Source: Solilutibacter silvestris (GTDB lineage Bacteria > Pseudomonadota > Gammaproteobacteria > Xanthomonadales > Xanthomonadaceae). Taken from it: 64,000 bases of DNA. The translations under genes and the position numbers were made by a program. The stretch spans positions 1-64,000 of the forward strand of contig NZ_NPZB01000002.1 in the NCBI RefSeq assembly GCF_002895945.1, in the 5' to 3' direction. The notes under the pieces were generated by a model that was given only the letters and a program-made list of their open reading frames with translations, did not search any database and was not told the DNA's origin. Positions 1 through 64,000 of the stretch are shown in pieces. Every line of letters begins with the position of its first letter. Position 1 is the stretch's first letter.

Positions 1-2
1 AC

Positions 3-101
3 TACATCGAGATGTTCTACAACCCGATCAGACGACATGGTTCCGCTGGCGACCTGTCACCTGTAGAGTTCGAAAGGCGCTATGCGCAGAGCGGCAACTG
101 A
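3..101 (+). pseudogene. IS3-family transposase orfB, C-terminal end only
   Basis: The frame reads YIEMFYNPIRRHGSAGDLSP and ends QSGN-stop. This is the usual C-terminus of the IS3-family OrfB DDE transposase (the YN..R.H....SP.EFE segment). The rest lies beyond the left edge, so I cannot tell whether the whole gene is intact. The following bases (about 102-135) read like the terminal inverted repeat of such an element. Confidence 0.75.
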
Positions 102-161
102 GTGTCTATGAAACTCTGGGCGGTCCAAAGTTCTTTATCCTTAACAGGCAAGGAGAACTCC

Positions 162-425
162 ATGAAGAAGCGTTTCACCGACGAGCAAATCATCTGATCC
201 TGCGCGAAGCCGAGACAGGCGCGCTGACGATCAAGGCGCCGTGGAAGAAGCACAACACCACCGATCAGACGTTTTTTCGCTGGCGCAACAAGTTCGGCGG
301 TCGGGATGTGCCGGATGGCCGCCGGCTGATAGATCTGGAATCGGAGAACAGTCGCCTAAGCGGCTGGTGGCCGAACAGATGCTGGTGATCGACGGAATGA
401 AGGATATCGTCCGAAAAAAGACAAC
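162..425 (+). pseudogene. IS3-family transposase orfA, decayed
   Basis: The ATG at 162 follows a good AGGAG site and starts MKKRFTDEQII, the typical start of an IS3-family OrfA helix-turn-helix protein, but a stop comes at once. The reading continues in another frame (ILREAETGALTIKA...FFRWRNKFGG) and a third (LVAEQMLVIDGMKDIVRKK, the end of OrfA). At least two frameshifts and one stop are present, and no orfB follows. It is a remnant from a second IS3 copy beside the one at the window edge. Confidence 0.75.
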
Positions 426-1180
426 TCCGCCGGAACTCCACCGCCGCTTCAAAAAACTCATCGAGCTCGGTTATTTCACTGAAGGGGACAGCACCTGTCC
501 CAGCGTGGTTAGATTCGTTTCTATGTGGTGGTCGATATGCGGGAACAACAGCAGTAGGTAACCATTGTCAATTTTTTCGCTCTGCGAGCGGTGCTGGGCC
601 CATTTCAATCGTCAGAGCCGTTGTTCCATCTACTGTGAGAATCAAAACGCACTGACCGTCGATTTTCAGTGACGACGACCGTGCCGGGGTAGCTAAGTAT
701 CCGACCGACATGTTAGTTGGTCTGCTCGAATGTAAAGACGCCTCGCACCTTGATGCCTTCTTGTCCTCCGGGCCAGGACCTCGTCGTATCTCGGCCACAT
801 GGGGGCTCGTTTGCCCAAGCATTGAATTCGGAAGAGGCCATCACTGAATTCAAGCGTGTCAAACGAGACGTGACCTTGATGGACGCGCGTATCTTCCGGG
901 AATTAGCGGCACGGGAATGCTCATGGAATTGAGCATGTAAGCGGCGGTGCTTGGGTGGGTTGTAGATAGCGTTGGCGTAATGAAGAGCGCCGCCGCCAAT
1001 TCGTCAGGCCTCCGGCTAGAAAGGTGTGGCTCACCGGGCATGTTGCGGTTTCGCCTCATTCAAGACACCAGCGCCCAGACAGTTCGCCGCGGTCAGTGAC
1101 GGTCTGCCCCGCTGCAGCGGCGCGCTGCCTGAGATTCAGATATGCCTATGTGTCTTGTCGTAGCCTTAGGCAGGAACGCA
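426..1180. other. Gene-poor spacer, no recognisable gene
   Basis: About 750 bases between the IS3 remnant and the six-gene operon. Open frames exist on both strands but none has recognisable protein motifs or a convincing ribosome site. A short hairpin, GGGACAG-CAC-CTGTCCC, lies at 485-501 without a following T-run. I see nothing else I can support. Confidence 0.4.
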
Positions 1181-1217
1181 GTACAAGGTACTATCTAAGT
1201 ACATTAAAACGCAGTAC
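1181..1217 (+). promoter_or_regulatory. Cluster of four GTAC half-sites, probable RHH operator
   Basis: GTAC occurs four times in 37 bases (1181, 1188, 1199, 1214). The first two form the inverted repeat GTACAAGGTAC, and the last two are direct repeats of AGTACATT. The cluster ends 10 bases before the start codon of a ribbon-helix-helix gene. Such proteins usually bind tandem short palindromes and repress their own operons. The assignment is inference from position and repeat structure. Confidence 0.5.
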
Positions 1218-1226
1218 ATTTCTTTC

Positions 1227-1421
1227 ATGCCAAGGGGACGCCCCAAAACCAAGACCACGACCATGACGCTTCGGGTGAGCCCGGGGCTGAAGGCCGCTGC
1301 CGAACAGGCCGCGCATTTGGACCATCGCAGCCTCACGGGCCTGATCGAGGTCTTGATCCTCAACCACTGCAAGAACCAGGACATCCCTGTTAGCGACCCA
1401 ATGAAGGAGACCAGCACATGA
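1227..1421 (+). CDS. Small ribbon-helix-helix DNA-binding protein, likely operon regulator
   Basis: A 64-residue protein. After a basic N-terminus (PRGRPKTKTTTMTLRVSP) comes a beta-strand with the alternating TMTLRV pattern and then two helices (about 20-33 and 36-48), the layout of the MetJ/Arc/CopG fold. It probably binds the GTAC repeat cluster just upstream and represses the operon. Its stop overlaps the ATG of the NADAR gene by 4 bases, so the two are translationally coupled. In toxin-antitoxin modules such proteins are often antitoxins, and that reading stays open here. No strong Shine-Dalgarno site is seen before 1227. Confidence 0.65.
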   Translation: MPRGRPKTKTTTMTLRVSPGLKAAAEQAAHLDHRSLTGLIEVLILNHCKNQDIPVSDPMKETST

Positions 1422-1999
1422 CCCGAACTGCGGCATCGCAGAAGCCGAAGAAGGCCGCCAGCAAACAGGCTGAGATACTCTTCTATCGATCGAACGAAAA
1501 GCCCTACGGGGCCTTCAGCAATCTATTTCGGCGCTCGATGGTCTTTGAAGGGCGCGAATTCCCCACCGCCGAGCACGCCTACCAAGCCGGCAAGGCGAGG
1601 AAAGAGTCGGTGCGCGAATGGATTCTAAGCGCACCTACGCCCTCCTTGGTGGCGATGGCAGCACATGGTCTCTACACTTGGGATATCAATCCGAACTGGT
1701 CGAAAACAAAGTTCGGTAGGATGCGAGAGGTACTGAGGGCGAAATTCACCCAGCATGAGGATCTGAAGGCGCTGTTGCTTGCCACGGGCGATGCACGACT
1801 CGTGGAAGCTGGCCGCACGGACAATCTCGTCAATCGAACATGGGGCGAAGTCAATGGGAAAGGACAGAACATGCTTGGAGTTCTCTTGATGGAGGTGCGT
1901 GAAGAGCTCCGCAGCCATGCCAAGTTGCCGGTCAAAGCCACCAGCAAGAAGAGCAAACCCTCCACTCGCGCTCGCGATCCCCTGCGAGCGGTGGCCTAG
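1418..1999 (+). CDS. NADAR-domain N-glycosidase (YbiA-like)
   Basis: 193 residues, of which about 20-165 form a NADAR domain: FYRSNEKPYGAFSNLF at 22-37, the conserved E52-H53-A-Y55 of the AEHAYQAGKA motif, W88/W94, and the C-terminal NGKGQNMLGVLLMEVR block. The family hydrolyses N-glycosidic bonds of riboside compounds, and some members remove ADP-ribose from guanine in DNA as antidotes to DarT1 toxins. A basic tail follows (170-193). No DarT-like gene is seen here. The start overlaps the upstream RHH gene, and the SIS-HAD gene starts 8 bases downstream. Substrate unknown. A role in nucleotide or ADP-ribose turnover within the operon is inferred. Confidence 0.85.
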   Translation: MTRTAASQKPKKAASKQAEILFYRSNEKPYGAFSNLFRRSMVFEGREFPTAEHAYQAGKARKESVREWILSAPTPSLVAMAAHGLYTWDINPNWSKTKFGRMREVLRAKFTQHEDLKALLLATGDARLVEAGRTDNLVNRTWGEVNGKGQNMLGVLLMEVREELRSHAKLPVKATSKKSKPSTRARDPLRAVA

Positions 2000-2007
2000 T
2001 CACATAG

Positions 2008-3960
2008 ATGCGGATTAGTCGTTACCAGACTGAGTTGGACCAGCTTTCGGCCACCTACTCCGCGGCCATGGGGGCAGACGTATCGCGCCTGAAGGAAGCC
2101 ATCGCGGGGGCGAGTGAGTCGAGCATCATCGGTGTGGGCTCTGGCGGCTCCTTTACGGTCGCATCGCTCCTGTGCAATTTGCACGAGACCTACACCGGCC
2201 GCGTGTCTCGCCCTTCGACACCGCTGGAGATCATCTGCAACCCGACGCTTGCCTCGTCAAGCCCCGTGTTCCTGATCTCGGCCGAGGGCAAGAACCCCGA
2301 TATTACCGAAGCGCTAGAGCGCGCAAGGCATCACAGCGCCCGACAGGTTCACGTCTTGACCAACCGGAATGTGAGCCCATTGATGGATGGGGTGTCGCAA
2401 CTGTTCGACGTCAGCGCACACACCTTTGAGCTGCAAGAGAAGGACGGTTATCTCGCCACTAACAGTCTCTTGCTCGATGCGGTGCTGGTGGCGCGTGCCT
2501 ACAACGAGCTTGATGGCAGCGCAGATGCACTGCCAGCGACCATGGACGAGCTTCGATTGGGTAGCCAAACCATTTCACAATGGATCCAATCGGCAGCCAG
2601 CTTCGTAGACGCGGCCACACAGCGCGGCGCGATCGTGGTGACCTATTCGCCGTTGCTGCACCCCATCGCCGCTGATCTGGAGTCGAAACTTTCCGAGGGC
2701 GCGCTGCTCCACTGCCAGTTGGCTGATCTGCGTTCCTTTGCTCATGGACGGCATCTCTGGTTGGCCGAACGTCCCGGAGACATTGCGATCTTGGCCTTGA
2801 TAGAGCCGTCCTTGGGCGGGCTCTGGAACAAGATGAGCGCGCTGTTTCCCAAAGAGGTACCGATGTACGCCATGCCCCTGCAGGGCGCGTCGCCACGCGA
2901 CCTGATCGCAGGGCTCATTGGTCAGATGCATCTGGTGCAGGCCATTGCAGGCAAGCTGGGCAAGGATCCGGGTCGACCGGAGGTGCCCCAATTTGGCCGT
3001 GAAATTTACTACATAGACTTGCCCGAGGTTATCCCGCCTCCCCGCGAGCGAGTTTCCGCGGCAGAGCAATCCAAATATGACGCGCTCGGTGCGCGATGGC
3101 CTTCGCAACGGCGGCGTAGCGGGATGGCGCGCGCTCGCGATGCGTTCATTGGCTCCCTTGCACAGCAGGATTTCCGCGCGGTAGTCTTCGACTACGACGG
3201 CACCTTGACTGCTTCGCAGCGCAAGACTGCCCCCCCCTCGGCACCTGTGGTCAACCACATCAAGCGCCTCGTGGAAGCAGGGGTCTTCGTCGGTATTGCC
3301 TCCGGTCGCGGGGACTCCATCCAAGAGGAACTGGCCAAGGTGCTTTCGATCCAGATATTGGAGAAGCTGTATTTAGGACTCTACAACGGTGGTTGGATCG
3401 GTACGGCGGCGACGGCCATGAGTGTGCCAACCGGCACAGTGGAATTCCTTAGTCACGTTACCCGTATTGCCCGGAAACTGAAGTCCCTCGGTGTGCCGAT
3501 CGAGCGCATCAAACCCACCCATCCGTATCAGGTCAGCATTCGCTTCAGGGACGGACTGCCTACGGACCAAATGTGGTTCGTAGTTGCCGATGCCTTGCGC
3601 CAAGCGGGCCTAACGACTGGCACGCTCTTTCGCAGCAAGCATTCAGTCGACGTACTGGCACCCGGGGTGAGCAAATCAGGGCTCATTGCGCACATCATCC
3701 AGCAGGAAAAGATCGATCCTCATCAGATTCTTACGGTGGGTGACCAGGGGGCTTGGCCTGGTAACGATGTTTCTCTGCTTGAACACCGCTTCTCGCTGAG
3801 CGTGGACATGCCGTCCCGCAGATTGGATCGGGGATGGAAGCTCGCTCCAGGCCACAAGCGCGACGTCGATGCAACGATTTGGTACCTAGACCGATTCCAG
3901 ACGGGTGATAAGGGATGGTTCAAGGTCTGGCTTTCCCACGAACCAGCAACCGATGAGTAG
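2008..3960 (+). CDS. SIS (phosphosugar-binding) - HAD phosphatase fusion protein
   Basis: 650 residues in two parts. Residues about 1-340 resemble a double SIS sugar-isomerase domain: VGSGGSFTVASLL near 43-55, and a second half with the ESKLSEGALLHC...FAHGRH pattern (about 225-250) typical of phosphosugar isomerases. Residues about 388-620 are a Cof-type HAD hydrolase: nucleophile D395 and acid D397 in VVFDYDGT, IASGRG after it, a lysine in the GVSKSGLI stretch, and D579/D587 in GDQGAWPGND. All HAD catalytic residues are present. The expected activity is handling of a phosphorylated sugar or nucleotide-sugar, with dephosphorylation in the same chain. The neighbours (NADAR, PRTase) point to ribose-phosphate chemistry. 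The exact substrate cannot be read from sequence. Confidence 0.75.
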   Translation: MRISRYQTELDQLSATYSAAMGADVSRLKEAIAGASESSIIGVGSGGSFTVASLLCNLHETYTGRVSRPSTPLEIICNPTLASSSPVFLISAEGKNPDITEALERARHHSARQVHVLTNRNVSPLMDGVSQLFDVSAHTFELQEKDGYLATNSLLLDAVLVARAYNELDGSADALPATMDELRLGSQTISQWIQSAASFVDAATQRGAIVVTYSPLLHPIAADLESKLSEGALLHCQLADLRSFAHGRHLWLAERPGDIAILALIEPSLGGLWNKMSALFPKEVPMYAMPLQGASPRDLIAGLIGQMHLVQAIAGKLGKDPGRPEVPQFGREIYYIDLPEVIPPPRERVSAAEQSKYDALGARWPSQRRRSGMARARDAFIGSLAQQDFRAVVFDYDGTLTASQRKTAPPSAPVVNHIKRLVEAGVFVGIASGRGDSIQEELAKVLSIQILEKLYLGLYNGGWIGTAATAMSVPTGTVEFLSHVTRIARKLKSLGVPIERIKPTHPYQVSIRFRDGLPTDQMWFVVADALRQAGLTTGTLFRSKHSVDVLAPGVSKSGLIAHIIQQEKIDPHQILTVGDQGAWPGNDVSLLEHRFSLSVDMPSRRLDRGWKLAPGHKRDVDATIWYLDRFQTGDKGWFKVWLSHEPATDE

Positions 3961-3962
3961 CC

Positions 3963-5066
3963 ATGCAGGATCTCAATGCAGCAGAGCTGTTGGCACGGGT
4001 AATGGGATGGCAGGATCAAGAGCCCGTCCGAGATCATGTGCCTGAACTGCAGTTGCTCGCTTTTTTCAAGTACGACCAGTACCAGCGGTTCGGGCCAGGT
4101 CGCCGGTTCATCGAAAGTTTAGCGCTATGGCTCAATCGCCTTGATGTAGAGGACCGGCAGGCGGCGCTTACATTGGTAAAGGACAAGCTCGTCTTCTTCT
4201 CGGACCGAGAAATATCCCACTTGGTCGACATGGTCTACCCAGATATCATCGTCCAGGAGCGCCTGCGACTGGTTGCCGAAGAGCACGATATACCGACTCA
4301 CGAGGTCGGCAGGCTGAGCGGGCACCGGCGGTTCAAGGAGCTGAGACTGAAATCCCTCTACTTGGGGTTGAGCGATGGCGCTCGCACCAACGAATTGCGC
4401 CGTGCCAGCAACCATCAAATCAGCAACGAGCAGATCTGGCAGGCGTACGAACTAGGCGAGCAGAAGTCTGCCTCCATGCGCAAGGATCTCAAGACTGAAC
4501 TTGGGAAAGCCGGCTTTGAGGAGGCGCAGCCACATTTTAATCTCATCTGGCTGCTCGACGATTTTTCGGGAAGCGGCAACACCTACATCCGCTACGACAG
4601 CGAGGAGAAGAGTTATGGTGGAAAGCTACAAAAGATATACGACCAGCTTCATCGGGGTGGGCTAATCGACCCTACCCACTATGAAGTGTTTCTGGTGTTG
4701 TACGTGGCCACACGGCAAGCCATTGATCACATCGAGTACTGGTGTGAACGCTTTACCTCCGAACGAGGATTCAAGCCGCTGCAGTTGCGTGTGCTCTGTC
4801 CCCTGGAACGTAATCTTGCCCTCACTCAAGCCCCGGCCGGGACGCTTTCCGCGCTACTGGCCAAGGAAAAGTACTTTGATCCGGAAGTCGATGATGAGCA
4901 CATGAAGGTGGGCGGCTCCGATGGCCGCATGGGCTTTGCCAATTGTGCGTTGCCGGTCGTGCTGTCCCACAACACCCCTAACAACTCGATCTACCTGCTC
5001 TGGGGACCTGAGCACTTAAAGTATTCGGGCTTATTCCCCCGCGTGGCAAGGCACAGAGATTTCTGA
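3963..5066 (+). CDS. Phosphoribosyltransferase-like protein (PRTase-CE type)
   Basis: 367 residues. The clearest motif is LLDDFSGSGNT (D199-D200 to T207), which matches the PRPP-binding loop of type I phosphoribosyltransferases (two acidic residues, then a glycine-rich turn ending in T). The segment after it (VFLVLYVATRQAIDHIE, about 238-255) fits the next strand and helix. Residues 1-190 are helical with no known motif. I recall a conflict-system class, PRTase-CE, with this arrangement, but cannot check the match. It starts 2 bases after the SIS-HAD stop, and its stop overlaps the next ATG by one base. It may transfer or release ribose-phosphate from a base, or act as a sensor. Confidence 0.65.
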   Translation: MQDLNAAELLARVMGWQDQEPVRDHVPELQLLAFFKYDQYQRFGPGRRFIESLALWLNRLDVEDRQAALTLVKDKLVFFSDREISHLVDMVYPDIIVQERLRLVAEEHDIPTHEVGRLSGHRRFKELRLKSLYLGLSDGARTNELRRASNHQISNEQIWQAYELGEQKSASMRKDLKTELGKAGFEEAQPHFNLIWLLDDFSGSGNTYIRYDSEEKSYGGKLQKIYDQLHRGGLIDPTHYEVFLVLYVATRQAIDHIEYWCERFTSERGFKPLQLRVLCPLERNLALTQAPAGTLSALLAKEKYFDPEVDDEHMKVGGSDGRMGFANCALPVVLSHNTPNNSIYLLWGPEHLKYSGLFPRVARHRDF

Positions 5067-6973
5067 TGGCATACAACGTAAATCCCTTCTTGGAGCGCCG
5101 GTCGGAGCGGACGACCTCGGATCAGGAATTTGCGCTGGTCTTCTCACCAAAGATTCTCGAGAAGCTTTCAGGTGAAGCCTTCAAGGGCGGGCTGCATGTT
5201 TTCCGTAGCGCACCCGGCGGTGGCAAGACCACGATTCTTCGCGCGTTTACTCCCAGCGTTCTTCGCAGCTTCTGGCGTGGTAAGGGTGCCAATGAATTGA
5301 AGGAATCCTTCCCCCTATTTGTCGAGAAAGGCGTTCTCGACGATCTGGAAGGTCCTCAACTGCTTGGGGTGCTCATCTCTTGTGCGTCTGGGTATGCGGA
5401 TCTTCCCCCTGGCGCAGCCATTGACGAAGGCCCGTTCCGTGCTCTGCTGGATTGCCGCGTGGTACTGCGTACCATTCGGAGTCTGGGTGCGTTTCTCGGA
5501 TTGGGAGTCGAAGAGTCGTTAGAGGCCATCCAGCTTGAGTACGACGATGGTGCTCAGGATCTTCAAGGCATTCCAAAACTCACTTCAGCTAGCGCATTAG
5601 CAAAGTGGGCCGAGACGCAGGAAAAACGCATTTACGCCGAGCTGGATGCGTTCTCCGGACGAAACCCGCAAGCGTTACCTTCGAGCAGCCGCTTCGAAAG
5701 CGTGCTCTGGCTTCAGTCAGTCAAGTTCCTTCGTGATGGCGTGGCGGTGGGTGGTAATCGTCTATTAATGATCGATGACCTACACCGACTTCGCCGCAAA
5801 CAGCGCGAGTTGCTGATCGACGAGTTGACCGTTCAACGCCCGCAGATCCCCGTTTGGCTCGCCATGCGAACGGTAGTGCTTGAAGAGTCGCTTCTTTCGC
5901 AAGGCGCGCGAACAGGCAGGGACATCCAGGAGTACTCGCTTGAAGAGCTGTGGGGAGGATTGAAGGGCGGTCATCAGTTCATACCCTTTGCGCTGAATGT
6001 TTTGGACCGGCGGATGAATCGCCAAGTGGCGGTGACCGGCAACTTCTCGCAACGCCTGAGAGAGCAACTCGAACCCGAAGAAATCCGGAAATTCATCCAG
6101 CCTGGAATCGATACCTTCCGAGCCGCAACCCAGCCGTATGAGAAGACTGAGCGCTACAGCGAGTGGATCGCTCGGGCGGAGAAGAAGTCTGCGGACCAGA
6201 CAGTTGACACGTTGCTGGAGCTGTTCGTCACGCGGATTCTCATGGCCCGCGATGCCGGCAAGAAGCAAATGAGCTTCGATCTGGTCCTGCCAGCAGAGGA
6301 GATTGACGACAAGGACAGCTCAGCCTTGCGTGGAGCGGCCGAAATCCAATGCCATGAAGAGCTTGGGCTACCGTATTACTACGGCCTTGAGCGCCTGTGC
6401 ACCATGGCGACCTGTAACGTTGAGGAGCTGCTATCGATGGCAGCCGCTCTCTACGATGGCATCGTTGCCAGCCAAGTTCTGAGAAAGCGTAGCCCGGAAC
6501 TATCTCCTGTCGATCAGGAGAAGATTCTTAGCGATGCCGCGGCGCGGCGTCTCAAATTCGTTCCCAAGCACCATATGGAGGGAACACGAGCTCAGAAGCT
6601 CATTACCTCTATCGGCGGTTACTGCCGCGAACGGACCTTCCTGCCCAACGCCCCCTATGCGCCGGGTGTGACCGGTGTGAGGTTGTCGCAAACGGAGATG
6701 GAGAAGTTGCAGAGCAAGGTGCTGGGGGAACATGGTGGCCTGCTGAAGCGGGTCCTTTCCGAATGTGTGGCGGAAAACCTGCTCATTTTGCGTCTTAGCT
6801 CGGCAAGCACTGCGCGGGATGCAGGTTCCATCTTCTACCTCAACCGCACGCTGTGCGCCAACTTCGGCCTGCCCTTGCAAATGGGGGGATGGCAAGACGT
6901 GGCCTGCCTGGACTTGATTGACTGGATGCTGCGGGGCTGGAAACCGCGGCAGCGACTTGCGATGGGGAGCTAG
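5066..6973 (+). CDS. AAA+/ORC-CDC6-like P-loop ATPase
   Basis: 635 residues. Walker A is APGGGKTT at 49-56, directly after the strand LHVFRS. Walker B is LLMIDD at 233-238, followed by LHRL. The region 270-320 (PVWLAMRTVVLEES) fits the sensor strand of an AAA/STAND-like ATPase. The C-terminal half (about 370-635) is mostly helical and probably carries winged-helix or scaffold regions. N-terminal NPF...R residues resemble those of ORC-CDC6-type ATPases in bacterial conflict systems. It is the only energy-using protein in the operon and a likely regulator or assembly platform. It is joined by one overlapping base to the PRTase gene and by 2 bases to the next gene. Confidence 0.65.
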   Translation: MAYNVNPFLERRSERTTSDQEFALVFSPKILEKLSGEAFKGGLHVFRSAPGGGKTTILRAFTPSVLRSFWRGKGANELKESFPLFVEKGVLDDLEGPQLLGVLISCASGYADLPPGAAIDEGPFRALLDCRVVLRTIRSLGAFLGLGVEESLEAIQLEYDDGAQDLQGIPKLTSASALAKWAETQEKRIYAELDAFSGRNPQALPSSSRFESVLWLQSVKFLRDGVAVGGNRLLMIDDLHRLRRKQRELLIDELTVQRPQIPVWLAMRTVVLEESLLSQGARTGRDIQEYSLEELWGGLKGGHQFIPFALNVLDRRMNRQVAVTGNFSQRLREQLEPEEIRKFIQPGIDTFRAATQPYEKTERYSEWIARAEKKSADQTVDTLLELFVTRILMARDAGKKQMSFDLVLPAEEIDDKDSSALRGAAEIQCHEELGLPYYYGLERLCTMATCNVEELLSMAAALYDGIVASQVLRKRSPELSPVDQEKILSDAAARRLKFVPKHHMEGTRAQKLITSIGGYCRERTFLPNAPYAPGVTGVRLSQTEMEKLQSKVLGEHGGLLKRVLSECVAENLLILRLSSASTARDAGSIFYLNRTLCANFGLPLQMGGWQDVACLDLIDWMLRGWKPRQRLAMGS

Positions 6974-6975
6974 GG

Positions 6976-8151
6976 ATGCTGTGGGATCAATACGTTTTCC
7001 GGCGCGGGTCGGAGGCCAATGAACTCTGGGAGCACATGTTCGATAATCGCCCTGTGCGATTGCTGTACATAGGCGGAAGTGGCTTCGACGTCAGGGCGCA
7101 AGTCGTCATGCGTGAATGCATTGGTAGCATTCTCGAATCGAGCGCAACGGTCGAATCTGCCTGTCTGGCGCTGATCAACTTCTCCAACTACAGCCTGGAC
7201 GAAGACCTAGAACAGCTGACCGTAGAAAACGGCCAAAAGCTGACAGACATATTTTCGACGATAGGCAATGTCGAGCATGTTCGATTCGGAATTTCAGAAG
7301 AGGGAGAAGAATTAAGCTCCAGCAGCGCCCTGCGCGCAGGTAGGGATGCGATCCTGCAAATGGTGACCGATCAGACGGACATCATCCTTGATGCCAGCTC
7401 GCTGCCCAGGGTCATCTACCTAGCGCTTTTGACGAGCATTCTTCACCACTTAATCCCCGACAAGGAGGCGGAGAACGTCTTGGCCGCCGGCGGGGTCAAT
7501 TTTCAGGTGCTCGTGGCCGAAGACGCTGCCTTAGACGGGCAGATCATGGCGGAGGATCCTAGCAGTGAGATCGTCTGGGTGCCCGGCTTCTCCAGCGCCA
7601 TGCAAGCCGAAAGCGTCCAAGACTGGCCGTTGGTCTGGTTTCCGATTCTGGGCGAGCATCGGCTCAACCAATTGCAGCAGATTGTCAAAGGCAGCGACAT
7701 TCCGGGAGAGGCGGAAGTATGCCCAGTCGTGCCTCACCCTTCGCGTGATCCACGCCGGGCGGACCGCTTGCTAGTCGAGTACAAGGAGGTGCTCTTTGAG
7801 TCACGGCGCACCCCTACCAGCAATGTCCTTTACGTGCACGAAGCTCAGCCGTTCGAAGCGTATCGACAGTTGCTGGGAGCGATGAAGCGTTACCGCGAGA
7901 GCATGGCCATTCTGGGAGGCTGCCGGCTCGTGGTAACGCCGTTTGGTAGCAAGCTCATTACCCTCGGGGCCGGCTTGGCCTGCTTTGAGATGCGGCCACA
8001 GGACCTGGGTGCGCAGTACGGCGTAGCGATTCCCCATGCAGAACCCACGCGCTACGTCGTCCCTGCACAAGCCGTCAGTGCTTCCAAGCCAGACATTTGC
8101 AGCCTGCTCTTAACCGGCGCGGCTTATACCTCAGCAGAACCGGACTCTTAG
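6976..8151 (+). CDS. Protein of unknown family, last gene of the NADAR operon
   Basis: 391 residues; I do not recognise the family. The N-terminal strand-turn VRLLYIGGSGFDVRAQ (about 27-42) looks like a nucleotide-binding Rossmann start. Then TDIILDASSLPRVIYLALL (about 132-150) looks like another strand and helix with an Asp at the tip, and near the C-terminus comes LVVTPFGSKLITLGAGLACFE (about 314-334). The overall pattern of short strands ending in Gly/Ser/Asp resembles sensor folds such as CARF, but this is only an impression. It follows the ATPase gene by 2 bases and ends the operon. In conflict operons the last uncharacterised gene may be the effector or the sensor. Confidence 0.55.
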   Translation: MLWDQYVFRRGSEANELWEHMFDNRPVRLLYIGGSGFDVRAQVVMRECIGSILESSATVESACLALINFSNYSLDEDLEQLTVENGQKLTDIFSTIGNVEHVRFGISEEGEELSSSSALRAGRDAILQMVTDQTDIILDASSLPRVIYLALLTSILHHLIPDKEAENVLAAGGVNFQVLVAEDAALDGQIMAEDPSSEIVWVPGFSSAMQAESVQDWPLVWFPILGEHRLNQLQQIVKGSDIPGEAEVCPVVPHPSRDPRRADRLLVEYKEVLFESRRTPTSNVLYVHEAQPFEAYRQLLGAMKRYRESMAILGGCRLVVTPFGSKLITLGAGLACFEMRPQDLGAQYGVAIPHAEPTRYVVPAQAVSASKPDICSLLLTGAAYTSAEPDS

Positions 8152-8228
8152 ACTTATGCATGAGCAACATGCTGACTTGTTTCTTGATGCGTGTAACCGC
8201 CTGATCAGCTCAGGTCGTAATAAAGCTC

Positions 8229-8740
8229 GGAGAAATAATCTCTGTGCCACGAGGTATTCCGCCCAATGTTTTTTTGACTCGCAATGGAAAAGGGAAGCAC
8301 ATGCTCATCGGTGCTTTCAGGCGGATGGTCGGGGACTTCTCTGCGGTTAAGACTACCGATCCAGACACCGGGCGGGTCGTGCACCTCCGAAAGGAGGAGA
8401 TCGAGACTCAATGGGTATCCCAACGTGTGATCAGTTCGGATACTGGACCAACAAGGACCACCTGCGTCTGGAGATCAAACGTAAGCGGATGGACGCCAAG
8501 CTGTACGACAAAGATCTGCGTGGCTTGCTGGGAACCTCGAACGCAGAAGTAATGGGTCTTGGCAGCAGGTATCAAATCGACGCCACGATTGCCGACATCT
8601 ATCTGGTATCGCCGCGACTTGACCTAATCTGATCATCGGGCGACCGGTCCTGTACGTTGTGATCGACATGTTTAGCCGGCTTATCGTTGGAATTTACATT
8701 GGTTTGGGACGTCCGTCGTGGGTGGCTGTCAGACCGCTTC
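8229..8740 (+). pseudogene. tnsB: Tn7-type TnsB transposase remnant
   Basis: Two frames together read like the middle of a TnsB-type DDE transposase. Around 8244-8400 is PNVFLTRNGKGKHMLIGAFRRM; from 8411 comes PTCDQFGYWTNKDHLRLEIK and GSRYQIDATIADIYLVS (the first catalytic Asp region); after a stop it continues as IIGRPVLYVVIDMFSRLIVGIYIGL. The last is the second DDE strand (VIDMFSR). One frameshift and one stop break it, and both gene ends are missing. It lies just downstream of the NADAR operon, so that operon may once have been cargo of a Tn7-like element. Confidence 0.75.
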
Positions 8741-8768
8741 GCTTGTTCGCTGGAACTGACGTTGGAAT

Positions 8769-10670
8769 CTACCGTTGAGGATTAGGCTTTCTTTTGCGGG
8801 ACATTTCAGTGGTGCTCGCTCCTGGCGCGCTTGTTGCGTTCGCCGGAGAGGCGGACGCATCCATTGAAAACTCTCCGCTCCGTACTAAGTCGGCGAACAT
8901 GCCGTTCTTTTGAACGAGGAAATCAAAGGTTCCCTGCTCTGTTAACAGACCATTATCGAGCACCAAAATGACATCGGCATGACGAATGGTGGACAACCTG
9001 TGAGCAATGACAATCGTCGTCCTAGGTTTCGTCATGTTACGGAGACTTTTCTGGACATGCATCTCCGTTACAACATCTAACGCACTCGTCGCCTCATCTA
9101 AAACTAAGATCGGTGCGTTTTTCAAGAGCGCTCGAGCAATTGCTAGGCGCTGCCGTTCACCGCCAGAAAGCGAGCGGCCACGTTCAGTTACCATGGTCCC
9201 ATAGCCATCCGGCTTCATGGTCACAAATGTGTGCGCCTGCGCAGCAACCGCCGCGGCTTCCACCTCCGCGTCGCTAGCTTCCGGCCAGCCCATCCGAAGA
9301 TTGTCGGCAATCGAGCGATTGAGCAGTCCGGGTTCCTGAAAAACAACAGCCATTTGGCGGCGAAGCGATTCTCTGCTCACGTTCCGGATGTCGACCCCGT
9401 CCACAAAAATGCAACCGCGGCTGGGATCGTAAGCGCGATAAAGAAGAGACAGAGCGGTTGTCTTGCCCGATCCGGTTGCACCTACGAGTGCCACCATCTG
9501 TCCCGGCAGCACCTTGAAGCTCAGATCCTTAAGGGAATACCGAGGATCTTCACCATGCTGGGGTTCGTAGTGAAAGGACACGTTGTCAAATACGACCTCG
9601 CCACGCACGTCGTGAAGATCTGGCGCGTCTAGCCTATCCTGCTTTATTTCGCAGGTATCGAGAATAGTGAAGAATCTACCGATAGACAGGGCTTGCCTAG
9701 AAAGGTCCGAAAGGAAGTATGCCAATTGCTCCAGTCGGCCGAGCATTAGCATGGCGAATCCGACGAAACTCACGATGCCTCCGACGGTAATTTCGCCAAT
9801 TCCGTTGAGGCATACCCCCAAGGCAAATATCACAACTACAGTGAGTGTGCTCGCAGTACGCTGCGCAATCGACGAGAGCGCGAATCCGCGCAATACAGGA
9901 TATTGTACATTCAACATGTTTTCGAGCATGTTCCTAACCACTTTCATTTCACTCGCGACGCGCAAATAGCTTTGAATAACCATTACATTCGCAAAAAGAT
10001 CGCCAGCCCGATCGCCGATCCTTTTGTTCAGCTCCACAACGGCCATCTGGGCCTTGGTGTTTCGCCGAACCATGAATATGCTGAGAGCTAGGAATGAGGC
10101 CATCATTCCTAGTAACGGAATCGCCAATTTCCAGTTCAGATACAAAGTAAGCGGAATCACGACTAATACGGAGATCAAAGTACTCAAATGCGTCCGGAAA
10201 AAAGTCAGCCATACATTGAACAAAAAAGAAGTTCCTGTATGCATCGTGAGAAGTAGGCCTCCGGAATGGTTGCGATCATGGAAAGAGATCGGAAGCGAGA
10301 TGACATGTTCAATGTATTGCGCCATAACCTCCATTCGACAACGGTGCGCCAGACGGTCAGCGTGCAGGGATGAGAAAACGCCCGTCACAATGCCCGCCAC
10401 GCCGATCGCCGTCCAAAAGCCGATATTCTTCCACGCGTCGGCGGACTTTCCAGCCGATAACGCGTCAATCACTCTGCCGAAGAACCAAGGCTCGAGAAGG
10501 AAGACGGCGGCTAATCCGAGGTTCGTCAGAACGAGCAAGTACGCCAATCGTCGCTCACGCGCAAGCAGCGCCAATGCGCGGATATAAGTGCGCAGTAGAG
10601 ACGCCCGACCGTTGCGTTGACTTTCATCGCGCTTCTGCCAAGAAGTTTCTTTTAGTGTTTCTTCCGACAT
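8769..10670 (-). CDS. ABC exporter, fused permease-ATPase (NdvA/glucan-exporter-like)
   Basis: 633 residues from the ATG at 10670, chosen because GGGAG lies 7 bases upstream; an ATG at 10721 has no ribosome site. Residues about 40-320 hold six membrane helices of a type I ABC exporter. The ATPase domain has Walker A GATGSGKTT at 397-405, signature LSGGE at 501-505 and Walker B ILVLDE at 521-526, followed by the H-loop in IVIAHRLST. All are intact. Overall wording (RRLAYLLVLTNLGLAAVFLLEP, FGRVIDAL) resembles cyclic beta-1,2-glucan exporters NdvA/ChvA, but lipid or peptide export is possible. It stands alone, with no accessory gene beside it. Confidence 0.8.
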   Translation of the reverse strand: MSEETLKETSWQKRDESQRNGRASLLRTYIRALALLARERRLAYLLVLTNLGLAAVFLLEPWFFGRVIDALSAGKSADAWKNIGFWTAIGVAGIVTGVFSSLHADRLAHRCRMEVMAQYIEHVISLPISFHDRNHSGGLLLTMHTGTSFLFNVWLTFFRTHLSTLISVLVVIPLTLYLNWKLAIPLLGMMASFLALSIFMVRRNTKAQMAVVELNKRIGDRAGDLFANVMVIQSYLRVASEMKVVRNMLENMLNVQYPVLRGFALSSIAQRTASTLTVVVIFALGVCLNGIGEITVGGIVSFVGFAMLMLGRLEQLAYFLSDLSRQALSIGRFFTILDTCEIKQDRLDAPDLHDVRGEVVFDNVSFHYEPQHGEDPRYSLKDLSFKVLPGQMVALVGATGSGKTTALSLLYRAYDPSRGCIFVDGVDIRNVSRESLRRQMAVVFQEPGLLNRSIADNLRMGWPEASDAEVEAAAVAAQAHTFVTMKPDGYGTMVTERGRSLSGGERQRLAIARALLKNAPILVLDEATSALDVVTEMHVQKSLRNMTKPRTTIVIAHRLSTIRHADVILVLDNGLLTEQGTFDFLVQKNGMFADLVRSGEFSMDASASPANATSAPGASTTEMSRKRKPNPQR

Positions 10671-11168
10671 ACTTTGACTCCCGTGCGTGACACCGAATCC
10701 AAACGAGCTTGCAATGGCCAAGTGATTGATTAAAGGGTTGTCAACGCATGTTAGCCTGTCAGGCTATCGCACCGGAGGCATCCCCACGGCGAGGATCAAT
10801 CCATTAACCAATTGTATTTGGCCAATTCATGAGAGGTTTGCCTGACGGTTCTGCTGTTGGTACAGACTGAACTTTTTGGTTCTGCTACATCCTGTGCATG
10901 AAGGGGCGGTCACACTCTCTTCAGACAAACCCGATATCGAAGCCGATTCAGCACCTCCTCCGTCTTCATCGCCAATTTCTTCCCCTCACATGCATTCGTC
11001 GAAATTGATTCTTCGGATTGAGCTTTCAGCTGCGTGGCTGGCCTGGCCGAAAAGCATCAAGGATCGATCAAAAGACCGTGCCCCCTCCGGTGGTTTGGTT
11101 GGCGATGGTCGTCGAGTAACCTACGCTATCTTCGACATGAACCCTACCAACATTGGCCACCAATAAGT
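10671..11168. other. Intergenic stretch without recognisable gene
   Basis: About 500 bases between the ABC exporter and the sulfotransferase gene. One open frame on the plus strand (10876-11166, serine/proline-rich) has no recognisable motif, no clear ribosome site and is probably not coding. The exporter promoter should lie near 10,690-10,760. I see no repeat or RNA gene here. Confidence 0.35.
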
Positions 11169-12137
11169 TTAAGGTGTATCAACAGATTCGCATTCTAGTA
11201 GGAAGCCGTCGAAACTGCGAATGACTGATTCGATATCCGACGACTGCGCAACGCTGAGTTCGCGCCTCCACCCGTTGGTAAGATCGTCGAGGGAGGCATT
11301 CCATCGGCCCGGAACGGCAGTGGCGCTCGTGAGATAACTTAGTCCGGACGCGTCGTCCAGGACTGGATATCCAAGTCGGCGAAGAATGGCGGGGATGCCC
11401 GATGTAGGGTTGCGCACCAATGATTCGTAACGTTCAAGAACGATTTTGTTCCTCTTTGTCGAGAACGAATACTCCAAGAATAGTTCGGTCATCGCCCAAT
11501 ACGCGGTCACTCGCTTCAATAGACACTTCTTGTCGTAAAATTCGATTTCGCTACGCCATCTTTCGAAATATTCTGATCGGCCATCGTCAATCTCGAGAAG
11601 TTGCGCTTTTAGCGAAAGGGGTTCGAGCCATTTTCCCCAGTGCCCTCGTAGAATGCTCGCAAGCACGGATCGAGGATCTCGCCTTAAATGGATGGCTCGA
11701 ATGTCCATTATGTCGACTATGGCGTGCGCACACAGGCTTGCACGAACATCCTTTAACACTGTTCTCTGTTGGAATGATTCGGTTATATTTTTTCTCAGAT
11801 GTCTCGTCCACCTGTCCGCAACGGAAGATCTCACTGCTTTAGATAGGTAGGTGCCAAGTCGGTGGTTATTTGAGAAATTCGCGCTTGCGAAGGGCATGTG
11901 GAACAGTGACACGTCTTTGAGTCCTGTTCCGTGAGCATCTGTTTGATCCGGGGAGATTGGTTCGAAGACGGTTTTGGCGTTTAACGCGCGCGCCGAGAAC
12001 TGCTGTAGCCATGTCGTTCCGCTTCGCCAGAAGCCGGTGATCAAGAGACAGTCCTTGGGATCGATGTGATGTGCAAGCGCGCTATCTATCAAGCGCGCGA
12101 GCTCGCTTTGTGCGAGTCTTTTTTTTAAAGTGGGCAT
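11169..12137 (-). CDS. Sulfotransferase-family protein (PAPS-dependent)
   Basis: 322 residues. The N-terminal LLITGFWRSGTTWL (31-44) is the strand-loop-helix that binds the 5'-phosphosulfate of PAPS, with RSGTT at 38-42. A second block, AIHLRRDPRSVLASIL (about 150-165), has the Arg and Ser of the 3'-phosphate-binding site. The rest (Trp- and Arg-rich helices, W at 218-260) fits the Sulfotransfer family. It would transfer sulfate to a hydroxyl or amine of a sugar, lipid or small molecule. Nearby glycosyltransferases and a PPTase suggest a metabolite or surface-glycan target, but no operon link is visible. The start has a weak GGAT site. Confidence 0.8.
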   Translation of the reverse strand: MPTLKKRLAQSELARLIDSALAHHIDPKDCLLITGFWRSGTTWLQQFSARALNAKTVFEPISPDQTDAHGTGLKDVSLFHMPFASANFSNNHRLGTYLSKAVRSSVADRWTRHLRKNITESFQQRTVLKDVRASLCAHAIVDIMDIRAIHLRRDPRSVLASILRGHWGKWLEPLSLKAQLLEIDDGRSEYFERWRSEIEFYDKKCLLKRVTAYWAMTELFLEYSFSTKRNKIVLERYESLVRNPTSGIPAILRRLGYPVLDDASGLSYLTSATAVPGRWNASLDDLTNGWRRELSVAQSSDIESVIRSFDGFLLECESVDTP

Positions 12138-12527
12138 GTGTCGCGATCCTGATATCTGGTCGTGCCGAGATCGATGTCAGCCACGATGATCGTCGGGTGA
12201 CGCCTCTTCGAGTGGGCACTCCATTCGCCGTTGCTCGCCAATGCATTACATTTGTGGAGCAGCGGCGAGGATATCATAAGGCAACGCCCTTGTTCCAACC
12301 GTAGCGGATTTGTTTCGCGGGGGTTCTAGCCCATTTCCACGGACTGGTTGGATAAGAGTCTAAATGCCCAATCACGGGCATCGAGCCAGCGTTGGACGAT
12401 CGGATTGTGGAAACACTCGATCTAATCGAACATGTCCCATCTGGCTTCGGCGATAGTCAGGCAACACCTGCGATTGATCCGTCACGGGAAAGCTATGCTA
12501 TGGCAAATGAGGAGGTTTCCATCCAGC
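12138..12527. other. Divergent promoter region, no gene seen
   Basis: About 390 bases separate the minus-strand sulfotransferase from the plus-strand phosphopantetheinyl transferase. Both promoters should lie here. The plus-strand frame of the downstream gene is open back to an ATG at 12432, but the GAGGAGG site near 12,507 favours the later start. I see no other feature. Confidence 0.35.
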
Positions 12528-13247
12528 ATGTCAGCAGTCTCTACGCTAGCAGGGCTTGCCAGTGTGGAGTTGGGTGCCCACAATATGGCCCTCCCGCCGG
12601 CGTTTATCCTTCCCTTCGATGCGGCGACATTCCACGAGCAAGACTTCACTCGTTATGGAATTGCTCGACCACCCTCCATTGTACGCAGCGTGACTAAACG
12701 ACAAGCCGAATACCTTGCCGGAAGACGTGCAGCACTGGCCGCTCTTCGCGAAGCAGGCAATCATGCAACAGACTTGCCCATCCATGCCGATCGATCGCCG
12801 GCATGGCCTGCCGGATTTATCGGTAGCCTTTCGCACGCTCGCAACCTCGCGGTGGCGGTAGCGATGCGCATGAACGCCGGCGTGACCTGCGTCGGCATCG
12901 ATATTGAAGAACTCATCGCGTCCGATCAAATACCATCGGTACGAAACATGGCGGTCACTTGTGGCGAATGCGAGCACTTGGCCGCACTTGCCAACCTAAA
13001 GGGCTGGCCGTACGCACTGACCGTCGCCTTCTCCACAAAGGAAAGTTTCTACAAGGCCACAGCATCCACTATCGGTCGGATTTTCGACTTCAGGACACTG
13101 CAGATCGTGTACTGCGATCCCATCGAAGCTAGGCTTGAGGCTGAGATTGTCGATACCCTTGCACCGGCGCTGCTTGCCGGGCAACGCTATACTCTGTGCT
13201 GGATCGAAGTACGCCCGGATGTCTTGCTTACGAGTTGCGCATGGTGA
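12528..13247 (+). CDS. 4'-phosphopantetheinyl transferase (EntD/Sfp-type)
   Basis: 239 residues from the ATG at 12528, 12 bases after GAGGAGG; an in-frame ATG at 12432 would add 32 residues of little likeness to the family. Hallmarks: GSLSHA at 99-104, GIDIEE at 123-128 (metal-binding acids) and FSTKESFYKA at 168-177 (E172, K176). The RRAALAAL block at 66-73 fits the CoA-binding arginine region of EntD-type enzymes. It attaches 4'-phosphopantetheine from CoA to carrier proteins of NRPS, PKS or siderophore systems. No carrier-protein gene is in the window, so its partner lies elsewhere or outside the left edge. Confidence 0.85.
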   Translation: MSAVSTLAGLASVELGAHNMALPPAFILPFDAATFHEQDFTRYGIARPPSIVRSVTKRQAEYLAGRRAALAALREAGNHATDLPIHADRSPAWPAGFIGSLSHARNLAVAVAMRMNAGVTCVGIDIEELIASDQIPSVRNMAVTCGECEHLAALANLKGWPYALTVAFSTKESFYKATASTIGRIFDFRTLQIVYCDPIEARLEAEIVDTLAPALLAGQRYTLCWIEVRPDVLLTSCAW

Positions 13248-13499
13248 CCAGCAGAGGCGCTTTCGTGCATTGGCCTTTGAAGGCGCGATTTTACTATCAA
13301 TTTTCCGCTCACTAACGCAGGTTGGTGAAGCTTTCGGGCTTTCTTGTATGGAAACCATTACAGTTCGGCGTTATTGCTTGCCAGAGCTAGCGGCGGCGAA
13401 TCCCTCGATTCTCGAGGTACGCCTGACTCATTGATCGATGAAGGAACAACAGTTGAAGGTTAGACCAACACGTGAATCCTCCGGCGCTGCCGGACACGT

Positions 13500-14085
13500 A
13501 ACCTTTACGGCAGTCCGTTCCGCGGCTCCGAGCCGCGAGCCGCCAAGCGAACGAAACGGAGATTGATAAGTATGAGAGCTCAAATTACAACCAGTGGGAG
13601 GGCCTTTGCCACGTGGTGTTTATCCTGAAGTGTCGACGCAAGACGTTGTACGTGAGATTGCGAAAGTACTTGGAGGAAGTATTCCGACAATTGGCCGAGC
13701 AGAAGGAGAGCCGGATAGAAGATGAGCACCTGATGCCAGCCCGTCCGTATGCTATTGAAAATTCCACCGAAGCACGCAGTGTCGCAAGTGGTTGGATATA
13801 TCAAAGGAAAGTGTGCGATCCATTTGGCGCGGGCATTTGAAGATCGTTGGCGAAATTTAGTGGATCAGAGCTTTGGGTTGTAGGCTACTTTGTTTCGACG
13901 GTGGGTGGGGATGAAACAGTGATTCAGGCGCATATTCAGAATCAGGAGGCGGGAGGCAGAAGACCGCCGATTGGATCAGCTTCAATTATTGAGGTGATCA
14001 TAGTCGCCTTCAGGCGGCACACTTAATTTAATAGGGAGTACGCAACATACCGCCCGCCGCTTTGAGCGGCTCACACTCAAATGTC
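13500..14085 (+). pseudogene. tnpA: IS200/IS605-type transposase (TnpA) remnant with end hairpins
   Basis: From about 13,575 the frames read NYNQWEGLCHVVFILKCRRK, LRKYLEEVFRQLAEQKESRIEDEHLMP, then after a frameshift VVGYIKGKCAIHLARAF, and finally GYFVSTVGGDETVIQAHIQNQEA. This is the order found in IS200-type Y1 transposases, but the HUH region after EDEHLMP is damaged and at least two frames are used. A hairpin CGCGGCT-CCG-AGCCGCG lies at 13521-13537 and another, GCCGCT-TTG-AGCGGC, at 14056-14070, as expected for the structured ends of this family. Confidence 0.8.
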
Positions 14086-14125
14086 CCGCTCAGCCGGAAG
14101 ATATTTACAGTGTCAGCGCGGGTTT

Positions 14126-15085
14126 TCATGCTGCACCCAGAAGTTGCTCGAAATATTGAATGGTTCTTTCCAGACCTTGGCGCAGTTTTACCTTGGGCTC
14201 CCAGCCCAAGGTCTGCCTTGCCAAAGAAATGTCCGGTTGGCGTTGTCTAGGATCATCTGGCGGCAGTGGGGCGTGCACGATTTTGCTGCGCGAATTAGTT
14301 AACTCGACCACCAGTTCCGCCAATTGCCGCATCGAGAATTCGCTCGGGTTACCAATATTGACTGGCCCGGTGAAATCGTCCATGGTTTCCATTACCTTAA
14401 TAAATCCATCGATCAGATCATCCACGTAGCAAAAGCTGCGAGTTTGCTCGCCGTCGCCGTACAAGGTGATATCCACGCCGCGCAAAGCTTGCATGATAAA
14501 ATTGCTGACGACGCGACCATCGTTGGGGTGCATTCGCGGGCCATAGGTGTTGAAAATGCGAACTACCTTGACCCGTATCTTATGCTGCCGGTGATAATCG
14601 AAAAACAAGGTCTCGGCGCAGCGCTTGCCTTCGTCATAGCAACTACGATGGCCGATGGGGTTCACTTTCCCCAAGTAGGACTCTGGCTGCGGATGGACTT
14701 CAGGGTCGCCATAAATCTCGCTAGTGGATGCCTGCATAATCTTCGCGCGGACGCGCTTGGCCAAACCCAGCATGTTGATGGCGCCATGCACGCTGGTCTT
14801 TGTGGTCTGCACCGGATCGTGCTGATAATGAATCGGCGATGCTGGGCAAGCCAAGTTATAGATCTCGTCCACTTCGACGTAAAGAGGGAAGGTCACATCG
14901 TGGCGCATGAATTCGAAGCGCGAGTGGCCCGACAGATGTTCGATATTGCGCTTGGAACCGGTGAACATGTTGTCGGCGCACAGCACCTCGTGCCCCTGTT
15001 CCAGAAGACGATCGCAGAGGTGGCTTCCGAGAAAACCAGCACCGCCAGTCACAAGGATTTTCTTGCTTAGTCCGTATTTTCTCAC
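14126..15085 (-). CDS. uxs: UDP-glucuronate decarboxylase (UDP-xylose synthase)
   Basis: 319 residues, extended SDR fold. NAD-binding TGGAGFLG at 13-20, the D38 acidic residue after the second strand, the S122-E123 pair in [11 protein letters not shown], and catalytic Y150/K154 in [24 protein letters not shown] (76-91) and the final [10 protein letters not shown] block are typical of UXS enzymes and not of dTDP-glucose dehydratases. The reaction is UDP-glucuronate to UDP-xylose and CO2. The start is GTG at 15085. It lies near a GT90-type glycosyltransferase, a family that includes xylosyltransferases, so it may feed that enzyme. Confidence 0.9.
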
Positions 15086-15706
15086 GATGGCTTTGACCTT
15101 ATGGTTGGATTTAGATTATGTTTAACCAGTAATGTAATCCATTCGTTTCCTGAGTTGCCGAGAGTCTAGGAGGCTGTTTGGGTTGAATCACACCGCTTTG
15201 GCTTTGACTCGCGATGTTGTCGATAGTAAGTAATTTCGGCTCCTGTTTGCGGTATGTTCTTGATCGGCCGCATCAATCGCTTGCGGTCGTAACGGTCCAT
15301 GCAGTCTGACGGGGATTATCCTATTCATGCGGGTGGATATCTTTGCTGCTTCCCGGGTATGTGTCGACCGCCGATGGACCACCTCGGGCTTATACAGCCC
15401 ATCTCAAAATTTCTGAGGGATCCCAAGAATCCCTGACAGGTGTGCTAATGTTCAAGCTCCCCTTCTGGGGCAAAGATTTGACAATCCAGTCGCCCATTGG
15501 CCAATGGGCAGAGCACTGAAAAAAGGCCGTGGGAAGACATTCCAACTACAGAGGGCACTAGTGAACTTCAAGGTCTTCGGACGTGGTGGGCTCGCGGGAA
15601 GCCACCCGCTCGGTCGTCCAGCTGGACAGCACGAAATTGACACGGAAGGCGGGGGCTTGAGGCTGCCGTTGATTAGATTCGGCCATACCCCGAGAGGGGC
15701 TTCACG
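15086..15706. other. Divergent regulatory gap
   Basis: About 620 bases between uxs (minus) and the glycosyltransferase run (plus). Apart from the palindrome at 15492-15509 I see no gene or known repeat. Short open frames occur on both strands but show no motif. Confidence 0.4.
15492..15509. promoter_or_regulatory. Perfect 18-bp palindrome upstream of glycosyltransferase run
   Basis: GCCCATTGGCCAATGGGC reads the same on both strands, 198 bases before the GT90 start. Such a symmetric site could bind a dimeric repressor or activator of the run that begins at 15707. No regulator gene lies beside it. It could also be a chance palindrome or the relic of an IS end. Confidence 0.35.
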
Positions 15707-16792
15707 ATGACGGCGACTGCGCGGGAACGTATCAACGAGGCTCGTTGGCAATGCTTCCTCCACCTCCGCGAGAATGGCGGCACGAGCACCGCGTCCGTGG
15801 ATGCATTCGAGGCATTCCTTCGATCGCCAGGTACTCTGGACGCCCCTTCCCTCATCATTCGCTGTCGCTTCAGCGAGGGCTCGGTGAATTGTCATGTCGT
15901 GGTGGACAAGCCCAAGTCGCGATGGAGACTGTCAACACAATTCATGCCGTTCCTGGAAAGACTCAGGCACCGGTTGCAGGGGACTGCCGACGTCCTGATC
16001 TTGGTGAGTGATACGATGTATGTAGCCGAAGAGAGGAAGGCGGAATGTGTCGAGTTCCTGAAGCAGGCACCGCTCTTGCGTTGCGACTGGCGCGATGACG
16101 ATCCCATCAGCAGCCATGCGATCCCGATTCCCGATTTCACCTTGATGGACGCGGAATACGCGACCGACGTGGCAGAGATTGACAAGGCCGCTACGAGTAC
16201 TTCGTTCGCCGATCGCAAGGATGTGATCAAGTGGCGCGGGCGGCTGACAGGGCCTGGGTTCCCGGATATACACAACCGTCATCTGTTCCCCCGGTATCAC
16301 CTGCTGCACTTGGCGGCATCCAGGCCCGATATCTTGGACGCTCGGTTGACGCATCCCGACAACTTCGCCCGAACCTCCGCGGGAGAAGCCCTGTTACGTC
16401 ACGTCAGGGACTCGCTGGGTGGCACGTCCCCGGAAATCGCGCCCGCTGAATTCGTCGCCTACAAGTACCTGATCTCACTTGATGGCGTAGTAGCGACTTG
16501 GAAGCGAGTCGCCAACTCGCTTCGTACTGGCTCTGTGCTCTTCCTGCCGATCCGATGGAAGCAGTTCTTCTATCCTGGGCTCGTCGCTGGGGAGCATTAT
16601 GTTCCCGTAGCACTCGATCTGTCGGATCTGTTCGAGCGCTATGCCTGGCTACAGGATCGACCGGACGAAGCTGAGCGTATCGGACGCGCAGGTCGGTGTT
16701 TTGCCGAAGAGGTGATAAGCATCCAGGCGGTCGATGATTATTTCGTGGCGGTGATTGACGCGTGCGCTACCTTGCTCCATGTCGACCGTTAA
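15707..16792 (+). CDS. GT90/CAP10-type glycosyltransferase
   Basis: 361 residues; start ATG at 15707 with GAGAGGGG 7 bases upstream. The C-terminal half carries the family signatures: KWRGRLTGPG (about 171-180), DIHNRHLFPRYHL, YKYLISLDGVVATWKRVANSL (about 251-271) and FYPGLVAGEHYVPV (about 287-300). CAP10-like enzymes transfer xylose or glucose from UDP-sugars and include capsule xylosyltransferases. The nearby UDP-xylose synthase makes xylose transfer plausible. It has no membrane segment or signal peptide, so it probably works in the cytoplasm. First gene of a plus-strand run extending to 26,770. Confidence 0.8.
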   Translation: MTATARERINEARWQCFLHLRENGGTSTASVDAFEAFLRSPGTLDAPSLIIRCRFSEGSVNCHVVVDKPKSRWRLSTQFMPFLERLRHRLQGTADVLILVSDTMYVAEERKAECVEFLKQAPLLRCDWRDDDPISSHAIPIPDFTLMDAEYATDVAEIDKAATSTSFADRKDVIKWRGRLTGPGFPDIHNRHLFPRYHLLHLAASRPDILDARLTHPDNFARTSAGEALLRHVRDSLGGTSPEIAPAEFVAYKYLISLDGVVATWKRVANSLRTGSVLFLPIRWKQFFYPGLVAGEHYVPVALDLSDLFERYAWLQDRPDEAERIGRAGRCFAEEVISIQAVDDYFVAVIDACATLLHVDR

Positions 16793-16889
16793 TCGCGTGC
16801 GTGCCGATCGTGAGTGCTCGCTGGTATATCACATAACCTGATGATCAAGTCACCGCATCGCATGATTAGCTGGCCTAGAGACCTGAGCG

Positions 16890-17843
16890 ATGGTTAACGA
16901 TACGTGGGTGATCACCTGCTATTTCAATCCTTTGGGGTACCGCTCGAGGCGGGAGAATTTCCAGCATTTCTCTGGATCGATCGCGAAGCAGGGAGGACAG
17001 CTTCTAGTCATCGAACTGGCGGCCCCCAATGGCAGCTTCGACCTTGACACGGATAGCTACCATTGTGTGCGCGTGACCGGCAATGGGCTAATCTGGCAGA
17101 AAGAGCGGATGCTCAATGTTGCTTTAAAGCACCTACCGCCTGAGTGCCGTAAGATCGTCTGGTCCGACGGCGACCTGATATTCGAGTCCGCCGACTGGCT
17201 GGCGGAAACATCCGGGATGCTGGAGGACCACGTCGTCGTGCAGCTCTTCGACCACTGTCTCTGGCTTCCGGAAGGACATCTGGACTATCAGGGCGAGACC
17301 CAGGAAGGGGGAGAAGTGAGGGAGTCTTTTGCGGCATGCTACCTGCGCGATCCGTCCCTTTCACGCCGCGAAATCTATGCTAATCACGGTCACACCGGCT
17401 TCGCCTGGGCGGCACGGCGTGACTTTCTGGGGGCATGCGGATTTTATGATGGCTGCATCACGGGAAGCGGCGATCACCTCATGGCACATGTCTTTGCTGG
17501 TGCGCTTTCGTCACCTTGCATTTCCAAGATGATTGGCGAGGGGCATGCCTATGCCAATCACTTCCACGACTGGGCCGAACGGGCGCATGCTCTGTGCCAA
17601 GGACGCTTGGGATGCGTCCCGGGAAGGGTGCTGCACCTGTGGCATGGCATGCTCGAGAAGCGCCAGTACTTCGAACGCAATCAGGAGTTCAAGCGCTTCG
17701 AGTTCGATCCCCATCGTGACATCAGGGTGGGTACGAACGGACTCTGGGAATGGGCCGAAGCATCCCCGGCGTTGCGGAACTGGGCTGCGGGGGGCTTCCG
17801 CTCTCGCGATGAGGACGGCGCAGGCGCCAATACCGAGGGCTAA
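16890..17843 (+). CDS. Putative GT-A-fold glycosyltransferase
   Basis: 317 residues. The N-terminus WVITCYFNPLGYRSRRENF and the WSDGDLIF segment (about residues 91-98, with a D-x-D-like acidic pair) suggest a nucleotide-diphospho-sugar transferase of GT-A fold. Later GHTGFAWAARRDFLGACGFYDGCITGSGDHLMAH (about 169-202) resembles the acceptor-side G.....W...R......GGFD....GGGD motif of related enzymes. I cannot name the family with certainty. It follows the GT90 gene by 97 bases on the same strand and probably acts on the same glycan. Confidence 0.6.
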   Translation: MVNDTWVITCYFNPLGYRSRRENFQHFSGSIAKQGGQLLVIELAAPNGSFDLDTDSYHCVRVTGNGLIWQKERMLNVALKHLPPECRKIVWSDGDLIFESADWLAETSGMLEDHVVVQLFDHCLWLPEGHLDYQGETQEGGEVRESFAACYLRDPSLSRREIYANHGHTGFAWAARRDFLGACGFYDGCITGSGDHLMAHVFAGALSSPCISKMIGEGHAYANHFHDWAERAHALCQGRLGCVPGRVLHLWHGMLEKRQYFERNQEFKRFEFDPHRDIRVGTNGLWEWAEASPALRNWAAGGFRSRDEDGAGANTEG

Positions 17844-17984
17844 CCATGCACCGTTGTGTGATGATCGGCCGTCCGCCATGTCTGCTAGGGTTCTGGTGGT
17901 GGGTCAAGATCAACACCGGAGCGATGAAGCTTGTCGTCAATGCGCTGGGAGAGGGAAACCGAGCGGATAAAGGAATGAGCGAGG

Positions 17985-17998
17985 CCGGCGATCGCCGG
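17985..17998. repeat. 14-bp palindrome before the RND genes
   Basis: CCGGCGATCGCCGG is a perfect inverted repeat in the 215-base gap between the second glycosyltransferase and the first RND gene. GCGATCGC is its core. It may be an operator, a small transcription pause hairpin, or chance in GC-rich DNA. Confidence 0.3.
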
Positions 17999-18058
17999 AT
18001 ATCCCCGCCAATTTCTGTACGGGTAATGATGACAGGACATCTTGTCGGTGGCTGAGAA

Positions 18059-21000
18059 ATGAACCCGTCGCGCATCTTCATCCTCCGCCCGGTGGCTACC
18101 ACGCTATCGATGTTGGCGTTATTGCTCGTCGGCGTGCTGGCTTACCGTCTCCTGCCGTTATCTGCGCTACCAGATGTCGACTACCCGACGATTCAGGTGA
18201 CGACGCTGTACCCCGGTGCCAGTCCCGAGGTTATAGCGACGTCCATCACCGCCCCTTTGGAGCGTCAACTCGGCAAGCTGCCCGGTGTACGCCAGATGTC
18301 GTCGACGAGTTCGGCCAGTGCGTCGGTGATCACTCTTCAGTTCGACCTGGGCCTTGGTTTGGATGTAGCGGAGCAAGGGGTGCAGGCGTCAATCAACGCG
18401 GCGAGCAACTTATTGCCGAACGACCTTCCTACGCCTCCAATATATAGCAAGGTCAATCCGGCCGACGCACCCATCCTCACCCTCGCACTGACCTCAAACT
18501 CGCTTTCGCTAACCCAGGTCGAAGATCTGGCAGATACGCGTCTGGCTCAGAAAATTTCGCAGATCAGCGGAGTAGGACTGGTGACCTTGCTCGGAGGTCA
18601 GCGCCTTGCTGTGCGTGTAAGGGCCAATCCCGCCGCGCTAGCCTCGTATGGCATGAGCCTAGAGGACATTCGCAGCAGCATCGGTAGCGCGAACGTGAAT
18701 GGCTCGAAAGGCAGCTTCGATGGGCCAGCACGCACTTACGCCATCAACGCCAACGATCAGCTCAAGTCAGCAGCAGACTATAGAAGCATCGTCATCGCTT
18801 ACAAAAACGGCGCGCCAGTACATCTGTCCGATGTAGCCGACGTCATCGAGGGACCTGAAAACGATAGGCTTGGTGCGTGGAAGGACACATCGCCCGCTAT
18901 CATCATGAGCATCCAGAAACAACCAGGATCGAACGTAATCCGGGTCGTTGACGACATCAAGGCTGCTCTGCCGAGACTAGCGCAGTCGATGCCGGCGTCC
19001 GTCAACCTTTCGATACTGACCGATCGCACGATCACCGTGCGCGCTTCCGGTGACGATCTAAGGTTAGAACTGACGTTTGCCGTTGTGCTCGTCGTCGCAG
19101 TGATATTCGTCTTCCTTCGTAGCCTGCCGGCAACGCTCATTCCAAGCCTTTCCATTCCCTTGTCCCTAGTCGGCACGTTCGGTGTGATGTATCTCGCCGG
19201 TTTCAGCCTAAACAACCTCACGATGATGGCTTTGACGATATCGGTGGGCTTTGTCGTCGACGATGCCATCGTGGTGATCGAGAACATATCGCGCCATCTC
19301 GAGGATGGGGAAACGCCGGTGCAGGCCGCACTGAAAGGTTCTGAGGAGATCGGGTTTACCATTGTGTCGTTGACCGTGTCGCTGCTCGCCGCTCTGATCC
19401 CGCTGCTATTTATGGGGGATGTGATTGGACGGCTGTTCCGAGAGTTCGCGATCACGCTGGCGGTGGCGCTAGTTATTTCAGCCTCAGTCTCGTTGATCCT
19501 AGTGCCGATGCTATGCACGAAGATGCTGAGGATTTCTCGCGAGAAGTTGCCCGTACAGAGGAACGAAGAGCCGGGTATCTTTGATCGCATCCTCGCTGGA
19601 TACGGCCGCTGGCTCGATTGGGTGCTGGATCGTCCAGGGCTCACCCTGCTTGTGGCTGCCGGTACGCTGGTCCTGACAGTCTTCCTCTACACCATAGTGC
19701 CAAAGGGATTCTTTCCCCTCCAGGACACGGGGGTCATCCAAGGGATGTCAGAGGGACCCCCGTCGATCTCGTTCTCCGCTATGCGGGTTGAACAGGAAAA
19801 ACTTGGGCGACGCATCCTTGAGGATCCGGCCGTCGTGTCGTTGTCTTCGTTTATCGGTGTCGATGGCGCCAATAAAACGCTTAACAGCGGCAGTTTTCTC
19901 ATCAACTTGAAACCCCACGGCGAGCGAGACGATGTCGGAACAGTCATCGCTAGGCTCAATAAGAGCACGAGAGACATATCCGGTATACGACTGTTCATGA
20001 AGCCGGTCCAGGATCTCACCATCGAGGATCGCATCAGTCGGACGCAGTATCAGTTCGCGGTCGGCTCGCCCATGCAGGCGGACCTAGACACGTGGGTACC
20101 CCGTCTCGTCGATGAGCTTAGCCGGCAGCCCGAATTCGCTGGCGTCACGAGCGACCTACAGTCACAGGGCCTTCAGGCCTATCTGGACATAGATCGTGCA
20201 ACAGCTGGCCGCTTGGGCATCACGCCCGCGGCCATTGACCAGGTGTTGTATGACGCTTTCGGCCAGCGTCAGGTCTCGACGATCTTCACCGAATCGAACG
20301 ATTACCGGGTCATCCTAGAGGTCATGCCGGAATTTCGGCGGAATATGAAGGCGCTCAATAAGGTCTTCCTGCCTGCGCTGAACAATGCGAACCAGATCGT
20401 CCAGATGCCGCCGGGAGCTACCCCGGGCGTGACGACACCGCCAAACCAAGCGGCGGTGAGCAAAGGACAGGTGCGCTTGGATTCGGTGATGAACATTAGC
20501 GAACGGACCGGTCCGTTGGTGATCAATCACCTCGGTCAGTTTCCGGCCGCGACGGTGTCGTTTAATCTGGCGAAGGGAGCTTCGTTGGGCGCCGCGGTCG
20601 AACGTGTCCGAGAGGTGGAAAAAGCGTTGAAGATGCCCGCGAGCATCGATACGGAGTTCCAGGGCGCTGCGGCGGCCTTCCAAGCGTCGCTGACGAATAC
20701 AGTGTTATTGATTCTGGCCGCGATTGTGACGATGTACATCGTCCTAGGCGTGCTTTACGAAAGCTTCATTCATCCGATCACCATCCTTTCGACACTTCCC
20801 TCGGCGGGAGTAGGCGCACTGCTGGCACTCATGCTCGCCGGCAAGCAATTGGATATCGTGGCGGTGATCGGCATCATCCTTCTGATCGGCATCGTAAAGA
20901 AGAACGCGATCATGATGGTGGACTTTGCGCTGGAGGCGGAACGCAGCCAAGGCTTATCTCCCCGCGAGGCGATCCATCAAGCTTGCCTGCTGCGCCTGCG

Positions 21001-21244
21001 TCCGATTCTCATGACAACCTTCGCGGCCCTGTTCGCGGCGCTGCCGATGATGCTGGGCAGTGGCGTGGGCTCGGAGTTACGTCAGCCTCTCGGCATCACC
21101 ATTGTCAGCGGCATGCTCGTGAGCCAGGTGCTCACCCTGTTCACGACGCCGGTGATTTATCTGGTGCTCGGTCGCTTGGCACGTCGTTTCTCACGCGGGC
21201 GTGGCGGGGACAAGTCTCTGCGTCTCGAAACCGTTGGACCATGA
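18059..21244 (+). CDS. RND transporter permease, MdtB-like
   Basis: 1061 residues, normal length for an HAE1-type RND subunit. It starts [17 protein letters not shown], the usual first membrane helix, and has 12 helices split by two large periplasmic loops. The proton-relay pair is present in [15 protein letters not shown] and the helix-10 lysine in [16 protein letters not shown]. Its wording in the N-terminal porter domain resembles MdtB. The next RND gene overlaps it by 4 bases, matching mdtB-mdtC order. Such pumps need a periplasmic adaptor and an outer-membrane channel; neither is nearby. Context with glycosyltransferases suggests export of a metabolite or glycolipid, but drug efflux is possible. 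Confidence 0.85.
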
Positions 21245-24200
21245 GCAAGGTCCGCCAAGGCATGTCAAGCCTGTCGGAGCCGTTTATCCGACGGCCGGTC
21301 GCGACAACGCTCGTGACGATAGGCCTCGCCTTGCTCGGCATTGCCGCCTTCGGGCTCCTAGCCGTCGCGCCTTTACCTCAAGTGAGCATTCCGACTATCG
21401 TGGTGCAGGCCTCTCTACCCGGAGCCGGTCCGAAGACGATGGCGCAATCTGTCGCGACCCCCCTCGAACGACAGTTGGGTCGCATCTCGGGTATAACGGA
21501 GATGACTTCGCAGAGCACGCAGGACTCGACGACCGTAACGTTACAGTTTGATCTGTCGCGAAACATCAATGCGGCAGGCGACGACGTGCAGGCAGCGCTG
21601 AACGCCGCCCGTGCACAGTTGCCGAGTGGCATGCCCGATAATCCGACGTATCGCAAAGTCAATCCAGCAGAGTCGCCGGTGTTGGTCCTGGCCTTGACTT
21701 CTAGATCGTTGACTCCGGAGGCGATCTACGACGAAGCAAATACGATAATAAGCAAGAAGGTGTCGCAGGTGGTCGGCGTAGGCCTGGTAAAGGTTGTCGG
21801 CTCTTCGCCACGGGCGGTTCGTGTCGACCTCAACCCCACTGCACTGAATAAATATGGCATTGACTTTGACACGGTTCGCGCAGCTCTGCAGAACAACAAC
21901 GCGAACCGGCCATTGGGCTTCATCGAGAGCGACACGACACACTGGCAGATTCTTGCCAATGACCAACTGTCGGTGGCCGCCCAGTACCGTGATGTCGTTA
22001 TCGATTCGAAGAATGGTGCCGACGTGCAGCTATCAGATATCGCCGAGGTGACCGACTCGGTCGAGGACATTCGCAATGAGGGCTTCTACAACGGCGACAG
22101 GGCCGTGCTTGTCGTGGTCAGCAAGCAGCCGGATGCCAACATCATAGGTACCGTCGATCGCGTCCTCGCCTTGCTGCCACAACTGCGGGCTTCGGTCTCG
22201 TCGGGCATAGCAATCGATGTGGCGATCGAGCGGACGAGTTCCATCCGTGCTTCGTTGCATGATGCCGAGCGTACCTTGATCGTATCGACTCTTCTCGTCA
22301 TCACAGTCGTATTCCTGTTTATTCGGAGTTGGCGAGCGATGCTGGTGCCTACCATCGTCGTGCCAATGTCACTGATGACGACATTTGCCGCGATGTATCT
22401 ACTCGACTACAGCCTCAACACTTTCACGCTAATGGCGCTGACTATTGCCACGGGCTTCGTCATCGACGATACGGTGGTCGTGCTGGAGAACATATCAAGG
22501 CACATAGAGGCGGGCATGTCACGCCTGGAGGCTGTGCTTTTGGGTACACGTGAAGTGAGCTTCACGGTTGTTTCGATGAGCTTGTCGCTCATTGCGGTTT
22601 TCATTCCCATCCTCTTCTTCCCCGGAATGGTGGGGCGCTATTTTCGGGAGTTCTCAATCACCTTGTCCATCGCTGTCGTCGTGTCTTTGGTCATGTCGCT
22701 GACTACGGCGCCGATGATCTGTGCGCAAGTGCTAGCGCGTAGGGATCGGAAGCAAGGGCCCGTATCCCGCTGGGGAAAGAAGGTGTTCGGATTCGTGCTG
22801 CGGTTCTACGAACGTACTCTGCGGTTCGCCCTGTCTAAGTCGCCGTTGGTGATGTTCATCTTGTTGGTGACGATTGGCCTGAACCTCTATCTATATATCA
22901 AGATCGACAAGGGCTTCTTCCCGCCCGAGGATACCGGTCGGTTGTATGCGAGTGTCGAAGCCGACCAAGCCATTTCCTTCAAGGCCTATTCGGAAAAGGT
23001 GGTCGAATTCATGGACGTCATCAGGGGCGATCCGGCAGTGGACGCAGTCGCTACTTATTCGGTGGGCAGTACTGGTGGCGGCATGTTCGCCGCACTCAAG
23101 CCTTGGAATGTCCGAGGGATCTCCACGGATGACGTAGTTGATAGGCTGAAATCCAAAGCCAATGACGTCGCTGGTGCGCGCCTTTCGATGGTCCCTGCAC
23201 AGGACATTCGTATCGGGGCGCGGATGGGCAATGGGAGCTACCAGTACACCCTACAGAGCGACAACTTGGACGCGCTGCACGAGTGGGCGCCGAAGGTCAC
23301 CGCGGCGCTCGAGAATCTGCCAGAACTAGCCGACGTCAGCGGCGACCAAGAGACAGAGGGCCTGGCGGTGACTCTGGAAGTCGATCGGGCAAGAGCCTCG
23401 CGGCTCGGCGTAACTATGGAAGCGATCGACGACACCCTCAATGATTCCTTCAGCCAACGCCAAGTATCTACAATCTACGGACCGTGGAACCAGCAGCATG
23501 TGATTATGGGTGTGGGGCAGAAGTATCTGCAGACTCCGGAAGCCCTCAAGGACATTTACGTTCGGGGCACCAGCGGAGATATGGTGCCGCTCATGGCATT
23601 TGCTCGATATCACTCCGGGCTCGACCCATTCTCCGTCAATCACCAGAACCAGTTCGTCGCCAGCACCATTTCGTTTGGACTGGCGAAAGGCGTGACCCTG
23701 AGCCAAGCGAGGGAGTCCATCGAGCGGACAATGGCGCTACTTCATGTGCCGGTTTCGGTACATGGTGGTTTTCAGGGCAATGCGCTCGAAGCGCAGAAGA
23801 CCTTCAGCAGCCTGCCTTGGCTGATCCTTGCTGCCCTGTTGACCGTCTACATTGTCCTCGGCATTCTCTATGAAAGCTTCGTACATCCGCTGACAATACT
23901 CTCGACTCTTCCTTCCGCGGGCGTCGGCACACTTCTGGCCCTGCGCTTATTCGACATCGAGCTATCCCTGATTGCCTTCATCGGGATCCTCCTGCTGATC
24001 GGCATCGTTCAGAAGAACGCCATCATGATGATCGACTTCGCCCTGGATGCAGAGAAGAACTTGGGCCTTAGCTCGTCTGACGCCGTTTTCCAGGCATGCT
24101 TGCTTCGATTCCGCCCGATCATGATGACGACCTTCGCAGCAATGCTCGGCGCGCTGCCACTTGCCTTTGGGGGCGGAGAGGGATGGGAGATGCGTCAGCC

Positions 24201-24360
24201 GCTGGGCATCTCGATTATCGGTGGACTGTTCGTCAGCCAAGTGTTGACCCTGTATTCGACGCCGGTGGTCTACCTGTACATGGATCGTTTCCGATTATGG
24301 TGCAAACGCAAGTTTCGCGTAATTTCTCCTGCAGCGCAGGATTTCGCGCCGGGGGCATGA
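21241..24360 (+). CDS. RND transporter permease, MdtC-like
   Basis: 1039 residues. The frame is open further upstream to 20983, but the ATG at 21241 overlaps the previous stop (ATGA) and is followed at once by [20 protein letters not shown], the canonical RND N-terminus. Relay residues are in [16 protein letters not shown] and [16 protein letters not shown]. Phrases such as [27 protein letters not shown] and [19 protein letters not shown] closely follow MdtC, so this and the previous gene probably form an MdtBC-like heterotrimer. In the best-known case MdtA and TolC complete the pump; an MdtA homologue is not in the window. Confidence 0.87.
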
Positions 24361-24403
24361 TCGCGTCGGCAGCGAATGGATCGTCATAACGGGTAGTGGA
24401 GCA

Positions 24404-25627
24404 ATGATGAAACTCTCGCCTCCTAACATTTCACATTCTTCGCCGGCTGTCCGTCGCAGGGCGCTGTTTTATGTCTTCGACGGGGGGAGTGGCATCGGTC
24501 ACCTGCGCAGGCTGGCACGCATAGCCGAAGCTATGAGGAAGGATTTCTCTTGCTTGATCGTTACTGGGCATGATGTCGGACTGCAGTGGATGGTGCCCCA
24601 AGGATGCGAGTACGTTCGTCTGCCTTCTTGGGACAACCTGATCGCGGCTAAGTCCGCCTATTGGGGGCGCGTACCGTTCCTGGACGTGCCGTTGGACGAG
24701 GCCGTCAGATTGCGTAGTGCCATTTTGCTCGGCATCGTCGAGGGATTCCAACCAGACGTGATGTTGGTGGATCACCTACCGCTGGGCGCGCACGCGGAAC
24801 TGGTGGCCGTGCTGCGTACCGCGCCTTGCCGTAAGTATCTCATTACCCGTGGCATCCAGAACGAAACGGAGGATCTGCATCGCCTGATACTAGGTGGGGC
24901 CGCTCTCTCAGCCTTGGGTAAAGACTATCACCGGATCCTTTCCGCAATCGATCCCAAAATCTTCAACTTGGCGAAGCATTACAACCTTCCACCTGAAGTG
25001 GTCAGCAAGATTCTTTCGACCGGATACGTGGCGCCCGCGGCGCTGGCGGGGCGGCGCGCATCGATAAGGTCTTCGCGAGGTATTGACGACGCTACGCCGT
25101 GGGTTGTGGCTTCTGTCGGTAGCGGTCAATGGGGAGAGCCATTGATCGAGGCGTGTATCGCCCTTGCTGGCGATCACCCCGATGTGCATTTCGATATTGT
25201 CATTGGGCCCCGTTCGCGGTTGGCCCGGCCGGAAGCCCACGCAGCAGGGCGCATCAGGCTGCACGCCAATTGTGCGGACCTCGCCGACCTGCATGCCGCG
25301 AGCGACGTGGTGATCACGGCTGGCGGCTATAACACGTTGCTGGAGGCGATACAGGGGCAGGCGCGTATCCTCTGCATCCCCTACCGCAAAGATCGTCGGG
25401 ACGAGCCTTTCCATCACGCTACGCTATTGCAACCGTACATCGATTTGCGGATGGCCACGGAGATCGGGGAACTTGGTATGTTGCTCCAAGCAGCGATCAA
25501 CGACTGCAGGGAGGGTTCAGTAAAAGACGGTCGAACTGAGTTGCGCACCGACGGCGCTGTCCGTATCGCCCGGATGGTTCAGGACGATTTGGAGAGATGC
25601 CTAGACGCGCAGTTCGCCGGGCATTGA
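24404..25627 (+). CDS. GT-B-fold glycosyltransferase (COG4671/MurG-like)
   Basis: 407 residues. N-terminal FYVFDGGSGIGHLRRLARIAEAM (about 22-44) is the glycine-rich acceptor loop of GT28-type transferases. VDHLPLGAHAE (about 124-134) and the C-terminal ASDVVITAGGYNTLLEAIQGQARILCIPY (about 301-329) give the nucleotide-sugar site with GGYNT and E317. No signal peptide or membrane helix. It sits 43 bases after the RND pair, with GGAG just before the first ATG, and its stop is 24 bases from the next start. The donor sugar is not predictable. Confidence 0.8.
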   Translation: MMKLSPPNISHSSPAVRRRALFYVFDGGSGIGHLRRLARIAEAMRKDFSCLIVTGHDVGLQWMVPQGCEYVRLPSWDNLIAAKSAYWGRVPFLDVPLDEAVRLRSAILLGIVEGFQPDVMLVDHLPLGAHAELVAVLRTAPCRKYLITRGIQNETEDLHRLILGGAALSALGKDYHRILSAIDPKIFNLAKHYNLPPEVVSKILSTGYVAPAALAGRRASIRSSRGIDDATPWVVASVGSGQWGEPLIEACIALAGDHPDVHFDIVIGPRSRLARPEAHAAGRIRLHANCADLADLHAASDVVITAGGYNTLLEAIQGQARILCIPYRKDRRDEPFHHATLLQPYIDLRMATEIGELGMLLQAAINDCREGSVKDGRTELRTDGAVRIARMVQDDLERCLDAQFAGH

Positions 25628-25651
25628 ATGAGGGCAACGGGAGACGTGAGT

Positions 25652-26770
25652 ATGAACAACGAAGCGCATGGCACGTCTTCGTTCGCAACGGACGAGTCGG
25701 TCCCAGTGCTGCTCGACGACTATCGAGAACAGGCCCGGGCAGCGCTGCCCGGGCCCGTGTTCGACTATATCGAGGGCTGGGCTGGCGATGGCTTGACGTA
25801 TCAGAACAATCGCACGGATTTTGATCGCCTGTTGCTGGCTCCTTTCGTCATGCGCGACGTATCACATGTCGACCTCGCCGCGACTTACTTGGGACGGACA
25901 TCGGCCCTTCCTATCGGCTTCAGCCCCTCGGCCTTTCATCAGCTGGCACATCCGTCCGGCGAAGCGGCCACCGTACAAGCTGCCCATGCCAACGACATTC
26001 CAATGATCGTCTCCGCAATGTCCAGCCTGCCGCTTGAGGATATCGCCAAGCTTGCGAAAGGCGCGCGGCTGTGGCTGCACGTTTATCTGTTCAGGGATAG
26101 GGCGGTGACACGGGAACTCATCGGTCGTGCGGAGGCCGCCGGGTTCGAGGCGATCTCGCTTGGCTTGGGTTGCCCGGCGTTGGGGAAACGCCCCGCTAAC
26201 TTGCGTAACCGTTTCACTCTGCCCGAAGGCGTAAGCGCGGCCAACTTCGCACGCCGCAATACAACCGATTTCAACAACCCGATCTACGCATTGGCAGACG
26301 CGGAGCTCGACCCCTCCGCTAGTTGGAGGGATGTAGAGTCGCTGTGCGGGGCCACCAGATTGTCGGTGATCGGTAAGGGCATTATGAATGCCTGCGATGC
26401 ACTCCCTGCGATGGATGCTGGGCTGTCCGCGCTGATGGTTTCCAACCACGGAGGCCGGCAGCTGGATGGCAGCCTTTCAACGATCCGGGCGCTTCCTGAA
26501 ATCGCGGAAGCCGTGTCAGGTCGCGTTCCTATCTTCCTCGACGGCGGTGTTCGCCGCGGGACGGACGTGCTCAAGGCGGTAGCACTTGGGGCGGATGCGG
26601 TATTCCTCGGTCGTCCAGTGCTATGGGCACTCAGCGCCGGTGGTACGCAGGGCGTTATGGCGATGGTAAAGCTGCTGGCGGATGAAGCCCGCCTTGCTAT
26701 GCAACTGTCGGGTTGCGCTAGTCCTGCGGAGGCTAGACGCAAGGTTGGTTCGCTTCTTCGCTGGATATAG
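25652..26770 (+). CDS. FMN-dependent alpha-hydroxyacid dehydrogenase/oxidase
   Basis: 372 residues from the ATG at 25652, which has GGGAG 8 bases upstream; an ATG at 25628 lacks a site. It is a TIM-barrel flavoprotein of the lactate/glycolate/mandelate oxidase family: ALPGPVFDYIEGWAGDG near the start, LPIGFSPSAFHQLAHPSGE, the Tyr in LHVYLFRDR, the active-site His in VSNHGGRQLDG, and the FMN-phosphate loop IFLDGGVRRGTDVLKAVALGADAVFLGRP. The catalytic His-Gly-Gly-Arg is intact. It oxidises an alpha-hydroxy acid to the keto acid. Mandelate-type members act in aryl-glycine biosynthesis, so a biosynthetic role in this cargo is possible. Last gene of the plus-strand run. Confidence 0.85.
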   Translation: MNNEAHGTSSFATDESVPVLLDDYREQARAALPGPVFDYIEGWAGDGLTYQNNRTDFDRLLLAPFVMRDVSHVDLAATYLGRTSALPIGFSPSAFHQLAHPSGEAATVQAAHANDIPMIVSAMSSLPLEDIAKLAKGARLWLHVYLFRDRAVTRELIGRAEAAGFEAISLGLGCPALGKRPANLRNRFTLPEGVSAANFARRNTTDFNNPIYALADAELDPSASWRDVESLCGATRLSVIGKGIMNACDALPAMDAGLSALMVSNHGGRQLDGSLSTIRALPEIAEAVSGRVPIFLDGGVRRGTDVLKAVALGADAVFLGRPVLWALSAGGTQGVMAMVKLLADEARLAMQLSGCASPAEARRKVGSLLRWI

Positions 26771-26884
26771 GCTTTCACGGGATGCTGCCGTTGAGGACCG
26801 TTCATCCTAGCTCGCCGTTTCTATTGTCCTAGCGGCTGCCGATTCATGCACGTGTTGAAGTTTCACTCTGAACTGACCTGTTGA

Positions 26885-27415
26885 TTGCCACCTAAAACTG
26901 AGCCACTTCAGCTGGGGTTTCCGTCGAATTTTGAGCCACACTTCCCACCACTGCCTCCCGTTGATTGTTCGGGCGGGATAAGATCGTGGCGATCTCCTGC
27001 AATGGCGCCACAACCTTATCTTCATCTTCGTCTGCGGTCCTGGCCCGGGAAGAATCTGGCGGTCGCGCTTGGGGGTCAAGCCATTGCCTACCGGCAACGC
27101 CGCGTGTGCTTCTTCACCACCATCGAACTGGTCAACCAACTGGGACAGGAGAAAGCGAAGGATAAGCGGGGCATGCTGGCCGGAAGATCGCCATCACCAC
27201 CAACCTGAGCTTCGCCGAATGGCTCAGCGTCTTCGCGACGCCGAGCTGACGACCGCGCTGCTAGCCCGTCATACCCATCACTGCCAGATCATCGAAACCG
27301 GGAACGATAGCTATCGCTTCAGCAACAATACCGCTGCAACAACACCGCCAATGCAAAAAGCGGGAAATCCGAAAGACGCGGATGACCTAGACTACACCCA
27401 ACCGGCGGCTCAAAT
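26885..27415 (+). pseudogene. istB: IS21-type IstB helper ATPase remnant
   Basis: From about 26,995 the frame reads LLQWRHNLIFIF, then GPGPGKNLAVALGGQAIAYR (a damaged Walker A that has lost its K-T pair), then FFTTIELVNQLGQEKAKDKRGMLAG. After an internal deletion it resumes as IAITTNLSFAEWLSVF and TTALLARHTHHCQIIETGNDSYRF, the end of IstB. No istA is present. Sequences such as AAACTGAGCCAC near 26,894 and CGGCTCAGTTT near 27,431 may be the element's end repeats. The rest of 26,771-27,577 holds nothing I recognise. Confidence 0.8.
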
Positions 27416-27577
27416 TTAGTAGAAAATCCCGGCTCAGTTTAAAACGGAAGTCAACGTCCTACCTTGGATCACGTGCCCGCTGGGTCCAACTTCCTGCCCA
27501 CCCTTGGGTCACGTCTCTATTCCCAGCTTGAAACCATCCCACAGGCTTGTGATTTCTGCCTATGTCGAAGCCCTTCG

Positions 27578-28693
27578 TTAGACAATGCCGGCTAATGAGA
27601 CCAGCCTAGGCGCCGTGTCTCTTATCCCAGCCAGAACAGCAGTACAGACCGTCTCCACGTCGTTAGGTGAGAGCTTCGTGTGCAACGGTAGGCAAAGGAC
27701 GCGGTCGGCGATGTCTCTAGAATAGCGAGTAGTGCCGAAGCGAGCGTACGGGACGGTGGTATCCAACGAGGGATGGAAGTAGCGCCGCGTAGCAATCCCC
27801 AAATTGCCGAGGTGTTGGTAGACCCTCTCACACGTAGCCGTATCGGCAAGCGCGATGGGCATATAGCCCCCGCCATTCGTGACTTCAGCGTCAATGCGCT
27901 GGCATTGCACGTAATCCCCCAGTTTGTGCATGTAGAGGGCCAAGAGGTGCCGACGATGGCTCAGAATGTAATCCACGTCGTCGAGGACGGCCAGTCCCAT
28001 GGCCGCGTGCACCTCGCTCATCTTGAGGTTGGTTCCAAGGTCTACGATGTCGCCCGTGACCGCATCAAATCCGAAGTTGATCATGCGGCGTGCGCGTTCG
28101 CAGATAGCATCGTCGCGGAAGATGACTGCGCCCCCTTCTATTGTGTGGAAGGTCTTAGTCGCGTGAAAGCTGATTGCTGAGGCGTCGCCCTGATCCAGAA
28201 TGCTGCGCCCAGCCTTTCGCGTCCCAAAGCAATGGGCTGCGTCGTAGATCACCCGGAGGCCGTGCCGTCGTGCGATCGCGCTCACGCGAACATCATCGAC
28301 GGGGTTGCCATAAACGTGGACAGGTGAGATCGCCGTGGTATCAGATCGGATTGCTGATTCGATTTGGTCCGGATCGATATTCCATGTGTGTGGGTCGATA
28401 TCGGCGAAGGACGGATCGATCCCGTTCCAAGCGGGTACGCTGCTGCTCGCCGGGAAACTGAAGGGCGTCGTTACAACACTGCCTGAGATATCGAGAGCAT
28501 GATAAGCAAGTTCGAGTGCGGCGCTGCCATTGCTAACGAGGATGAGGTTTCGAACGCCGAGGTAGTCCTCTAGGCGCGCCGCCAGCTCGCAGGCGAGGGG
28601 ACCGTTGTTTGTCAGACGGCATCGGGCATAGATACCCTCAAGATAGCCAACATACTTTTGTAGGCTTGGGAGGTATGAAGACGTAACTTCCAT
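27578..28693 (-). CDS. DegT/DnrJ/EryC1-type PLP aminotransferase
   Basis: 371 residues from the ATG at 28693, preceded by AGGGGG; an upstream in-frame ATG at 28834 adds residues unlike the family. Features: LTNNGPLACELAARLEDYLG near the start, SNGSAALELAYHAL (PLP phosphate region), IYDAAHCFGT with the Asp that contacts the PLP ring, and the Schiff-base lysine in ISFHATKTFHTIEGGAV. These enzymes aminate keto-sugars on nucleotide carriers (WecE, ArnB type), or serve as dehydratases or carrier-bound aminotransferases. It probably belongs with the GNAT and DIT1-type genes just upstream on the same strand, about 160 bases away. Confidence 0.88.
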   Translation of the reverse strand: MEVTSSYLPSLQKYVGYLEGIYARCRLTNNGPLACELAARLEDYLGVRNLILVSNGSAALELAYHALDISGSVVTTPFSFPASSSVPAWNGIDPSFADIDPHTWNIDPDQIESAIRSDTTAISPVHVYGNPVDDVRVSAIARRHGLRVIYDAAHCFGTRKAGRSILDQGDASAISFHATKTFHTIEGGAVIFRDDAICERARRMINFGFDAVTGDIVDLGTNLKMSEVHAAMGLAVLDDVDYILSHRRHLLALYMHKLGDYVQCQRIDAEVTNGGGYMPIALADTATCERVYQHLGNLGIATRRYFHPSLDTTVPYARFGTTRYSRDIADRVLCLPLHTKLSPNDVETVCTAVLAGIRDTAPRLVSLAGIV

Positions 28694-28855
28694 AGTATTT
28701 ATTTGCCCCCTAGGTTGAATCGCTGAAAAGAAATATGGAACCAAAACGATTTGACTCTGGGTTACTCGGGATATAGCTAAAGACGTGCGGTTTTCTTTTC
28801 TCTGGAAGCCGTCTCCTAGGCGGTTATCCATCATGTTTGACGGAATGGTGCCACA

Positions 28856-29497
28856 TCAGTAGTGCAATTGTTTGTCGTCGTAACCGAGCCCTTCAAGCAG
28901 ACGTTCCCGCACCGCTGGCCATTCGCTCCTGATGATGCTGAAGAGGAGTGAGTCACGGATGCGCCCATCCTTGTAGATGAGGTGGTTCCGAATCACCCCT
29001 TCCTGCACGGCGCCGAGAATTTTCATGGCCGCACGCGAACTCAAGTTACGCGGGTCAGTGATCAGCTCGACCCGATTGACGTCGAGCCGCTCGAAGGCGT
29101 GACTGAGGGTCAGGAGCCTGACTTCGGCGTTAACGAGGGTGCCGCGTGCCTCCCGGCAATACCAGGTGGATCCTATGGCTAGCCTACGATGGTCGTAGGA
29201 CATGTCATAGAAGCGAGTGGTGCCGATGACTCTCCCGTCGTTTTTCCTCCTCACGGCGAAAGGATAGTGGGTGCCTTCAGCGGAGCGCGACAGTGCGTAG
29301 TCGAACCATGGGTCGAAATCCTCGCAGGCGCCGTTGAAGGTGCGGGGGAAATAGGTCCATATGGCCTCGTCGCCTGCCGAAGCTTCCCGAAGCGGTTCCC
29401 GGTGTCCCGCGTCGAGTGGTTCGAGCGTGATGAAGGGGCCTGCAAGCGTTTCGGGGCGTGTGAAAGTCATCTCTGGCTCGCTCACGAATGGCATCAA
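28856..29497 (-). CDS. GNAT acetyltransferase (RimJ/RimL-like)
   Basis: 213 residues. LAGPFITLEPLDAGHREPLREA at the start, VIGTTRFYDMSYDHRRLAIGSTWYCREARGTLVNAEVRLLTLSHAFERLDVNRVELITDPRNLSSRAAMKILGAVQEG in the middle is the standard GNAT strand order with the acetyl-CoA loop near REARGTLVN (motif A, but poor in glycines) and RNLSSRAAMKILG (motif B). It would acetylate an amine. Its start overlaps the stop of the DIT1-type gene (ATGA), so the two are translationally coupled and probably work on the same molecule. Substrate unknown. Confidence 0.82.
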   Translation of the reverse strand: MMPFVSEPEMTFTRPETLAGPFITLEPLDAGHREPLREASAGDEAIWTYFPRTFNGACEDFDPWFDYALSRSAEGTHYPFAVRRKNDGRVIGTTRFYDMSYDHRRLAIGSTWYCREARGTLVNAEVRLLTLSHAFERLDVNRVELITDPRNLSSRAAMKILGAVQEGVIRNHLIYKDGRIRDSLLFSIIRSEWPAVRERLLEGLGYDDKQLHY

Positions 29498-31053
29498 CTG
29501 AAGCGGCGACGGGTGAATGTATCGCGAAGGACAGCCAGAAGGCCATCCATGTTGCCCACGCCAATCTCCTTGTCGATATAGAAAAGCGGCTGCGACGGTG
29601 TGCCTCTCCTATCATTCAACCTCACGGCAACGGGAATCGCGCCCATGGCCTCAAGCAGAAGCACCGGAAGGCTGCACAGACGTACCTTCCCCTTGCTTGT
29701 TGGCCGGAATACGGCGCTGCCCGCCCATGCCTGGACACTCACGCCCAGTATGGGAGGCGTAGCGATCGCAATCTGGCCCTGCTTGGCGTGGATCGTCCAA
29801 CGCAAGTAGCCCGGAAGACAGGTGAGGATGGGATCTTCGTCGAGGTCACGATCGCTTTTTATTTCGGCGATGTAGTGGATCGCGGCACCCCATACCTCGT
29901 TTAACATCGCACGACGCAGTTCTTCTTTGAATTCGGGTGGAAATCCCGATGCTTGGCCCGCGCCTTGTCTGCGCGAGGTGTCGAGACTTCCGAGGGCCGT
30001 ATCCTCGGTATAGGGATGGAAGATGTGTGCGGTCAGTTCGCGATACAGGTCCGACCGGGCTTCATCGTTCAGCCCGTGCAGGCTCTGCAGCGACCGATAG
30101 TTCATTGTATAGACAAGCGATTTGAGCAGCGAGACGAAGCGACCCTCTGAATTGCCAAGCTCGGGGTCCAGCTCCGCCTCGGTCGCAGACTGAAATGTGG
30201 CGTTCATGTCACCAGGGTCGAAAATTGGCCAGAGTGCATCCGAGTAGCCGGTCTTCGCCTGGTGGAGCACTTCCTGCTTCGAACTCAATATCTCTTGGGG
30301 TAGGCCTTCTTGCATAAGCGACCGGTAATCGACGACGCGGACGTATTCATCTAGTCCGAGAATCTTCGTCCAGCGAGACAGTTCTGCTTGGTACGACACG
30401 ATCTCCGGGCTGGACTTATTCACCGCTTCGTTGAAGCGAGAGCCGTCTGCAACGACAGTGAACCTAGCCGACAGCCCTTCATGGTTAGGGTGTTCCGTCC
30501 GGTAGATGATTTCTACGGTCCTGACGATCTCGTAGAGACTGAGGAGAAAGTTAGCTTCGCCTAGGTCGGGCAGCGGCCCGCGTGACTTGAGGGGAGAGGG
30601 AATCTTGAACGGTAGAGCCGGAATGACCATGTCGATCGGAAGCCTCTGATCGATCGCTTCCTTGATTCGCTGGTTAAGCAGGGCCCTTTCGTTGTAACGA
30701 GCGCCGCTCCGGGAGAATTCCTTGTCGAGTATCGCTTCCGTGATCGATTCAGACGCGCCTATCGTGCTCGTGTTGCCATGGCCATATTCCTCCCGCCTGT
30801 CCAATGCGCGAGCGCGCGCAGCCTTGGCCCGTTCCTCGCAGAACCGGGTGCTGGCCGTCGTTAGGATGGGGATTAGTCCATTGAGGACCTGCCTTTGGTC
30901 GATTGTAAGAAGCCTTGCATGGAAATCATGCCGCTCATAAAGACGGAGCGTCGGATCCTGTGACATCGTATGCATGAAATGAGAGCTGATCACGCTCTCT
31001 TGAATCCTATTGAGGCCGACCCGGTACCCAAGTCGACTCGGCAGCCGTTCCAT
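29494..31053 (-). CDS. DIT1/PvcA-family isonitrile (isocyanide) synthase homologue
   Basis: 519 residues from the ATG at 31053, which has GGAAGG at the right distance; the frame is open to an ATG at 31164 without a site. Signatures of the pyoverdine/dityrosine family: PALPFKIPSP at 145-154, LPDLGE at 161-166, VADGSRFNE at 201-209, then VSYQAELSRW, and LRWTIHAKQGQIAI at 417-430. PvcA/IsnA convert the amino group of Tyr or Trp into an isonitrile using ribulose 5-phosphate; yeast Dit1 makes an N-formyl/isonitrile tyrosine product. It is longer than PvcA (about 330) and close to Dit1, with about 130 extra N-terminal residues and an insert near 260-400. No PvcB-type oxygenase is adjacent; GNAT and aminotransferase genes follow. 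Confidence 0.78.
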   Translation of the reverse strand: MERLPSRLGYRVGLNRIQESVISSHFMHTMSQDPTLRLYERHDFHARLLTIDQRQVLNGLIPILTTASTRFCEERAKAARARALDRREEYGHGNTSTIGASESITEAILDKEFSRSGARYNERALLNQRIKEAIDQRLPIDMVIPALPFKIPSPLKSRGPLPDLGEANFLLSLYEIVRTVEIIYRTEHPNHEGLSARFTVVADGSRFNEAVNKSSPEIVSYQAELSRWTKILGLDEYVRVVDYRSLMQEGLPQEILSSKQEVLHQAKTGYSDALWPIFDPGDMNATFQSATEAELDPELGNSEGRFVSLLKSLVYTMNYRSLQSLHGLNDEARSDLYRELTAHIFHPYTEDTALGSLDTSRRQGAGQASGFPPEFKEELRRAMLNEVWGAAIHYIAEIKSDRDLDEDPILTCLPGYLRWTIHAKQGQIAIATPPILGVSVQAWAGSAVFRPTSKGKVRLCSLPVLLLEAMGAIPVAVRLNDRRGTPSQPLFYIDKEIGVGNMDGLLAVLRDTFTRRRFS

Positions 31054-31442
31054 CTTCACCTTCCAAGTGTTCCTCATTAATTCCCATTTTCTGGGATTGT
31101 GACAACCCGTTGAAAATGACTTGGCTACAGCTCCCATCGAATAGGTCTTCATCCGAAGAGCCATGGCAATCGCCCGATGATGGTATTAGGAAGCATACAG
31201 CGCAAGCATATGTCGAACCGCGATATTGGGTGTGTTCCTCTTAAAAAGCCAACCACCGGCCAGTCCGGACCGGTCGCGGCGGATCGCCGGATTTGACGGC
31301 TTCACGTATTGGTTACAGCATCTTCCCCTCGAAGGGCGTACCTGAAGAGTACAGGTCTCACTGTGCCACTCAAACCGATCTAAAGGATGACCTGCGCACT
31401 AATAAATTTGTATTCAGCTATGCGGTGAGTTTGGTAGGAATG

Positions 31443-32840
31443 TTATCTGTCGCTATCCGGTTCGCTGACGATGGCGGTTAGCTCATTCTTCCATAGAGCT
31501 ATCCAATGCTGTAGCAATGCCTTAGCCCTCGATGACGAAATTGAACCCTCTAGAAGTTGACCATCCAATTCGACGAGACAATCGGACATCGAGCGTTGGA
31601 GCTGGCTCATCCTCCAGTGCCCTTCACTAGAAGACCATGCGCTAGCTTCGCGATAGGCAGAATGAATATAACGCACGAGCGAGGCATCACTCGCGTGCTG
31701 AGATAAATTCCGCATCTCTTGTAGCACGATCAGCTCAGATGGTACGGTCAGCTCACCTCGTTCCGCGAACTCTCTAACCCCGAGGAGGAAGTTGTAGGCC
31801 ATATCGGTAAAATACCGGTGCCTAAACATGTGAAGACACGCTCTTACCTCAAGCTTTGCCAACGTGGCCAAGTCGTGCATGTCATTGGTAAGGGTATTTT
31901 CCGAGAGGGGCTTCCCCTGGGATGTAAGAAACAGATGGCCGGTATCACCGGAAACCCCAACAGTTGATCTGATGAGCTTGCTGCGATGCCCATCGACAAA
32001 GCCAAGAATGGGCTCGAGTCGAGATCGTACTACCGGAATCTCGCGGATTTTGCGCTTTTTGGTCTTCACTACTTGAACGGCAATTAGCCCAGTTTCCTTA
32101 GCATCGCGAACTTGTTTGACGGTAACGGTCGCTAACTCAAAGCGCCTGCTGCCTAGGGCCAGCGCCAAATGCATCATGGTTGACCTACGACGTTTTACAT
32201 ACGCTGACTGAGTGCTGGCAAGATTGGCTGCAAACATCCGTTCAATCTGATCGCCGGTAACGGGCGTTCTGCGTCGAACGGCGTCGCGGTGGGGGAACGA
32301 GCTGTGATGTACGTAACGATACGATCTACCATCTTTTATGAATGTTTTGAATTCCACAGTGATTCTGCAGCCTTCACCACACTGTCCTATCAACCCAGCG
32401 CCTGGCGCTAGCGTCGACTGAAACCATAGGAGGAAGTGCAGCGCTCTACGACCAATCGCGTTCACCTGATTTGCACTTCTCGCACGATTGGCGCGACCTT
32501 GCGAGTTGACGGCTTGCTCGGCTCCAAGTTCGTGAATCCACTGACCAAAGATTACGTCATCGATTTGACGGAAGTCGCAACGTAGCTGGTAGCAAACGCG
32601 TAGAAGATGACCAAGCTGCTTAGCGTAAGTTCCCAATGTTCCGCCTCGGGTGCGAGTGCTTTTTCCCTCGCGAAATTGAACATTGAGGTATAAGGTCGTC
32701 GGCCAGCAAACAGTCCCATCGGGCCAAAGGCTTACTGGCACATCGTGTTGCAATCGATTCCGATCAAGTCTTGAAAGAGTCACCTGAGGTGAACGATCGT
32801 AACGGGCATCGGCGTCTCTATGTAGGCTAGGTGGCATCAT
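31443..32840 (-). CDS. Tyrosine recombinase, fourth gene of GInt-like module
   Basis: 465 residues from the ATG at 32840; the frame also allows TTG at 32867. This is the most canonical recombinase of the set: first catalytic Arg in LALGSRRFEL (about 229-236), Lys-rich beta-hairpin VVKTKKRKIREIPV, H337-R340 in HMFRHRYF, H382 in LSQHASDASL and a candidate nucleophile at Y391 or Y396 (VRYIHSAY). The N-terminal region includes a core-binding SAM-like domain (about 60-150). It overlaps the small gene upstream by 14 bases. Works with the other two recombinases to integrate and excise the island, inferred from the GInt precedent. Confidence 0.85.
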   Translation of the reverse strand: MMPPSLHRDADARYDRSPQVTLSRLDRNRLQHDVPVSLWPDGTVCWPTTLYLNVQFREGKSTRTRGGTLGTYAKQLGHLLRVCYQLRCDFRQIDDVIFGQWIHELGAEQAVNSQGRANRARSANQVNAIGRRALHFLLWFQSTLAPGAGLIGQCGEGCRITVEFKTFIKDGRSYRYVHHSSFPHRDAVRRRTPVTGDQIERMFAANLASTQSAYVKRRRSTMMHLALALGSRRFELATVTVKQVRDAKETGLIAVQVVKTKKRKIREIPVVRSRLEPILGFVDGHRSKLIRSTVGVSGDTGHLFLTSQGKPLSENTLTNDMHDLATLAKLEVRACLHMFRHRYFTDMAYNFLLGVREFAERGELTVPSELIVLQEMRNLSQHASDASLVRYIHSAYREASAWSSSEGHWRMSQLQRSMSDCLVELDGQLLEGSISSSRAKALLQHWIALWKNELTAIVSEPDSDR

Positions 32841-33408
32841 CGGAATCCAGCTTATCGGTGGTGTCAACTAGAACCATCGGTTGTCCTTTGGGGCCTCTGA
32901 AGCGACTCAGATGGCCTTCGAGCAACCTTCGTTCATTGGCTGGCTCAGCCCGCCCCCTTTCCAGTCGGTCGAGAGTTCGCCGATATATGGAGAGAAGGTC
33001 GTTGTACTGGTCTGCCATGAATGCGCAACTGTTAATTAGGCTCTGTCGCTGATTTCGTAAATCTGCCATTTCAGACCTGGCTGGGGTAGCAGAAGGTGCA
33101 TCGCCGTCGCGTACGATTGGCTTTCTTGATTTGCGATTTCTAGCGACCAATCGGCGCAACCTGTCCAACTCTAGAAAACCTCCGCTCAAATGATTGTCGC
33201 TGACTGTCTTGAGCGTATTGAGCGACATCCCGTGGATAGACAAGTCAGGCGCATCAAGTTTTGCCAACATTCCCTGACTTTGGCAACTCTTCATGATGCG
33301 GCTGTCAATCACTGCTAGGTCGCTTGAATGCGCCAAAAGTAGGTCATGAAGAGCACGTACAGATTGAATGTAACGGAAAGATCTCTCGGTGCGTGAAGCC
33401 TTAGTCAT
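32827..33408 (-). CDS. Small helical accessory protein of GInt-like module
   Basis: 193 residues from the ATG at 33408 (MTKASRTERSF), which overlaps the stop of the preceding recombinase gene and has AAGGA upstream; the frame is open further to 33459. No enzyme motif. The stretch ARSEMADLRNQRQSLINSCAFMADQYNDLLSIYRRTLDRLERG (about 111-153) looks like an amphipathic helix or coiled coil, and RLRRLVARNRKSRKP is basic and may bind DNA. In GInt islands three recombinases accompany one small putative helix-loop-helix protein needed for recombination; this is the matching gene, although somewhat larger than I would expect. Confidence 0.65.
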   Translation of the reverse strand: MTKASRTERSFRYIQSVRALHDLLLAHSSDLAVIDSRIMKSCQSQGMLAKLDAPDLSIHGMSLNTLKTVSDNHLSGGFLELDRLRRLVARNRKSRKPIVRDGDAPSATPARSEMADLRNQRQSLINSCAFMADQYNDLLSIYRRTLDRLERGRAEPANERRLLEGHLSRFRGPKGQPMVLVDTTDKLDSDDAT

Positions 33409-35713
33409 TGAATGCATCCTTAGGTCGCACAATCCACATAATCTCGTAGTCAGCGCCATTTACGTCGCGAATGAACTTTGGCTCAATCTCCAAAATACCG
33501 TCTTCAAGAATGTTCTCAAGGTAAGCTTGAAGATCACCACTATCAATGAGCGTAAGTTGGCTACAGCCAAAATGTTTAAGGACAACCTCGCGAATTTTTG
33601 TAACGGCTTGGCCGCTTTCATCGTGTGCCAAGTGCCTTCCGCCAAGAATGGACGAGGCATAAGCCGCCTTTATTTGACGCATTTCATTGTCGCGACCATC
33701 AAAACTTTCACGGATATAAGCCCATGTTTGTTCCGATTCGCGGTGCCCAAGAAACCAGCCGATAGTATGAAGTTCGCCTAGACCAAACTTATAAAAGAAG
33801 GAGTAAGCCCAGAAACGTCTCATTTCGTGCGTGCGCAAATACCAACGGTGCCCATTTTCATCAAGTGGAACCTCGATATAGTCGCAGAATAGATCAAGTC
33901 GCTGGTTGATTTGCATGCCTGTAGTGTTCCCACATGCATCAAAATTACCAGTGACTCCATACAGCAACTTCTTAGATGCTGCTTGGTGCAAAGAGCGCCA
34001 AGCTCGATTCAGGCGTCGAATTTGGCCAACTGCCGTGGCTGCCAAGTTGGGAATGCATCGCGTCAGCTGACCCTGTGCGTTTCCTAAGATGTCCTTTCCC
34101 AGACCGAATTTCAGATACCAGCCTGTTCCAACGATCTTGGCGAGACAATCATCTTCGAGCTTTCGCAACTCGATTTGGCGACGAGCAGCGGTTGTGCCAA
34201 CGATGACAAACATGCAAGCTTCTAGAAGATGCAGAGCGTCCACCAAGCCCATATGCTCGCGGATGGTGCCGGCTATTGGTTTTCCTCCATCGTTAGAGAA
34301 GATTGGAGTCGATTTCCCACGAAAGATACTGTGAATTCGGTCTATTCGAAGAGGCGCAAGAGACGTCGGAATATCCGACCGCAGCGAAAGAGTTGGTAGT
34401 TTGTCTAGATATGAGACGTGCCGTGAGATGCCCAGTGGGGCGCGGCGAACCTGCTCCGCATGCAAACGGTTCTTGACCTTTATTGCATAGTCCACGAGGT
34501 CATCGCCATAACTGAGGACAAATCGAATGGCATGCCCAAGACAGTGCAGGGCGACTTCTGGTGGGGCGGTCGGCGTGCTGCCTTTGGGTTCAAGGTCTAA
34601 AGTAAGCGTGGGCGCAAAGGTGACTTGGGACCAAACAGTACTTGGCGGTAGGCCGGCGTCACAATTTGCGGAAAGTAGGGATAGTTTGCGAATATGGAGG
34701 CGGCTCATATCTACGAACTCCATTCGAAGTGGTGGAGTTTGATCTCGGACTCCCTGATCAACTTGCTCAATGTTGATGGAAGGCTTTTCTCGTGAATGCC
34801 TTGACGTAAAGCCGGCTTGTTGTGGAGCATCAGCTTGATTTAAGGTCCCAAGCCTCAAGAGCAGGGGTGGCGAAAGATGGTCAGCTTTGACGTCTTGATT
34901 AATTAGGTCACGAAACAGTGGCTGTATGGCGAGACGCCCGCGAGAGGCACCATTCGCGCGAAAATAGCCTTTCAGTTCAAGCCATGCTCTCAGTCGCGTA
35001 GTTTGCGCTGGGGGGAACATTAGCCATTCACTAACCCGATGGTCTGGGAGCGTTAAGCCGGGAAGGTCAGCCAGCGACGAATCGATTTGTTCGGCTAGCT
35101 CAGGATCCCCTTCTATGGAAGCGAGCACGTTGATGAGTGCTTTTTCTATTCGGCTTTCTAGATCCAGTAGTTCTGTTTTTCCTCCCGACGCCCACTTGAA
35201 CAGAAATTCGTGGTCAAGATCAGTAGTATCGATATTCTCGAAGAGATGAAGCTGGGGTTTAAACCGTTCCGAGTGTAAGAACACCCACTCTGTAAGGGTC
35301 ATTATCCACTGAAAGAACTGACAATAGTGAGTCGTTCCACACCGTCGACTGATTCGCGGATGGCGATAGAAAAATACGATCCGTTTCACCCGATTCAGGG
35401 CATGTCGATAATCAAGCTCTGCCTGATATGGGTTTCCTGAAACTTTGGCGGGCGATGTTGTAAGTAAACTGCTAGCACTGCGTGATTCATATCCATTGCT
35501 TGTCAAGCAAACGCCGGTGGCCATCATTCGATGCCAATTCATCCGAACGCATGCTCCATCATTTGTGCGAAGCTCCCATACGTTGTCAAAAAAGTCATTC
35601 AAGAGCCACGGTGCCGATGGATGCGGGTCGTCCCAGTTGACCCTCAAGGCACGTAGAAATGAAGGAAGCTCGTCGACACCAATGATCTTTTCTGCGTTCA
35701 CTGGGCTCACCAC
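33401..35713 (-). CDS. Large divergent tyrosine recombinase, second gene of module
   Basis: 770 residues. The C-terminal catalytic region has H629-EMRR in RTHEMRRFWAYSFFY, GLGELHTIGWFLGHRESEQTWAYIRE with H657 and nucleophile candidate Y666: the usual HxxR, LGH and Tyr order. An ARRQIELRKLEDDCL segment before it (about 521-535) would give the first Arg. The N-terminal 400 residues are unlike ordinary integrases and may bind the arms of the att sites. It overlaps the upstream gene by 7 bases and the downstream gene by 8, giving a tightly coupled operon with low GC. Confidence 0.82.
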   Translation of the reverse strand: MVSPVNAEKIIGVDELPSFLRALRVNWDDPHPSAPWLLNDFFDNVWELRTNDGACVRMNWHRMMATGVCLTSNGYESRSASSLLTTSPAKVSGNPYQAELDYRHALNRVKRIVFFYRHPRISRRCGTTHYCQFFQWIMTLTEWVFLHSERFKPQLHLFENIDTTDLDHEFLFKWASGGKTELLDLESRIEKALINVLASIEGDPELAEQIDSSLADLPGLTLPDHRVSEWLMFPPAQTTRLRAWLELKGYFRANGASRGRLAIQPLFRDLINQDVKADHLSPPLLLRLGTLNQADAPQQAGFTSRHSREKPSINIEQVDQGVRDQTPPLRMEFVDMSRLHIRKLSLLSANCDAGLPPSTVWSQVTFAPTLTLDLEPKGSTPTAPPEVALHCLGHAIRFVLSYGDDLVDYAIKVKNRLHAEQVRRAPLGISRHVSYLDKLPTLSLRSDIPTSLAPLRIDRIHSIFRGKSTPIFSNDGGKPIAGTIREHMGLVDALHLLEACMFVIVGTTAARRQIELRKLEDDCLAKIVGTGWYLKFGLGKDILGNAQGQLTRCIPNLAATAVGQIRRLNRAWRSLHQAASKKLLYGVTGNFDACGNTTGMQINQRLDLFCDYIEVPLDENGHRWYLRTHEMRRFWAYSFFYKFGLGELHTIGWFLGHRESEQTWAYIRESFDGRDNEMRQIKAAYASSILGGRHLAHDESGQAVTKIREVVLKHFGCSQLTLIDSGDLQAYLENILEDGILEIEPKFIRDVNGADYEIMWIVRPKDAFND

Positions 35714-37740
35714 GGGGCATCGAACACAATGGAAGCGCGCAATGATGGCAGCAACTCCAAGGAATGCTTCAGGATTGCTTGATGCTCGAAGTTATCGTAG
35801 TGATCTGCTGAAAAGAGTGCACGAATATAGGTGGCAAGGCTGCACCAGAAGTTTGGCGCAACTCCTGTAATTTCGCTTGGTCGAGCGTAGACATCTTGTG
35901 GCAAACTCGAAGCGCTTAGGCATTCCTCATATCGAAAGAGCAAGGCCAGACTGCGCTCGGAGAGTGAGAATATCGCGCTGTGTATCTCTGCAGTGCTGGC
36001 GGTGTCCTGAGTTCCCGAACAGCCCTCGATCTTTTTGGCGAGAGCATGCAAGAGAACATTTGTCTTGGTAGCATCCAGTTTTATCGAGTTTGCTAGAAAA
36101 CTTTCGATTTCTTCACGACTCGAAAGGTCCATGGATAAGAGTGGGTCGAAATCTTGGCCGACGCTTGCTACATAGAGCATCTCGTTCTGGTGCTGCCTAA
36201 CTCTTCTCTCGCGAAGCAAGTTCTTAATTTCGGGAGGGACATAGTGACGCATTGATATTGAAACTGAGTTGCCCAAGGTTCTGGAGACAGAGTTCCAGTC
36301 GCCATTGCTGCGAATGAACTCAATGATAGCGTGGCTATTGCGAATCATTGAGTACGTCGTGAAACGCAGGTCGACTAGTTCTGGGTCAGCGGATAAATTC
36401 GCGCGAAGCAGTTTTCCAACGACGTTACTTTCAATCAATCTGTGGGGGAGTCCGCGCTGCTGATGGGAGCGCCATCCCAAGAACAAAGCATTTGCATAGA
36501 ACGGGTGCAGTTTGGCGGCGTGCCGACAGCTAGCGGTCAAATCTCGGAGCAACAGTAGTGCTGCTTGAAGCCTGGTATCGACAAGACTGCTGCGTTCCTC
36601 TCCGGCTCTGTTCTTGACGGAAGTGATGCGCAGAGATCCGTCCTCAGCCCAAGTTAGTTCGTCAATTCCAATATTGAGGATTGTTGAGAGATTGCTTACC
36701 TCGGGGCAACGGCACGCAATTGCAGTGATAAACCATGACAAATCGTCGAATCTAAGTGCCCCCAAGTATCTTCTTAGATCGAAAGGATCATGCTTGGTCA
36801 TTGACGAGATCATGTTTGGATCGAATTTTTCGAGGACGACTCGATCAAGACAGCCTCCATGTCGGTTCTTTATCCACCAAATCAGGTTAGCAAGACCATT
36901 TGGGTGGTTGGGAGAAAAGACGTGATGCTTGAACTGTGCAACGTACTTGCCTTTCGCTGTGCTCACATCGCGACTGATATAGACCAGAAATGACTCACGC
37001 GGGCTCTCCGTCGTGAGCGCATTCAATAGTTCAACATCTGCCTGAGCAGCGAGGCGATTTCCCTCCGCGAAAGAATTACGGATGGCGTCAATATTCTTGT
37101 AGCATGCTTCTTCGATGCGCTTGAGGTTCGATTTGAGCTCGTTGGAAAGTTGTTTGAGGCACTCGTCCGTGCTGATTGCCAAGGGTCGTGCGGATACAAC
37201 TCGTGCGAGAAAGTCAGAATGGTCGAGCTCAAGTTTTGGCTGACCAATAAATTCCCGTGGATGCGCTCGAACATAGGCCTCACGGGCTGAGTTTGCGTCC
37301 TCTGTAGGGAGCGCAAACCAATTCCATAGGGGAAGTGTGTTGCGTCTCTGGCAGAACCGAATGAAATTTCCGATCCTGTTCCAGTCAAGTCGGAGTGTTT
37401 GCAGACGTGCCTTTGTAACCGAGGGGTTTCGAGTGAAGAACCATTCAAGAAAAATTAGGTGGAGTTCGTCAAGTGAACCCGCATCGGAAAGGTCGAACTT
37501 CGATAAGTCTATTTCCAGATCTGCAATACACATCCCCCAACGATTGAGTGCGTATGCGGTAGTGCCGGCGGGAATAGCTCGGCCTTGGGAGAAATGGCCA
37601 AGCTCCCTTGCGAGTTGTTCAGCAAATGGCCACCCAAAAATGAGGAGCGGCGACAGGTTGACATTGACCTTTCTATGACCGTCCTTGCATGACAAGGCGA
37701 CGCTTAGTTGAGCGTGGTCGGCCCGCTGAGCCCTCGTCAT
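35707..37740 (-). CDS. Large divergent tyrosine recombinase, first gene of module
   Basis: 677 residues. Recombinase likeness is faint but present: TYSMIRNSHAIIEFIRSNGDW (R467...H470) followed by VSRTLGNSVSISMRHYVPPEI, in which the usual LGH histidine is N491 and Y500 is the nucleophile candidate. ELTWAEDGSLRITSVKNRAGEERSSLVDTRL (about 361-391) fits the beta-hairpin before it. The degenerate histidine suggests either altered catalysis or an architectural role beside the other two recombinases. It is the first gene of the operon; its promoter and the att region lie in the AT-rich 125 bases between it and recG. Confidence 0.7.
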   Translation of the reverse strand: MTRAQRADHAQLSVALSCKDGHRKVNVNLSPLLIFGWPFAEQLARELGHFSQGRAIPAGTTAYALNRWGMCIADLEIDLSKFDLSDAGSLDELHLIFLEWFFTRNPSVTKARLQTLRLDWNRIGNFIRFCQRRNTLPLWNWFALPTEDANSAREAYVRAHPREFIGQPKLELDHSDFLARVVSARPLAISTDECLKQLSNELKSNLKRIEEACYKNIDAIRNSFAEGNRLAAQADVELLNALTTESPRESFLVYISRDVSTAKGKYVAQFKHHVFSPNHPNGLANLIWWIKNRHGGCLDRVVLEKFDPNMISSMTKHDPFDLRRYLGALRFDDLSWFITAIACRCPEVSNLSTILNIGIDELTWAEDGSLRITSVKNRAGEERSSLVDTRLQAALLLLRDLTASCRHAAKLHPFYANALFLGWRSHQQRGLPHRLIESNVVGKLLRANLSADPELVDLRFTTYSMIRNSHAIIEFIRSNGDWNSVSRTLGNSVSISMRHYVPPEIKNLLRERRVRQHQNEMLYVASVGQDFDPLLSMDLSSREEIESFLANSIKLDATKTNVLLHALAKKIEGCSGTQDTASTAEIHSAIFSLSERSLALLFRYEECLSASSLPQDVYARPSEITGVAPNFWCSLATYIRALFSADHYDNFEHQAILKHSLELLPSLRASIVFDAPW

Positions 37741-37779
37741 GTGGAACCTCGCTGCTATGACGCCTACAGAAGCATACTA

Positions 37780-37805
37780 TGACAATTGTCAATATGATAT
37801 ATATC
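37780..37805. promoter_or_regulatory. Tandem palindromes in AT-rich island end
   Basis: TGACAATTGTCA (37780-37791) and GATATATATC (37796-37805) are perfect palindromes in a strongly AT-rich tract between the recombinase operon and recG. ATGACAA recurs at 37841. They could be the operator and promoter of the recombinase operon and/or binding sites for recombinase at the island end. Inference from position only. Confidence 0.4.
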
Positions 37806-37865
37806 AAAATAAAGTATATAAAACAAATAGATAGAATAATAATGACAAATATACTTTCTAGGGAA

Positions 37866-38294
37866 ATCGTTGAAGTCGGCGTCGACGTGCCCAATGCATC
37901 GTTGATGATCATCGAGAACGCCGAGCGCCTCGGCCTCGCGCAGTTGCACCAGTTGCGCGGGCGGGTGGGGCGCGGTGCCACCGCATCGGCCTGCGTGTTG
38001 ATGTACCAGTCGCCGCTGGGACAGATCGCGCGCCAGCGCCTGGAAACCATGCGCGAAACCAATGACGGTTTCCGCATCGCCGAAAAGGATCTGGAACTGC
38101 GCGGCCCCGGCGAATTGCTCGGCACCCGCCAGACCGGCCTTGCCGCGTTCCGCATCGCCGATCTCGCCCGCGACGCCGACCTGCTGCCGCAGGTGCAGCG
38201 CATCGCCGAACGGTTGTTGAAGGAAGATGCGACCCGCGCCGATCGCATCGTCCAGCGCTGGGTCGGCGGCGCCGCGCGTTATGCTTCGGCTTGA
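37866..38294 (+). pseudogene. recG: RecG helicase, 3' fragment only (interrupted by island)
   Basis: 142 residues: IVEVGVDVPNASLMIIENAERLGLAQLHQLRGRVGRG, then RETNDGFRIAEKDLELRGPGELLGTRQTGL and a C-terminal helix. This is the end of RecG, with helicase motif VI (QLHQLRGRVGRG). RecG is normally about 700 residues, so some four fifths, including the ATPase motifs I-V and the wedge domain, are missing on this side. Just upstream the DNA turns AT-rich and non-RecG; an ATG at 37779 opens an artificial fusion. The copy cannot make working RecG unless the island excises. Confidence 0.88.
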
Positions 38295-38310
38295 CTGCAA
38301 GGAAGACCGC

Positions 38311-39249
38311 ATGACCAACAAGATCCCCCTCCTCATCGATACCGATCCCGGCGTCGATGACGCCCTCGCCATCCTGATGGCATTCAACTCGCCCGATCAC
38401 GACGTCGTGGGACTGACCATCGCCGCTGGCAATGTCGGCCTCGATTACACCGTGCGCAATGCATTGAAGCTGTGCGAAGTCGCCGAGCGCGCCGACGTGC
38501 CGGTCTTCGCCGGCGCGCCGCAGCCGCTGCTGCATCGCTCCGAGGATGCCGCTTTCGTCCACGGCCGCGACGGCTTCGGCGACATCGGCTACGCACCGGC
38601 CGCGCGCCAGCCCGAAGCCGAACACGCCGCGCTCGCCATCCTGCGTCTCTCGCACGAACATGCCGGACGCTTGATGATCGTCGCGCTGGGGCCGCTGACC
38701 AACATCGCGCTGGCGCTCAAGCTCGATCCGACCTTGCCGCAGCGGGTGACGCGCCTGGTGGTGATGGGCGGTGCGGTGACAGGCCACGGCAATATCACCC
38801 CGAGCGCCGAGTTCAACACCGGCTTCGATCCCGAGGCGGCGCACATCGTTTTCGAGGCCTTCCCGCAGTTCGACCTCTGCGACTGGGAGGCCAATCTGCG
38901 CCACGGCTTCCCGCACGAGGCGATGGACCAGTGGTTGCAGGTCGATTCGCCGCGCGCCCGCTTCTATGACGCCATTTCCGCCCATACCCGACGCTGGTCC
39001 CGCGAGAAACGGGGCTCGTACTGGCACTCCGCCGACGGCTATGCCATGGCCTGCGCCTTGGCCCCCGAGGGCATCGAGGCCACCGAAGCGCGCCCGCTGG
39101 CGGTGCAGCTGGGGCAGGGGCTGGCCCGCGGCCTCAGCATCGTCGACTGGAACCGGATGAGCGGCCGGCCGGACAACGCCCGCATCGTCCAGACCTACGA
39201 CGGCGAGCGCTACCAGGCCATGATCCGGGCGGCTTTGGCAGCCGGTTGA
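38311..39249 (+). CDS. Nucleoside hydrolase (IunH family)
   Basis: 312 residues; ATG at 38311 with AAGGAAGA upstream. The Ca-binding Asp cluster D10-x-D12-P-G-x-D16-D17 in LIDTDPGVDDALAI is intact, as are GPLTNIALAL, LVVMGGA and the late SADGYAMACAL Asp. The enzyme cleaves ribonucleosides to base and ribose in purine/pyrimidine salvage, in the cytoplasm. The specificity-determining residues do not let me choose between inosine-uridine and pyrimidine types. It follows recG by 16 bases and was probably co-transcribed with it before the insertion, so its expression may now depend on a new promoter. Confidence 0.9.
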   Translation: MTNKIPLLIDTDPGVDDALAILMAFNSPDHDVVGLTIAAGNVGLDYTVRNALKLCEVAERADVPVFAGAPQPLLHRSEDAAFVHGRDGFGDIGYAPAARQPEAEHAALAILRLSHEHAGRLMIVALGPLTNIALALKLDPTLPQRVTRLVVMGGAVTGHGNITPSAEFNTGFDPEAAHIVFEAFPQFDLCDWEANLRHGFPHEAMDQWLQVDSPRARFYDAISAHTRRWSREKRGSYWHSADGYAMACALAPEGIEATEARPLAVQLGQGLARGLSIVDWNRMSGRPDNARIVQTYDGERYQAMIRAALAAG

Positions 39250-39309
39250 CCAAGCCGGGCTGTGCCGCTATCATGTTCGGCTCACTCTGAACCTACTGTC
39301 GGTGCCGCA

Positions 39310-39552
39310 ATGAAGGCCGATCTTCACCCCAATTACCGCGATGTCGTCTTCCAGGACGTCACCTCCGATTTCAAGTTCCTGACGCGCTCCACCATGGCGT
39401 CCAAGGAAACGATCAAGTGGGAGGACGGCAACGACTACCCGCTGATCAAGGTCGAAATCTCTTCGGCCTCGCACCCGTTCTACACCGGTCAGAACAAGGT
39501 GATGGACACCAGCGGTCGCATCGACAAGTTCAAGAAGCGCTACGCCAAGTAA
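39310..39552 (+). CDS. rpmE2: 50S ribosomal protein L31 type B
   Basis: 80 residues beginning [17 protein letters not shown], with [18 protein letters not shown] and the C-terminal [27 protein letters not shown] that define the L31 family. It lacks the zinc-binding cysteines of type A, so it is the zinc-independent type B used under zinc limitation in some bacteria; in the Xanthomonadaceae it may be the only L31. A hairpin terminator follows at 39606-39626. Confidence 0.92.
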
Positions 39553-39605
39553 GATCTGGTTGATGGTCGCGCGGTCGCATTCCGCGCCGCTTGACCGAAG
39601 CGCCG

Positions 39606-39626
39606 ACGGCCGCCATGTGCGGCCGT
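39606..39626 (+). terminator. Hairpin terminator after rpmE2
   Basis: ACGGCCGC-CATGT-GCGGCCGT, an 8-bp perfect stem with a five-base loop, then a T-rich run (TCGTGTTT). It sits 54 bases after the rpmE2 stop. Confidence 0.6.
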
Positions 39627-39780
39627 TCGTGTTTCCGAAATCTCTCCGGGATCATGTCCGCCGGGCGCCGTGTGCTCCATGCGCATGTGAATGTTCAAAC
39701 AGTCGTTGTGCGATAATTGACGCAATGCAAAACCGGTTCGACGCGAGTGCAGACCGGTGGACGAACAGGAGACTCCCGCC

Positions 39781-41070
39781 GTGACCGAAGCCAAGACCGC
39801 GACGATTGCCGTTGCCGACAAGAGCAGCACCCTCCCCGTGATCGACCCGGTGCTGGGCCAGCCCTGCATCGATATCGCCAAGCTGCCGAAAGACACCGGC
39901 TGCTTCACCTACGACAACGGTTTCACCGCGACGGCGTCGTGCAAATCGGCGATCACCTATATCGACGGCGATGCCGGCGTGCTGATGTATCGCGGCTATC
40001 CGATCGAGCAACTGGCCGAGCACTCCAGCTTCCTGGAAGTGGCCTATCTGCTGATGAACGGCGAGCTGCCGACCGAGCAGAAGTTCGCCTCGTTCGCCGA
40101 CGACATTGCCCACCACACGATGCTGCACGAAGCGTTCAAGCAGTTCATCGGCGGCTTCCGCCACGACGCCCACCCGATGGCGATGCTGATGGGCATGCTC
40201 GGTTCGATGGCGAGCTTCTATCACAACAACCACGATTACGACGATCCGGAACAGCGCCACCTCGCCGCGATCCGCCTGATCGCCAAGGTGCCGACGATCG
40301 CCGCCGCCTGCTATCGCTACAGCATGGGCTGGCCGCTGCGCTTCCCGCGTAACAACCTCGAGTACGTGACGCGCTTCCTGCACATGATGTTCGAGGTGCC
40401 GTCCGAGCCGCTGCAGATGAACCCGGTGGCCGCCAAGGCGCTCGACCTGTTGTTCATCCTCCACGCCGACCACGAGCAGAACGCCTCGACCTCGACCGTG
40501 CGCATGGTCGGCTCGACCGGCGCCAACCCTTACGCCTGCATCGCCTCGGGCGTGGCAGCGTTGTGGGGGCCGGCGCATGGTGGCGCCAACGAAGCCGTGC
40601 TCAAGATGCTCAACGAGATCGGTTCGCCGGCCAACGTCCAGAACGCGATCGACAAGGCCAAGGACAAGGAGTCCGGTTTCCGCCTGATGGGCTTCGGCCA
40701 CCGCGTCTACAAGAACTTCGATCCGCGCGCCAAGATCATCCGCGAGATGACCTACAAGGTGCTGAACGAGCTCGGCGTCAACGATCCGCTGCTCGATGTC
40801 GCGATGAAGCTGGAAGAAGCCGCGCTCAAGGACGATTACTTCATCCAGCGCAAGCTCTACCCGAACGTCGATTTCTACAGCGGCATCATCTACAAGGCGC
40901 TGAAGATCCCGACCGACATGTTCACGGTGATGTTCGCGATCGCGCGCACCTCCGGCTGGGTCGCGCATTGGCTCGAACAACAGGCCGATCCGGAGCAGAA
41001 GATCGGTCGTCCGCGCCAGATCTACGTCGGCCACGACAAGCGTGATTACGTCGCCATCGACAAGCGCTGA
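39781..41070 (+). CDS. gltA: Citrate synthase
   Basis: 429 residues starting with GTG at 39781, chosen because AGGAGA lies 8 bases upstream; a GTG at 39757 is in frame but has no site. It has the type II citrate synthase layout: [66 protein letters not shown] with an active-site His, [16 protein letters not shown] with the second His, [16 protein letters not shown], and the catalytic Asp in PNVDFYSGI. It condenses oxaloacetate and acetyl-CoA at the entry to the TCA cycle. Gram-negative enzymes of this type are usually NADH-inhibited hexamers. A strong terminator follows at 41093. Confidence 0.96.
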
Positions 41071-41092
41071 GTTTCACTTCGACTGATTCGCG

Positions 41093-41119
41093 AAACGCCC
41101 CGCCATGTGCGGGGCGTTT
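41093..41119 (+). terminator. Rho-independent terminator after gltA
   Basis: AAACGCCCCGC-CATGT-GCGGGGCGTTT, an 11-bp perfect stem with TTTT after it. The A-run on the left also makes it usable for the convergent gene at 41139. Confidence 0.85.
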
Positions 41120-41138
41120 TCGTTCGGGGCGGGATGAC

Positions 41139-41789
41139 TCAGCGTGCCTGTGCTTCGTAACCGGCGATCTCGTCTTGCGCCAGCAGTGCACGCAATTGGT
41201 TGGCGGATGCGCGCGCCATCGGCTTTTCGGTGACCGGCGACAGCGGCGCCTGGCGCAAGGCGTCGCGCGGCAGCACGGTGAGGTCGAAGGTGGCGTCGTC
41301 GGCGTTGAACACCCAGACGTCGAAATCGTCGCTGCGTTCGCGATCCAGGCGCAGGCGGCGCGTGCGCGCGTCGGCGGGGATGTCATGTTCCTGCAGCCAG
41401 ACGATGACGTCGCGCGGATCGTCGCAGAACAGGTGCAGCAGTACCGGCGTGTTGGCGTCGGCGGTGCCTTCCAGCACCGGACCGACCAGCCGCGGCTCGA
41501 ATGGCGCGAAGAAGTCGAGCGCGCGCAACGCGGCTTCGCGCCGAGCACGCAGGCGGTCCTCCAGTTCATCGCCATGGAACAGGCGCTGGTAACCGCGCAA
41601 TGCTTCCTCGATCTCGCGGTTGCGCGGCAGCGAGGCGTCGTCGTGGAAGCCGAGGCGCTCGGCCGCCTTGAGCTTGGCCTGGTGGAAATCGCGGATGCCG
41701 CTTTCCGACATCAGGCGGGCGGCTTCATGCGCCAGTCGCTGGCGCCGTTCGCGAGTGCGGGCCTCGGCATGCTGTTGCGCGCGATGCAT
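41139..41789 (-). CDS. Conserved hypothetical protein
   Basis: 216 residues from the ATG at 41789 (MHRAQQHAEARTRERRQRL), which has GGGAG 6 bases upstream. I do not recognise the family. Residues 1-65 are helical and strongly charged; residues about 85-185 alternate short strands and helices (PVLLHLFCDDPRDVIVWLQEHDIP, DFDVWVFNADDATFDLTVLPR), giving an alpha/beta domain that recalls nucleotidyltransferase-like folds, without a clear GS...D-x-D motif. It is convergent with gltA. Probably a lineage-typical cytoplasmic protein. Confidence 0.55.
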   Translation of the reverse strand: MHRAQQHAEARTRERRQRLAHEAARLMSESGIRDFHQAKLKAAERLGFHDDASLPRNREIEEALRGYQRLFHGDELEDRLRARREAALRALDFFAPFEPRLVGPVLEGTADANTPVLLHLFCDDPRDVIVWLQEHDIPADARTRRLRLDRERSDDFDVWVFNADDATFDLTVLPRDALRQAPLSPVTEKPMARASANQLRALLAQDEIAGYEAQAR

Positions 41790-41853
41790 GGCGGACTCCC
41801 TTGCGAGGTTCACCGGACTCTAGCGCAGCATCGGTGACGTCGCCACCACAACC

Positions 41854-41997
41854 AGAACCTGTTTACGGTCCGTTACGAGCGAAGGCCTGCGGTTCGTGGC
41901 GGAGCGGAGCAAGCGCAGCGTATGTGCTGATACGTGAGCATTGCGAGCACCGCACGCGGACCGCAGGACGAGCGCAGTTGGATCGGGAACAGGTTCT
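41854..41997. repeat. MITE-like or hairpin intergenic repeat ending in the mrcA stop codon
   Basis: The ends are inverted: AGAACCTGTT at 41854-41863 and AACAGGTTCT at 41988-41997. Inner parts also pair imperfectly (CCTGCGGTTCGTG near 41,888 with the CGGACCGCAGG stretch near 41,957). The whole 144-base unit would fold into a long interrupted hairpin. The right end overlaps the mrcA stop. It resembles a small non-autonomous repeat. Confidence 0.5.
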
Positions 41998-44477
41998 CAG
42001 AAAATATCGTAAGCATCTTCCTTGGGCGCTTCCTGCGTGGTCTGGTCATCCTTGGGTGCCTGGCTGTAATCGACGATGTCCGGGTTGTTCTGCAGGTCTT
42101 CTTCCTTCAGCCATTCGCCGTTGACCTGGACCATGCCGTTGGGAACCTCGCGCTTGACCAGCGGCGTGTCCTTGAGCGCATCGCGCATGTAGTCGATCCA
42201 GATCGGCAATGCGGCCTTGCCACCGTATTCGCCATAGCCCAGTGAATCGTCGTCGTCGCGGCCGACCCAGACCACGGTGACCAGGTTGCCGCCGAAGCCG
42301 GAGAACCACGCGTCGCGATGATCGTTGGTGGAGCCGGTCTTGCCGCCGATGTCGTCGCGCTCGAGCACGCGTGCGGCGGTGGCGGTGCCGCGCTTGACCA
42401 CGTCCTGCATCATCGTGACGAGCTGGTAGGCGATGCGCTCGTCGATGGCGCGGGGAGCGATGGTCGACCCCGCCGCTGGCGTCACCGGCTTGGGGGTTTC
42501 CTTCTTCGCTTCGGCGGTTGCCGCCGGCTTGGGTTTTTCCGCCTGCGGGCCGCCGAGGTTGAAGCCATCGACCACGTCGGGTTGCTGGCTGGCGGTGGAT
42601 GGTGCGGAAGAGGATGCATCGACCGAAGGCGGCAGGCTGGTGCCGGCGCAGCCGCGGCAGGCGGTGGCCGGGTTTTCCTTGAACAGCAGTTTGCCGCTGG
42701 CGTCCTTGACGGTATCGACGAACCAGATGTTGACGCGGAAGCCGCCGTTTGCGAACGCGGCGTATCCGCGCGCCATGTCGATCGGGCGCAACGAGGCGGC
42801 GCCCAGCGACATCGACAGGTTGCGCGGCAGTTCCTTCTCGTTGAAACCGAAGTGGGTGATGAAGCGGATCGCGTAATCGACGCCGATCGCGTCGAGCAGT
42901 CGCACCGACACCAGGTTGCGCGATTGCACCAGCGCCTCGCGCAGCTTGATCGGTCCGGCGAAACCGCCGCCGTCGTTCTGCGGACGCCAGATGTGGTTGC
43001 TGCGATCGCGGAACACCACCGGCGCGTCGAGCACGATCGACGACGGGTTGTAGCCGCGCTCGAATGCCGCCGCGTACACGAACGGCTTGAAGCTGGAACC
43101 CGGCTGGCGGCGGGCCTGCGTCGCGCGGTTGAACGAGTTGCCGTTGAAGCTGAGTCCGCCGATCAGCGCCTTCAGCGCGCCGTTGTCGGAATCGATCGAC
43201 ACCAGCGCCGATTGCGCGCGCGGCAGCTGCTCGATCGCCCAGATGTTTTCCTTGGTTTCGGTGATGCGCGCGACGTCACCGCGCTTGAACAGTGATGCCG
43301 GCGTGCGCCCGGGCCAGCTCGACGCCAGCGATGCCGGCAGCGTGAGGATCTTGCCCTGGGCGTTGACCACCTGCGCGCTGCCGTTGTCTTCGGTCGAGAG
43401 CACGATCACCGGCACCAGCGCCGCCTGCACCGGGAACGGCGCCAGGCGCTTCGCTGTCTGCTCCGGCGTTTCCCCGGCAGGCAGGTCGAAGTGTTTTTCC
43501 GGGCCGCGCCAGCCATGGCGATGGTCGTAGGTGCGCAGGCCGTGGCGCACGGCAATGTCGGCGGCCAGCTGCATCTTCGAATCGATCGTGGTGGTGACCT
43601 CAAGGCCCTGTTCCAGCGCCTGCGCGCCGTAGCGGGTCAGCATGTCCTGGCGCACCATTTCGGCGACGTAGGGCGCGTAGACCTCGACTGGCCGTTCGTG
43701 TGGCGCGGCGTGCATCGGCTCGGCGGCGGCGGCATCGGCATCGGCCTTGCTCACCATCCCGAGCTGGGCCATGCGCGGCAGGATGTAGTTGTTGCGACGG
43801 TCGCGGTTGCGATCGGGATCGTCCATCGGATTGCCGGTGGACGGGAATTTCGGCGTCCCGGCCAGCGTTGCGGTTTCACCCAACGTCAGCTGGTCAAGCG
43901 ATTTGCCGTAATAGAACTGCGCCGCCGCGGCGATACCGTAGCTGCGATTGCCGAAGAAACTCTTGTTGAGATACAGCTCCAGGATCTGGTTCTTGCTGAG
44001 GTTCTGCTCGATCTTGCGCGCCAGCAGCATCTCGCGGAATTTGCGCGTGAAGCTGCGCTCCGGGGTGAGGAAGAACTGGCGGGCCACCTGCTGGGTGATG
44101 GTCGAGCCGCCGGGCACGCGTTTGTCGCTGGTGGTCGCCATCAGCCATAGCGCGCGGGCGATGCCCTTGTAGTCGAGGCCGCCATGCGTGTAGAAGTCGG
44201 CGTCCTCGGTGGCGATGAAAGCATCCTTGACCTGCTTGGGCACCTTGTCGATGCCCACCGGGATGCGCCGGATCTCGCCGAACACTGCCATCAGCTTGCC
44301 GTCGGCCGAATACACCGCCAAAGGTTGCTGCGACTGCACATCGCGCAGAGTGGTGACGTCGGGCAGGCCCCGGCTGACGGTGATATAGAACCCGGCAAAG
44401 ACCAGCCCGCCAATCAAGGCAAGCGCGACACAGGCCAGCACGGCCCACTTCAGGAGGCGACGAACGACAGGGGGCAT
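41997..44477 (-). CDS. mrcA: Penicillin-binding protein 1A, bifunctional transglycosylase/transpeptidase
   Basis: 826 residues from the ATG at 44477 ([11 protein letters not shown]), just before the single membrane helix (about 9-31). The GT51 domain follows with the catalytic Glu in [14 protein letters not shown] and a second block [15 protein letters not shown]. The transpeptidase has S-x-x-K in [16 protein letters not shown], SxN in [11 protein letters not shown], and KTG in [14 protein letters not shown]. An OB-type insert lies between. A low-complexity Ala/Pro/Lys-rich segment of about 70 residues after a C-R-G-C pair interrupts the late transpeptidase region. It polymerises and cross-links peptidoglycan in the periplasm. 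Divergent from the pilM operon, as usual in this group. Confidence 0.94.
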
Positions 44478-44585
44478 GGGCCAGAGGAGCGGGAGAACGG
44501 CCGGCCAGTATACGAAGCCCCCACCGTGGGCGACCATTCGGGGGTGGGGTGCGGTGGTCTTGTCATCGAAACCTAAAGTAAAGTC

Positions 44586-44614
44586 TTGCATTGTCGTGAA
44601 AAGTTCGTTATTTA
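44586..44614 (+). promoter_or_regulatory. Candidate promoter of pilMNOPQ
   Basis: TTGCAT (44586-44591), 17 bases, then TATTTA (44609-44614), about 50 bases before the pilM start. The -35 is good but the -10 is weak (three of six), so this is a suggestion only. Confidence 0.3.
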
Positions 44615-44665
44615 ACTTCCGTTGGGATGACGGTCGTCTCAAGTTCTCCAAAAGGGGGAGACACG

Positions 44666-45721
44666 GTGGGTTTCAAAAAAGCCAGTGCGCCCCTAGTGGG
44701 CGTCGACATCAGTTCGACCGCAGTCAAGCTGCTGCAGTTGTCGCGTTCCGGCGGCGGCTATCGTGTTGAGCACTACGCGGTCGAACCATTGCCTGCGAAT
44801 GCAGTGATCGAGAAGAACATCGCCGACGTGGATGCGGTGGGTGCGGCGATCCGGCGCGCAGCCGATCGTGCCGGCGTGCGTTCGAAGGGCGCAGCCGCGG
44901 CGGTACCGGGCGCTTCGGTGATCTCGAAAGTGATCCCGATGGCGGCCGGACTCAGCGAGGACGACATGGAAGCCCAGGTCGAACTCGAAGCCGGCAACTA
45001 CATCCCGTATCCGATCGAGGAAGTGAACTACGACTTCTCGGTACTGGGGCCGATGCCGAATGCGGCGGACACGCTGCAGGTGCTGCTGGTCGCGTCGCGC
45101 TCCGAGAACGTCGAGGCGCGCCAGGCCGCACTCGAGATCGGCGGCCTCGATGCCAAGGTGATGGATGTCGAGGCGTTCGCGATCGAAAGCGCGTTCGCCC
45201 TGATCGCGCCGCAGCTCACCGTGCCCAAGGATGGCCTGGTCGCGCTGGTCGATGTCGGCGCCACCACCACCACGTTGAACGTGTTGCGCAACGGTCGCGG
45301 CCAGTACCTGCGCGAACAGATGTTCGGCGGGCGCCAGCTCACCGAGGAAATCATGCGCCGCTACGGCTTGAGCTACGAGGAAGCCGGTCGCGCCAAGCGC
45401 CTTGGCGGCTTGCCCGAGCAGTACGAAGTCGAAGTGCTCGAGCCGTTCAAGGACTCGCTGGCGCAACAGGTCGGGCGCCTGCTGCAGTTCTATTACGCCA
45501 GCAGTGAATACAACCGCGTCGACCAGGTCGTGCTCGCGGGTGGTTGTGCATCGATCCCGGGCATTGCACAAGTGATCGAGGAGAACCTCGGCGTGCCGAC
45601 CATCGTCGCCAACCCGCTGGCGCAGATGACGCTGGATCGTCGTGTGCAGGCGCAGGCGTTGGCGCTCGATGCCCCGGCCCTGATGATCGCCTGCGGTCTC
45701 GCCCTGAGGAGTTTCGACTGA
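44666..45721 (+). CDS. pilM: Type IV pilus assembly protein PilM
   Basis: 351 residues from GTG at 44666, with GGGGGAG upstream; ATG at 44627 is in frame but has no site. It is an actin-like ATPase: [16 protein letters not shown] (phosphate-1 loop), [14 protein letters not shown] (phosphate-2) and [13 protein letters not shown] (adenosine). It is cytoplasmic and binds the N-terminal tail of PilN, linking the inner-membrane PilNO complex to the pilus motor. First of five tightly packed genes; the pilN ATG overlaps its stop by one base. Confidence 0.95.
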
Positions 45722-46563
45722 TGGCGCGCATCAACCTGTTACCGTGGCGCGCGGAACGCCGGCGCCAGCGCAAACAGCAGTTCACCATGATGCTCGGCGT
45801 TGCCGCGCTCGCTGGCCTGCTGCTGAGCGGCTTGATCTGGATCTACTACAACGGGCAGATTTCCGGCCAGCAGGATCGCAACACCTACCTGCAAGGCCAG
45901 ATCTCCGAACTCGATCGCCAGATCGCCGAGATCAAGGAACTCGACGAGAAGAAGGCCGACCTGTTGCGTCGCAAGCAGGCGATCGAGGAACTGCAGTCGA
46001 ACCGCTTCCAGATGGTGCACCTGTTCGATTCCGTGGTGCGCACGCTGCCCGATGGCATCGTCCTGACCCAGCTCAAGCAGGAAGGCGACATGCTGACCAT
46101 CGACGGGCGATCCGAATCGAACGCGCGCGTGGCCATGTACATGCGCAACATCGAAGGCTCGGGCTGGATGATCAGTCCCGACATCAACGTCATTGAAAAC
46201 GCGCCTTCGACTGCACCGGCACCCACACCTGGGTCCTCGGTGATGAACACGCCGGCCTCGGTGCTGCCGTATCAGTTCACGATGAAGGTGAAGCTGAGCA
46301 ACCCGAACGCCGCGAAGGATCCCAACGCGACTCCGGGCACCATCACCACCACGGCAGCGCCGGCGAATGCGCCGCTGCAACCGGCGTCGCCGCAAGGCAC
46401 GACTGCGCCGATGCCGACACCTGCTCCGGCCAATGGGCAGCCGGCCGCGGCACCCGCCGCGCCTGCACCGGTCGCTCCGGCCGCGCAGGGACAGCAGCCC
46501 GCCGCCGCACCACAGACACAAGCCCAGGCGCCTGCAAGCGCTGGACAGGCGGAGGGACGCTGA
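45721..46563 (+). CDS. pilN: Type IV pilus assembly protein PilN
   Basis: 280 residues. ARINLLPWR at 2-10 is the conserved PilM-binding tail (INLLPWR), followed by one membrane helix (about 24-42), a coiled coil (about 45-95) and a ferredoxin-like periplasmic domain (about 100-210). The C-terminal 75 residues are an Ala/Pro/Gln-rich tail not found in short PilN proteins (about 200 residues); such tails occur in some Xanthomonadaceae. PilN pairs with PilO in the inner membrane. Confidence 0.94.
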   Translation: MARINLLPWRAERRRQRKQQFTMMLGVAALAGLLLSGLIWIYYNGQISGQQDRNTYLQGQISELDRQIAEIKELDEKKADLLRRKQAIEELQSNRFQMVHLFDSVVRTLPDGIVLTQLKQEGDMLTIDGRSESNARVAMYMRNIEGSGWMISPDINVIENAPSTAPAPTPGSSVMNTPASVLPYQFTMKVKLSNPNAAKDPNATPGTITTTAAPANAPLQPASPQGTTAPMPTPAPANGQPAAAPAAPAPVAPAAQGQQPAAAPQTQAQAPASAGQAEGR

Positions 46564-46564
46564 G

Positions 46565-47227
46565 ATGGCGCGCAAGGGTACGAGCCTCAACATCAACAAT
46601 ATGGGTAGCTGGCCGGCTGCTTACCAGGCGGTCGCCGCCGCCGTGATCGCAGCGGTGATCCTGCTGCTGGCATGGCTGCTGGTGTTCCGCGGCCAGCGCG
46701 AAGAACTGACGGGGCTGGAAGGCACCGAAACGTCGTTGCGCCAGGATCTCGAGACCAAGGCCGGCAAGGCCGCCAACCTCGAGCCGCTCAAGCAGCAACT
46801 GGCGACGATGGAAAAGGACCTGCAGGAAATGCTGCGGCAGTTGCCGAGCAAGACCGAAATGCCGGACGTCATCACCGACATCTCGCAGTCGGCGCTGGCC
46901 AGCGGCCTGCGCGTGGAGCTGTTCAAGCCGCAGGCCGAGGTCAAGAAGGACATCTACGCGGAGAAGCCGATCGACCTGCGTTTCGCCGGCGGTTTCCATC
47001 AGTTCGGTGCCTTCATGAGTTCGGTGGCGTCGCTGCCACGCGTGGTGATCATGACCATGAACAACATCGCGCTGACACCGCGCGACAAGAATTCCGGATT
47101 GCAGATGGCCGGCACGGTCAAGACCTATCGCTATCTTGATGAAAGCGAGCGCGCGCCGCCGCCGGTGAAGGGCAAGGATGGCAAGCCCGTCCCGGCCCCG
47201 GCCAAGCCCGACGGAGGTGCCAAGTGA
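46565..47227 (+). CDS. pilO: Type IV pilus assembly protein PilO
   Basis: 220 residues. One membrane helix (about 20-42, AVAAAVIAAVILLLAWLLVF), then a coiled coil and a ferredoxin-like domain: GLRVELFKPQAEVKKDIYAEKPIDLRFAGGFHQFGAFMSSVASLPRVV. It forms a heterodimer with PilN and binds PilP. It starts one base after the pilN stop, and the pilP GTG overlaps its stop by 4 bases. A Pro/Lys tail ends the protein. Confidence 0.94.
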   Translation: MARKGTSLNINNMGSWPAAYQAVAAAVIAAVILLLAWLLVFRGQREELTGLEGTETSLRQDLETKAGKAANLEPLKQQLATMEKDLQEMLRQLPSKTEMPDVITDISQSALASGLRVELFKPQAEVKKDIYAEKPIDLRFAGGFHQFGAFMSSVASLPRVVIMTMNNIALTPRDKNSGLQMAGTVKTYRYLDESERAPPPVKGKDGKPVPAPAKPDGGAK

Positions 47228-47763
47228 GCGCCCGCCCGATGACACGCATCGCCTGGTTGTTCGCGGCTTCGGTGCTGGTGGCCGGTTGCGGCCGCAGCGT
47301 CGAGCATTCTCCCAACGATCCGTCCGATCTGGCCAAGTGGGCCAAGGAGACCCGTGCGAAGCCGGGTCCGCCGTTGCAGCCGCTGCCGCCGATCACGCCG
47401 TTTGCAACCTTCAACTACGATGCGCAGGGTTTGCGTGATCCGTTCGACATGGCATCGGCCGCCGCGGGCGTGACGTCCGCCGGCCTCCATCCCGATGCCG
47501 TGCGCCGCAAGCAGCCGCTGGAGCATTACCCGCTGGACGCGCTGAAGATGGTAGGCACCATCGGCAAGGGCGCCGGCATGGTGGGTCTGGTGATGACGCC
47601 GGACAAGGTCACCTACCGGGTTGGTCCAGGCATGTACATCGGCCAGTCCGAAGGGCGCGTCAGGACTGTCACCGAAAACCGCATCGATATCGTCGAACTG
47701 ACGTCCGACGGCGCCGGCGGCTGGTTGCAGCGCCCGGCTTCCATCGCACTCAATAGTCCTTGA
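47224..47763 (+). CDS. pilP: Type IV pilus lipoprotein PilP
   Basis: 179 residues from GTG. Signal helix followed by the lipobox LVAGC with the lipidated Cys at about 22. The C-terminal part (about 95-170: YPLDALKMVGTIGKGAGMVGLVMTPDKVTYRVGPGMYIGQSEGRV) is the small beta-sandwich that binds PilQ. It joins the inner-membrane PilNO complex to the secretin. The pilQ gene begins 14 bases after its stop. Confidence 0.94.
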   Translation: MSARPMTRIAWLFAASVLVAGCGRSVEHSPNDPSDLAKWAKETRAKPGPPLQPLPPITPFATFNYDAQGLRDPFDMASAAAGVTSAGLHPDAVRRKQPLEHYPLDALKMVGTIGKGAGMVGLVMTPDKVTYRVGPGMYIGQSEGRVRTVTENRIDIVELTSDGAGGWLQRPASIALNSP

Positions 47764-47777
47764 TTAGGGGAAAGCAC

Positions 47778-49655
47778 ATGCAGTTCAACCACACGAAATG
47801 CAGCGGCGCACTCCAGGCCGGTCGCATTGCGCTCCTCGCAGGACTGCTGGGTACCGCGGCTTGCGCGCAGGCACAGGTCGCCAAGCCTGCCGCCGGCGCG
47901 GCAGCATCGACGCAGGCGTTGTCGATCGACAAGGTCGACTTCAAGCGCGGCGAAGACGGTTCCGGCAAGCTGATCCTCGGCTTCAGCGGTGACGGTGCCA
48001 TGCCCGACCTGCGCAACCAGGGCGACACCGTGATCATCGATCTCGGCAGCGCGCGCCTGCCGGCCAGCCTGCAGAAGATCATGAACGTCAGTGACTTTGC
48101 GACGCCGGTCGATCGCGTCGATGCCGCCGGCAATCGTCTGGTGCTGAGCACCCGTGCGCCGTTCGCATCGATGGCCTACCAGCACGGCCGCGAATACATC
48201 GTCGAGATCTCGCCCAAGGCCAGTGCGAACGCCGTTGGCGGCATGATGAGTTCCATGGTCGCGACGGCAGCAGTAAGCGCGCGCGCGAAGAGCGATGCGT
48301 CGACCTACAGCGGCCGCCCGGTGAACTTCAACTTCCAGGACGTGCCGGTGCGCACCGTGCTGCAGCTGATCGCCGAAACTGCCGGTCTCAACGTGGTGGC
48401 GTCGGATACCGTGCAGGGCAACATCACCCTGCGCCTGCAGAACGTGCCGTGGGACAAGGCGCTGGACGTGATCCTCAAGACCAAGGGCCTCGACAAGCGC
48501 CGCGACGGCAACGTGATCTGGGTGGCGCCGCAGGCCGAGATCGCCAAGGGCGAGCAGGAAAAGGAAGACGCGCGCATCGCCCTGGAAAACCGCCAGGACC
48601 TGACCACGGAATACTTCCGCATCAACTATCACAACGCCAACGAGATCTACAAGGCGATCACTGAAGCCAAGGGCATCGGTAATAGCAGCAATGGTGGTAG
48701 TGGCGGTGGTGGGAACAACCAGTCCCAGAACGACAACGGCTTCCTGTCGCCGCGTGGTCGCATCGTCGCCGATGGCCGCACCAACACGTTGATGGTCAGC
48801 GACATCCCGAAGAAACTCGCGGCAATGCGCGCCCTGATCAACGAGATCGATCGCCCGGTCGACCAGGTGGTGATCGAATCGCGCATCGTCATCGCGACCG
48901 AAACCTTCGCGCGTGACCTGGGTGCCAAGTTCGGCATCGGCATGGGCGGCACGTTCAACCACAATGGCTACAAATACGGCGTTGGCGGCACCAATGCCGG
49001 GTCCCAAGCCAATATCGGTGGTGTCACCAGCAACAGCGGCAGCGGCCTCAACTTCAACCTGCCGGCAGCCTCCGATGCCACCGCCGCGTCTATCGGCTAT
49101 TCCATCCTTGGTGCCAATTTCTCGCTGGATCTGGAACTGTCGGCGATGCAGGCGGAAGGCCGTGGCGAAATCCTCGCCAACCCGCGTATCTTCACCACCA
49201 ACCAGCGCGAATCGGTGATCCAGCAGGGCAGCCAGATCGGCTATGTCACGGTGACGTCGAGCAGCGGTGGCGCGGTGCTGCCGCAGGTCCAGTTCAAGGA
49301 CGTGCTGCTGGAACTGCGCGTCACCCCGACCATCACCAACGACGATCGCGTCTTCCTCATCGTCAAGGTGACCAAGGACGATCTCGACAGCTGGCTGCAG
49401 ACGCCGATCGGCAACGTGCCGATCATCGCCAAGCGCGCGGTTGATACCGCCGTGCTGATGGACAACGGACAGACTGTTGTGATCGGTGGCGTCTACGAGT
49501 TCAAGAACACCGACACCCTGCACAAGGTGCCGTTCCTCGGCGACCTGCCGGTGATCGGCAACCTGTTCCGCCAGAAGAGCAAGAGCAACTCCAAGGCCGA
49601 ATTGCTGGTGTTCCTGACGCCGCGCATCATCCGCGTCAAGCAGACCCTGCACTGA
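47778..49655 (+). CDS. pilQ: Type IV pilus secretin PilQ
   Basis: 625 residues from the ATG at 47778, with AGGGGAAAG upstream; the frame opens at a TTG 18 bases earlier. Signal peptide ending near AQA. One AMIN domain (about 50-150) for peptidoglycan binding, then a secretin/TonB N-domain (VNFNFQDVPVRTVLQLIAETAGLNVVASD), an N1 domain, and the C-terminal secretin barrel with VPFLGDLPVIGNLFR near the end. A Gly/Ser/Asn-rich stretch (near 300-320) marks a flexible loop. It forms the outer-membrane gate for the pilus. Only one AMIN domain is seen. Confidence 0.95.
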   Translation: MQFNHTKCSGALQAGRIALLAGLLGTAACAQAQVAKPAAGAAASTQALSIDKVDFKRGEDGSGKLILGFSGDGAMPDLRNQGDTVIIDLGSARLPASLQKIMNVSDFATPVDRVDAAGNRLVLSTRAPFASMAYQHGREYIVEISPKASANAVGGMMSSMVATAAVSARAKSDASTYSGRPVNFNFQDVPVRTVLQLIAETAGLNVVASDTVQGNITLRLQNVPWDKALDVILKTKGLDKRRDGNVIWVAPQAEIAKGEQEKEDARIALENRQDLTTEYFRINYHNANEIYKAITEAKGIGNSSNGGSGGGGNNQSQNDNGFLSPRGRIVADGRTNTLMVSDIPKKLAAMRALINEIDRPVDQVVIESRIVIATETFARDLGAKFGIGMGGTFNHNGYKYGVGGTNAGSQANIGGVTSNSGSGLNFNLPAASDATAASIGYSILGANFSLDLELSAMQAEGRGEILANPRIFTTNQRESVIQQGSQIGYVTVTSSSGGAVLPQVQFKDVLLELRVTPTITNDDRVFLIVKVTKDDLDSWLQTPIGNVPIIAKRAVDTAVLMDNGQTVVIGGVYEFKNTDTLHKVPFLGDLPVIGNLFRQKSKSNSKAELLVFLTPRIIRVKQTLH

Positions 49656-49681
49656 TCGGGCGGCTCTGCCGGCAGCAACGC

Positions 49682-49707
49682 GAAACGGGAGCCACGGCTC
49701 CCGTTTC
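49682..49707 (+). terminator. Terminator after pilQ
   Basis: GAAACGGGAGC-CACG-GCTCCCGTTTC: an 11-bp perfect stem with a four-base loop, then CATTTTC. It closes the pilM-Q operon. Confidence 0.8.
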
Positions 49708-49786
49708 CATTTTCAGGCGCGCTCCGGCGTGAGGAACCAATCGACGGAAGATCGGTCAAACTGCGCTCGTCTCCCCCCACGACGCA

Positions 49787-50824
49787 ATGATGAACCAGAC
49801 ACTTCCTCCCGAACTTCCCGTGCCGGTGCGGACATCGCACGCCGTGGTTGATGAACGGTTGCACGCCACCTTCCGTGCGTTGGCGGATGACTTGTCGGCG
49901 CAGGTGGTCGGGCAGTCGCGGCTGATCGAGCGCCTGTTGATCGCGTTGCTGGCCGATGGTCATCTGCTGGTGGAGGGCGCGCCGGGACTGGCCAAGACCA
50001 CCGCGATTCGCGCCCTGGCCGCACGCCTGGACGCGCAGTTCGCGCGCGTGCAGTTCACCCCGGATCTGCTGCCCGCCGATCTTACCGGCACCGAAGTGTG
50101 GCGGCCGCAGGACGGCAGCTTCGAATTCCAACCCGGTCCGATCTTCCATTCGTTGTTGCTGGCCGACGAAATCAATCGCGCGCCGGCAAAGGTGCAGTCG
50201 GCGCTGCTGGAGGCGATGGGTGAACGCCAGGTCACGGTGGGGCGACGCACGTACATGTTGCCGAAACTGTTCCTGGTGATGGCGACGCAGAATCCGATCG
50301 AGCAGGAAGGCACGTTCCCGCTGCCGGAAGCGCAGCTTGATCGTTTCCTGATGCACGTGCGGATCGGTTATCCCGATGCGCAGGTCGAAGGCGAGATCCT
50401 GCGCATCGCCCGCGATGCCGCCCGTGGCGCGGTGCTCGGGCAGGCTGCGGACGCGCCGGTCCCGGTCTCGCTTGACGATCTGTTCGCGGCACGCGCGGCC
50501 GTGCTCGATGTCCACGTCGCGCCTGCGCTGGAACGTTATCTGATCGAGCTGGTGCTGGCCTCGCGCGATGCGGCGCGTTACGACCGCGATCTGGCGAAAC
50601 GCATCGCCTGGGGCGCGAGTCCGCGCGGCTCGATCGCACTGGAACGTTGCGCACGTGCGCGCGCGTGGCTGCACGGGCGCGATTACGCCACGCCGGAAGA
50701 CGTGCGCGCGATCGCACCGGACGTGTTGCGTCATCGCATTCTGCCGAGTTACGAGGCGCTGGCGGAAGGCTGGACGGGCGATCGCCTGGTGGAGGCGTTG
50801 CTGGCCGTGGTGCCGCTGCCCTGA
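49787..50824 (+). CDS. MoxR-family AAA+ ATPase
   Basis: 345 residues. Walker A in VEGAPGLAKTTAIRAL, Walker B in LLLADEINRAPAKVQSALLEAM, sensor 1 in LVMATQNPIEQEGTFPLPEAQLDRFLM and sensor 2/arginine in SPRGSIALERCARARAWL. MoxR proteins act as chaperones for von Willebrand A proteins; this one heads a Bat-type operon with DUF58, two VWA proteins and BatD, so it probably remodels that envelope complex. The next gene starts 30 bases downstream. Confidence 0.93.
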   Translation: MMNQTLPPELPVPVRTSHAVVDERLHATFRALADDLSAQVVGQSRLIERLLIALLADGHLLVEGAPGLAKTTAIRALAARLDAQFARVQFTPDLLPADLTGTEVWRPQDGSFEFQPGPIFHSLLLADEINRAPAKVQSALLEAMGERQVTVGRRTYMLPKLFLVMATQNPIEQEGTFPLPEAQLDRFLMHVRIGYPDAQVEGEILRIARDAARGAVLGQAADAPVPVSLDDLFAARAAVLDVHVAPALERYLIELVLASRDAARYDRDLAKRIAWGASPRGSIALERCARARAWLHGRDYATPEDVRAIAPDVLRHRILPSYEALAEGWTGDRLVEALLAVVPLP

Positions 50825-50854
50825 CGCGCGGCCGTCATCAGGTACGAACAAGCC

Positions 50855-51748
50855 GTGAACGACGCGATCGCTCCTTCCCTGTCGATGTTGCTGGCGCTGC
50901 GCGGCGAAGCCTCCGTGCGGCGACCGCCGAAACGTGCGCGCGAAGGCGCGAGCGGCGCCGCACTGTCGCCCTTGCGCGGACGTGGCATGGAGTACGCGGA
51001 ATCGCGCGAGTATGCGATCGGCGATGACGCACGGCACATGGATTGGCGCGTCACCGCGCGCAGCGGGCGGCCGCATACCAAGCTGTTCCAGCCGGAACGC
51101 GAGCGCGCCACGTGGATCGTCGCGGACCGCGCGCCAGCGTTGTATTTCGGCACCAGGGTTCGCTACAAATCGGTGCAGGCGGCGCGCCTGGGCGCGAGCG
51201 CGGCATGGTCGGCGCTGAATGACGGCGATCGCATCGGCGCCGTCTGCGGAAGCGCCAGCGAGCCGCCACGAATGCCTGCCAGCGGGATGCGCGGCGTGTT
51301 GCCGGTGCTGGAAGCGCTGGTGCGCTGGTATTCGCAGGCGGACCAAGCCCATTCCTTCGAACGCACGTTGCTGCAGCTGCGGCGCATGGCACGGCCGGGT
51401 TCGCGGATCGTGGTGTTGGCCGATCCCGCGAGCGTCGTCGCGATCGATGTCGCGCAATGGCGCGCGCTGGCGAAGACCGGCGCATTGCATGTGCTGATGC
51501 CGAGCGATGCCTTCGAACAATCGCCGCCACGACGACGGCTGCGTTTCCTGTCCGCAGACATGCGCAGTGAAGTCGATCTCGGTGGAGCGGATGCGTATCG
51601 GCGCTGGCAGGCGTGTTTCGCCGGGACATTGCAGCAGGCGTTGACGGTGATCCGCGATGCCGGTGGCGAAGCGCAGGCGGTCGCGACCGAAGCGTCGGCG
51701 TCGGAGTGGCTGACGGGGTTTCGCGCCGCGCAGGCCGAGGTGGCGTGA
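50855..51748 (+). CDS. DUF58 (VWA-like) protein of Bat operon
   Basis: 297 residues from GTG. The signature RGRGMEYAESREYAIGDDARHMDWRVTARSGRPHTKLFQPERER (about 42-85) defines DUF58. The rest resembles a von Willebrand A fold with the WIVADRAPALYFG strand where a MIDAS would sit, but without a clean DxSxS. It is cytoplasmic and always found with MoxR ATPases. Its stop overlaps the next ATG by one base. Confidence 0.88.
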   Translation: MNDAIAPSLSMLLALRGEASVRRPPKRAREGASGAALSPLRGRGMEYAESREYAIGDDARHMDWRVTARSGRPHTKLFQPERERATWIVADRAPALYFGTRVRYKSVQAARLGASAAWSALNDGDRIGAVCGSASEPPRMPASGMRGVLPVLEALVRWYSQADQAHSFERTLLQLRRMARPGSRIVVLADPASVVAIDVAQWRALAKTGALHVLMPSDAFEQSPPRRRLRFLSADMRSEVDLGGADAYRRWQACFAGTLQQALTVIRDAGGEAQAVATEASASEWLTGFRAAQAEVA

Positions 51749-52197
51749 TGGCGCCACAGATCGCTTTGCGCGATATCCATCAGGCTACGGCACCATCGTG
51801 GTGGCCGTTGGCGCCGGGCTGGTGGATCGTCATTGCGGTGGTGGTGGCGATCATCGCATTGGCGTGGTTCCTGCGTCGTCGCAAGATCCGCCGGATCCGC
51901 AAGCTTGAGGCGATGTTCGATGATGCCGTCGACGCCGCGCCGACGCCGGCCGCGCAAGTGCGGGCGATGTCGGAACTGTTGCGTCGCGCCGCGCGCCGCC
52001 GACAACGCGAGGCCGATACCTTCGAGGGCGAAACCTGGTTGCGCTTTCTCGATGGCGGCTACAAGGCGCCGGTGTTCGACAGCGATGCCGGGCGCCTGCT
52101 GGTGGATGGCGCGTTCCGTCCAGGGGTGGACGAGACCGATGTCCGCGCCTTGCGCGATATCGCGCGCAGGCGCTTCATCGAATGGATGCAGCGATGA
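51748..52197 (+). CDS. DUF4381-type small membrane protein of Bat operon
   Basis: 149 residues: a short N-terminal stretch LRDIHQATAPSWWPLAPGWW, one membrane helix (about 27-44) with a basic RRRKIRRIRK stop-transfer, and a soluble helical domain that includes RAMSELLRRAARRRQREA and WLRFLDGG. This is the layout of DUF4381 proteins found between DUF58 and BatA. Its role is unknown; presumably a membrane partner of the VWA proteins. Starts and ends overlap both neighbours. Confidence 0.82.
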   Translation: MAPQIALRDIHQATAPSWWPLAPGWWIVIAVVVAIIALAWFLRRRKIRRIRKLEAMFDDAVDAAPTPAAQVRAMSELLRRAARRRQREADTFEGETWLRFLDGGYKAPVFDSDAGRLLVDGAFRPGVDETDVRALRDIARRRFIEWMQR

Positions 52198-53213
52198 CGG
52201 CGTGGTTGCATCACCTGTGGCCGCATGACTGGTCGCTGGCATGGCCGTGGCTGCTGTGGGCGATCCCGTTGGCGTGGCTGGCATGGATATTGTTGCCTGT
52301 GCGCCAGTCACAAGCGGCGGCGTTGAAGTTCCCGGACGCCGAAGCACTCGCACGCGTGGAAGATGGTGCTGCGGGCATCGTGCATCGAGGCGCGCCATGG
52401 CTGGCATGGCTGGCGTGGACACTGTTGTGCATCGCCGCCGCACGTCCACAAAGCCTCGGCCCTGCAGTGTTGCCGCCAAGCAGTGGGCGCGGGATGATGC
52501 TGGCGGTCGATCTCTCCGGCAGCATGGAAACGCCGGACATGGCGCTGGGCAACGAGACGGTGGATCGACTGACCGCGGCCAAGGCGGTGATGTCCGATTT
52601 TCTCGATCGTCGCGGCGGCGATCGTGTTGGCCTGATCGTGTTCGGCGACCGCGCCTTCGTGCTTGCGCCGATCACCGCCGATCTCGCCACCGTGCGCCAG
52701 CAATTGCGCGACAGCGTGGTCGGGTTGCCCGGCACATCGACGGCATTGGGCGATGCCATCGCGCTGGCGGTGAAGCGTTTGCGCGCGGTGCCGGCACAGG
52801 AACGCGTGCTGATCCTGCTCACCGATGGCGTGGCGACCGCTGGCGTGATCGAACCGCTGAAAGCGGCGGAGCTGGCGCAGATTGCTGGCGTGCGCGTCTA
52901 CACCATCGGCGTTGGGGGCGGCGAATTGCAACAGAGTTTCTTCGGCATCCCGGTGTCGACATCGGGTGGCGATGACGAAGTGGACGAGGCGACGTTGCAG
53001 AAAGTCGCGCAGCTGACCGGCGGTCGCTATTACCGCGCGCGTGACGCCCGGCAACTGTCCGGCATCTATGGCGAAATCGAACGACTGGAGCCGGTGAAAA
53101 CGCAGGGCAAGGCGATACGCCCACGCATCGAACATTACTTCCCATTGCTGCTGGCGGCATGTGGATTGTTCGTGTTGGCATTTGCCATCAATGCATGGAG
53201 GCGACGCGGATGA
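52194..53213 (+). CDS. batA: BatA-like von Willebrand A membrane protein
   Basis: 339 residues from the ATG at 52194. Two membrane helices near the N-terminus (about 18-37 and 68-85), a VWA domain with the complete MIDAS DLSGS (about 108-112), T in GLPGTSTALGDA and D in LLTDGVATAGVIEP, and a C-terminal membrane helix (about 313-333). In Bacteroides and Leptospira, Bat proteins affect oxidative-stress tolerance or envelope integrity. It is an inner-membrane protein with its VWA domain outside the bilayer. Overlaps both flanking genes by 4 bases. Confidence 0.87.
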   Translation: MTAWLHHLWPHDWSLAWPWLLWAIPLAWLAWILLPVRQSQAAALKFPDAEALARVEDGAAGIVHRGAPWLAWLAWTLLCIAAARPQSLGPAVLPPSSGRGMMLAVDLSGSMETPDMALGNETVDRLTAAKAVMSDFLDRRGGDRVGLIVFGDRAFVLAPITADLATVRQQLRDSVVGLPGTSTALGDAIALAVKRLRAVPAQERVLILLTDGVATAGVIEPLKAAELAQIAGVRVYTIGVGGGELQQSFFGIPVSTSGGDDEVDEATLQKVAQLTGGRYYRARDARQLSGIYGEIERLEPVKTQGKAIRPRIEHYFPLLLAACGLFVLAFAINAWRRRG

Positions 53214-55003
53214 TGTCGTCGCTGCACTGGTTGCGACCGGAATGGCTGTGGGGCCTGCTCGCGGTGCCGGTAGTGGCGTGGCTGGCCTGGCGTTTGCGCA
53301 ATGGGCGCGATCCATGGGCAGGCGTGATTGATCCGGTATTGCGGCCGCATGTCCTCGACCAGGGCAGTGCGATCGCGCGCGGAAGTTGGTCGCCGTTGTG
53401 GGCCGCAGCGCTGGTGACATGTGGGGTGTTGGCGCTTGCAGGGCCGTCATGGCATCGCAGCGAAGCGCCGTTGCTGCAATCGAAATCGCCGTTGGTGATC
53501 GCGATCGACCTGTCATCGACAAGCCTGGCGGACGACGTCGCGCCATCGCGGCTGTTGCTGATGCGGGCGAAACTGCAGCAATGGTTGAAGACGCGTCCCG
53601 ATGGTCAGGTCGCGCTGGTCGCGTTTGCCAGGGATGCCTACACCGTCGCACCACTCACCGATGATCCGGCGAATGTCGCGGTGTTCATCGACGCGCTGGC
53701 GCCGGACGTGATGCCCGATGATGGCCAGAACGCGGATCGTGCGATCGGGCTTGCCCGCGACCTGTTGCAGCAATCCGGAAACACGCAAGGCGACATCGTG
53801 GTGATGACGGATCACGCCGATGCCGCGGCGATCCGCATGGCTGGTGCGGCACGCAGCGACGGCTTCCGCGTCTCGGCACTGGGCGTCGGAAATGCGATCG
53901 GGCGGCCCGTTCGCGATGGCAATGGCGATGTCTCGATGGCGCGCCTCGATCTCGCATCGTTGACGGCGATGGCAGCTGCCGGCGGTGGCCGTGCCGCCAC
54001 GATGCAAGCGACGACCGTCGACATCGCCCAGCTTGGCGCGGATGCGCCGACTGTCGGCGACAGCGTCGGCAATGCGCGCGGCCATGCCGGCAGCCAGTGG
54101 CAGGATGATGGCGCGTGGTTGCTGCTGCCATTGATATTGCTGCTGTTGCCGGCATTCCGTCGCGGCGGTGCGCTGGCGGCGATGCTGGTCATCGGATTTG
54201 CGCTGGCACCGCAAAGCGGACATGCCGGCGACCTGTGGCGGCGCCCCGACCAGCAGGCCTACGACCACATGGAATCGGCGCAGCGTGCGTATCGCAAGGG
54301 TGATTTCGCGCGCGCCGAGGCGGAGTACACCAAGGTGCATTCCGCCGAAGCCGACTACAACCGCGGCAACGCGCTGGCGCGACTCGAACGCTATCGCGAA
54401 GCGGTGCAGGCGTACGACGATGCCCTGATGCGCAATCCCGGCATGGCCGATGCCAAAGCCAATCGCGAGGCCGTGCTCAAGGCGATGCGCCAGCCAGCGG
54501 GTGGGCAGCAGTCCGGCAAGAACAAGCAACAGGGCAATCAGCAAGGCAATCAGCAACAGAACGGGCAGCAATCGCAGGCCAACCAGCAGCAGGGCGATTC
54601 GCAACAGAACCGTTCGCAACAAAACAGCCGGCAACAGGGTGGCCAGCAGCAGGGTGGCCAGCAGCAAGACAATTCGCAGCAACGCAACCAACAGCAACGC
54701 AACGATCAACAGAACGGACAATTGTCGGCGAACGGGCAATCCGCCAATCCCAAGCCGGAGGATCGCGCCGGACAGCAAGCCGCCGATGCCGCACAGCGCG
54801 AACGCATGCGCGAAGCGTTGAAACAGGGCAGGGATGCGCGAGGCCAACGCCCCGGCGGCGGAACGCAGCAGGAAACTCCCGCCGAACGCGAGCGCCAGCA
54901 GCAGGTCGATGCGTGGTTGCGACGCATTCCCGATGATCCCGGCGCGTTGTTGCGCAGCAAGTTCCAGATCGAACGTGGGCGCCGACGCGGAGGTGGTGAA
55001 TGA
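53210..55003 (+). CDS. BatB/BatC fusion: VWA, TPR and Q/N-rich protein
   Basis: 597 residues. N-terminal membrane helices, a VWA domain with MIDAS-like IDLSSTS (about 99-105), a helix near 305-325 and another after it, then a TPR-like unit (MESAQRAYRKGDFARAEAEYTKVHSAEADYNRGNALARLERYREAVQAYDDAL, about 354-406). From about 433 to 510 the chain is almost only Gln, Asn, Gly, Ser and Arg, and the end is charged (AERERQQQVDAWLRRIPDDPGALLRSKFQIER). BatB and BatC are separate genes in many bacteria; here they are fused. The Q/N-rich tract has many CAA/CAG repeats. Confidence 0.85.
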   Translation: MMSSLHWLRPEWLWGLLAVPVVAWLAWRLRNGRDPWAGVIDPVLRPHVLDQGSAIARGSWSPLWAAALVTCGVLALAGPSWHRSEAPLLQSKSPLVIAIDLSSTSLADDVAPSRLLLMRAKLQQWLKTRPDGQVALVAFARDAYTVAPLTDDPANVAVFIDALAPDVMPDDGQNADRAIGLARDLLQQSGNTQGDIVVMTDHADAAAIRMAGAARSDGFRVSALGVGNAIGRPVRDGNGDVSMARLDLASLTAMAAAGGGRAATMQATTVDIAQLGADAPTVGDSVGNARGHAGSQWQDDGAWLLLPLILLLLPAFRRGGALAAMLVIGFALAPQSGHAGDLWRRPDQQAYDHMESAQRAYRKGDFARAEAEYTKVHSAEADYNRGNALARLERYREAVQAYDDALMRNPGMADAKANREAVLKAMRQPAGGQQSGKNKQQGNQQGNQQQNGQQSQANQQQGDSQQNRSQQNSRQQGGQQQGGQQQDNSQQRNQQQRNDQQNGQLSANGQSANPKPEDRAGQQAADAAQRERMREALKQGRDARGQRPGGGTQQETPAERERQQQVDAWLRRIPDDPGALLRSKFQIERGRRRGGGE

Positions 55004-56685
55004 GACATCTCGTTGCAGTGATCGCGTTGTGGCTGCTGGTCGCGCCGGCGTGGGCGAGGACCTCGGCCACGCTGGATCGCACGCAGGTGACGCAGGGCGA
55101 AGCGGTGGTGCTGACCATCGCCACCGACCAGGTCGGCGCACCGGATTATTCGGCGTTGCAATCGCGTTTCCGCATGCAAGGCGTGTCCAGCGAGCGATCG
55201 GTGCATTTCGCCAACGGTTCGCTCTCGGTGGATCTGCGCTACCGCGTGCGCCTGCTCGCGTTGCAAGCGGGCGTGCAGACCATCCCCGCGCTCGCGGTCG
55301 GGCACGATCGCACCCAGCCGTTGCAACTCGAAGTGATCGCCAACACCGCGGCATCGTCGTCTCCCGGTGATTTGCAGCAATCGCAGTCGGAACCCGCAGC
55401 AACGGGGCAGGGTCCGGTCTTCATCCAGGCACAGGTGGACGATCGCCATCCCTACGTGCAGCAAGCGGTCGGCATCGTGGTGCGCTTGTTCTACGCCACG
55501 CAGATGGTGGATGGCGCGCTCGATCTCGAGGCCCCTTCCGGTGCGTCCTTGCGCCGGGTCGGCGAGGACGTGCAGGGAACCCAGGACATCGCTGGCCGCA
55601 CCTATTCGGTGATTGAACGTCATTACATCCTGGTGCCCGACCGCCGCGGCACATTGACGCTACCCGCCGCGCATTTCAGTGGTCACGGCCAAGGTGGTTT
55701 CATCGATGACGTGTTTGGCGATGGCCGCGAGAACTTGCGCGCCAATGGACAACCACAGGCGTTGCAGGTGCGCGCGACGCCGGCGAATGCCGCGCAGCCG
55801 TGGCTGCCATTGCATCGTCTCGATGTGCAGGCGCTCGCTGCGCCGAACAGTGCGACCGCCGGCCAGACCACGGTGGTGACCTTGCGCGCGCAGGCCGATG
55901 GCGCCAATGCCGCGCAATTGCCCGAGTTGATGCTGACGGCCGACAACGATGCGCAGGTGTATCCGGAAGCGCCGACGGTGGAGGATCGCGACGATCACGG
56001 GCGGCCGCAGACGGTAGTGACGCGGCGCTTCTCGGTGGTGCCGGCGCATCCCGGCGCATTGCAGCTGCGCGCGACGCCGATCCAGTGGTGGAACGTCGTA
56101 ACCGATCAAGCGGCGACCGCGGAGACGCAAGCGCTGACATTGAATGTCGCTCCGGGCAGCGGCGCTTTCGCAGTGCCAACCGCGGCAGACGCGGCGGCTT
56201 CGCCATCGGAGACACGCTGGCCGCGCTGGCTGCATTCCGGCTTCGTCTGGAGCATCGTCGCCGCAGTGTTCGGATTGTTGTGGATCGTCACGCTGGCATT
56301 GCTGTCGCGCCGTCGCCATGTACCCGCCGATGCGACACGAGCGCCGCAGGCGGAAGCGCCATCTCCCAATCCTGCACCATTGCGCAACGACGATCTGCAG
56401 GAAGCGTTGAAGTCGGACGATCTCGCGCGCATCGCCCATGCTTTGCAGCGCATGGTGAATCCACCCGCTGCCGATCTCGATGCGCTGAAAACGCGACTGG
56501 GATCGACGCAGCAGGTCGAAGCGATCGAATCGTTGCAGGCGGCGTTGTGGGGCAATGGACGCGTCGCGCCGGATGCGGCGCTGGCATCGTTGCGACAGGC
56601 CTTTCGCGATGGGCCGCGGTGGAGCGCGTCCGCCGCCACGGAAAACGCCGAATCCCTGCTGCCACCGCTGTATCCCGAGCGCTGA
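55000..56685 (+). CDS. batD: BatD family protein
   Basis: 561 residues. A signal peptide (cleavage near PAWA-R, residue 19) is followed by tandem immunoglobulin-like domains beginning TSATLDRTQVTQGEAVVLTI, typical of BatD, and a C-terminal membrane helix (about 408-430, WSIVAAVFGLLWIVTLALLS) with a cytoplasmic tail. It probably forms the periplasmic arm of the Bat complex. It overlaps the previous gene by 4 bases and ends the operon. The next gene lies 49 bases downstream. Confidence 0.87.
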   Translation: MRHLVAVIALWLLVAPAWARTSATLDRTQVTQGEAVVLTIATDQVGAPDYSALQSRFRMQGVSSERSVHFANGSLSVDLRYRVRLLALQAGVQTIPALAVGHDRTQPLQLEVIANTAASSSPGDLQQSQSEPAATGQGPVFIQAQVDDRHPYVQQAVGIVVRLFYATQMVDGALDLEAPSGASLRRVGEDVQGTQDIAGRTYSVIERHYILVPDRRGTLTLPAAHFSGHGQGGFIDDVFGDGRENLRANGQPQALQVRATPANAAQPWLPLHRLDVQALAAPNSATAGQTTVVTLRAQADGANAAQLPELMLTADNDAQVYPEAPTVEDRDDHGRPQTVVTRRFSVVPAHPGALQLRATPIQWWNVVTDQAATAETQALTLNVAPGSGAFAVPTAADAAASPSETRWPRWLHSGFVWSIVAAVFGLLWIVTLALLSRRRHVPADATRAPQAEAPSPNPAPLRNDDLQEALKSDDLARIAHALQRMVNPPAADLDALKTRLGSTQQVEAIESLQAALWGNGRVAPDAALASLRQAFRDGPRWSASAATENAESLLPPLYPER

Positions 56686-56734
56686 AAAACGCTGTTTTGC
56701 TAAGCTCCCCCGGTTATCGAGCGTGGAGCAGGGC

Positions 56735-58069
56735 ATGACCCCAGGACAGACAGGCGGCAAGGGATTGGCCTTGCATTACAAGGTGTTGATCGGTTTCGTG
56801 CTCGGCACGCTGGCGGGATTGGCGATCCATTCCTTCATCGGCGATGCGCCGTGGGTGCATACGTTGATCACCTACGGCACCCAGCCGTTCGGCAAGATCT
56901 TCCTCAACCTGTTGTTCATGCTGGTGGTGCCGCTGATGTTCTCGGCGCTGGTGCTGGGCGTGGCCGAACTCGGCGACATCGCATCGCTGGGACGGCTCGG
57001 TTGGCGCACGCTGATGTATACCGCGGTGGTGACCTGCGCGGCAGTCGGCATCGGCCTGCTGTGCGCCAATGTGTTCCAGCCCGGCACGCATCTCGATCCC
57101 GCGCTGATCGACAAGGTGGTCGGCAGCAACCTCGGCAAGGCCGACCAGATCATCGAGCAGGGCAAGGGTCTCAATTTCATGGACCTGATCATCAACATCG
57201 TGCCGCACAACATCGTCGGAGCGATGGGCGATGACAAGCAGAAGCTCGGCATCGTCTTCTTCGCGCTGATGTTCGGCGTCGGCCTGGTGATGCATCCCAG
57301 TGCCGGCACGCAAGCGTTCAAGAACACCCTGCAGGGCGTGTTCGACATTTCGATGACGCTGATCGGCCTGTTCATTCGCCTCGCGCCATATGCGGTCGCG
57401 GCCTTCATGTTCAACCTCACCGCGCAACTCGGCTTCGACGCCATCCGCGCGCTGATCTGGTTCGTCGTCACCGTGGTGGTGGCGCTGGCGATCCACGGCT
57501 TCGTGGTGTTGCCGCTGTGGGTGCGCTTCATGGGCGGGATGTCGCCGCGCGTGTTCTTCCGCGGCACCCAGGAAGCGATCCTGACAGCGTTCGCCACCGC
57601 ATCGTCCACCGCGACGCTGCCGGTGACACTGCGCGTGGCCGAGGAAAACCTCAAGCTGCCGCGCAAGGTCTCGCGCTTCGTGCTGACCGTCGGCGCATCG
57701 GCCAACCATCACGGTACCGCGCTGTTCGAAGGCATCACCGTGCTGTTCCTCGCCCAGGCGTCGGGCATGCACTTGCCGATCACGCAGCAATTGCTGGTGC
57801 TGATCCTGTGCATCCTCGGCGGCATCGGCACCGCCGGCATCCCGTCGGGATCGCTGCCGGTGATTGCGATGATCTGCGCCATCATCGGCATGGATGCGCA
57901 GAAGATCGGCATCATCCTCGGCGTCAACACCTTCCTCGACATGTGCCGCACCGCGTTGAACGTGACCGGCGATCTCGCCACTGCAGTCGTGGTGTCCAAG
58001 CGCAGCGGCGAAGCCGACCTGCCCGATGACGCCGCGCTGGAGAAAGTGGAAGAAAGCGTGGCGCATTGA
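56735..58069 (+). CDS. Dicarboxylate/amino acid:cation symporter (DAACS family)
   Basis: 444 residues from the ATG at 56735. Eight predicted membrane helices and two re-entrant loops. Family motifs: TAFATASSTATLPVTLR (serine-rich hairpin loop 1), AGIPSGSLPVIAMI (loop 2) and DMCRTALNVTGD (substrate-binding Asp, Arg and Asn in helix 8). It takes up glutamate, aspartate or C4-dicarboxylates with sodium or protons; the exact substrate is open. A long periplasmic loop near 110-150 is typical. It has its own transcription unit or is weakly linked to the Bat operon. Confidence 0.9.
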   Translation: MTPGQTGGKGLALHYKVLIGFVLGTLAGLAIHSFIGDAPWVHTLITYGTQPFGKIFLNLLFMLVVPLMFSALVLGVAELGDIASLGRLGWRTLMYTAVVTCAAVGIGLLCANVFQPGTHLDPALIDKVVGSNLGKADQIIEQGKGLNFMDLIINIVPHNIVGAMGDDKQKLGIVFFALMFGVGLVMHPSAGTQAFKNTLQGVFDISMTLIGLFIRLAPYAVAAFMFNLTAQLGFDAIRALIWFVVTVVVALAIHGFVVLPLWVRFMGGMSPRVFFRGTQEAILTAFATASSTATLPVTLRVAEENLKLPRKVSRFVLTVGASANHHGTALFEGITVLFLAQASGMHLPITQQLLVLILCILGGIGTAGIPSGSLPVIAMICAIIGMDAQKIGIILGVNTFLDMCRTALNVTGDLATAVVVSKRSGEADLPDDAALEKVEESVAH

Positions 58070-58093
58070 GCGGATTTCAGCCGCGCCGGACGG

Positions 58094-58167
58094 CTGTGGG
58101 ACGAAAGGTGGCCTGAGCCGTGGGCGCCTCTGTGGGACAATAGGCGGGCCCCGAGCCGTGGGCGCCC
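58094..58167. repeat. Imperfect tandem repeat before transketolase
   Basis: Two copies of about 36 bases: CTGTGGGACGAAAGGTGGCC then GAGCCGTGGGCGCC, and CTGTGGGACAATAGGCGGGC then GAGCCGTGGGCGCC. The second ends 12 bases before the transketolase start, so it lies in the leader or the promoter region. Confidence 0.6.
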
Positions 58168-58179
58168 GCCGATGCCGCC

Positions 58180-60171
58180 ATGACCACACCGACGCGCCGC
58201 GAACTTGCGAACGCAATCCGTTTCCTCGCCATCGACGCGGTTCAGGCCGTGAATTCCGGCCATCCCGGCATGCCGATGGGCATGGCCGACATCGCCGAAG
58301 TGCTGTGGCGCGATCACCTGTCGTTCAACCCGGCCAACCCGAAGTGGTGGAACCGCGACCGCTTCGTGCTGAGCAACGGCCACGGGTCGATGCTGCAATA
58401 CGCGTTGCTGTACCTGACCGGCTACGACCTGTCGATCGACGACATCCGCCAGTTCCGCCAGTTCGGATCGAAGACGCCGGGCCATCCGGAAAACTACGAG
58501 ACGACGGGCATCGAGACCACCACCGGTCCGCTTGGCCAGGGCTTCGCCAATGCGGTCGGCATGGCGTTGGCGGAAAAGTTGCTGGCGCAGCGTTTCAATC
58601 GCGAAGGCCACGACATCGTCGACCATCGCACCTGGGTGTTCATGGGCGACGGTTGCATGATGGAAGGCATCAGCCACGAGGCCGCGTCGCTGGCCGGCAC
58701 GTGGAAGCTCGACAAGTTGGTCGCGTTCTGGGACGACAACCACATCAGCATCGACGGCAATACCGATGGCTGGTTCACCGATGACACCCCGGCGCGCTTC
58801 GAGGCCTATGGCTGGAAGGTGATCCGCGGCGTCAACGGCCAGGACCCGGTCGAAATCGAAACCGCGATCAACACCGCGCGCGCCGTCACCGACAAGCCGG
58901 TGCTGATCTGCTGCCGTACCACGATCGGTTTCGGTTCGCCGCACAAGGCCGGCAAGGAATCCAGCCACGGCGCACCGTTGGGCAAGGACGAAGTCGAGGC
59001 GACGCGCCAGGCGCTCAATTGGCCGTACGCGCCGTTCGAGATTCCTGCCGAGATCAAGCAGGCATGGGATGCGCACGAAGCCGGAGCGCAGCGCGAAGCC
59101 GACTGGAACGCCGCATTCGCTGCCTATCGCGCTGCATTCCCGCAGGAAGCGGCGGAACTGACGCGGCGCATGAACGGCGTGCTGCCGTCCGATTTCAACA
59201 CGCTGGCCAATGCCTATGCCGCGAAGTTGCAGGTCGAAGGCCCGGTCGTCGCCAGCCGCAAGGCCTCGCAGATGGCGATCGAAGCGTTCGCGCCGCATCT
59301 GCCGGAGTTGATCGGTGGTTCCGCCGACCTCGCGCATTCCAACCTGACGCTGTGGAGCGGCAGCAAGTCGGTATCGACCAGCGATGCCAATGCCAACTAC
59401 ATCTATTCCGGCGTGCGCGAATTCGCGATGACGGCGATCAGCAATGGTTTGGCGGTGCATGGCGGCTTCATTCCTTATGACGCCACCTTCCTCGTCTTCA
59501 GCGATTACGCGCGCAATGCGGTGCGCATGAGCGCGCTGATGGGCGCGCACGTGATCCACGTCTACACGCACGATTCCATCGGTCTCGGCGAAGACGGTCC
59601 GACCCATCAGCCGATCGAACACATGGCCTCGCTGCGCTACATCCCGCACAACGACCTGTGGCGTCCCTGCGATGCGGTGGAAGCCGTGGTGTCGTGGCAG
59701 GCCGCGATTGAACGCATGGATGGCCCGAGTTGCCTAGTGTTCTCGCGCCAGAACCTGGCGCCGCAGCCACGCGATGCCGCGCAGGTCGCAGCGATTCGTC
59801 GCGGCGGCTACGTGCTGAAGGACAGCGTCGGTGTGCCGGAACTCATCCTGATCGCCACCGGTTCGGAAGTCGGGTTGGCGATGGATGCCGCGGCGCAATT
59901 GGGTGAGCGCGTGCGGGTGGTGTCGATGCCGAGCACGGACGTGTTCGATCGCCAGGATGCGGCCTATCGCGAATCGGTGCTGCCGAACTCGGTGCGCAAG
60001 CGCGTCGCGATCGAAGCTGGCATCAGCGATTTCTGGCGCAAATACGTCGGCCTCGACGGCGCGGTGATCGGCATGGAAGGTTACGGTGCATCCGCACCCG
60101 CCGACGTGCTGTTCAAACACTTCGGCTTCACCGTCGAGCATGTGGTCGAGGCGGCGCGCGCGTTGGGTTGA
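58180..60171 (+). CDS. tkt: Transketolase
   Basis: 663 residues, the usual length. ThDP and metal site: [20 protein letters not shown] and [33 protein letters not shown]. The second half contains the conserved Glu in [20 protein letters not shown] and [15 protein letters not shown] with the active-site His. It moves two-carbon ketol units between sugar phosphates in the pentose phosphate pathway. Ends 6 bases from the converging LacI gene. Confidence 0.96.
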
Positions 60172-60177
60172 GCGCGC

Positions 60178-61167
60178 CTATGGAGCAGGGCCGACGGATT
60201 CGCGCTGGATGAGGCGATAGTCGACCTGCTCCATCGCCCCGGCCTTCGGGTCGCGGATGCGGTCGATAAGCTGCAGGGTGGCGATACGTGCCATCTCCGT
60301 GATCGGCTGCTGCACGGTGGTGAGCGCGGGCAGGATCTGGCTGGCGACCGGCGTATCGTCGAAACCGCAGACAGAGAGGTCGTGGGGAACGCGCAGTCCC
60401 AATTCTGCGGCGGTACGCAACACGCCGGCGGCGGTGTCGTCGTTGGCGGCGAAGATTGCGGTCGGCGGCTGCTTCAATCCGAGCAGCGTGCGTGCACCGT
60501 CGACGCCCGACTCGAACAGGAATTCACCGCTCACCACCAATGACCGATCGTAGGGCAACCCGACTTCCTTCAATGCTTGTTTGTATCCGGCCAGACGCCA
60601 TTCGCGGGCACCGTGGCCTTTCGCGCCGCAGATGTGGCCGATGCGGCGATGGCCGAGGGCTGCCAGTTCCAACACCAGACTGCGTGCTGCTGCAACATCA
60701 TCGATGTAGGCGCCGATTCTGGCTATGCGATCGAGGGGAGACAGGCAGGAGTAAGGAAGTTGGTGGCGTTCCAGTGCTGCGATCACGACAGGGTCATCGG
60801 TCAACGGGGGTGTCAGTACGGCACCATCCGGATGGGCGTGCACGAAGATTTCGTCGATGTCGCGCGGGCTGCTGATCGGTGACAGCACCAGGTTGTAGTG
60901 GCATGAACGCGAGGCTGCGAGTACGCCGGTGACGACATCCATCAGATAATTGCGCGATGGGTTGTTGTAGGCCAGCACGATTTCGTACGAACGCTGGCCG
61001 GCCAGCCGGCGCGCGGAAGGGTCGGGCCGGTAGTTGAGCTTCTCCATCGCCGCAGTCACGCGCAGGCGCGTCCCTTCCCGCACGTTGGCTTCGCCGTTCA
61101 TCACGCGCGACACGGTCTTCATCGATACGCCGGCGGCTACGGCGACATCCTCGATTCTTGCGCGCAT
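60178..61167 (-). CDS. LacI-family transcription regulator
   Basis: 329 residues from the ATG at 61167 with AGGGAAG upstream; a GTG at 61185 is in frame. Helix-turn-helix ARIEDVAVAAGVSMKTVSRVMNGEANV (3-29), hinge RPDPSARRLAG and a periplasmic-binding-protein-like sensor domain with PTAIFAANDDTAAGVL and DLSVCGFDDTP. It probably represses the neighbouring GH30 and TonB receptor genes via the palindrome TGACAGCGCTGTCA at 62733, a sequence of the kind LacI proteins bind. The inducer is likely a glucan oligosaccharide or similar sugar (inference). Confidence 0.9.
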   Translation of the reverse strand: MRARIEDVAVAAGVSMKTVSRVMNGEANVREGTRLRVTAAMEKLNYRPDPSARRLAGQRSYEIVLAYNNPSRNYLMDVVTGVLAASRSCHYNLVLSPISSPRDIDEIFVHAHPDGAVLTPPLTDDPVVIAALERHQLPYSCLSPLDRIARIGAYIDDVAAARSLVLELAALGHRRIGHICGAKGHGAREWRLAGYKQALKEVGLPYDRSLVVSGEFLFESGVDGARTLLGLKQPPTAIFAANDDTAAGVLRTAAELGLRVPHDLSVCGFDDTPVASQILPALTTVQQPITEMARIATLQLIDRIRDPKAGAMEQVDYRLIQRESVGPAP

Positions 61168-61220
61168 GGGGCTTCCCTGTTCCACGTGTCATCACGGTTT
61201 GAATGGAATGGATTCTGCCA

Positions 61221-62678
61221 TTAGCGCCGCATGCCCGGCCATTGTACTGTTGCGACGCTGCGCGCAGGCATCTTCCAGCGCAGGCAGCTGTTGCCATCAC
61301 ACAGGATGATCGTGCGCGGGATGCGCCTGGTGTTTGCGGCCACCACCACCCGGCTGCCGTCGGGATTTGCGACGGCCACCTGATCGATTGCGTCACCGGA
61401 GCTGGCGACACGCACCGCACCGGCGCGGATGAAACGGCTGGCGTGCGCCAGTGCCCAGGCATCATCAGTTGGTGTGAAGCGGCCATCGGGGTGCACGGCG
61501 ATGATGCCGCGGCAATTGCCGCAGCCGCCCAGGTGTGGTCCGTCGTGATCATCCAGTGCGAGGTTCCAGAACAATACGCCGCGCGCCCAGTTGCGCAGCG
61601 GCGCGATGACCAGGCTGGTGGTCTGCCCGCTGATGCCATTGCTGCGCACCGGCTCCCAATCGCCACCGGAACATTCCGTGAGATATGCATCGAGTTGCGG
61701 GTGGCGATCATGCACCTGGCTTTGCGCATCGACGTTTCCGCCGTAGCAATGCCAGGCGATGCCGCGCACGTAGCGCGCCGCGGCGGGCTCGGACAGGACC
61801 GCCAGCGGTTCATCGGGTTTATCCCAGTTGTGGTCCCACTCGAGGATCTGCACGGACGCGGGCAGACGTGGCCCGAGTGCCGCAATTGCCGCCACACGTT
61901 GCTTCGCGGACAGACGCATTCCGGGATAGTCACCGGGTTCGAAGGACGGTTCGTTCTGGATCGTGAGCGCGAACAGCGGCACTCCCGCGGAGTCCATGTC
62001 GTGGGCGAAACGCGCGAGGTAGGTGGCGAAGGCGTCGACATATTCGGGACGCAACGTGCCCTTGATCAGACTGTCGCTGTCCTTCATCCAACCCGGTGCG
62101 CTCCATGGTGACGCCATCACCTTGAGGTCCGGATTGAGTGCGTGCGCCTGTCGCATCAGGGGGATGACGGTGTCGCGCACATGATCGAAACGATAGTGCT
62201 GCAGTCGCAGATCGGGCAGGTTGCCGGGCGGATCATCCAGCGAATAGTGGATGGACGAGAAATCCGATGCGCCGATCGGGATGCGCGTGAAATCGAAACC
62301 CAGTCCGCCATCGTTTCGCGAGAACAGGTAGCGCATTGCCGCATCGCGTCGTGGCTCGGGCATGGCGAGCAACAGCGACGAGGAGGCATCGGTCATGGCG
62401 GCACCAAATCCGACGATTGATTGCATGCGGTGGCTGGAATCGATGCGGATGTCGGGATGCGCGATCGGCGTGGCCAGACGTTGCACCGCGACCGGTTGCA
62501 GGCGCATGCGGTGGTCATCCGTGGTGATCCACGCTTGTGCCCGCACGTTGGCGGCGTAAGCGATGGTTGCCGGCATCAGGCCCGAGGCCAACAGGAACAG
62601 CAGCGATGCGAGCGGCGATCCGGTGCTGCAGTGCGGGGTAAAAAATCGATGAATGCCGGCGATCGAATGCAGAGTCAT
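61221..62678 (-). CDS. Glycoside hydrolase family 30 enzyme
   Basis: 485 residues from the ATG at 62678; an upstream start at 62714 is possible. Signal peptide (about 13-42, hydrophobic, cleavage near AYA). GH30 core: QSIVGFGAAMTDASSSLLL (85-103), the acid/base E243 in TIQNEPSF and the nucleophile E335 in YLTECSGGDW. GH30 includes glucosylceramidases, beta-1,6-glucanases and xylanases; the QNEP and SAPGWMK motifs fit the glucosylceramidase/beta-1,6-glucanase branch. It is exported, most likely to the periplasm or outside. A LacI gene follows and a TonB receptor is divergent, as in a sugar-use locus. Confidence 0.9.
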   Translation of the reverse strand: MTLHSIAGIHRFFTPHCSTGSPLASLLFLLASGLMPATIAYAANVRAQAWITTDDHRMRLQPVAVQRLATPIAHPDIRIDSSHRMQSIVGFGAAMTDASSSLLLAMPEPRRDAAMRYLFSRNDGGLGFDFTRIPIGASDFSSIHYSLDDPPGNLPDLRLQHYRFDHVRDTVIPLMRQAHALNPDLKVMASPWSAPGWMKDSDSLIKGTLRPEYVDAFATYLARFAHDMDSAGVPLFALTIQNEPSFEPGDYPGMRLSAKQRVAAIAALGPRLPASVQILEWDHNWDKPDEPLAVLSEPAAARYVRGIAWHCYGGNVDAQSQVHDRHPQLDAYLTECSGGDWEPVRSNGISGQTTSLVIAPLRNWARGVLFWNLALDDHDGPHLGGCGNCRGIIAVHPDGRFTPTDDAWALAHASRFIRAGAVRVASSGDAIDQVAVANPDGSRVVVAANTRRIPRTIILCDGNSCLRWKMPARSVATVQWPGMRR

Positions 62679-62732
62679 GCGGTCTTGCCCGATGGATGAA
62701 GGTTTTGTTGACAATCCATTAGGGCTCCGTTA

Positions 62733-62746
62733 TGACAGCGCTGTCA
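62733..62746. promoter_or_regulatory. Palindromic LacI-type operator
   Basis: TGACAGCGCTGTCA, a perfect 14-bp palindrome with central CG-pair symmetry as usual for LacI-family sites. It lies between the divergent GH30 gene and the TonB receptor gene, 24 bases from the latter's start, and may control both. The neighbouring LacI gene is the likely regulator. Confidence 0.7.
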
Positions 62747-62769
62747 ATTGCTGATTTCGCGAGACGCCC

Positions 62770-64000
62770 ATGCTCCGTGCTGCCCGTTCGACACGTCGTT
62801 CCCCCCACGCCTTGCGTCTTGCACCATTGGCGGCCGCATGCAGCTTGCTGCTGCTGATGGGCAACGCAAGCGCCCAGACCACCGCCCCATCCAGCCAGTC
62901 AACGACGAACGAGTCCAACAAGGATCAGAACCAGCTTGGGACGGTCACTGTGACCGGCATCCGCGGCAGCGTCGAAAAGTCGGTGAAGAAGAAGGAACAA
63001 TCAAACTCGATCGTGGAAGCGGTGAGCGCTGAAGACATCGGCAAACTGCCTGACATTTCGATCGCCGAATCGATCGCGCGATTGCCGGGCGTGACCTCGC
63101 AGCGTGTGGATGGTCGTGGCCAGGTCATCAACATCCGCGGCATGTCGCCGGACTTCAGCACCACCTTGTTGAATGGCCGCGAGATCGTCAGCACCGGCGA
63201 CAGCCGCAGCGTCGAGTACGACCAGTTCCCGGCGGAACTGATGAATGGCGTGATCGTGTACAAGACACCCGATGCCGCCCTGGTCGGGCAGGGGTTGGCC
63301 GGCACGGTCGATCTGCAGGCGATCCGCCCACTGAGCGTCGGAAAGCGCCGGGTCGTGTTCTCCGCATCGGGCGAGCACAATTCGTTCGGGAAGCTGACAT
63401 CGGGTGCGAAATCGACGGGCTACCGCATGAGCGCGTCGTATGTCGACCAGTTCCGCGACAACACCATCGGCGTGGCGATCGGCATCGCGCGGATGGATTC
63501 ACCGTGGCAGGAGAAGCATTACAAGGCTTGGTGGTGGGGTGGGTCCGAGGGTTGGTTCCCGAGTGGACATGGCAAGCCGGACGGCGCGATCGCTCTGCAG
63601 GGTGCCGAAAACTGGGTGAAGACGCATGACCTCAAGCGTACCGGCGTGATGGGCGTGCTGGAGTTCCGTCCCAACAAGAGTTTCCACAGCGTGTTCGATT
63701 TGTATTACACCAAGTTCGACCAGAACGAGCTGATGCGTGGCGTGATGTGGGCCAACGATCCATGGACCAATGGCGGGAATGTCACCTATTCCGGCGTGCA
63801 AACCACCAATGTCAATGGCGCGCAATTCGTCACCGGCGGCACACTGCACAACGTGAGGCCGGTAGTGCGCAACGACAGCAACACGCGCGGAGATACGGTG
63901 GCCGCGATCGGCTGGAACAATACCTTCCAGCTGGATCCGTGGACCGCGACCGTCGACATGAGCTGGTCGCGTGCACGCCGCCATCAGTCGCAACTCGAGA
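62770..64000 (+). CDS. TonB-dependent receptor, N-terminal part (cut by window end)
   Basis: 410 residues visible. Signal peptide to about 35 (NASA-Q). Plug domain: LGTVTVTGIRGSVEKSVKKKEQSNSIVEAVSAEDIGKLPDISIAESIARLPGVTSQR (about 56-115), then VINIRGMSPDFSTTLLNGRE and the end of the plug near GLAGTVDLQ. From about 200 beta-strands of the barrel begin. This is the sugar-type receptor common in Xanthomonas and Caulobacter, probably for the oligosaccharide released by the neighbouring GH30 enzyme. Divergent from the GH30 gene with a shared operator. The C-terminal barrel is outside the window. Confidence 0.92.
   Translation, partial: MLRAARSTRRSPHALRLAPLAAACSLLLLMGNASAQTTAPSSQSTTNESNKDQNQLGTVTVTGIRGSVEKSVKKKEQSNSIVEAVSAEDIGKLPDISIAESIARLPGVTSQRVDGRGQVINIRGMSPDFSTTLLNGREIVSTGDSRSVEYDQFPAELMNGVIVYKTPDAALVGQGLAGTVDLQAIRPLSVGKRRVVFSASGEHNSFGKLTSGAKSTGYRMSASYVDQFRDNTIGVAIGIARMDSPWQEKHYKAWWWGGSEGWFPSGHGKPDGAIALQGAENWVKTHDLKRTGVMGVLEFRPNKSFHSVFDLYYTKFDQNELMRGVMWANDPWTNGGNVTYSGVQTTNVNGAQFVTGGTLHNVRPVVRNDSNTRGDTVAAIGWNNTFQLDPWTATVDMSWSRARRHQSQLE

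Follow-up and report, generated by a model that had tools for sequence, protein, structure and literature searches.

Gene content and flanks of the operon

The window analysed here is a stretch of 64,000 nucleotides from Solilutibacter silvestris, and the six open reading frames (ORFs) of the operon (1227-8151) lie in it on one strand, bordered on each side by transposase-like DNA.

129..419, no strand assigned: left flank, IS3-family transposase-like DNA remnant (blastn)
1227..1421, + strand: RHH-like ORF, small protein
1418..1999, + strand: NADAR ORF, 4-base overlap with the RHH-like ORF
2008..3960, + strand: SIS-HAD ORF, 8-base gap after NADAR
3963..5066, + strand: PRTase-CE ORF, 2-base gap after SIS-HAD
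5066..6973, + strand: ORC-CDC6-like ATPase ORF, 1-base overlap with PRTase-CE
6976..8151, + strand: CARF6 ORF, 2-base gap after the ORC-CDC6-like ORF
8570..8723, no strand assigned: right flank, fragment like Mu-type transposase gene DNA (blastn)

This gene content, which is observed directly, agrees with the sequence-only reading of six tightly packed genes on one strand (here with gaps of 2-8 and overlaps of 1-4 bases), while the operon start, placed at 1181 in that reading, shifts to the first ATG, 46 bases further downstream. The decayed transposons that it saw on both sides hold for the two flanking stretches: by blastn the left remnant matches Burkholderia plasmids at 77%, one match being labelled IS3 family transposase, and an IS1403-type element at 68%, and the right fragment has matches of about 70-73% in a region that several plasmids label Mu transposase C-terminal domain. 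When the right flank was compared with 20 relatives, its match was in its own genome alone. A scan for promoters and terminators gave no excess above shuffled sequences, and no tRNA genes were found within positions 1-14000.

PRTase-CE matches PF24390 (54.9 bits, cut-off 27, E 1.5e-14) and PADLOC PRTase_III-A (1e-17); its matches to PRTase folds are weak, with none at E <= 0.001. Residues D199/D200 and H336-N341 are conserved across 88 sequences, and this motif-like conservation, read against what we take to be the PRPP-loop and active-site motifs of PRTases, predicts phosphoribosyl transfer from PRPP by an enzyme that is probably the effector of the operon. The fifth gene had been read as an ORC-like ATPase, which is borne out by a match to PF24389 (78.1 bits, cut-off 27, E 8e-22) and by an intact P-loop (P50-T55, conserved across 80 sequences). 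The last protein, previously left as unknown, is CARF6 by its PADLOC match (PDLC01910, 6e-112, residues 1-384, in a library without a cut-off); it has no Pfam match above cut-off, and a TylF identity was dropped with a score under the cut-off. Its structure model (pLDDT 93) finds unrelated proteins as top matches in a fold search, with Csa3, Cap5 and Csm6 lower and weak (TM-scores 0.21-0.43). PRTase, CARF6 and ORC profiles gave nothing convincing against PDB sequences.

SIS-HAD is predicted to join a sugar-phosphate isomerase-like domain to a HAD-IIB phosphatase. Its HAD-IIB part matches TIGR01484 (5e-15), its SIS part is weak by sequence (NagB-II at 5e-6, far under its cut-off), and the family profile matches the solved SIS protein 2aml at 1.3e-4. 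Residues D395, D397, K556 and D579, which we read against what are presumably the SIS and HAD active-site motifs, are conserved across 84 sequences. The RHH-like protein, probably an autoregulator, scores 17.4 bits with TacA1, under the Pfam cut-off of 21, and a similar ORF overlaps the NADAR start in a cluster of 5 loci.

NADAR matches PF08719 (103.6 bits, cut-off 35.1, E 1.7e-29), and its nearest solved structure is YbiA (2b3w). At least 98% of the 41 NADARs compared from such operons retain E52, K59 and E159, and E159 aligns with MELRE of YbiA, that is, with the last-strand glutamate that passages of PMC11125620 give as a rule for the YbiA family; the motif assignment is based on such passages of the literature and on residue spacing. 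By its score over cut-off and this glutamate, the window NADAR belongs to the YbiA family, whose members, in passages of the same paper, reverse guanine ADP-ribosylation, one of them as an antitoxin.

Recurrence and modular composition across genomes

Genome loci were collected with one peptide pattern as the best 80 of 268 relatives, and the resulting set of 89 loci, to which 8 of the 19 PRTase-matching plasmid records contributed and from which L001 and the retrieved L010 and L011 were excluded, therefore describes close relatives; many of these loci stem from metagenome-assembled genomes, which may be contaminated. The operon occurs in many unrelated bacteria and some archaea, and it is not a chance arrangement, because its core gene order is repeated in tens of unrelated genomes. 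The co-occurrence that the sequence-only reading proposed to look for is thus strong, and the set, whose exact composition was unfamiliar to that reading, turns out to be widespread.

No genuine loss of SIS-HAD, PRTase, ORC or CARF6 was found among the 89 loci. The independent statement on the core is that the nine loci without a core gene (L012, L018, L034, L038, L040, L047, L082, L084 and L086) lie at or near a contig end on the missing side, since a complete locus is defined by all four core genes with room on both sides and the presence of the four genes there is not independent. The 63 complete loci carry NADAR alone (20), a PfkB sugar kinase alone (35) or both (8), and none carries neither. 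NADAR, which had been counted as a member of the set, is thus present in the window yet accessory (28 of 63 complete loci), and it is not an obligatory antitoxin, because 35 of the 63 are without it.

Divergence patterns of the core genes correlate at 0.75-0.80, with NADAR outside that pattern, and those of SIS-HAD and PfkB, both sugar-phosphate families, at 0.87, among locus pairs that are not independent. Eight near-copies were removed for these correlations and for the tree, in which the joins of L004, L005, L009 and L087 are unsure. The modularity is observed directly, and we describe the operon as three modules, namely PRTase-ORC-CARF6, SIS-HAD-PfkB and a separately exchanged NADAR. Flanking genes vary among loci, and the flank clusters showed no metabolic gene kept as a neighbour, so the linkage to an ordinary metabolic pathway that would have spoken against a conflict system did not appear. 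Within the genus a whole copy is present in 1 of 17 genomes, and a second genome has one that is truncated where its contig ends. Carriage by phages was ruled out by the lack of any match among 50,697 phage records.

Defence-type context and likeness to known systems

A survey of 398 genomes for PRTase-CE and a survey for ORC over cut-off are less biased than the 89 loci. PRTase-CE had a match in 36 genomes, and the 18 over cut-off were inspected: 5 have the window-type operon, and the other 13 genes all lie in or beside defence-type loci, namely type III-A retron-like loci (9), Hma loci with NADAR adjoining the PRTase (2), a minimal PRTase-ORC-CARF6 triad (L128) and a place beside Gabija. The 14 over the ORC cut-off comprise 4 window-type operons, the triad, 2 cases with HD-CE, 1 with a metallophosphatase and its twin (G123, counted without its neighbourhood), a long ORC-containing protein with a kinase-like start by eye (L149) and 4 without a recognised partner (L150-L153). 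ORC-CARF6 pairs with HD-CE (PF24391) or a metallophosphatase (L146, L148 and L147) share that module with the window and have the PRTase replaced; together with the L128 triad, whose three families (PF24390, PF24389 and PADLOC CARF6) stand in the same order as in the window but without SIS-HAD, PfkB or NADAR beside them, they indicate that the enzyme is exchangeable.

This defence-type context, a direct observation, appears to extend to the neighbouring genes. From 462 deduplicated flank proteins, 125 compared with PADLOC at E <= 1e-15 gave 124 families; the 25 families listed are of about 8 kinds, with the type I specificity subunit on 2 proteins and MTase_I, GajA, PD-T7-1, PDC-S02, TniQ, AbiEi and Aga_Nuclease on 1 each, some of which may share a protein. 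Of 195 control proteins, taken from 20 regions in 12 genomes, 125 were compared, and a single family matched, on 2 of them. Proteins longer than 1000 aa were excluded (13 flank and 5 control), and since flank proteins come from many phyla and controls from Pseudomonadota alone, the larger number of families in the flanks is supportive, not decisive.

DS32 (NCBIfam NF053875 and NF053876), probably the DS-32 of DefensePredictor (PMC13092281) to judge from its name, consists of PRTase-like and NADAR anti-phage proteins, and the pair in one Hma locus (L125), which lies inside Hma genes, is over the cut-offs of both models, DS32_1 and DS32_2. DS32 shares with the window a PRTase-CE family protein adjoining NADAR, while the window additionally has ORC, CARF6 and SIS-HAD. 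Both models failed on the window pair (NADAR at 65.4 bits against a cut-off of 240, PRTase without a match at E <= 1), so membership was rejected and the likeness kept as one of working. The PRTase of the type III-A retron belongs to the same Pfam family as that of the window, and retron membership was set aside, since a search of the genome for RVT_1 at E <= 0.001 came back empty. In passages of PMC11543638 and PMC11125620, the DarT1-NADAR and YarT-YbiA toxin-antitoxin systems likewise place NADAR beside a proposed base-modifying enzyme, an ADP-ribosyltransferase where the window has a PRTase; the six operon proteins gave no Pfam match to ADP-ribosyltransferase families, those of DarT type included, which speaks against DarT1-NADAR membership. 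They include no Ter families in Pfam either, although PRTases and HAD enzymes are common to the operon and to Ter systems, where passages of PMC7824862 argue that these enzymes produce a nucleoside signal. A CARF effector linked to Csm1 (type III CRISPR) was ruled out, as the Csm1 model TIGR02578 matched nothing in the genome. Its one match to a CD-NTase (SMODS), the enzyme that marks CBASS, is on another contig and scores 21.7 bits, under the cut-off of 26.5. Literature searches on PRTase-CE, ORC-CDC6, CARF6, HD-CE and combinations of them, which did not cover the CARF and immune-component surveys, listed no account of the operon.

One Streptomyces cluster that contains both PRTase-CE and a CARF6-like gene resembles a biosynthetic cluster and calls for caution: the pair adjoins a sugar-type phosphatase and PGI, and the cluster has a PEP mutase. 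It is a single record with a weak CARF6 match. The earlier proposal of a nucleotide- and sugar-phosphate-centred conflict system is thus favoured by context (PRTase-CE in or next to defence-type loci, the DS32 pair and the flanks), with this cluster as a reservation.

A candidate mechanism and its rivals

The operon probably protects cells from viruses or other invaders by an unusual chemistry of sugar phosphates and nucleotides. Our leading explanation, which we put forward tentatively and at somewhat less than even confidence, is a mobile anti-invader conflict system of three modules, with a PRTase effector gated by ORC and CARF6 and NADAR as eraser. We infer its biochemical steps, its trigger and its write/erase relation as follows. 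In the core module the ATPase would probably respond to a stalled state or to the DNA of an invader, CARF6 would probably take up a small nucleotide-like ligand, and the two would jointly license the PRTase. This enzyme would most likely transfer phosphoribosyl from PRPP to the base of a nucleotide or of a nucleic acid, so that the altered base would harm the invader or halt the cell. SIS-HAD, in many relatives with PfkB, would process a sugar phosphate and clear or recycle it, and NADAR, which would cut ribosyl-base bonds, would take the phosphoribosyl group off. This explanation is supported by the recurrence of the set among unrelated hosts whose flanks differ, by the defence-type loci of the other 13 PRTase-CE genes, by the exchangeable enzyme, by the adjoining of PRTase-CE and NADAR in Hma loci with the L125 pair over the DS32 cut-offs, by the known activity of YbiA-family NADARs, and by the divergence pattern that the core genes share and NADAR does not; counting against it are the window pair's scores below the DS32 models, the Streptomyces cluster, the loci without NADAR and the weak PRTase fold matches.

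The main rival, which we regard as possible but rather doubtful, holds that the operon makes a small nucleotide-like molecule, which would either serve CARF6 as a second messenger or act as a nucleotide analogue and poison the replication of invaders: SIS-HAD and PfkB would prepare a sugar, the PRTase would couple it to a base, and NADAR would degrade the product or a precursor. The co-divergence of SIS-HAD and PfkB and the arguments on Ter systems speak for it, and the CARF6 ligand may indeed be home-made, because the genome has neither a Csm1-type Cas10 nor an SMODS match over cut-off. The Streptomyces cluster would fit as well, but as one record with a weak CARF6 match, and the L128 triad and retron-type loci do without SIS-HAD, PfkB and NADAR. 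A stress function outside defence, in which the operon would serve to repair damaged nucleotides or nucleic acids or to salvage them, seems improbable to us: NADAR targets ribosyl-base bonds, an ORC-CDC6-type ATPase could bind DNA, and E. coli ybiA, in passages of PMC11125620, sits in a LexA-controlled operon with a predicted DNA-binding, predicted phosphoribosyltransferase protein, but the patchy, mobile distribution within the genus and the PRTase-CE relatives in retron-type and Hma loci argue against it. Least probable of all is an ordinary sugar or NAD/riboflavin salvage operon, for which four products from enzyme families of sugar-phosphate or nucleotide chemistry and the link between YbiA-type NADARs and riboflavin intermediates in passages of the literature could be cited; against it stand the constant linkage to an ORC-CDC6-like ATPase and CARF6, flank clusters lacking conserved metabolic neighbours and the excess of PADLOC families in the flanks over controls.

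Beyond these readings, we suggest, as a rather unlikely idea, a PRPP-driven immune chemistry in which the ORC/CARF6-controlled PRTase would phosphoribosylate a base, either within nucleic acid or to assemble a nucleotide for antiviral use or signalling whose sugar SIS-HAD and PfkB would shape, with NADAR as the matching eraser; if true, it would be the counterpart of ADP-ribosylation toxin systems, with PRPP replacing NAD. If our leading explanation is right, three questions would meet in one widespread operon: the role of the PRTase in type III-A retrons, the target that YbiA-type NADARs erase when they are not part of a toxin-antitoxin pair, and the signal that CARF6 responds to in a cell lacking a Csm1-type Cas10. 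Loci that differ naturally in carrying NADAR, PfkB or SIS-HAD, together with the three-gene triad, provide ready-made controls for each part.

Operon layout and recurrence

Six open reading frames lie on one strand at 1227-8151, spaced by 2-8 bases or overlapping by 1-4, which bears out the compact operon proposed by the sequence-only reading; DNA similar to IS3-type and Mu-type transposases likewise confirms the transposon remnants it had placed on both flanks. Named with Pfam, PADLOC and NCBIfam profiles, the encoded proteins are:

First: RHH-like protein, Pfam match under threshold
Second: NADAR, profile match
Third: SIS-HAD, a HAD-IIB phosphatase preceded by a weakly recognised SIS region
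Fourth: PRTase-CE, profile match
Fifth: ORC-CDC6-like ATPase, profile match
Last: CARF6, PADLOC profile, 6e-112, and not an unknown protein as previously read

The window genes are the only PRTase and NADAR matches in their own genome. Beyond the IS3-like remnant, positions 1-1180 have matches of 80-90% identity in 1680 plasmid records, most of them from Klebsiella; these lie outside the matches listed individually.

Relatives were collected from species genomes with a profile of nine PRTases via one peptide pattern, and the best 80 of 268, eight plasmid loci and the window made up a set of 89 loci. PRTase and ORC are present in all 89, while SIS-HAD or CARF6 is absent from nine, in each of which the contig stops at or close to the operon on the affected side. 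Hosts include Pseudomonadota, Bacteroidota, Acidobacteriota, Planctomycetota, Chloroflexota, Cyanobacteriota, Bacillota, others and two archaeal groups, many of the genomes being metagenome-assembled. No gene family in the flanks of these loci is present in more than eight of them. As to defence context, sampled flank proteins matched 124 PADLOC families, of about eight kinds among the 25 listed, versus one family of one kind in controls (125 proteins each, E <= 1e-15; flanks from many phyla, controls from Pseudomonadota only). Plasmid records were matched by PRTase (19), CARF6 (18) and SIS-HAD (18), with PRTase sharing 17 with each other search. On a Rhizobium tumorigenes plasmid (L006:7938-17095), a second PRTase-ORC pair directly follows the full operon.

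Of 17 genomes from the window's genus, one holds the operon whole and a second has it truncated by a contig end. The contig-end copy at L143:1-5274 (SIS-HAD, PRTase, ORC, CARF6) scores below the window's, which suggests separate acquisition. The parts and core families are already catalogued, the core via Pfam and PADLOC; a literature search on family names, which did not reach the two likeliest prior surveys, found no description of the enlarged operon.

Modules and accessory exchange

Accessories were counted in the 63 loci that hold SIS-HAD, PRTase, ORC and CARF6 and have 2.5 kb of sequence on either side (in the window about 2 kb on the left): 20 carry NADAR only, 35 the sugar kinase PfkB only, eight both and none neither. 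In rank correlations of pairwise identities, PRTase, ORC and CARF6 vary together (0.75-0.80, 71 loci), as do SIS-HAD and PfkB (0.87, 49 loci); SIS-HAD and PfkB follow the core less closely (0.47-0.54 and 0.28-0.39). NADAR gives -0.22 to -0.06 against the core and SIS-HAD (32-36 loci) and 0.84 against PfkB in the 12 loci carrying both. It is also the most conserved part, with a median identity of 0.65 between NADAR-only and two-accessory loci, versus 0.40 for PRTase. NADAR was matched in 69 plasmid records, and all eight above 60% identity carry the operon; the next best reaches 53%, and the next two below the eight lie in other gene contexts. In the PRTase tree, the NADAR-only loci fall within one clade of 26 (24 labelled, two cut; support 100/100). 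On the correlations, plasmid NADARs and clade taken together, NADAR looks adapted to the operon and exchanged independently of the other parts, and a single loss of PfkB is probable. In two-accessory loci, NADAR is often divergent and next to a helix-turn-helix gene (L003:6940-7866, L006:3930-4816, L060:8966-9924).

Other settings of the core families

PF24390, the PRTase-CE family, matched in 36 of 398 genomes of the phylum, 18 over cut-off. Five of these 18 neighbourhoods, the window included, hold the operon, and nine adjoin a relative of the L135 reverse transcriptase, itself PADLOC RT_III-A at 2e-147. One is a minimal PRTase-ORC-CARF6 triad (L128), one a stand-alone gene adjoining GajA (L127), and two, L125 and L126, lie between HmaA-like and HmaB-like genes with NADAR immediately 3' of PRTase (PADLOC was run for L125; L126 was assigned by identical layout). 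In the same 398 genomes the window SIS-HAD found six matches: the five operons and a short contig with CARF6, SIS-HAD and PfkB. PF24389, the ORC family, passed cut-off in 14 of the 398 genomes, comprising four operons, the triad, two loci with HD-CE and one with a metallophosphatase; the others are a likely twin, a long fusion and four loci in which no partner was recognised. CARF6 is also present in the HD-CE and metallophosphatase loci, which are sister systems of the operon.

L125:3342-12038 and L126:3339-12024: PRTase-CE and NADAR flanked by genes for an HmaA-like helicase and an HmaB-like DUF1156 methyltransferase
L146:3672-8727 and L148:530-4421: ORC-CDC6-like and CARF6 with HD-CE, one of the two behind a C5 cytosine methyltransferase
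L147:4912-9370: ORC-CDC6-like and CARF6 with metallophosphatase

The triad shows that PRTase-ORC-CARF6 can exist without accessories, and since ORC-CARF6 also pairs with HD-CE or a phosphatase, its enzyme partner appears to be an exchangeable effector.

The NCBIfam anti-phage models DS32_1 (PRTase-like) and DS32_2 (NADAR) describe a related pair. The L125 pair exceeds both cut-offs and each of the two Hma genomes has a NADAR that passes DS32_2, whereas the window's PRTase and NADAR remain under the cut-offs. From its name, DS32 would be DS-32 of DefensePredictor (PMC13092281); the main text, as far as available, names NADAR-domain proteins and explains PRTase in the legend of its validated-systems figure, and the number DS-32 was not found in it.

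Proposed function and conserved sites

NADAR and PRTase-CE are thus brought together twice, in the operon and in Hma/DS32 loci. YbiA-family NADARs undo base ribosylation and can serve as antitoxins; the simplest common reading of both settings is that the PRTase would write a base modification that NADAR would erase. Against this reading, NADAR is absent from most complete loci, and one Streptomyces record has a cluster that joins a PRTase-CE gene and a CARF6-like gene to PEP mutase, an inositol-monophosphatase-type enzyme and PGI, as would suit the making of a small molecule.

L010:6183-15389, linear plasmid of Streptomyces scopuliridis: PRTase-CE with a weak CARF6-like gene, enclosed by inositol-monophosphatase-type and PhyH genes and PGI

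This group lies near PEP mutase and an HMGL-like gene and looks like a phosphonate-type biosynthetic cluster. The CARF6 ligand of the operon may be supplied by the operon itself, since profile searches of the window's own genome found no Csm1 or reverse transcriptase and a single SMODS match under cut-off.

Likely catalytic residues are kept in PRTase (D199, D200, H336-N341; 88 sequences), HAD (D395, D397, K556, D579; 84), SIS (G44-S48, E225, E230, H246; 84) and NADAR (E52, K59, E159; 41), as is the predicted ORC P-loop (80). NADAR roles were transferred by residue spacing and alignment with YbiA from PMC11543638 and PMC11125620. The other PRTase-CE contexts again show an acidic pair, or its T-D variant, together with a G-x-PN-like ending, single-letter exceptions aside. 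Predicted models are confident for PRTase (pLDDT 92.5) and CARF6 (pLDDT 93.0). Uracil PRTases top the PRTase fold search weakly, none at E <= 0.001; for CARF6, the best matches, transporter domains and KaiC, have low TM-scores, and Cap5, Csm6 and Csa3 rank below them. The closest solved structures to PfkB are fructokinases and other sugar kinases. By eye, the operon kinases bear a mid-protein CPxCG-like knuckle and, often, two paired cysteines close to the C terminus (L005:12158-13210, L007:12134-13195, L008:6870-7979), features that are, to our knowledge, unusual among sugar kinases.
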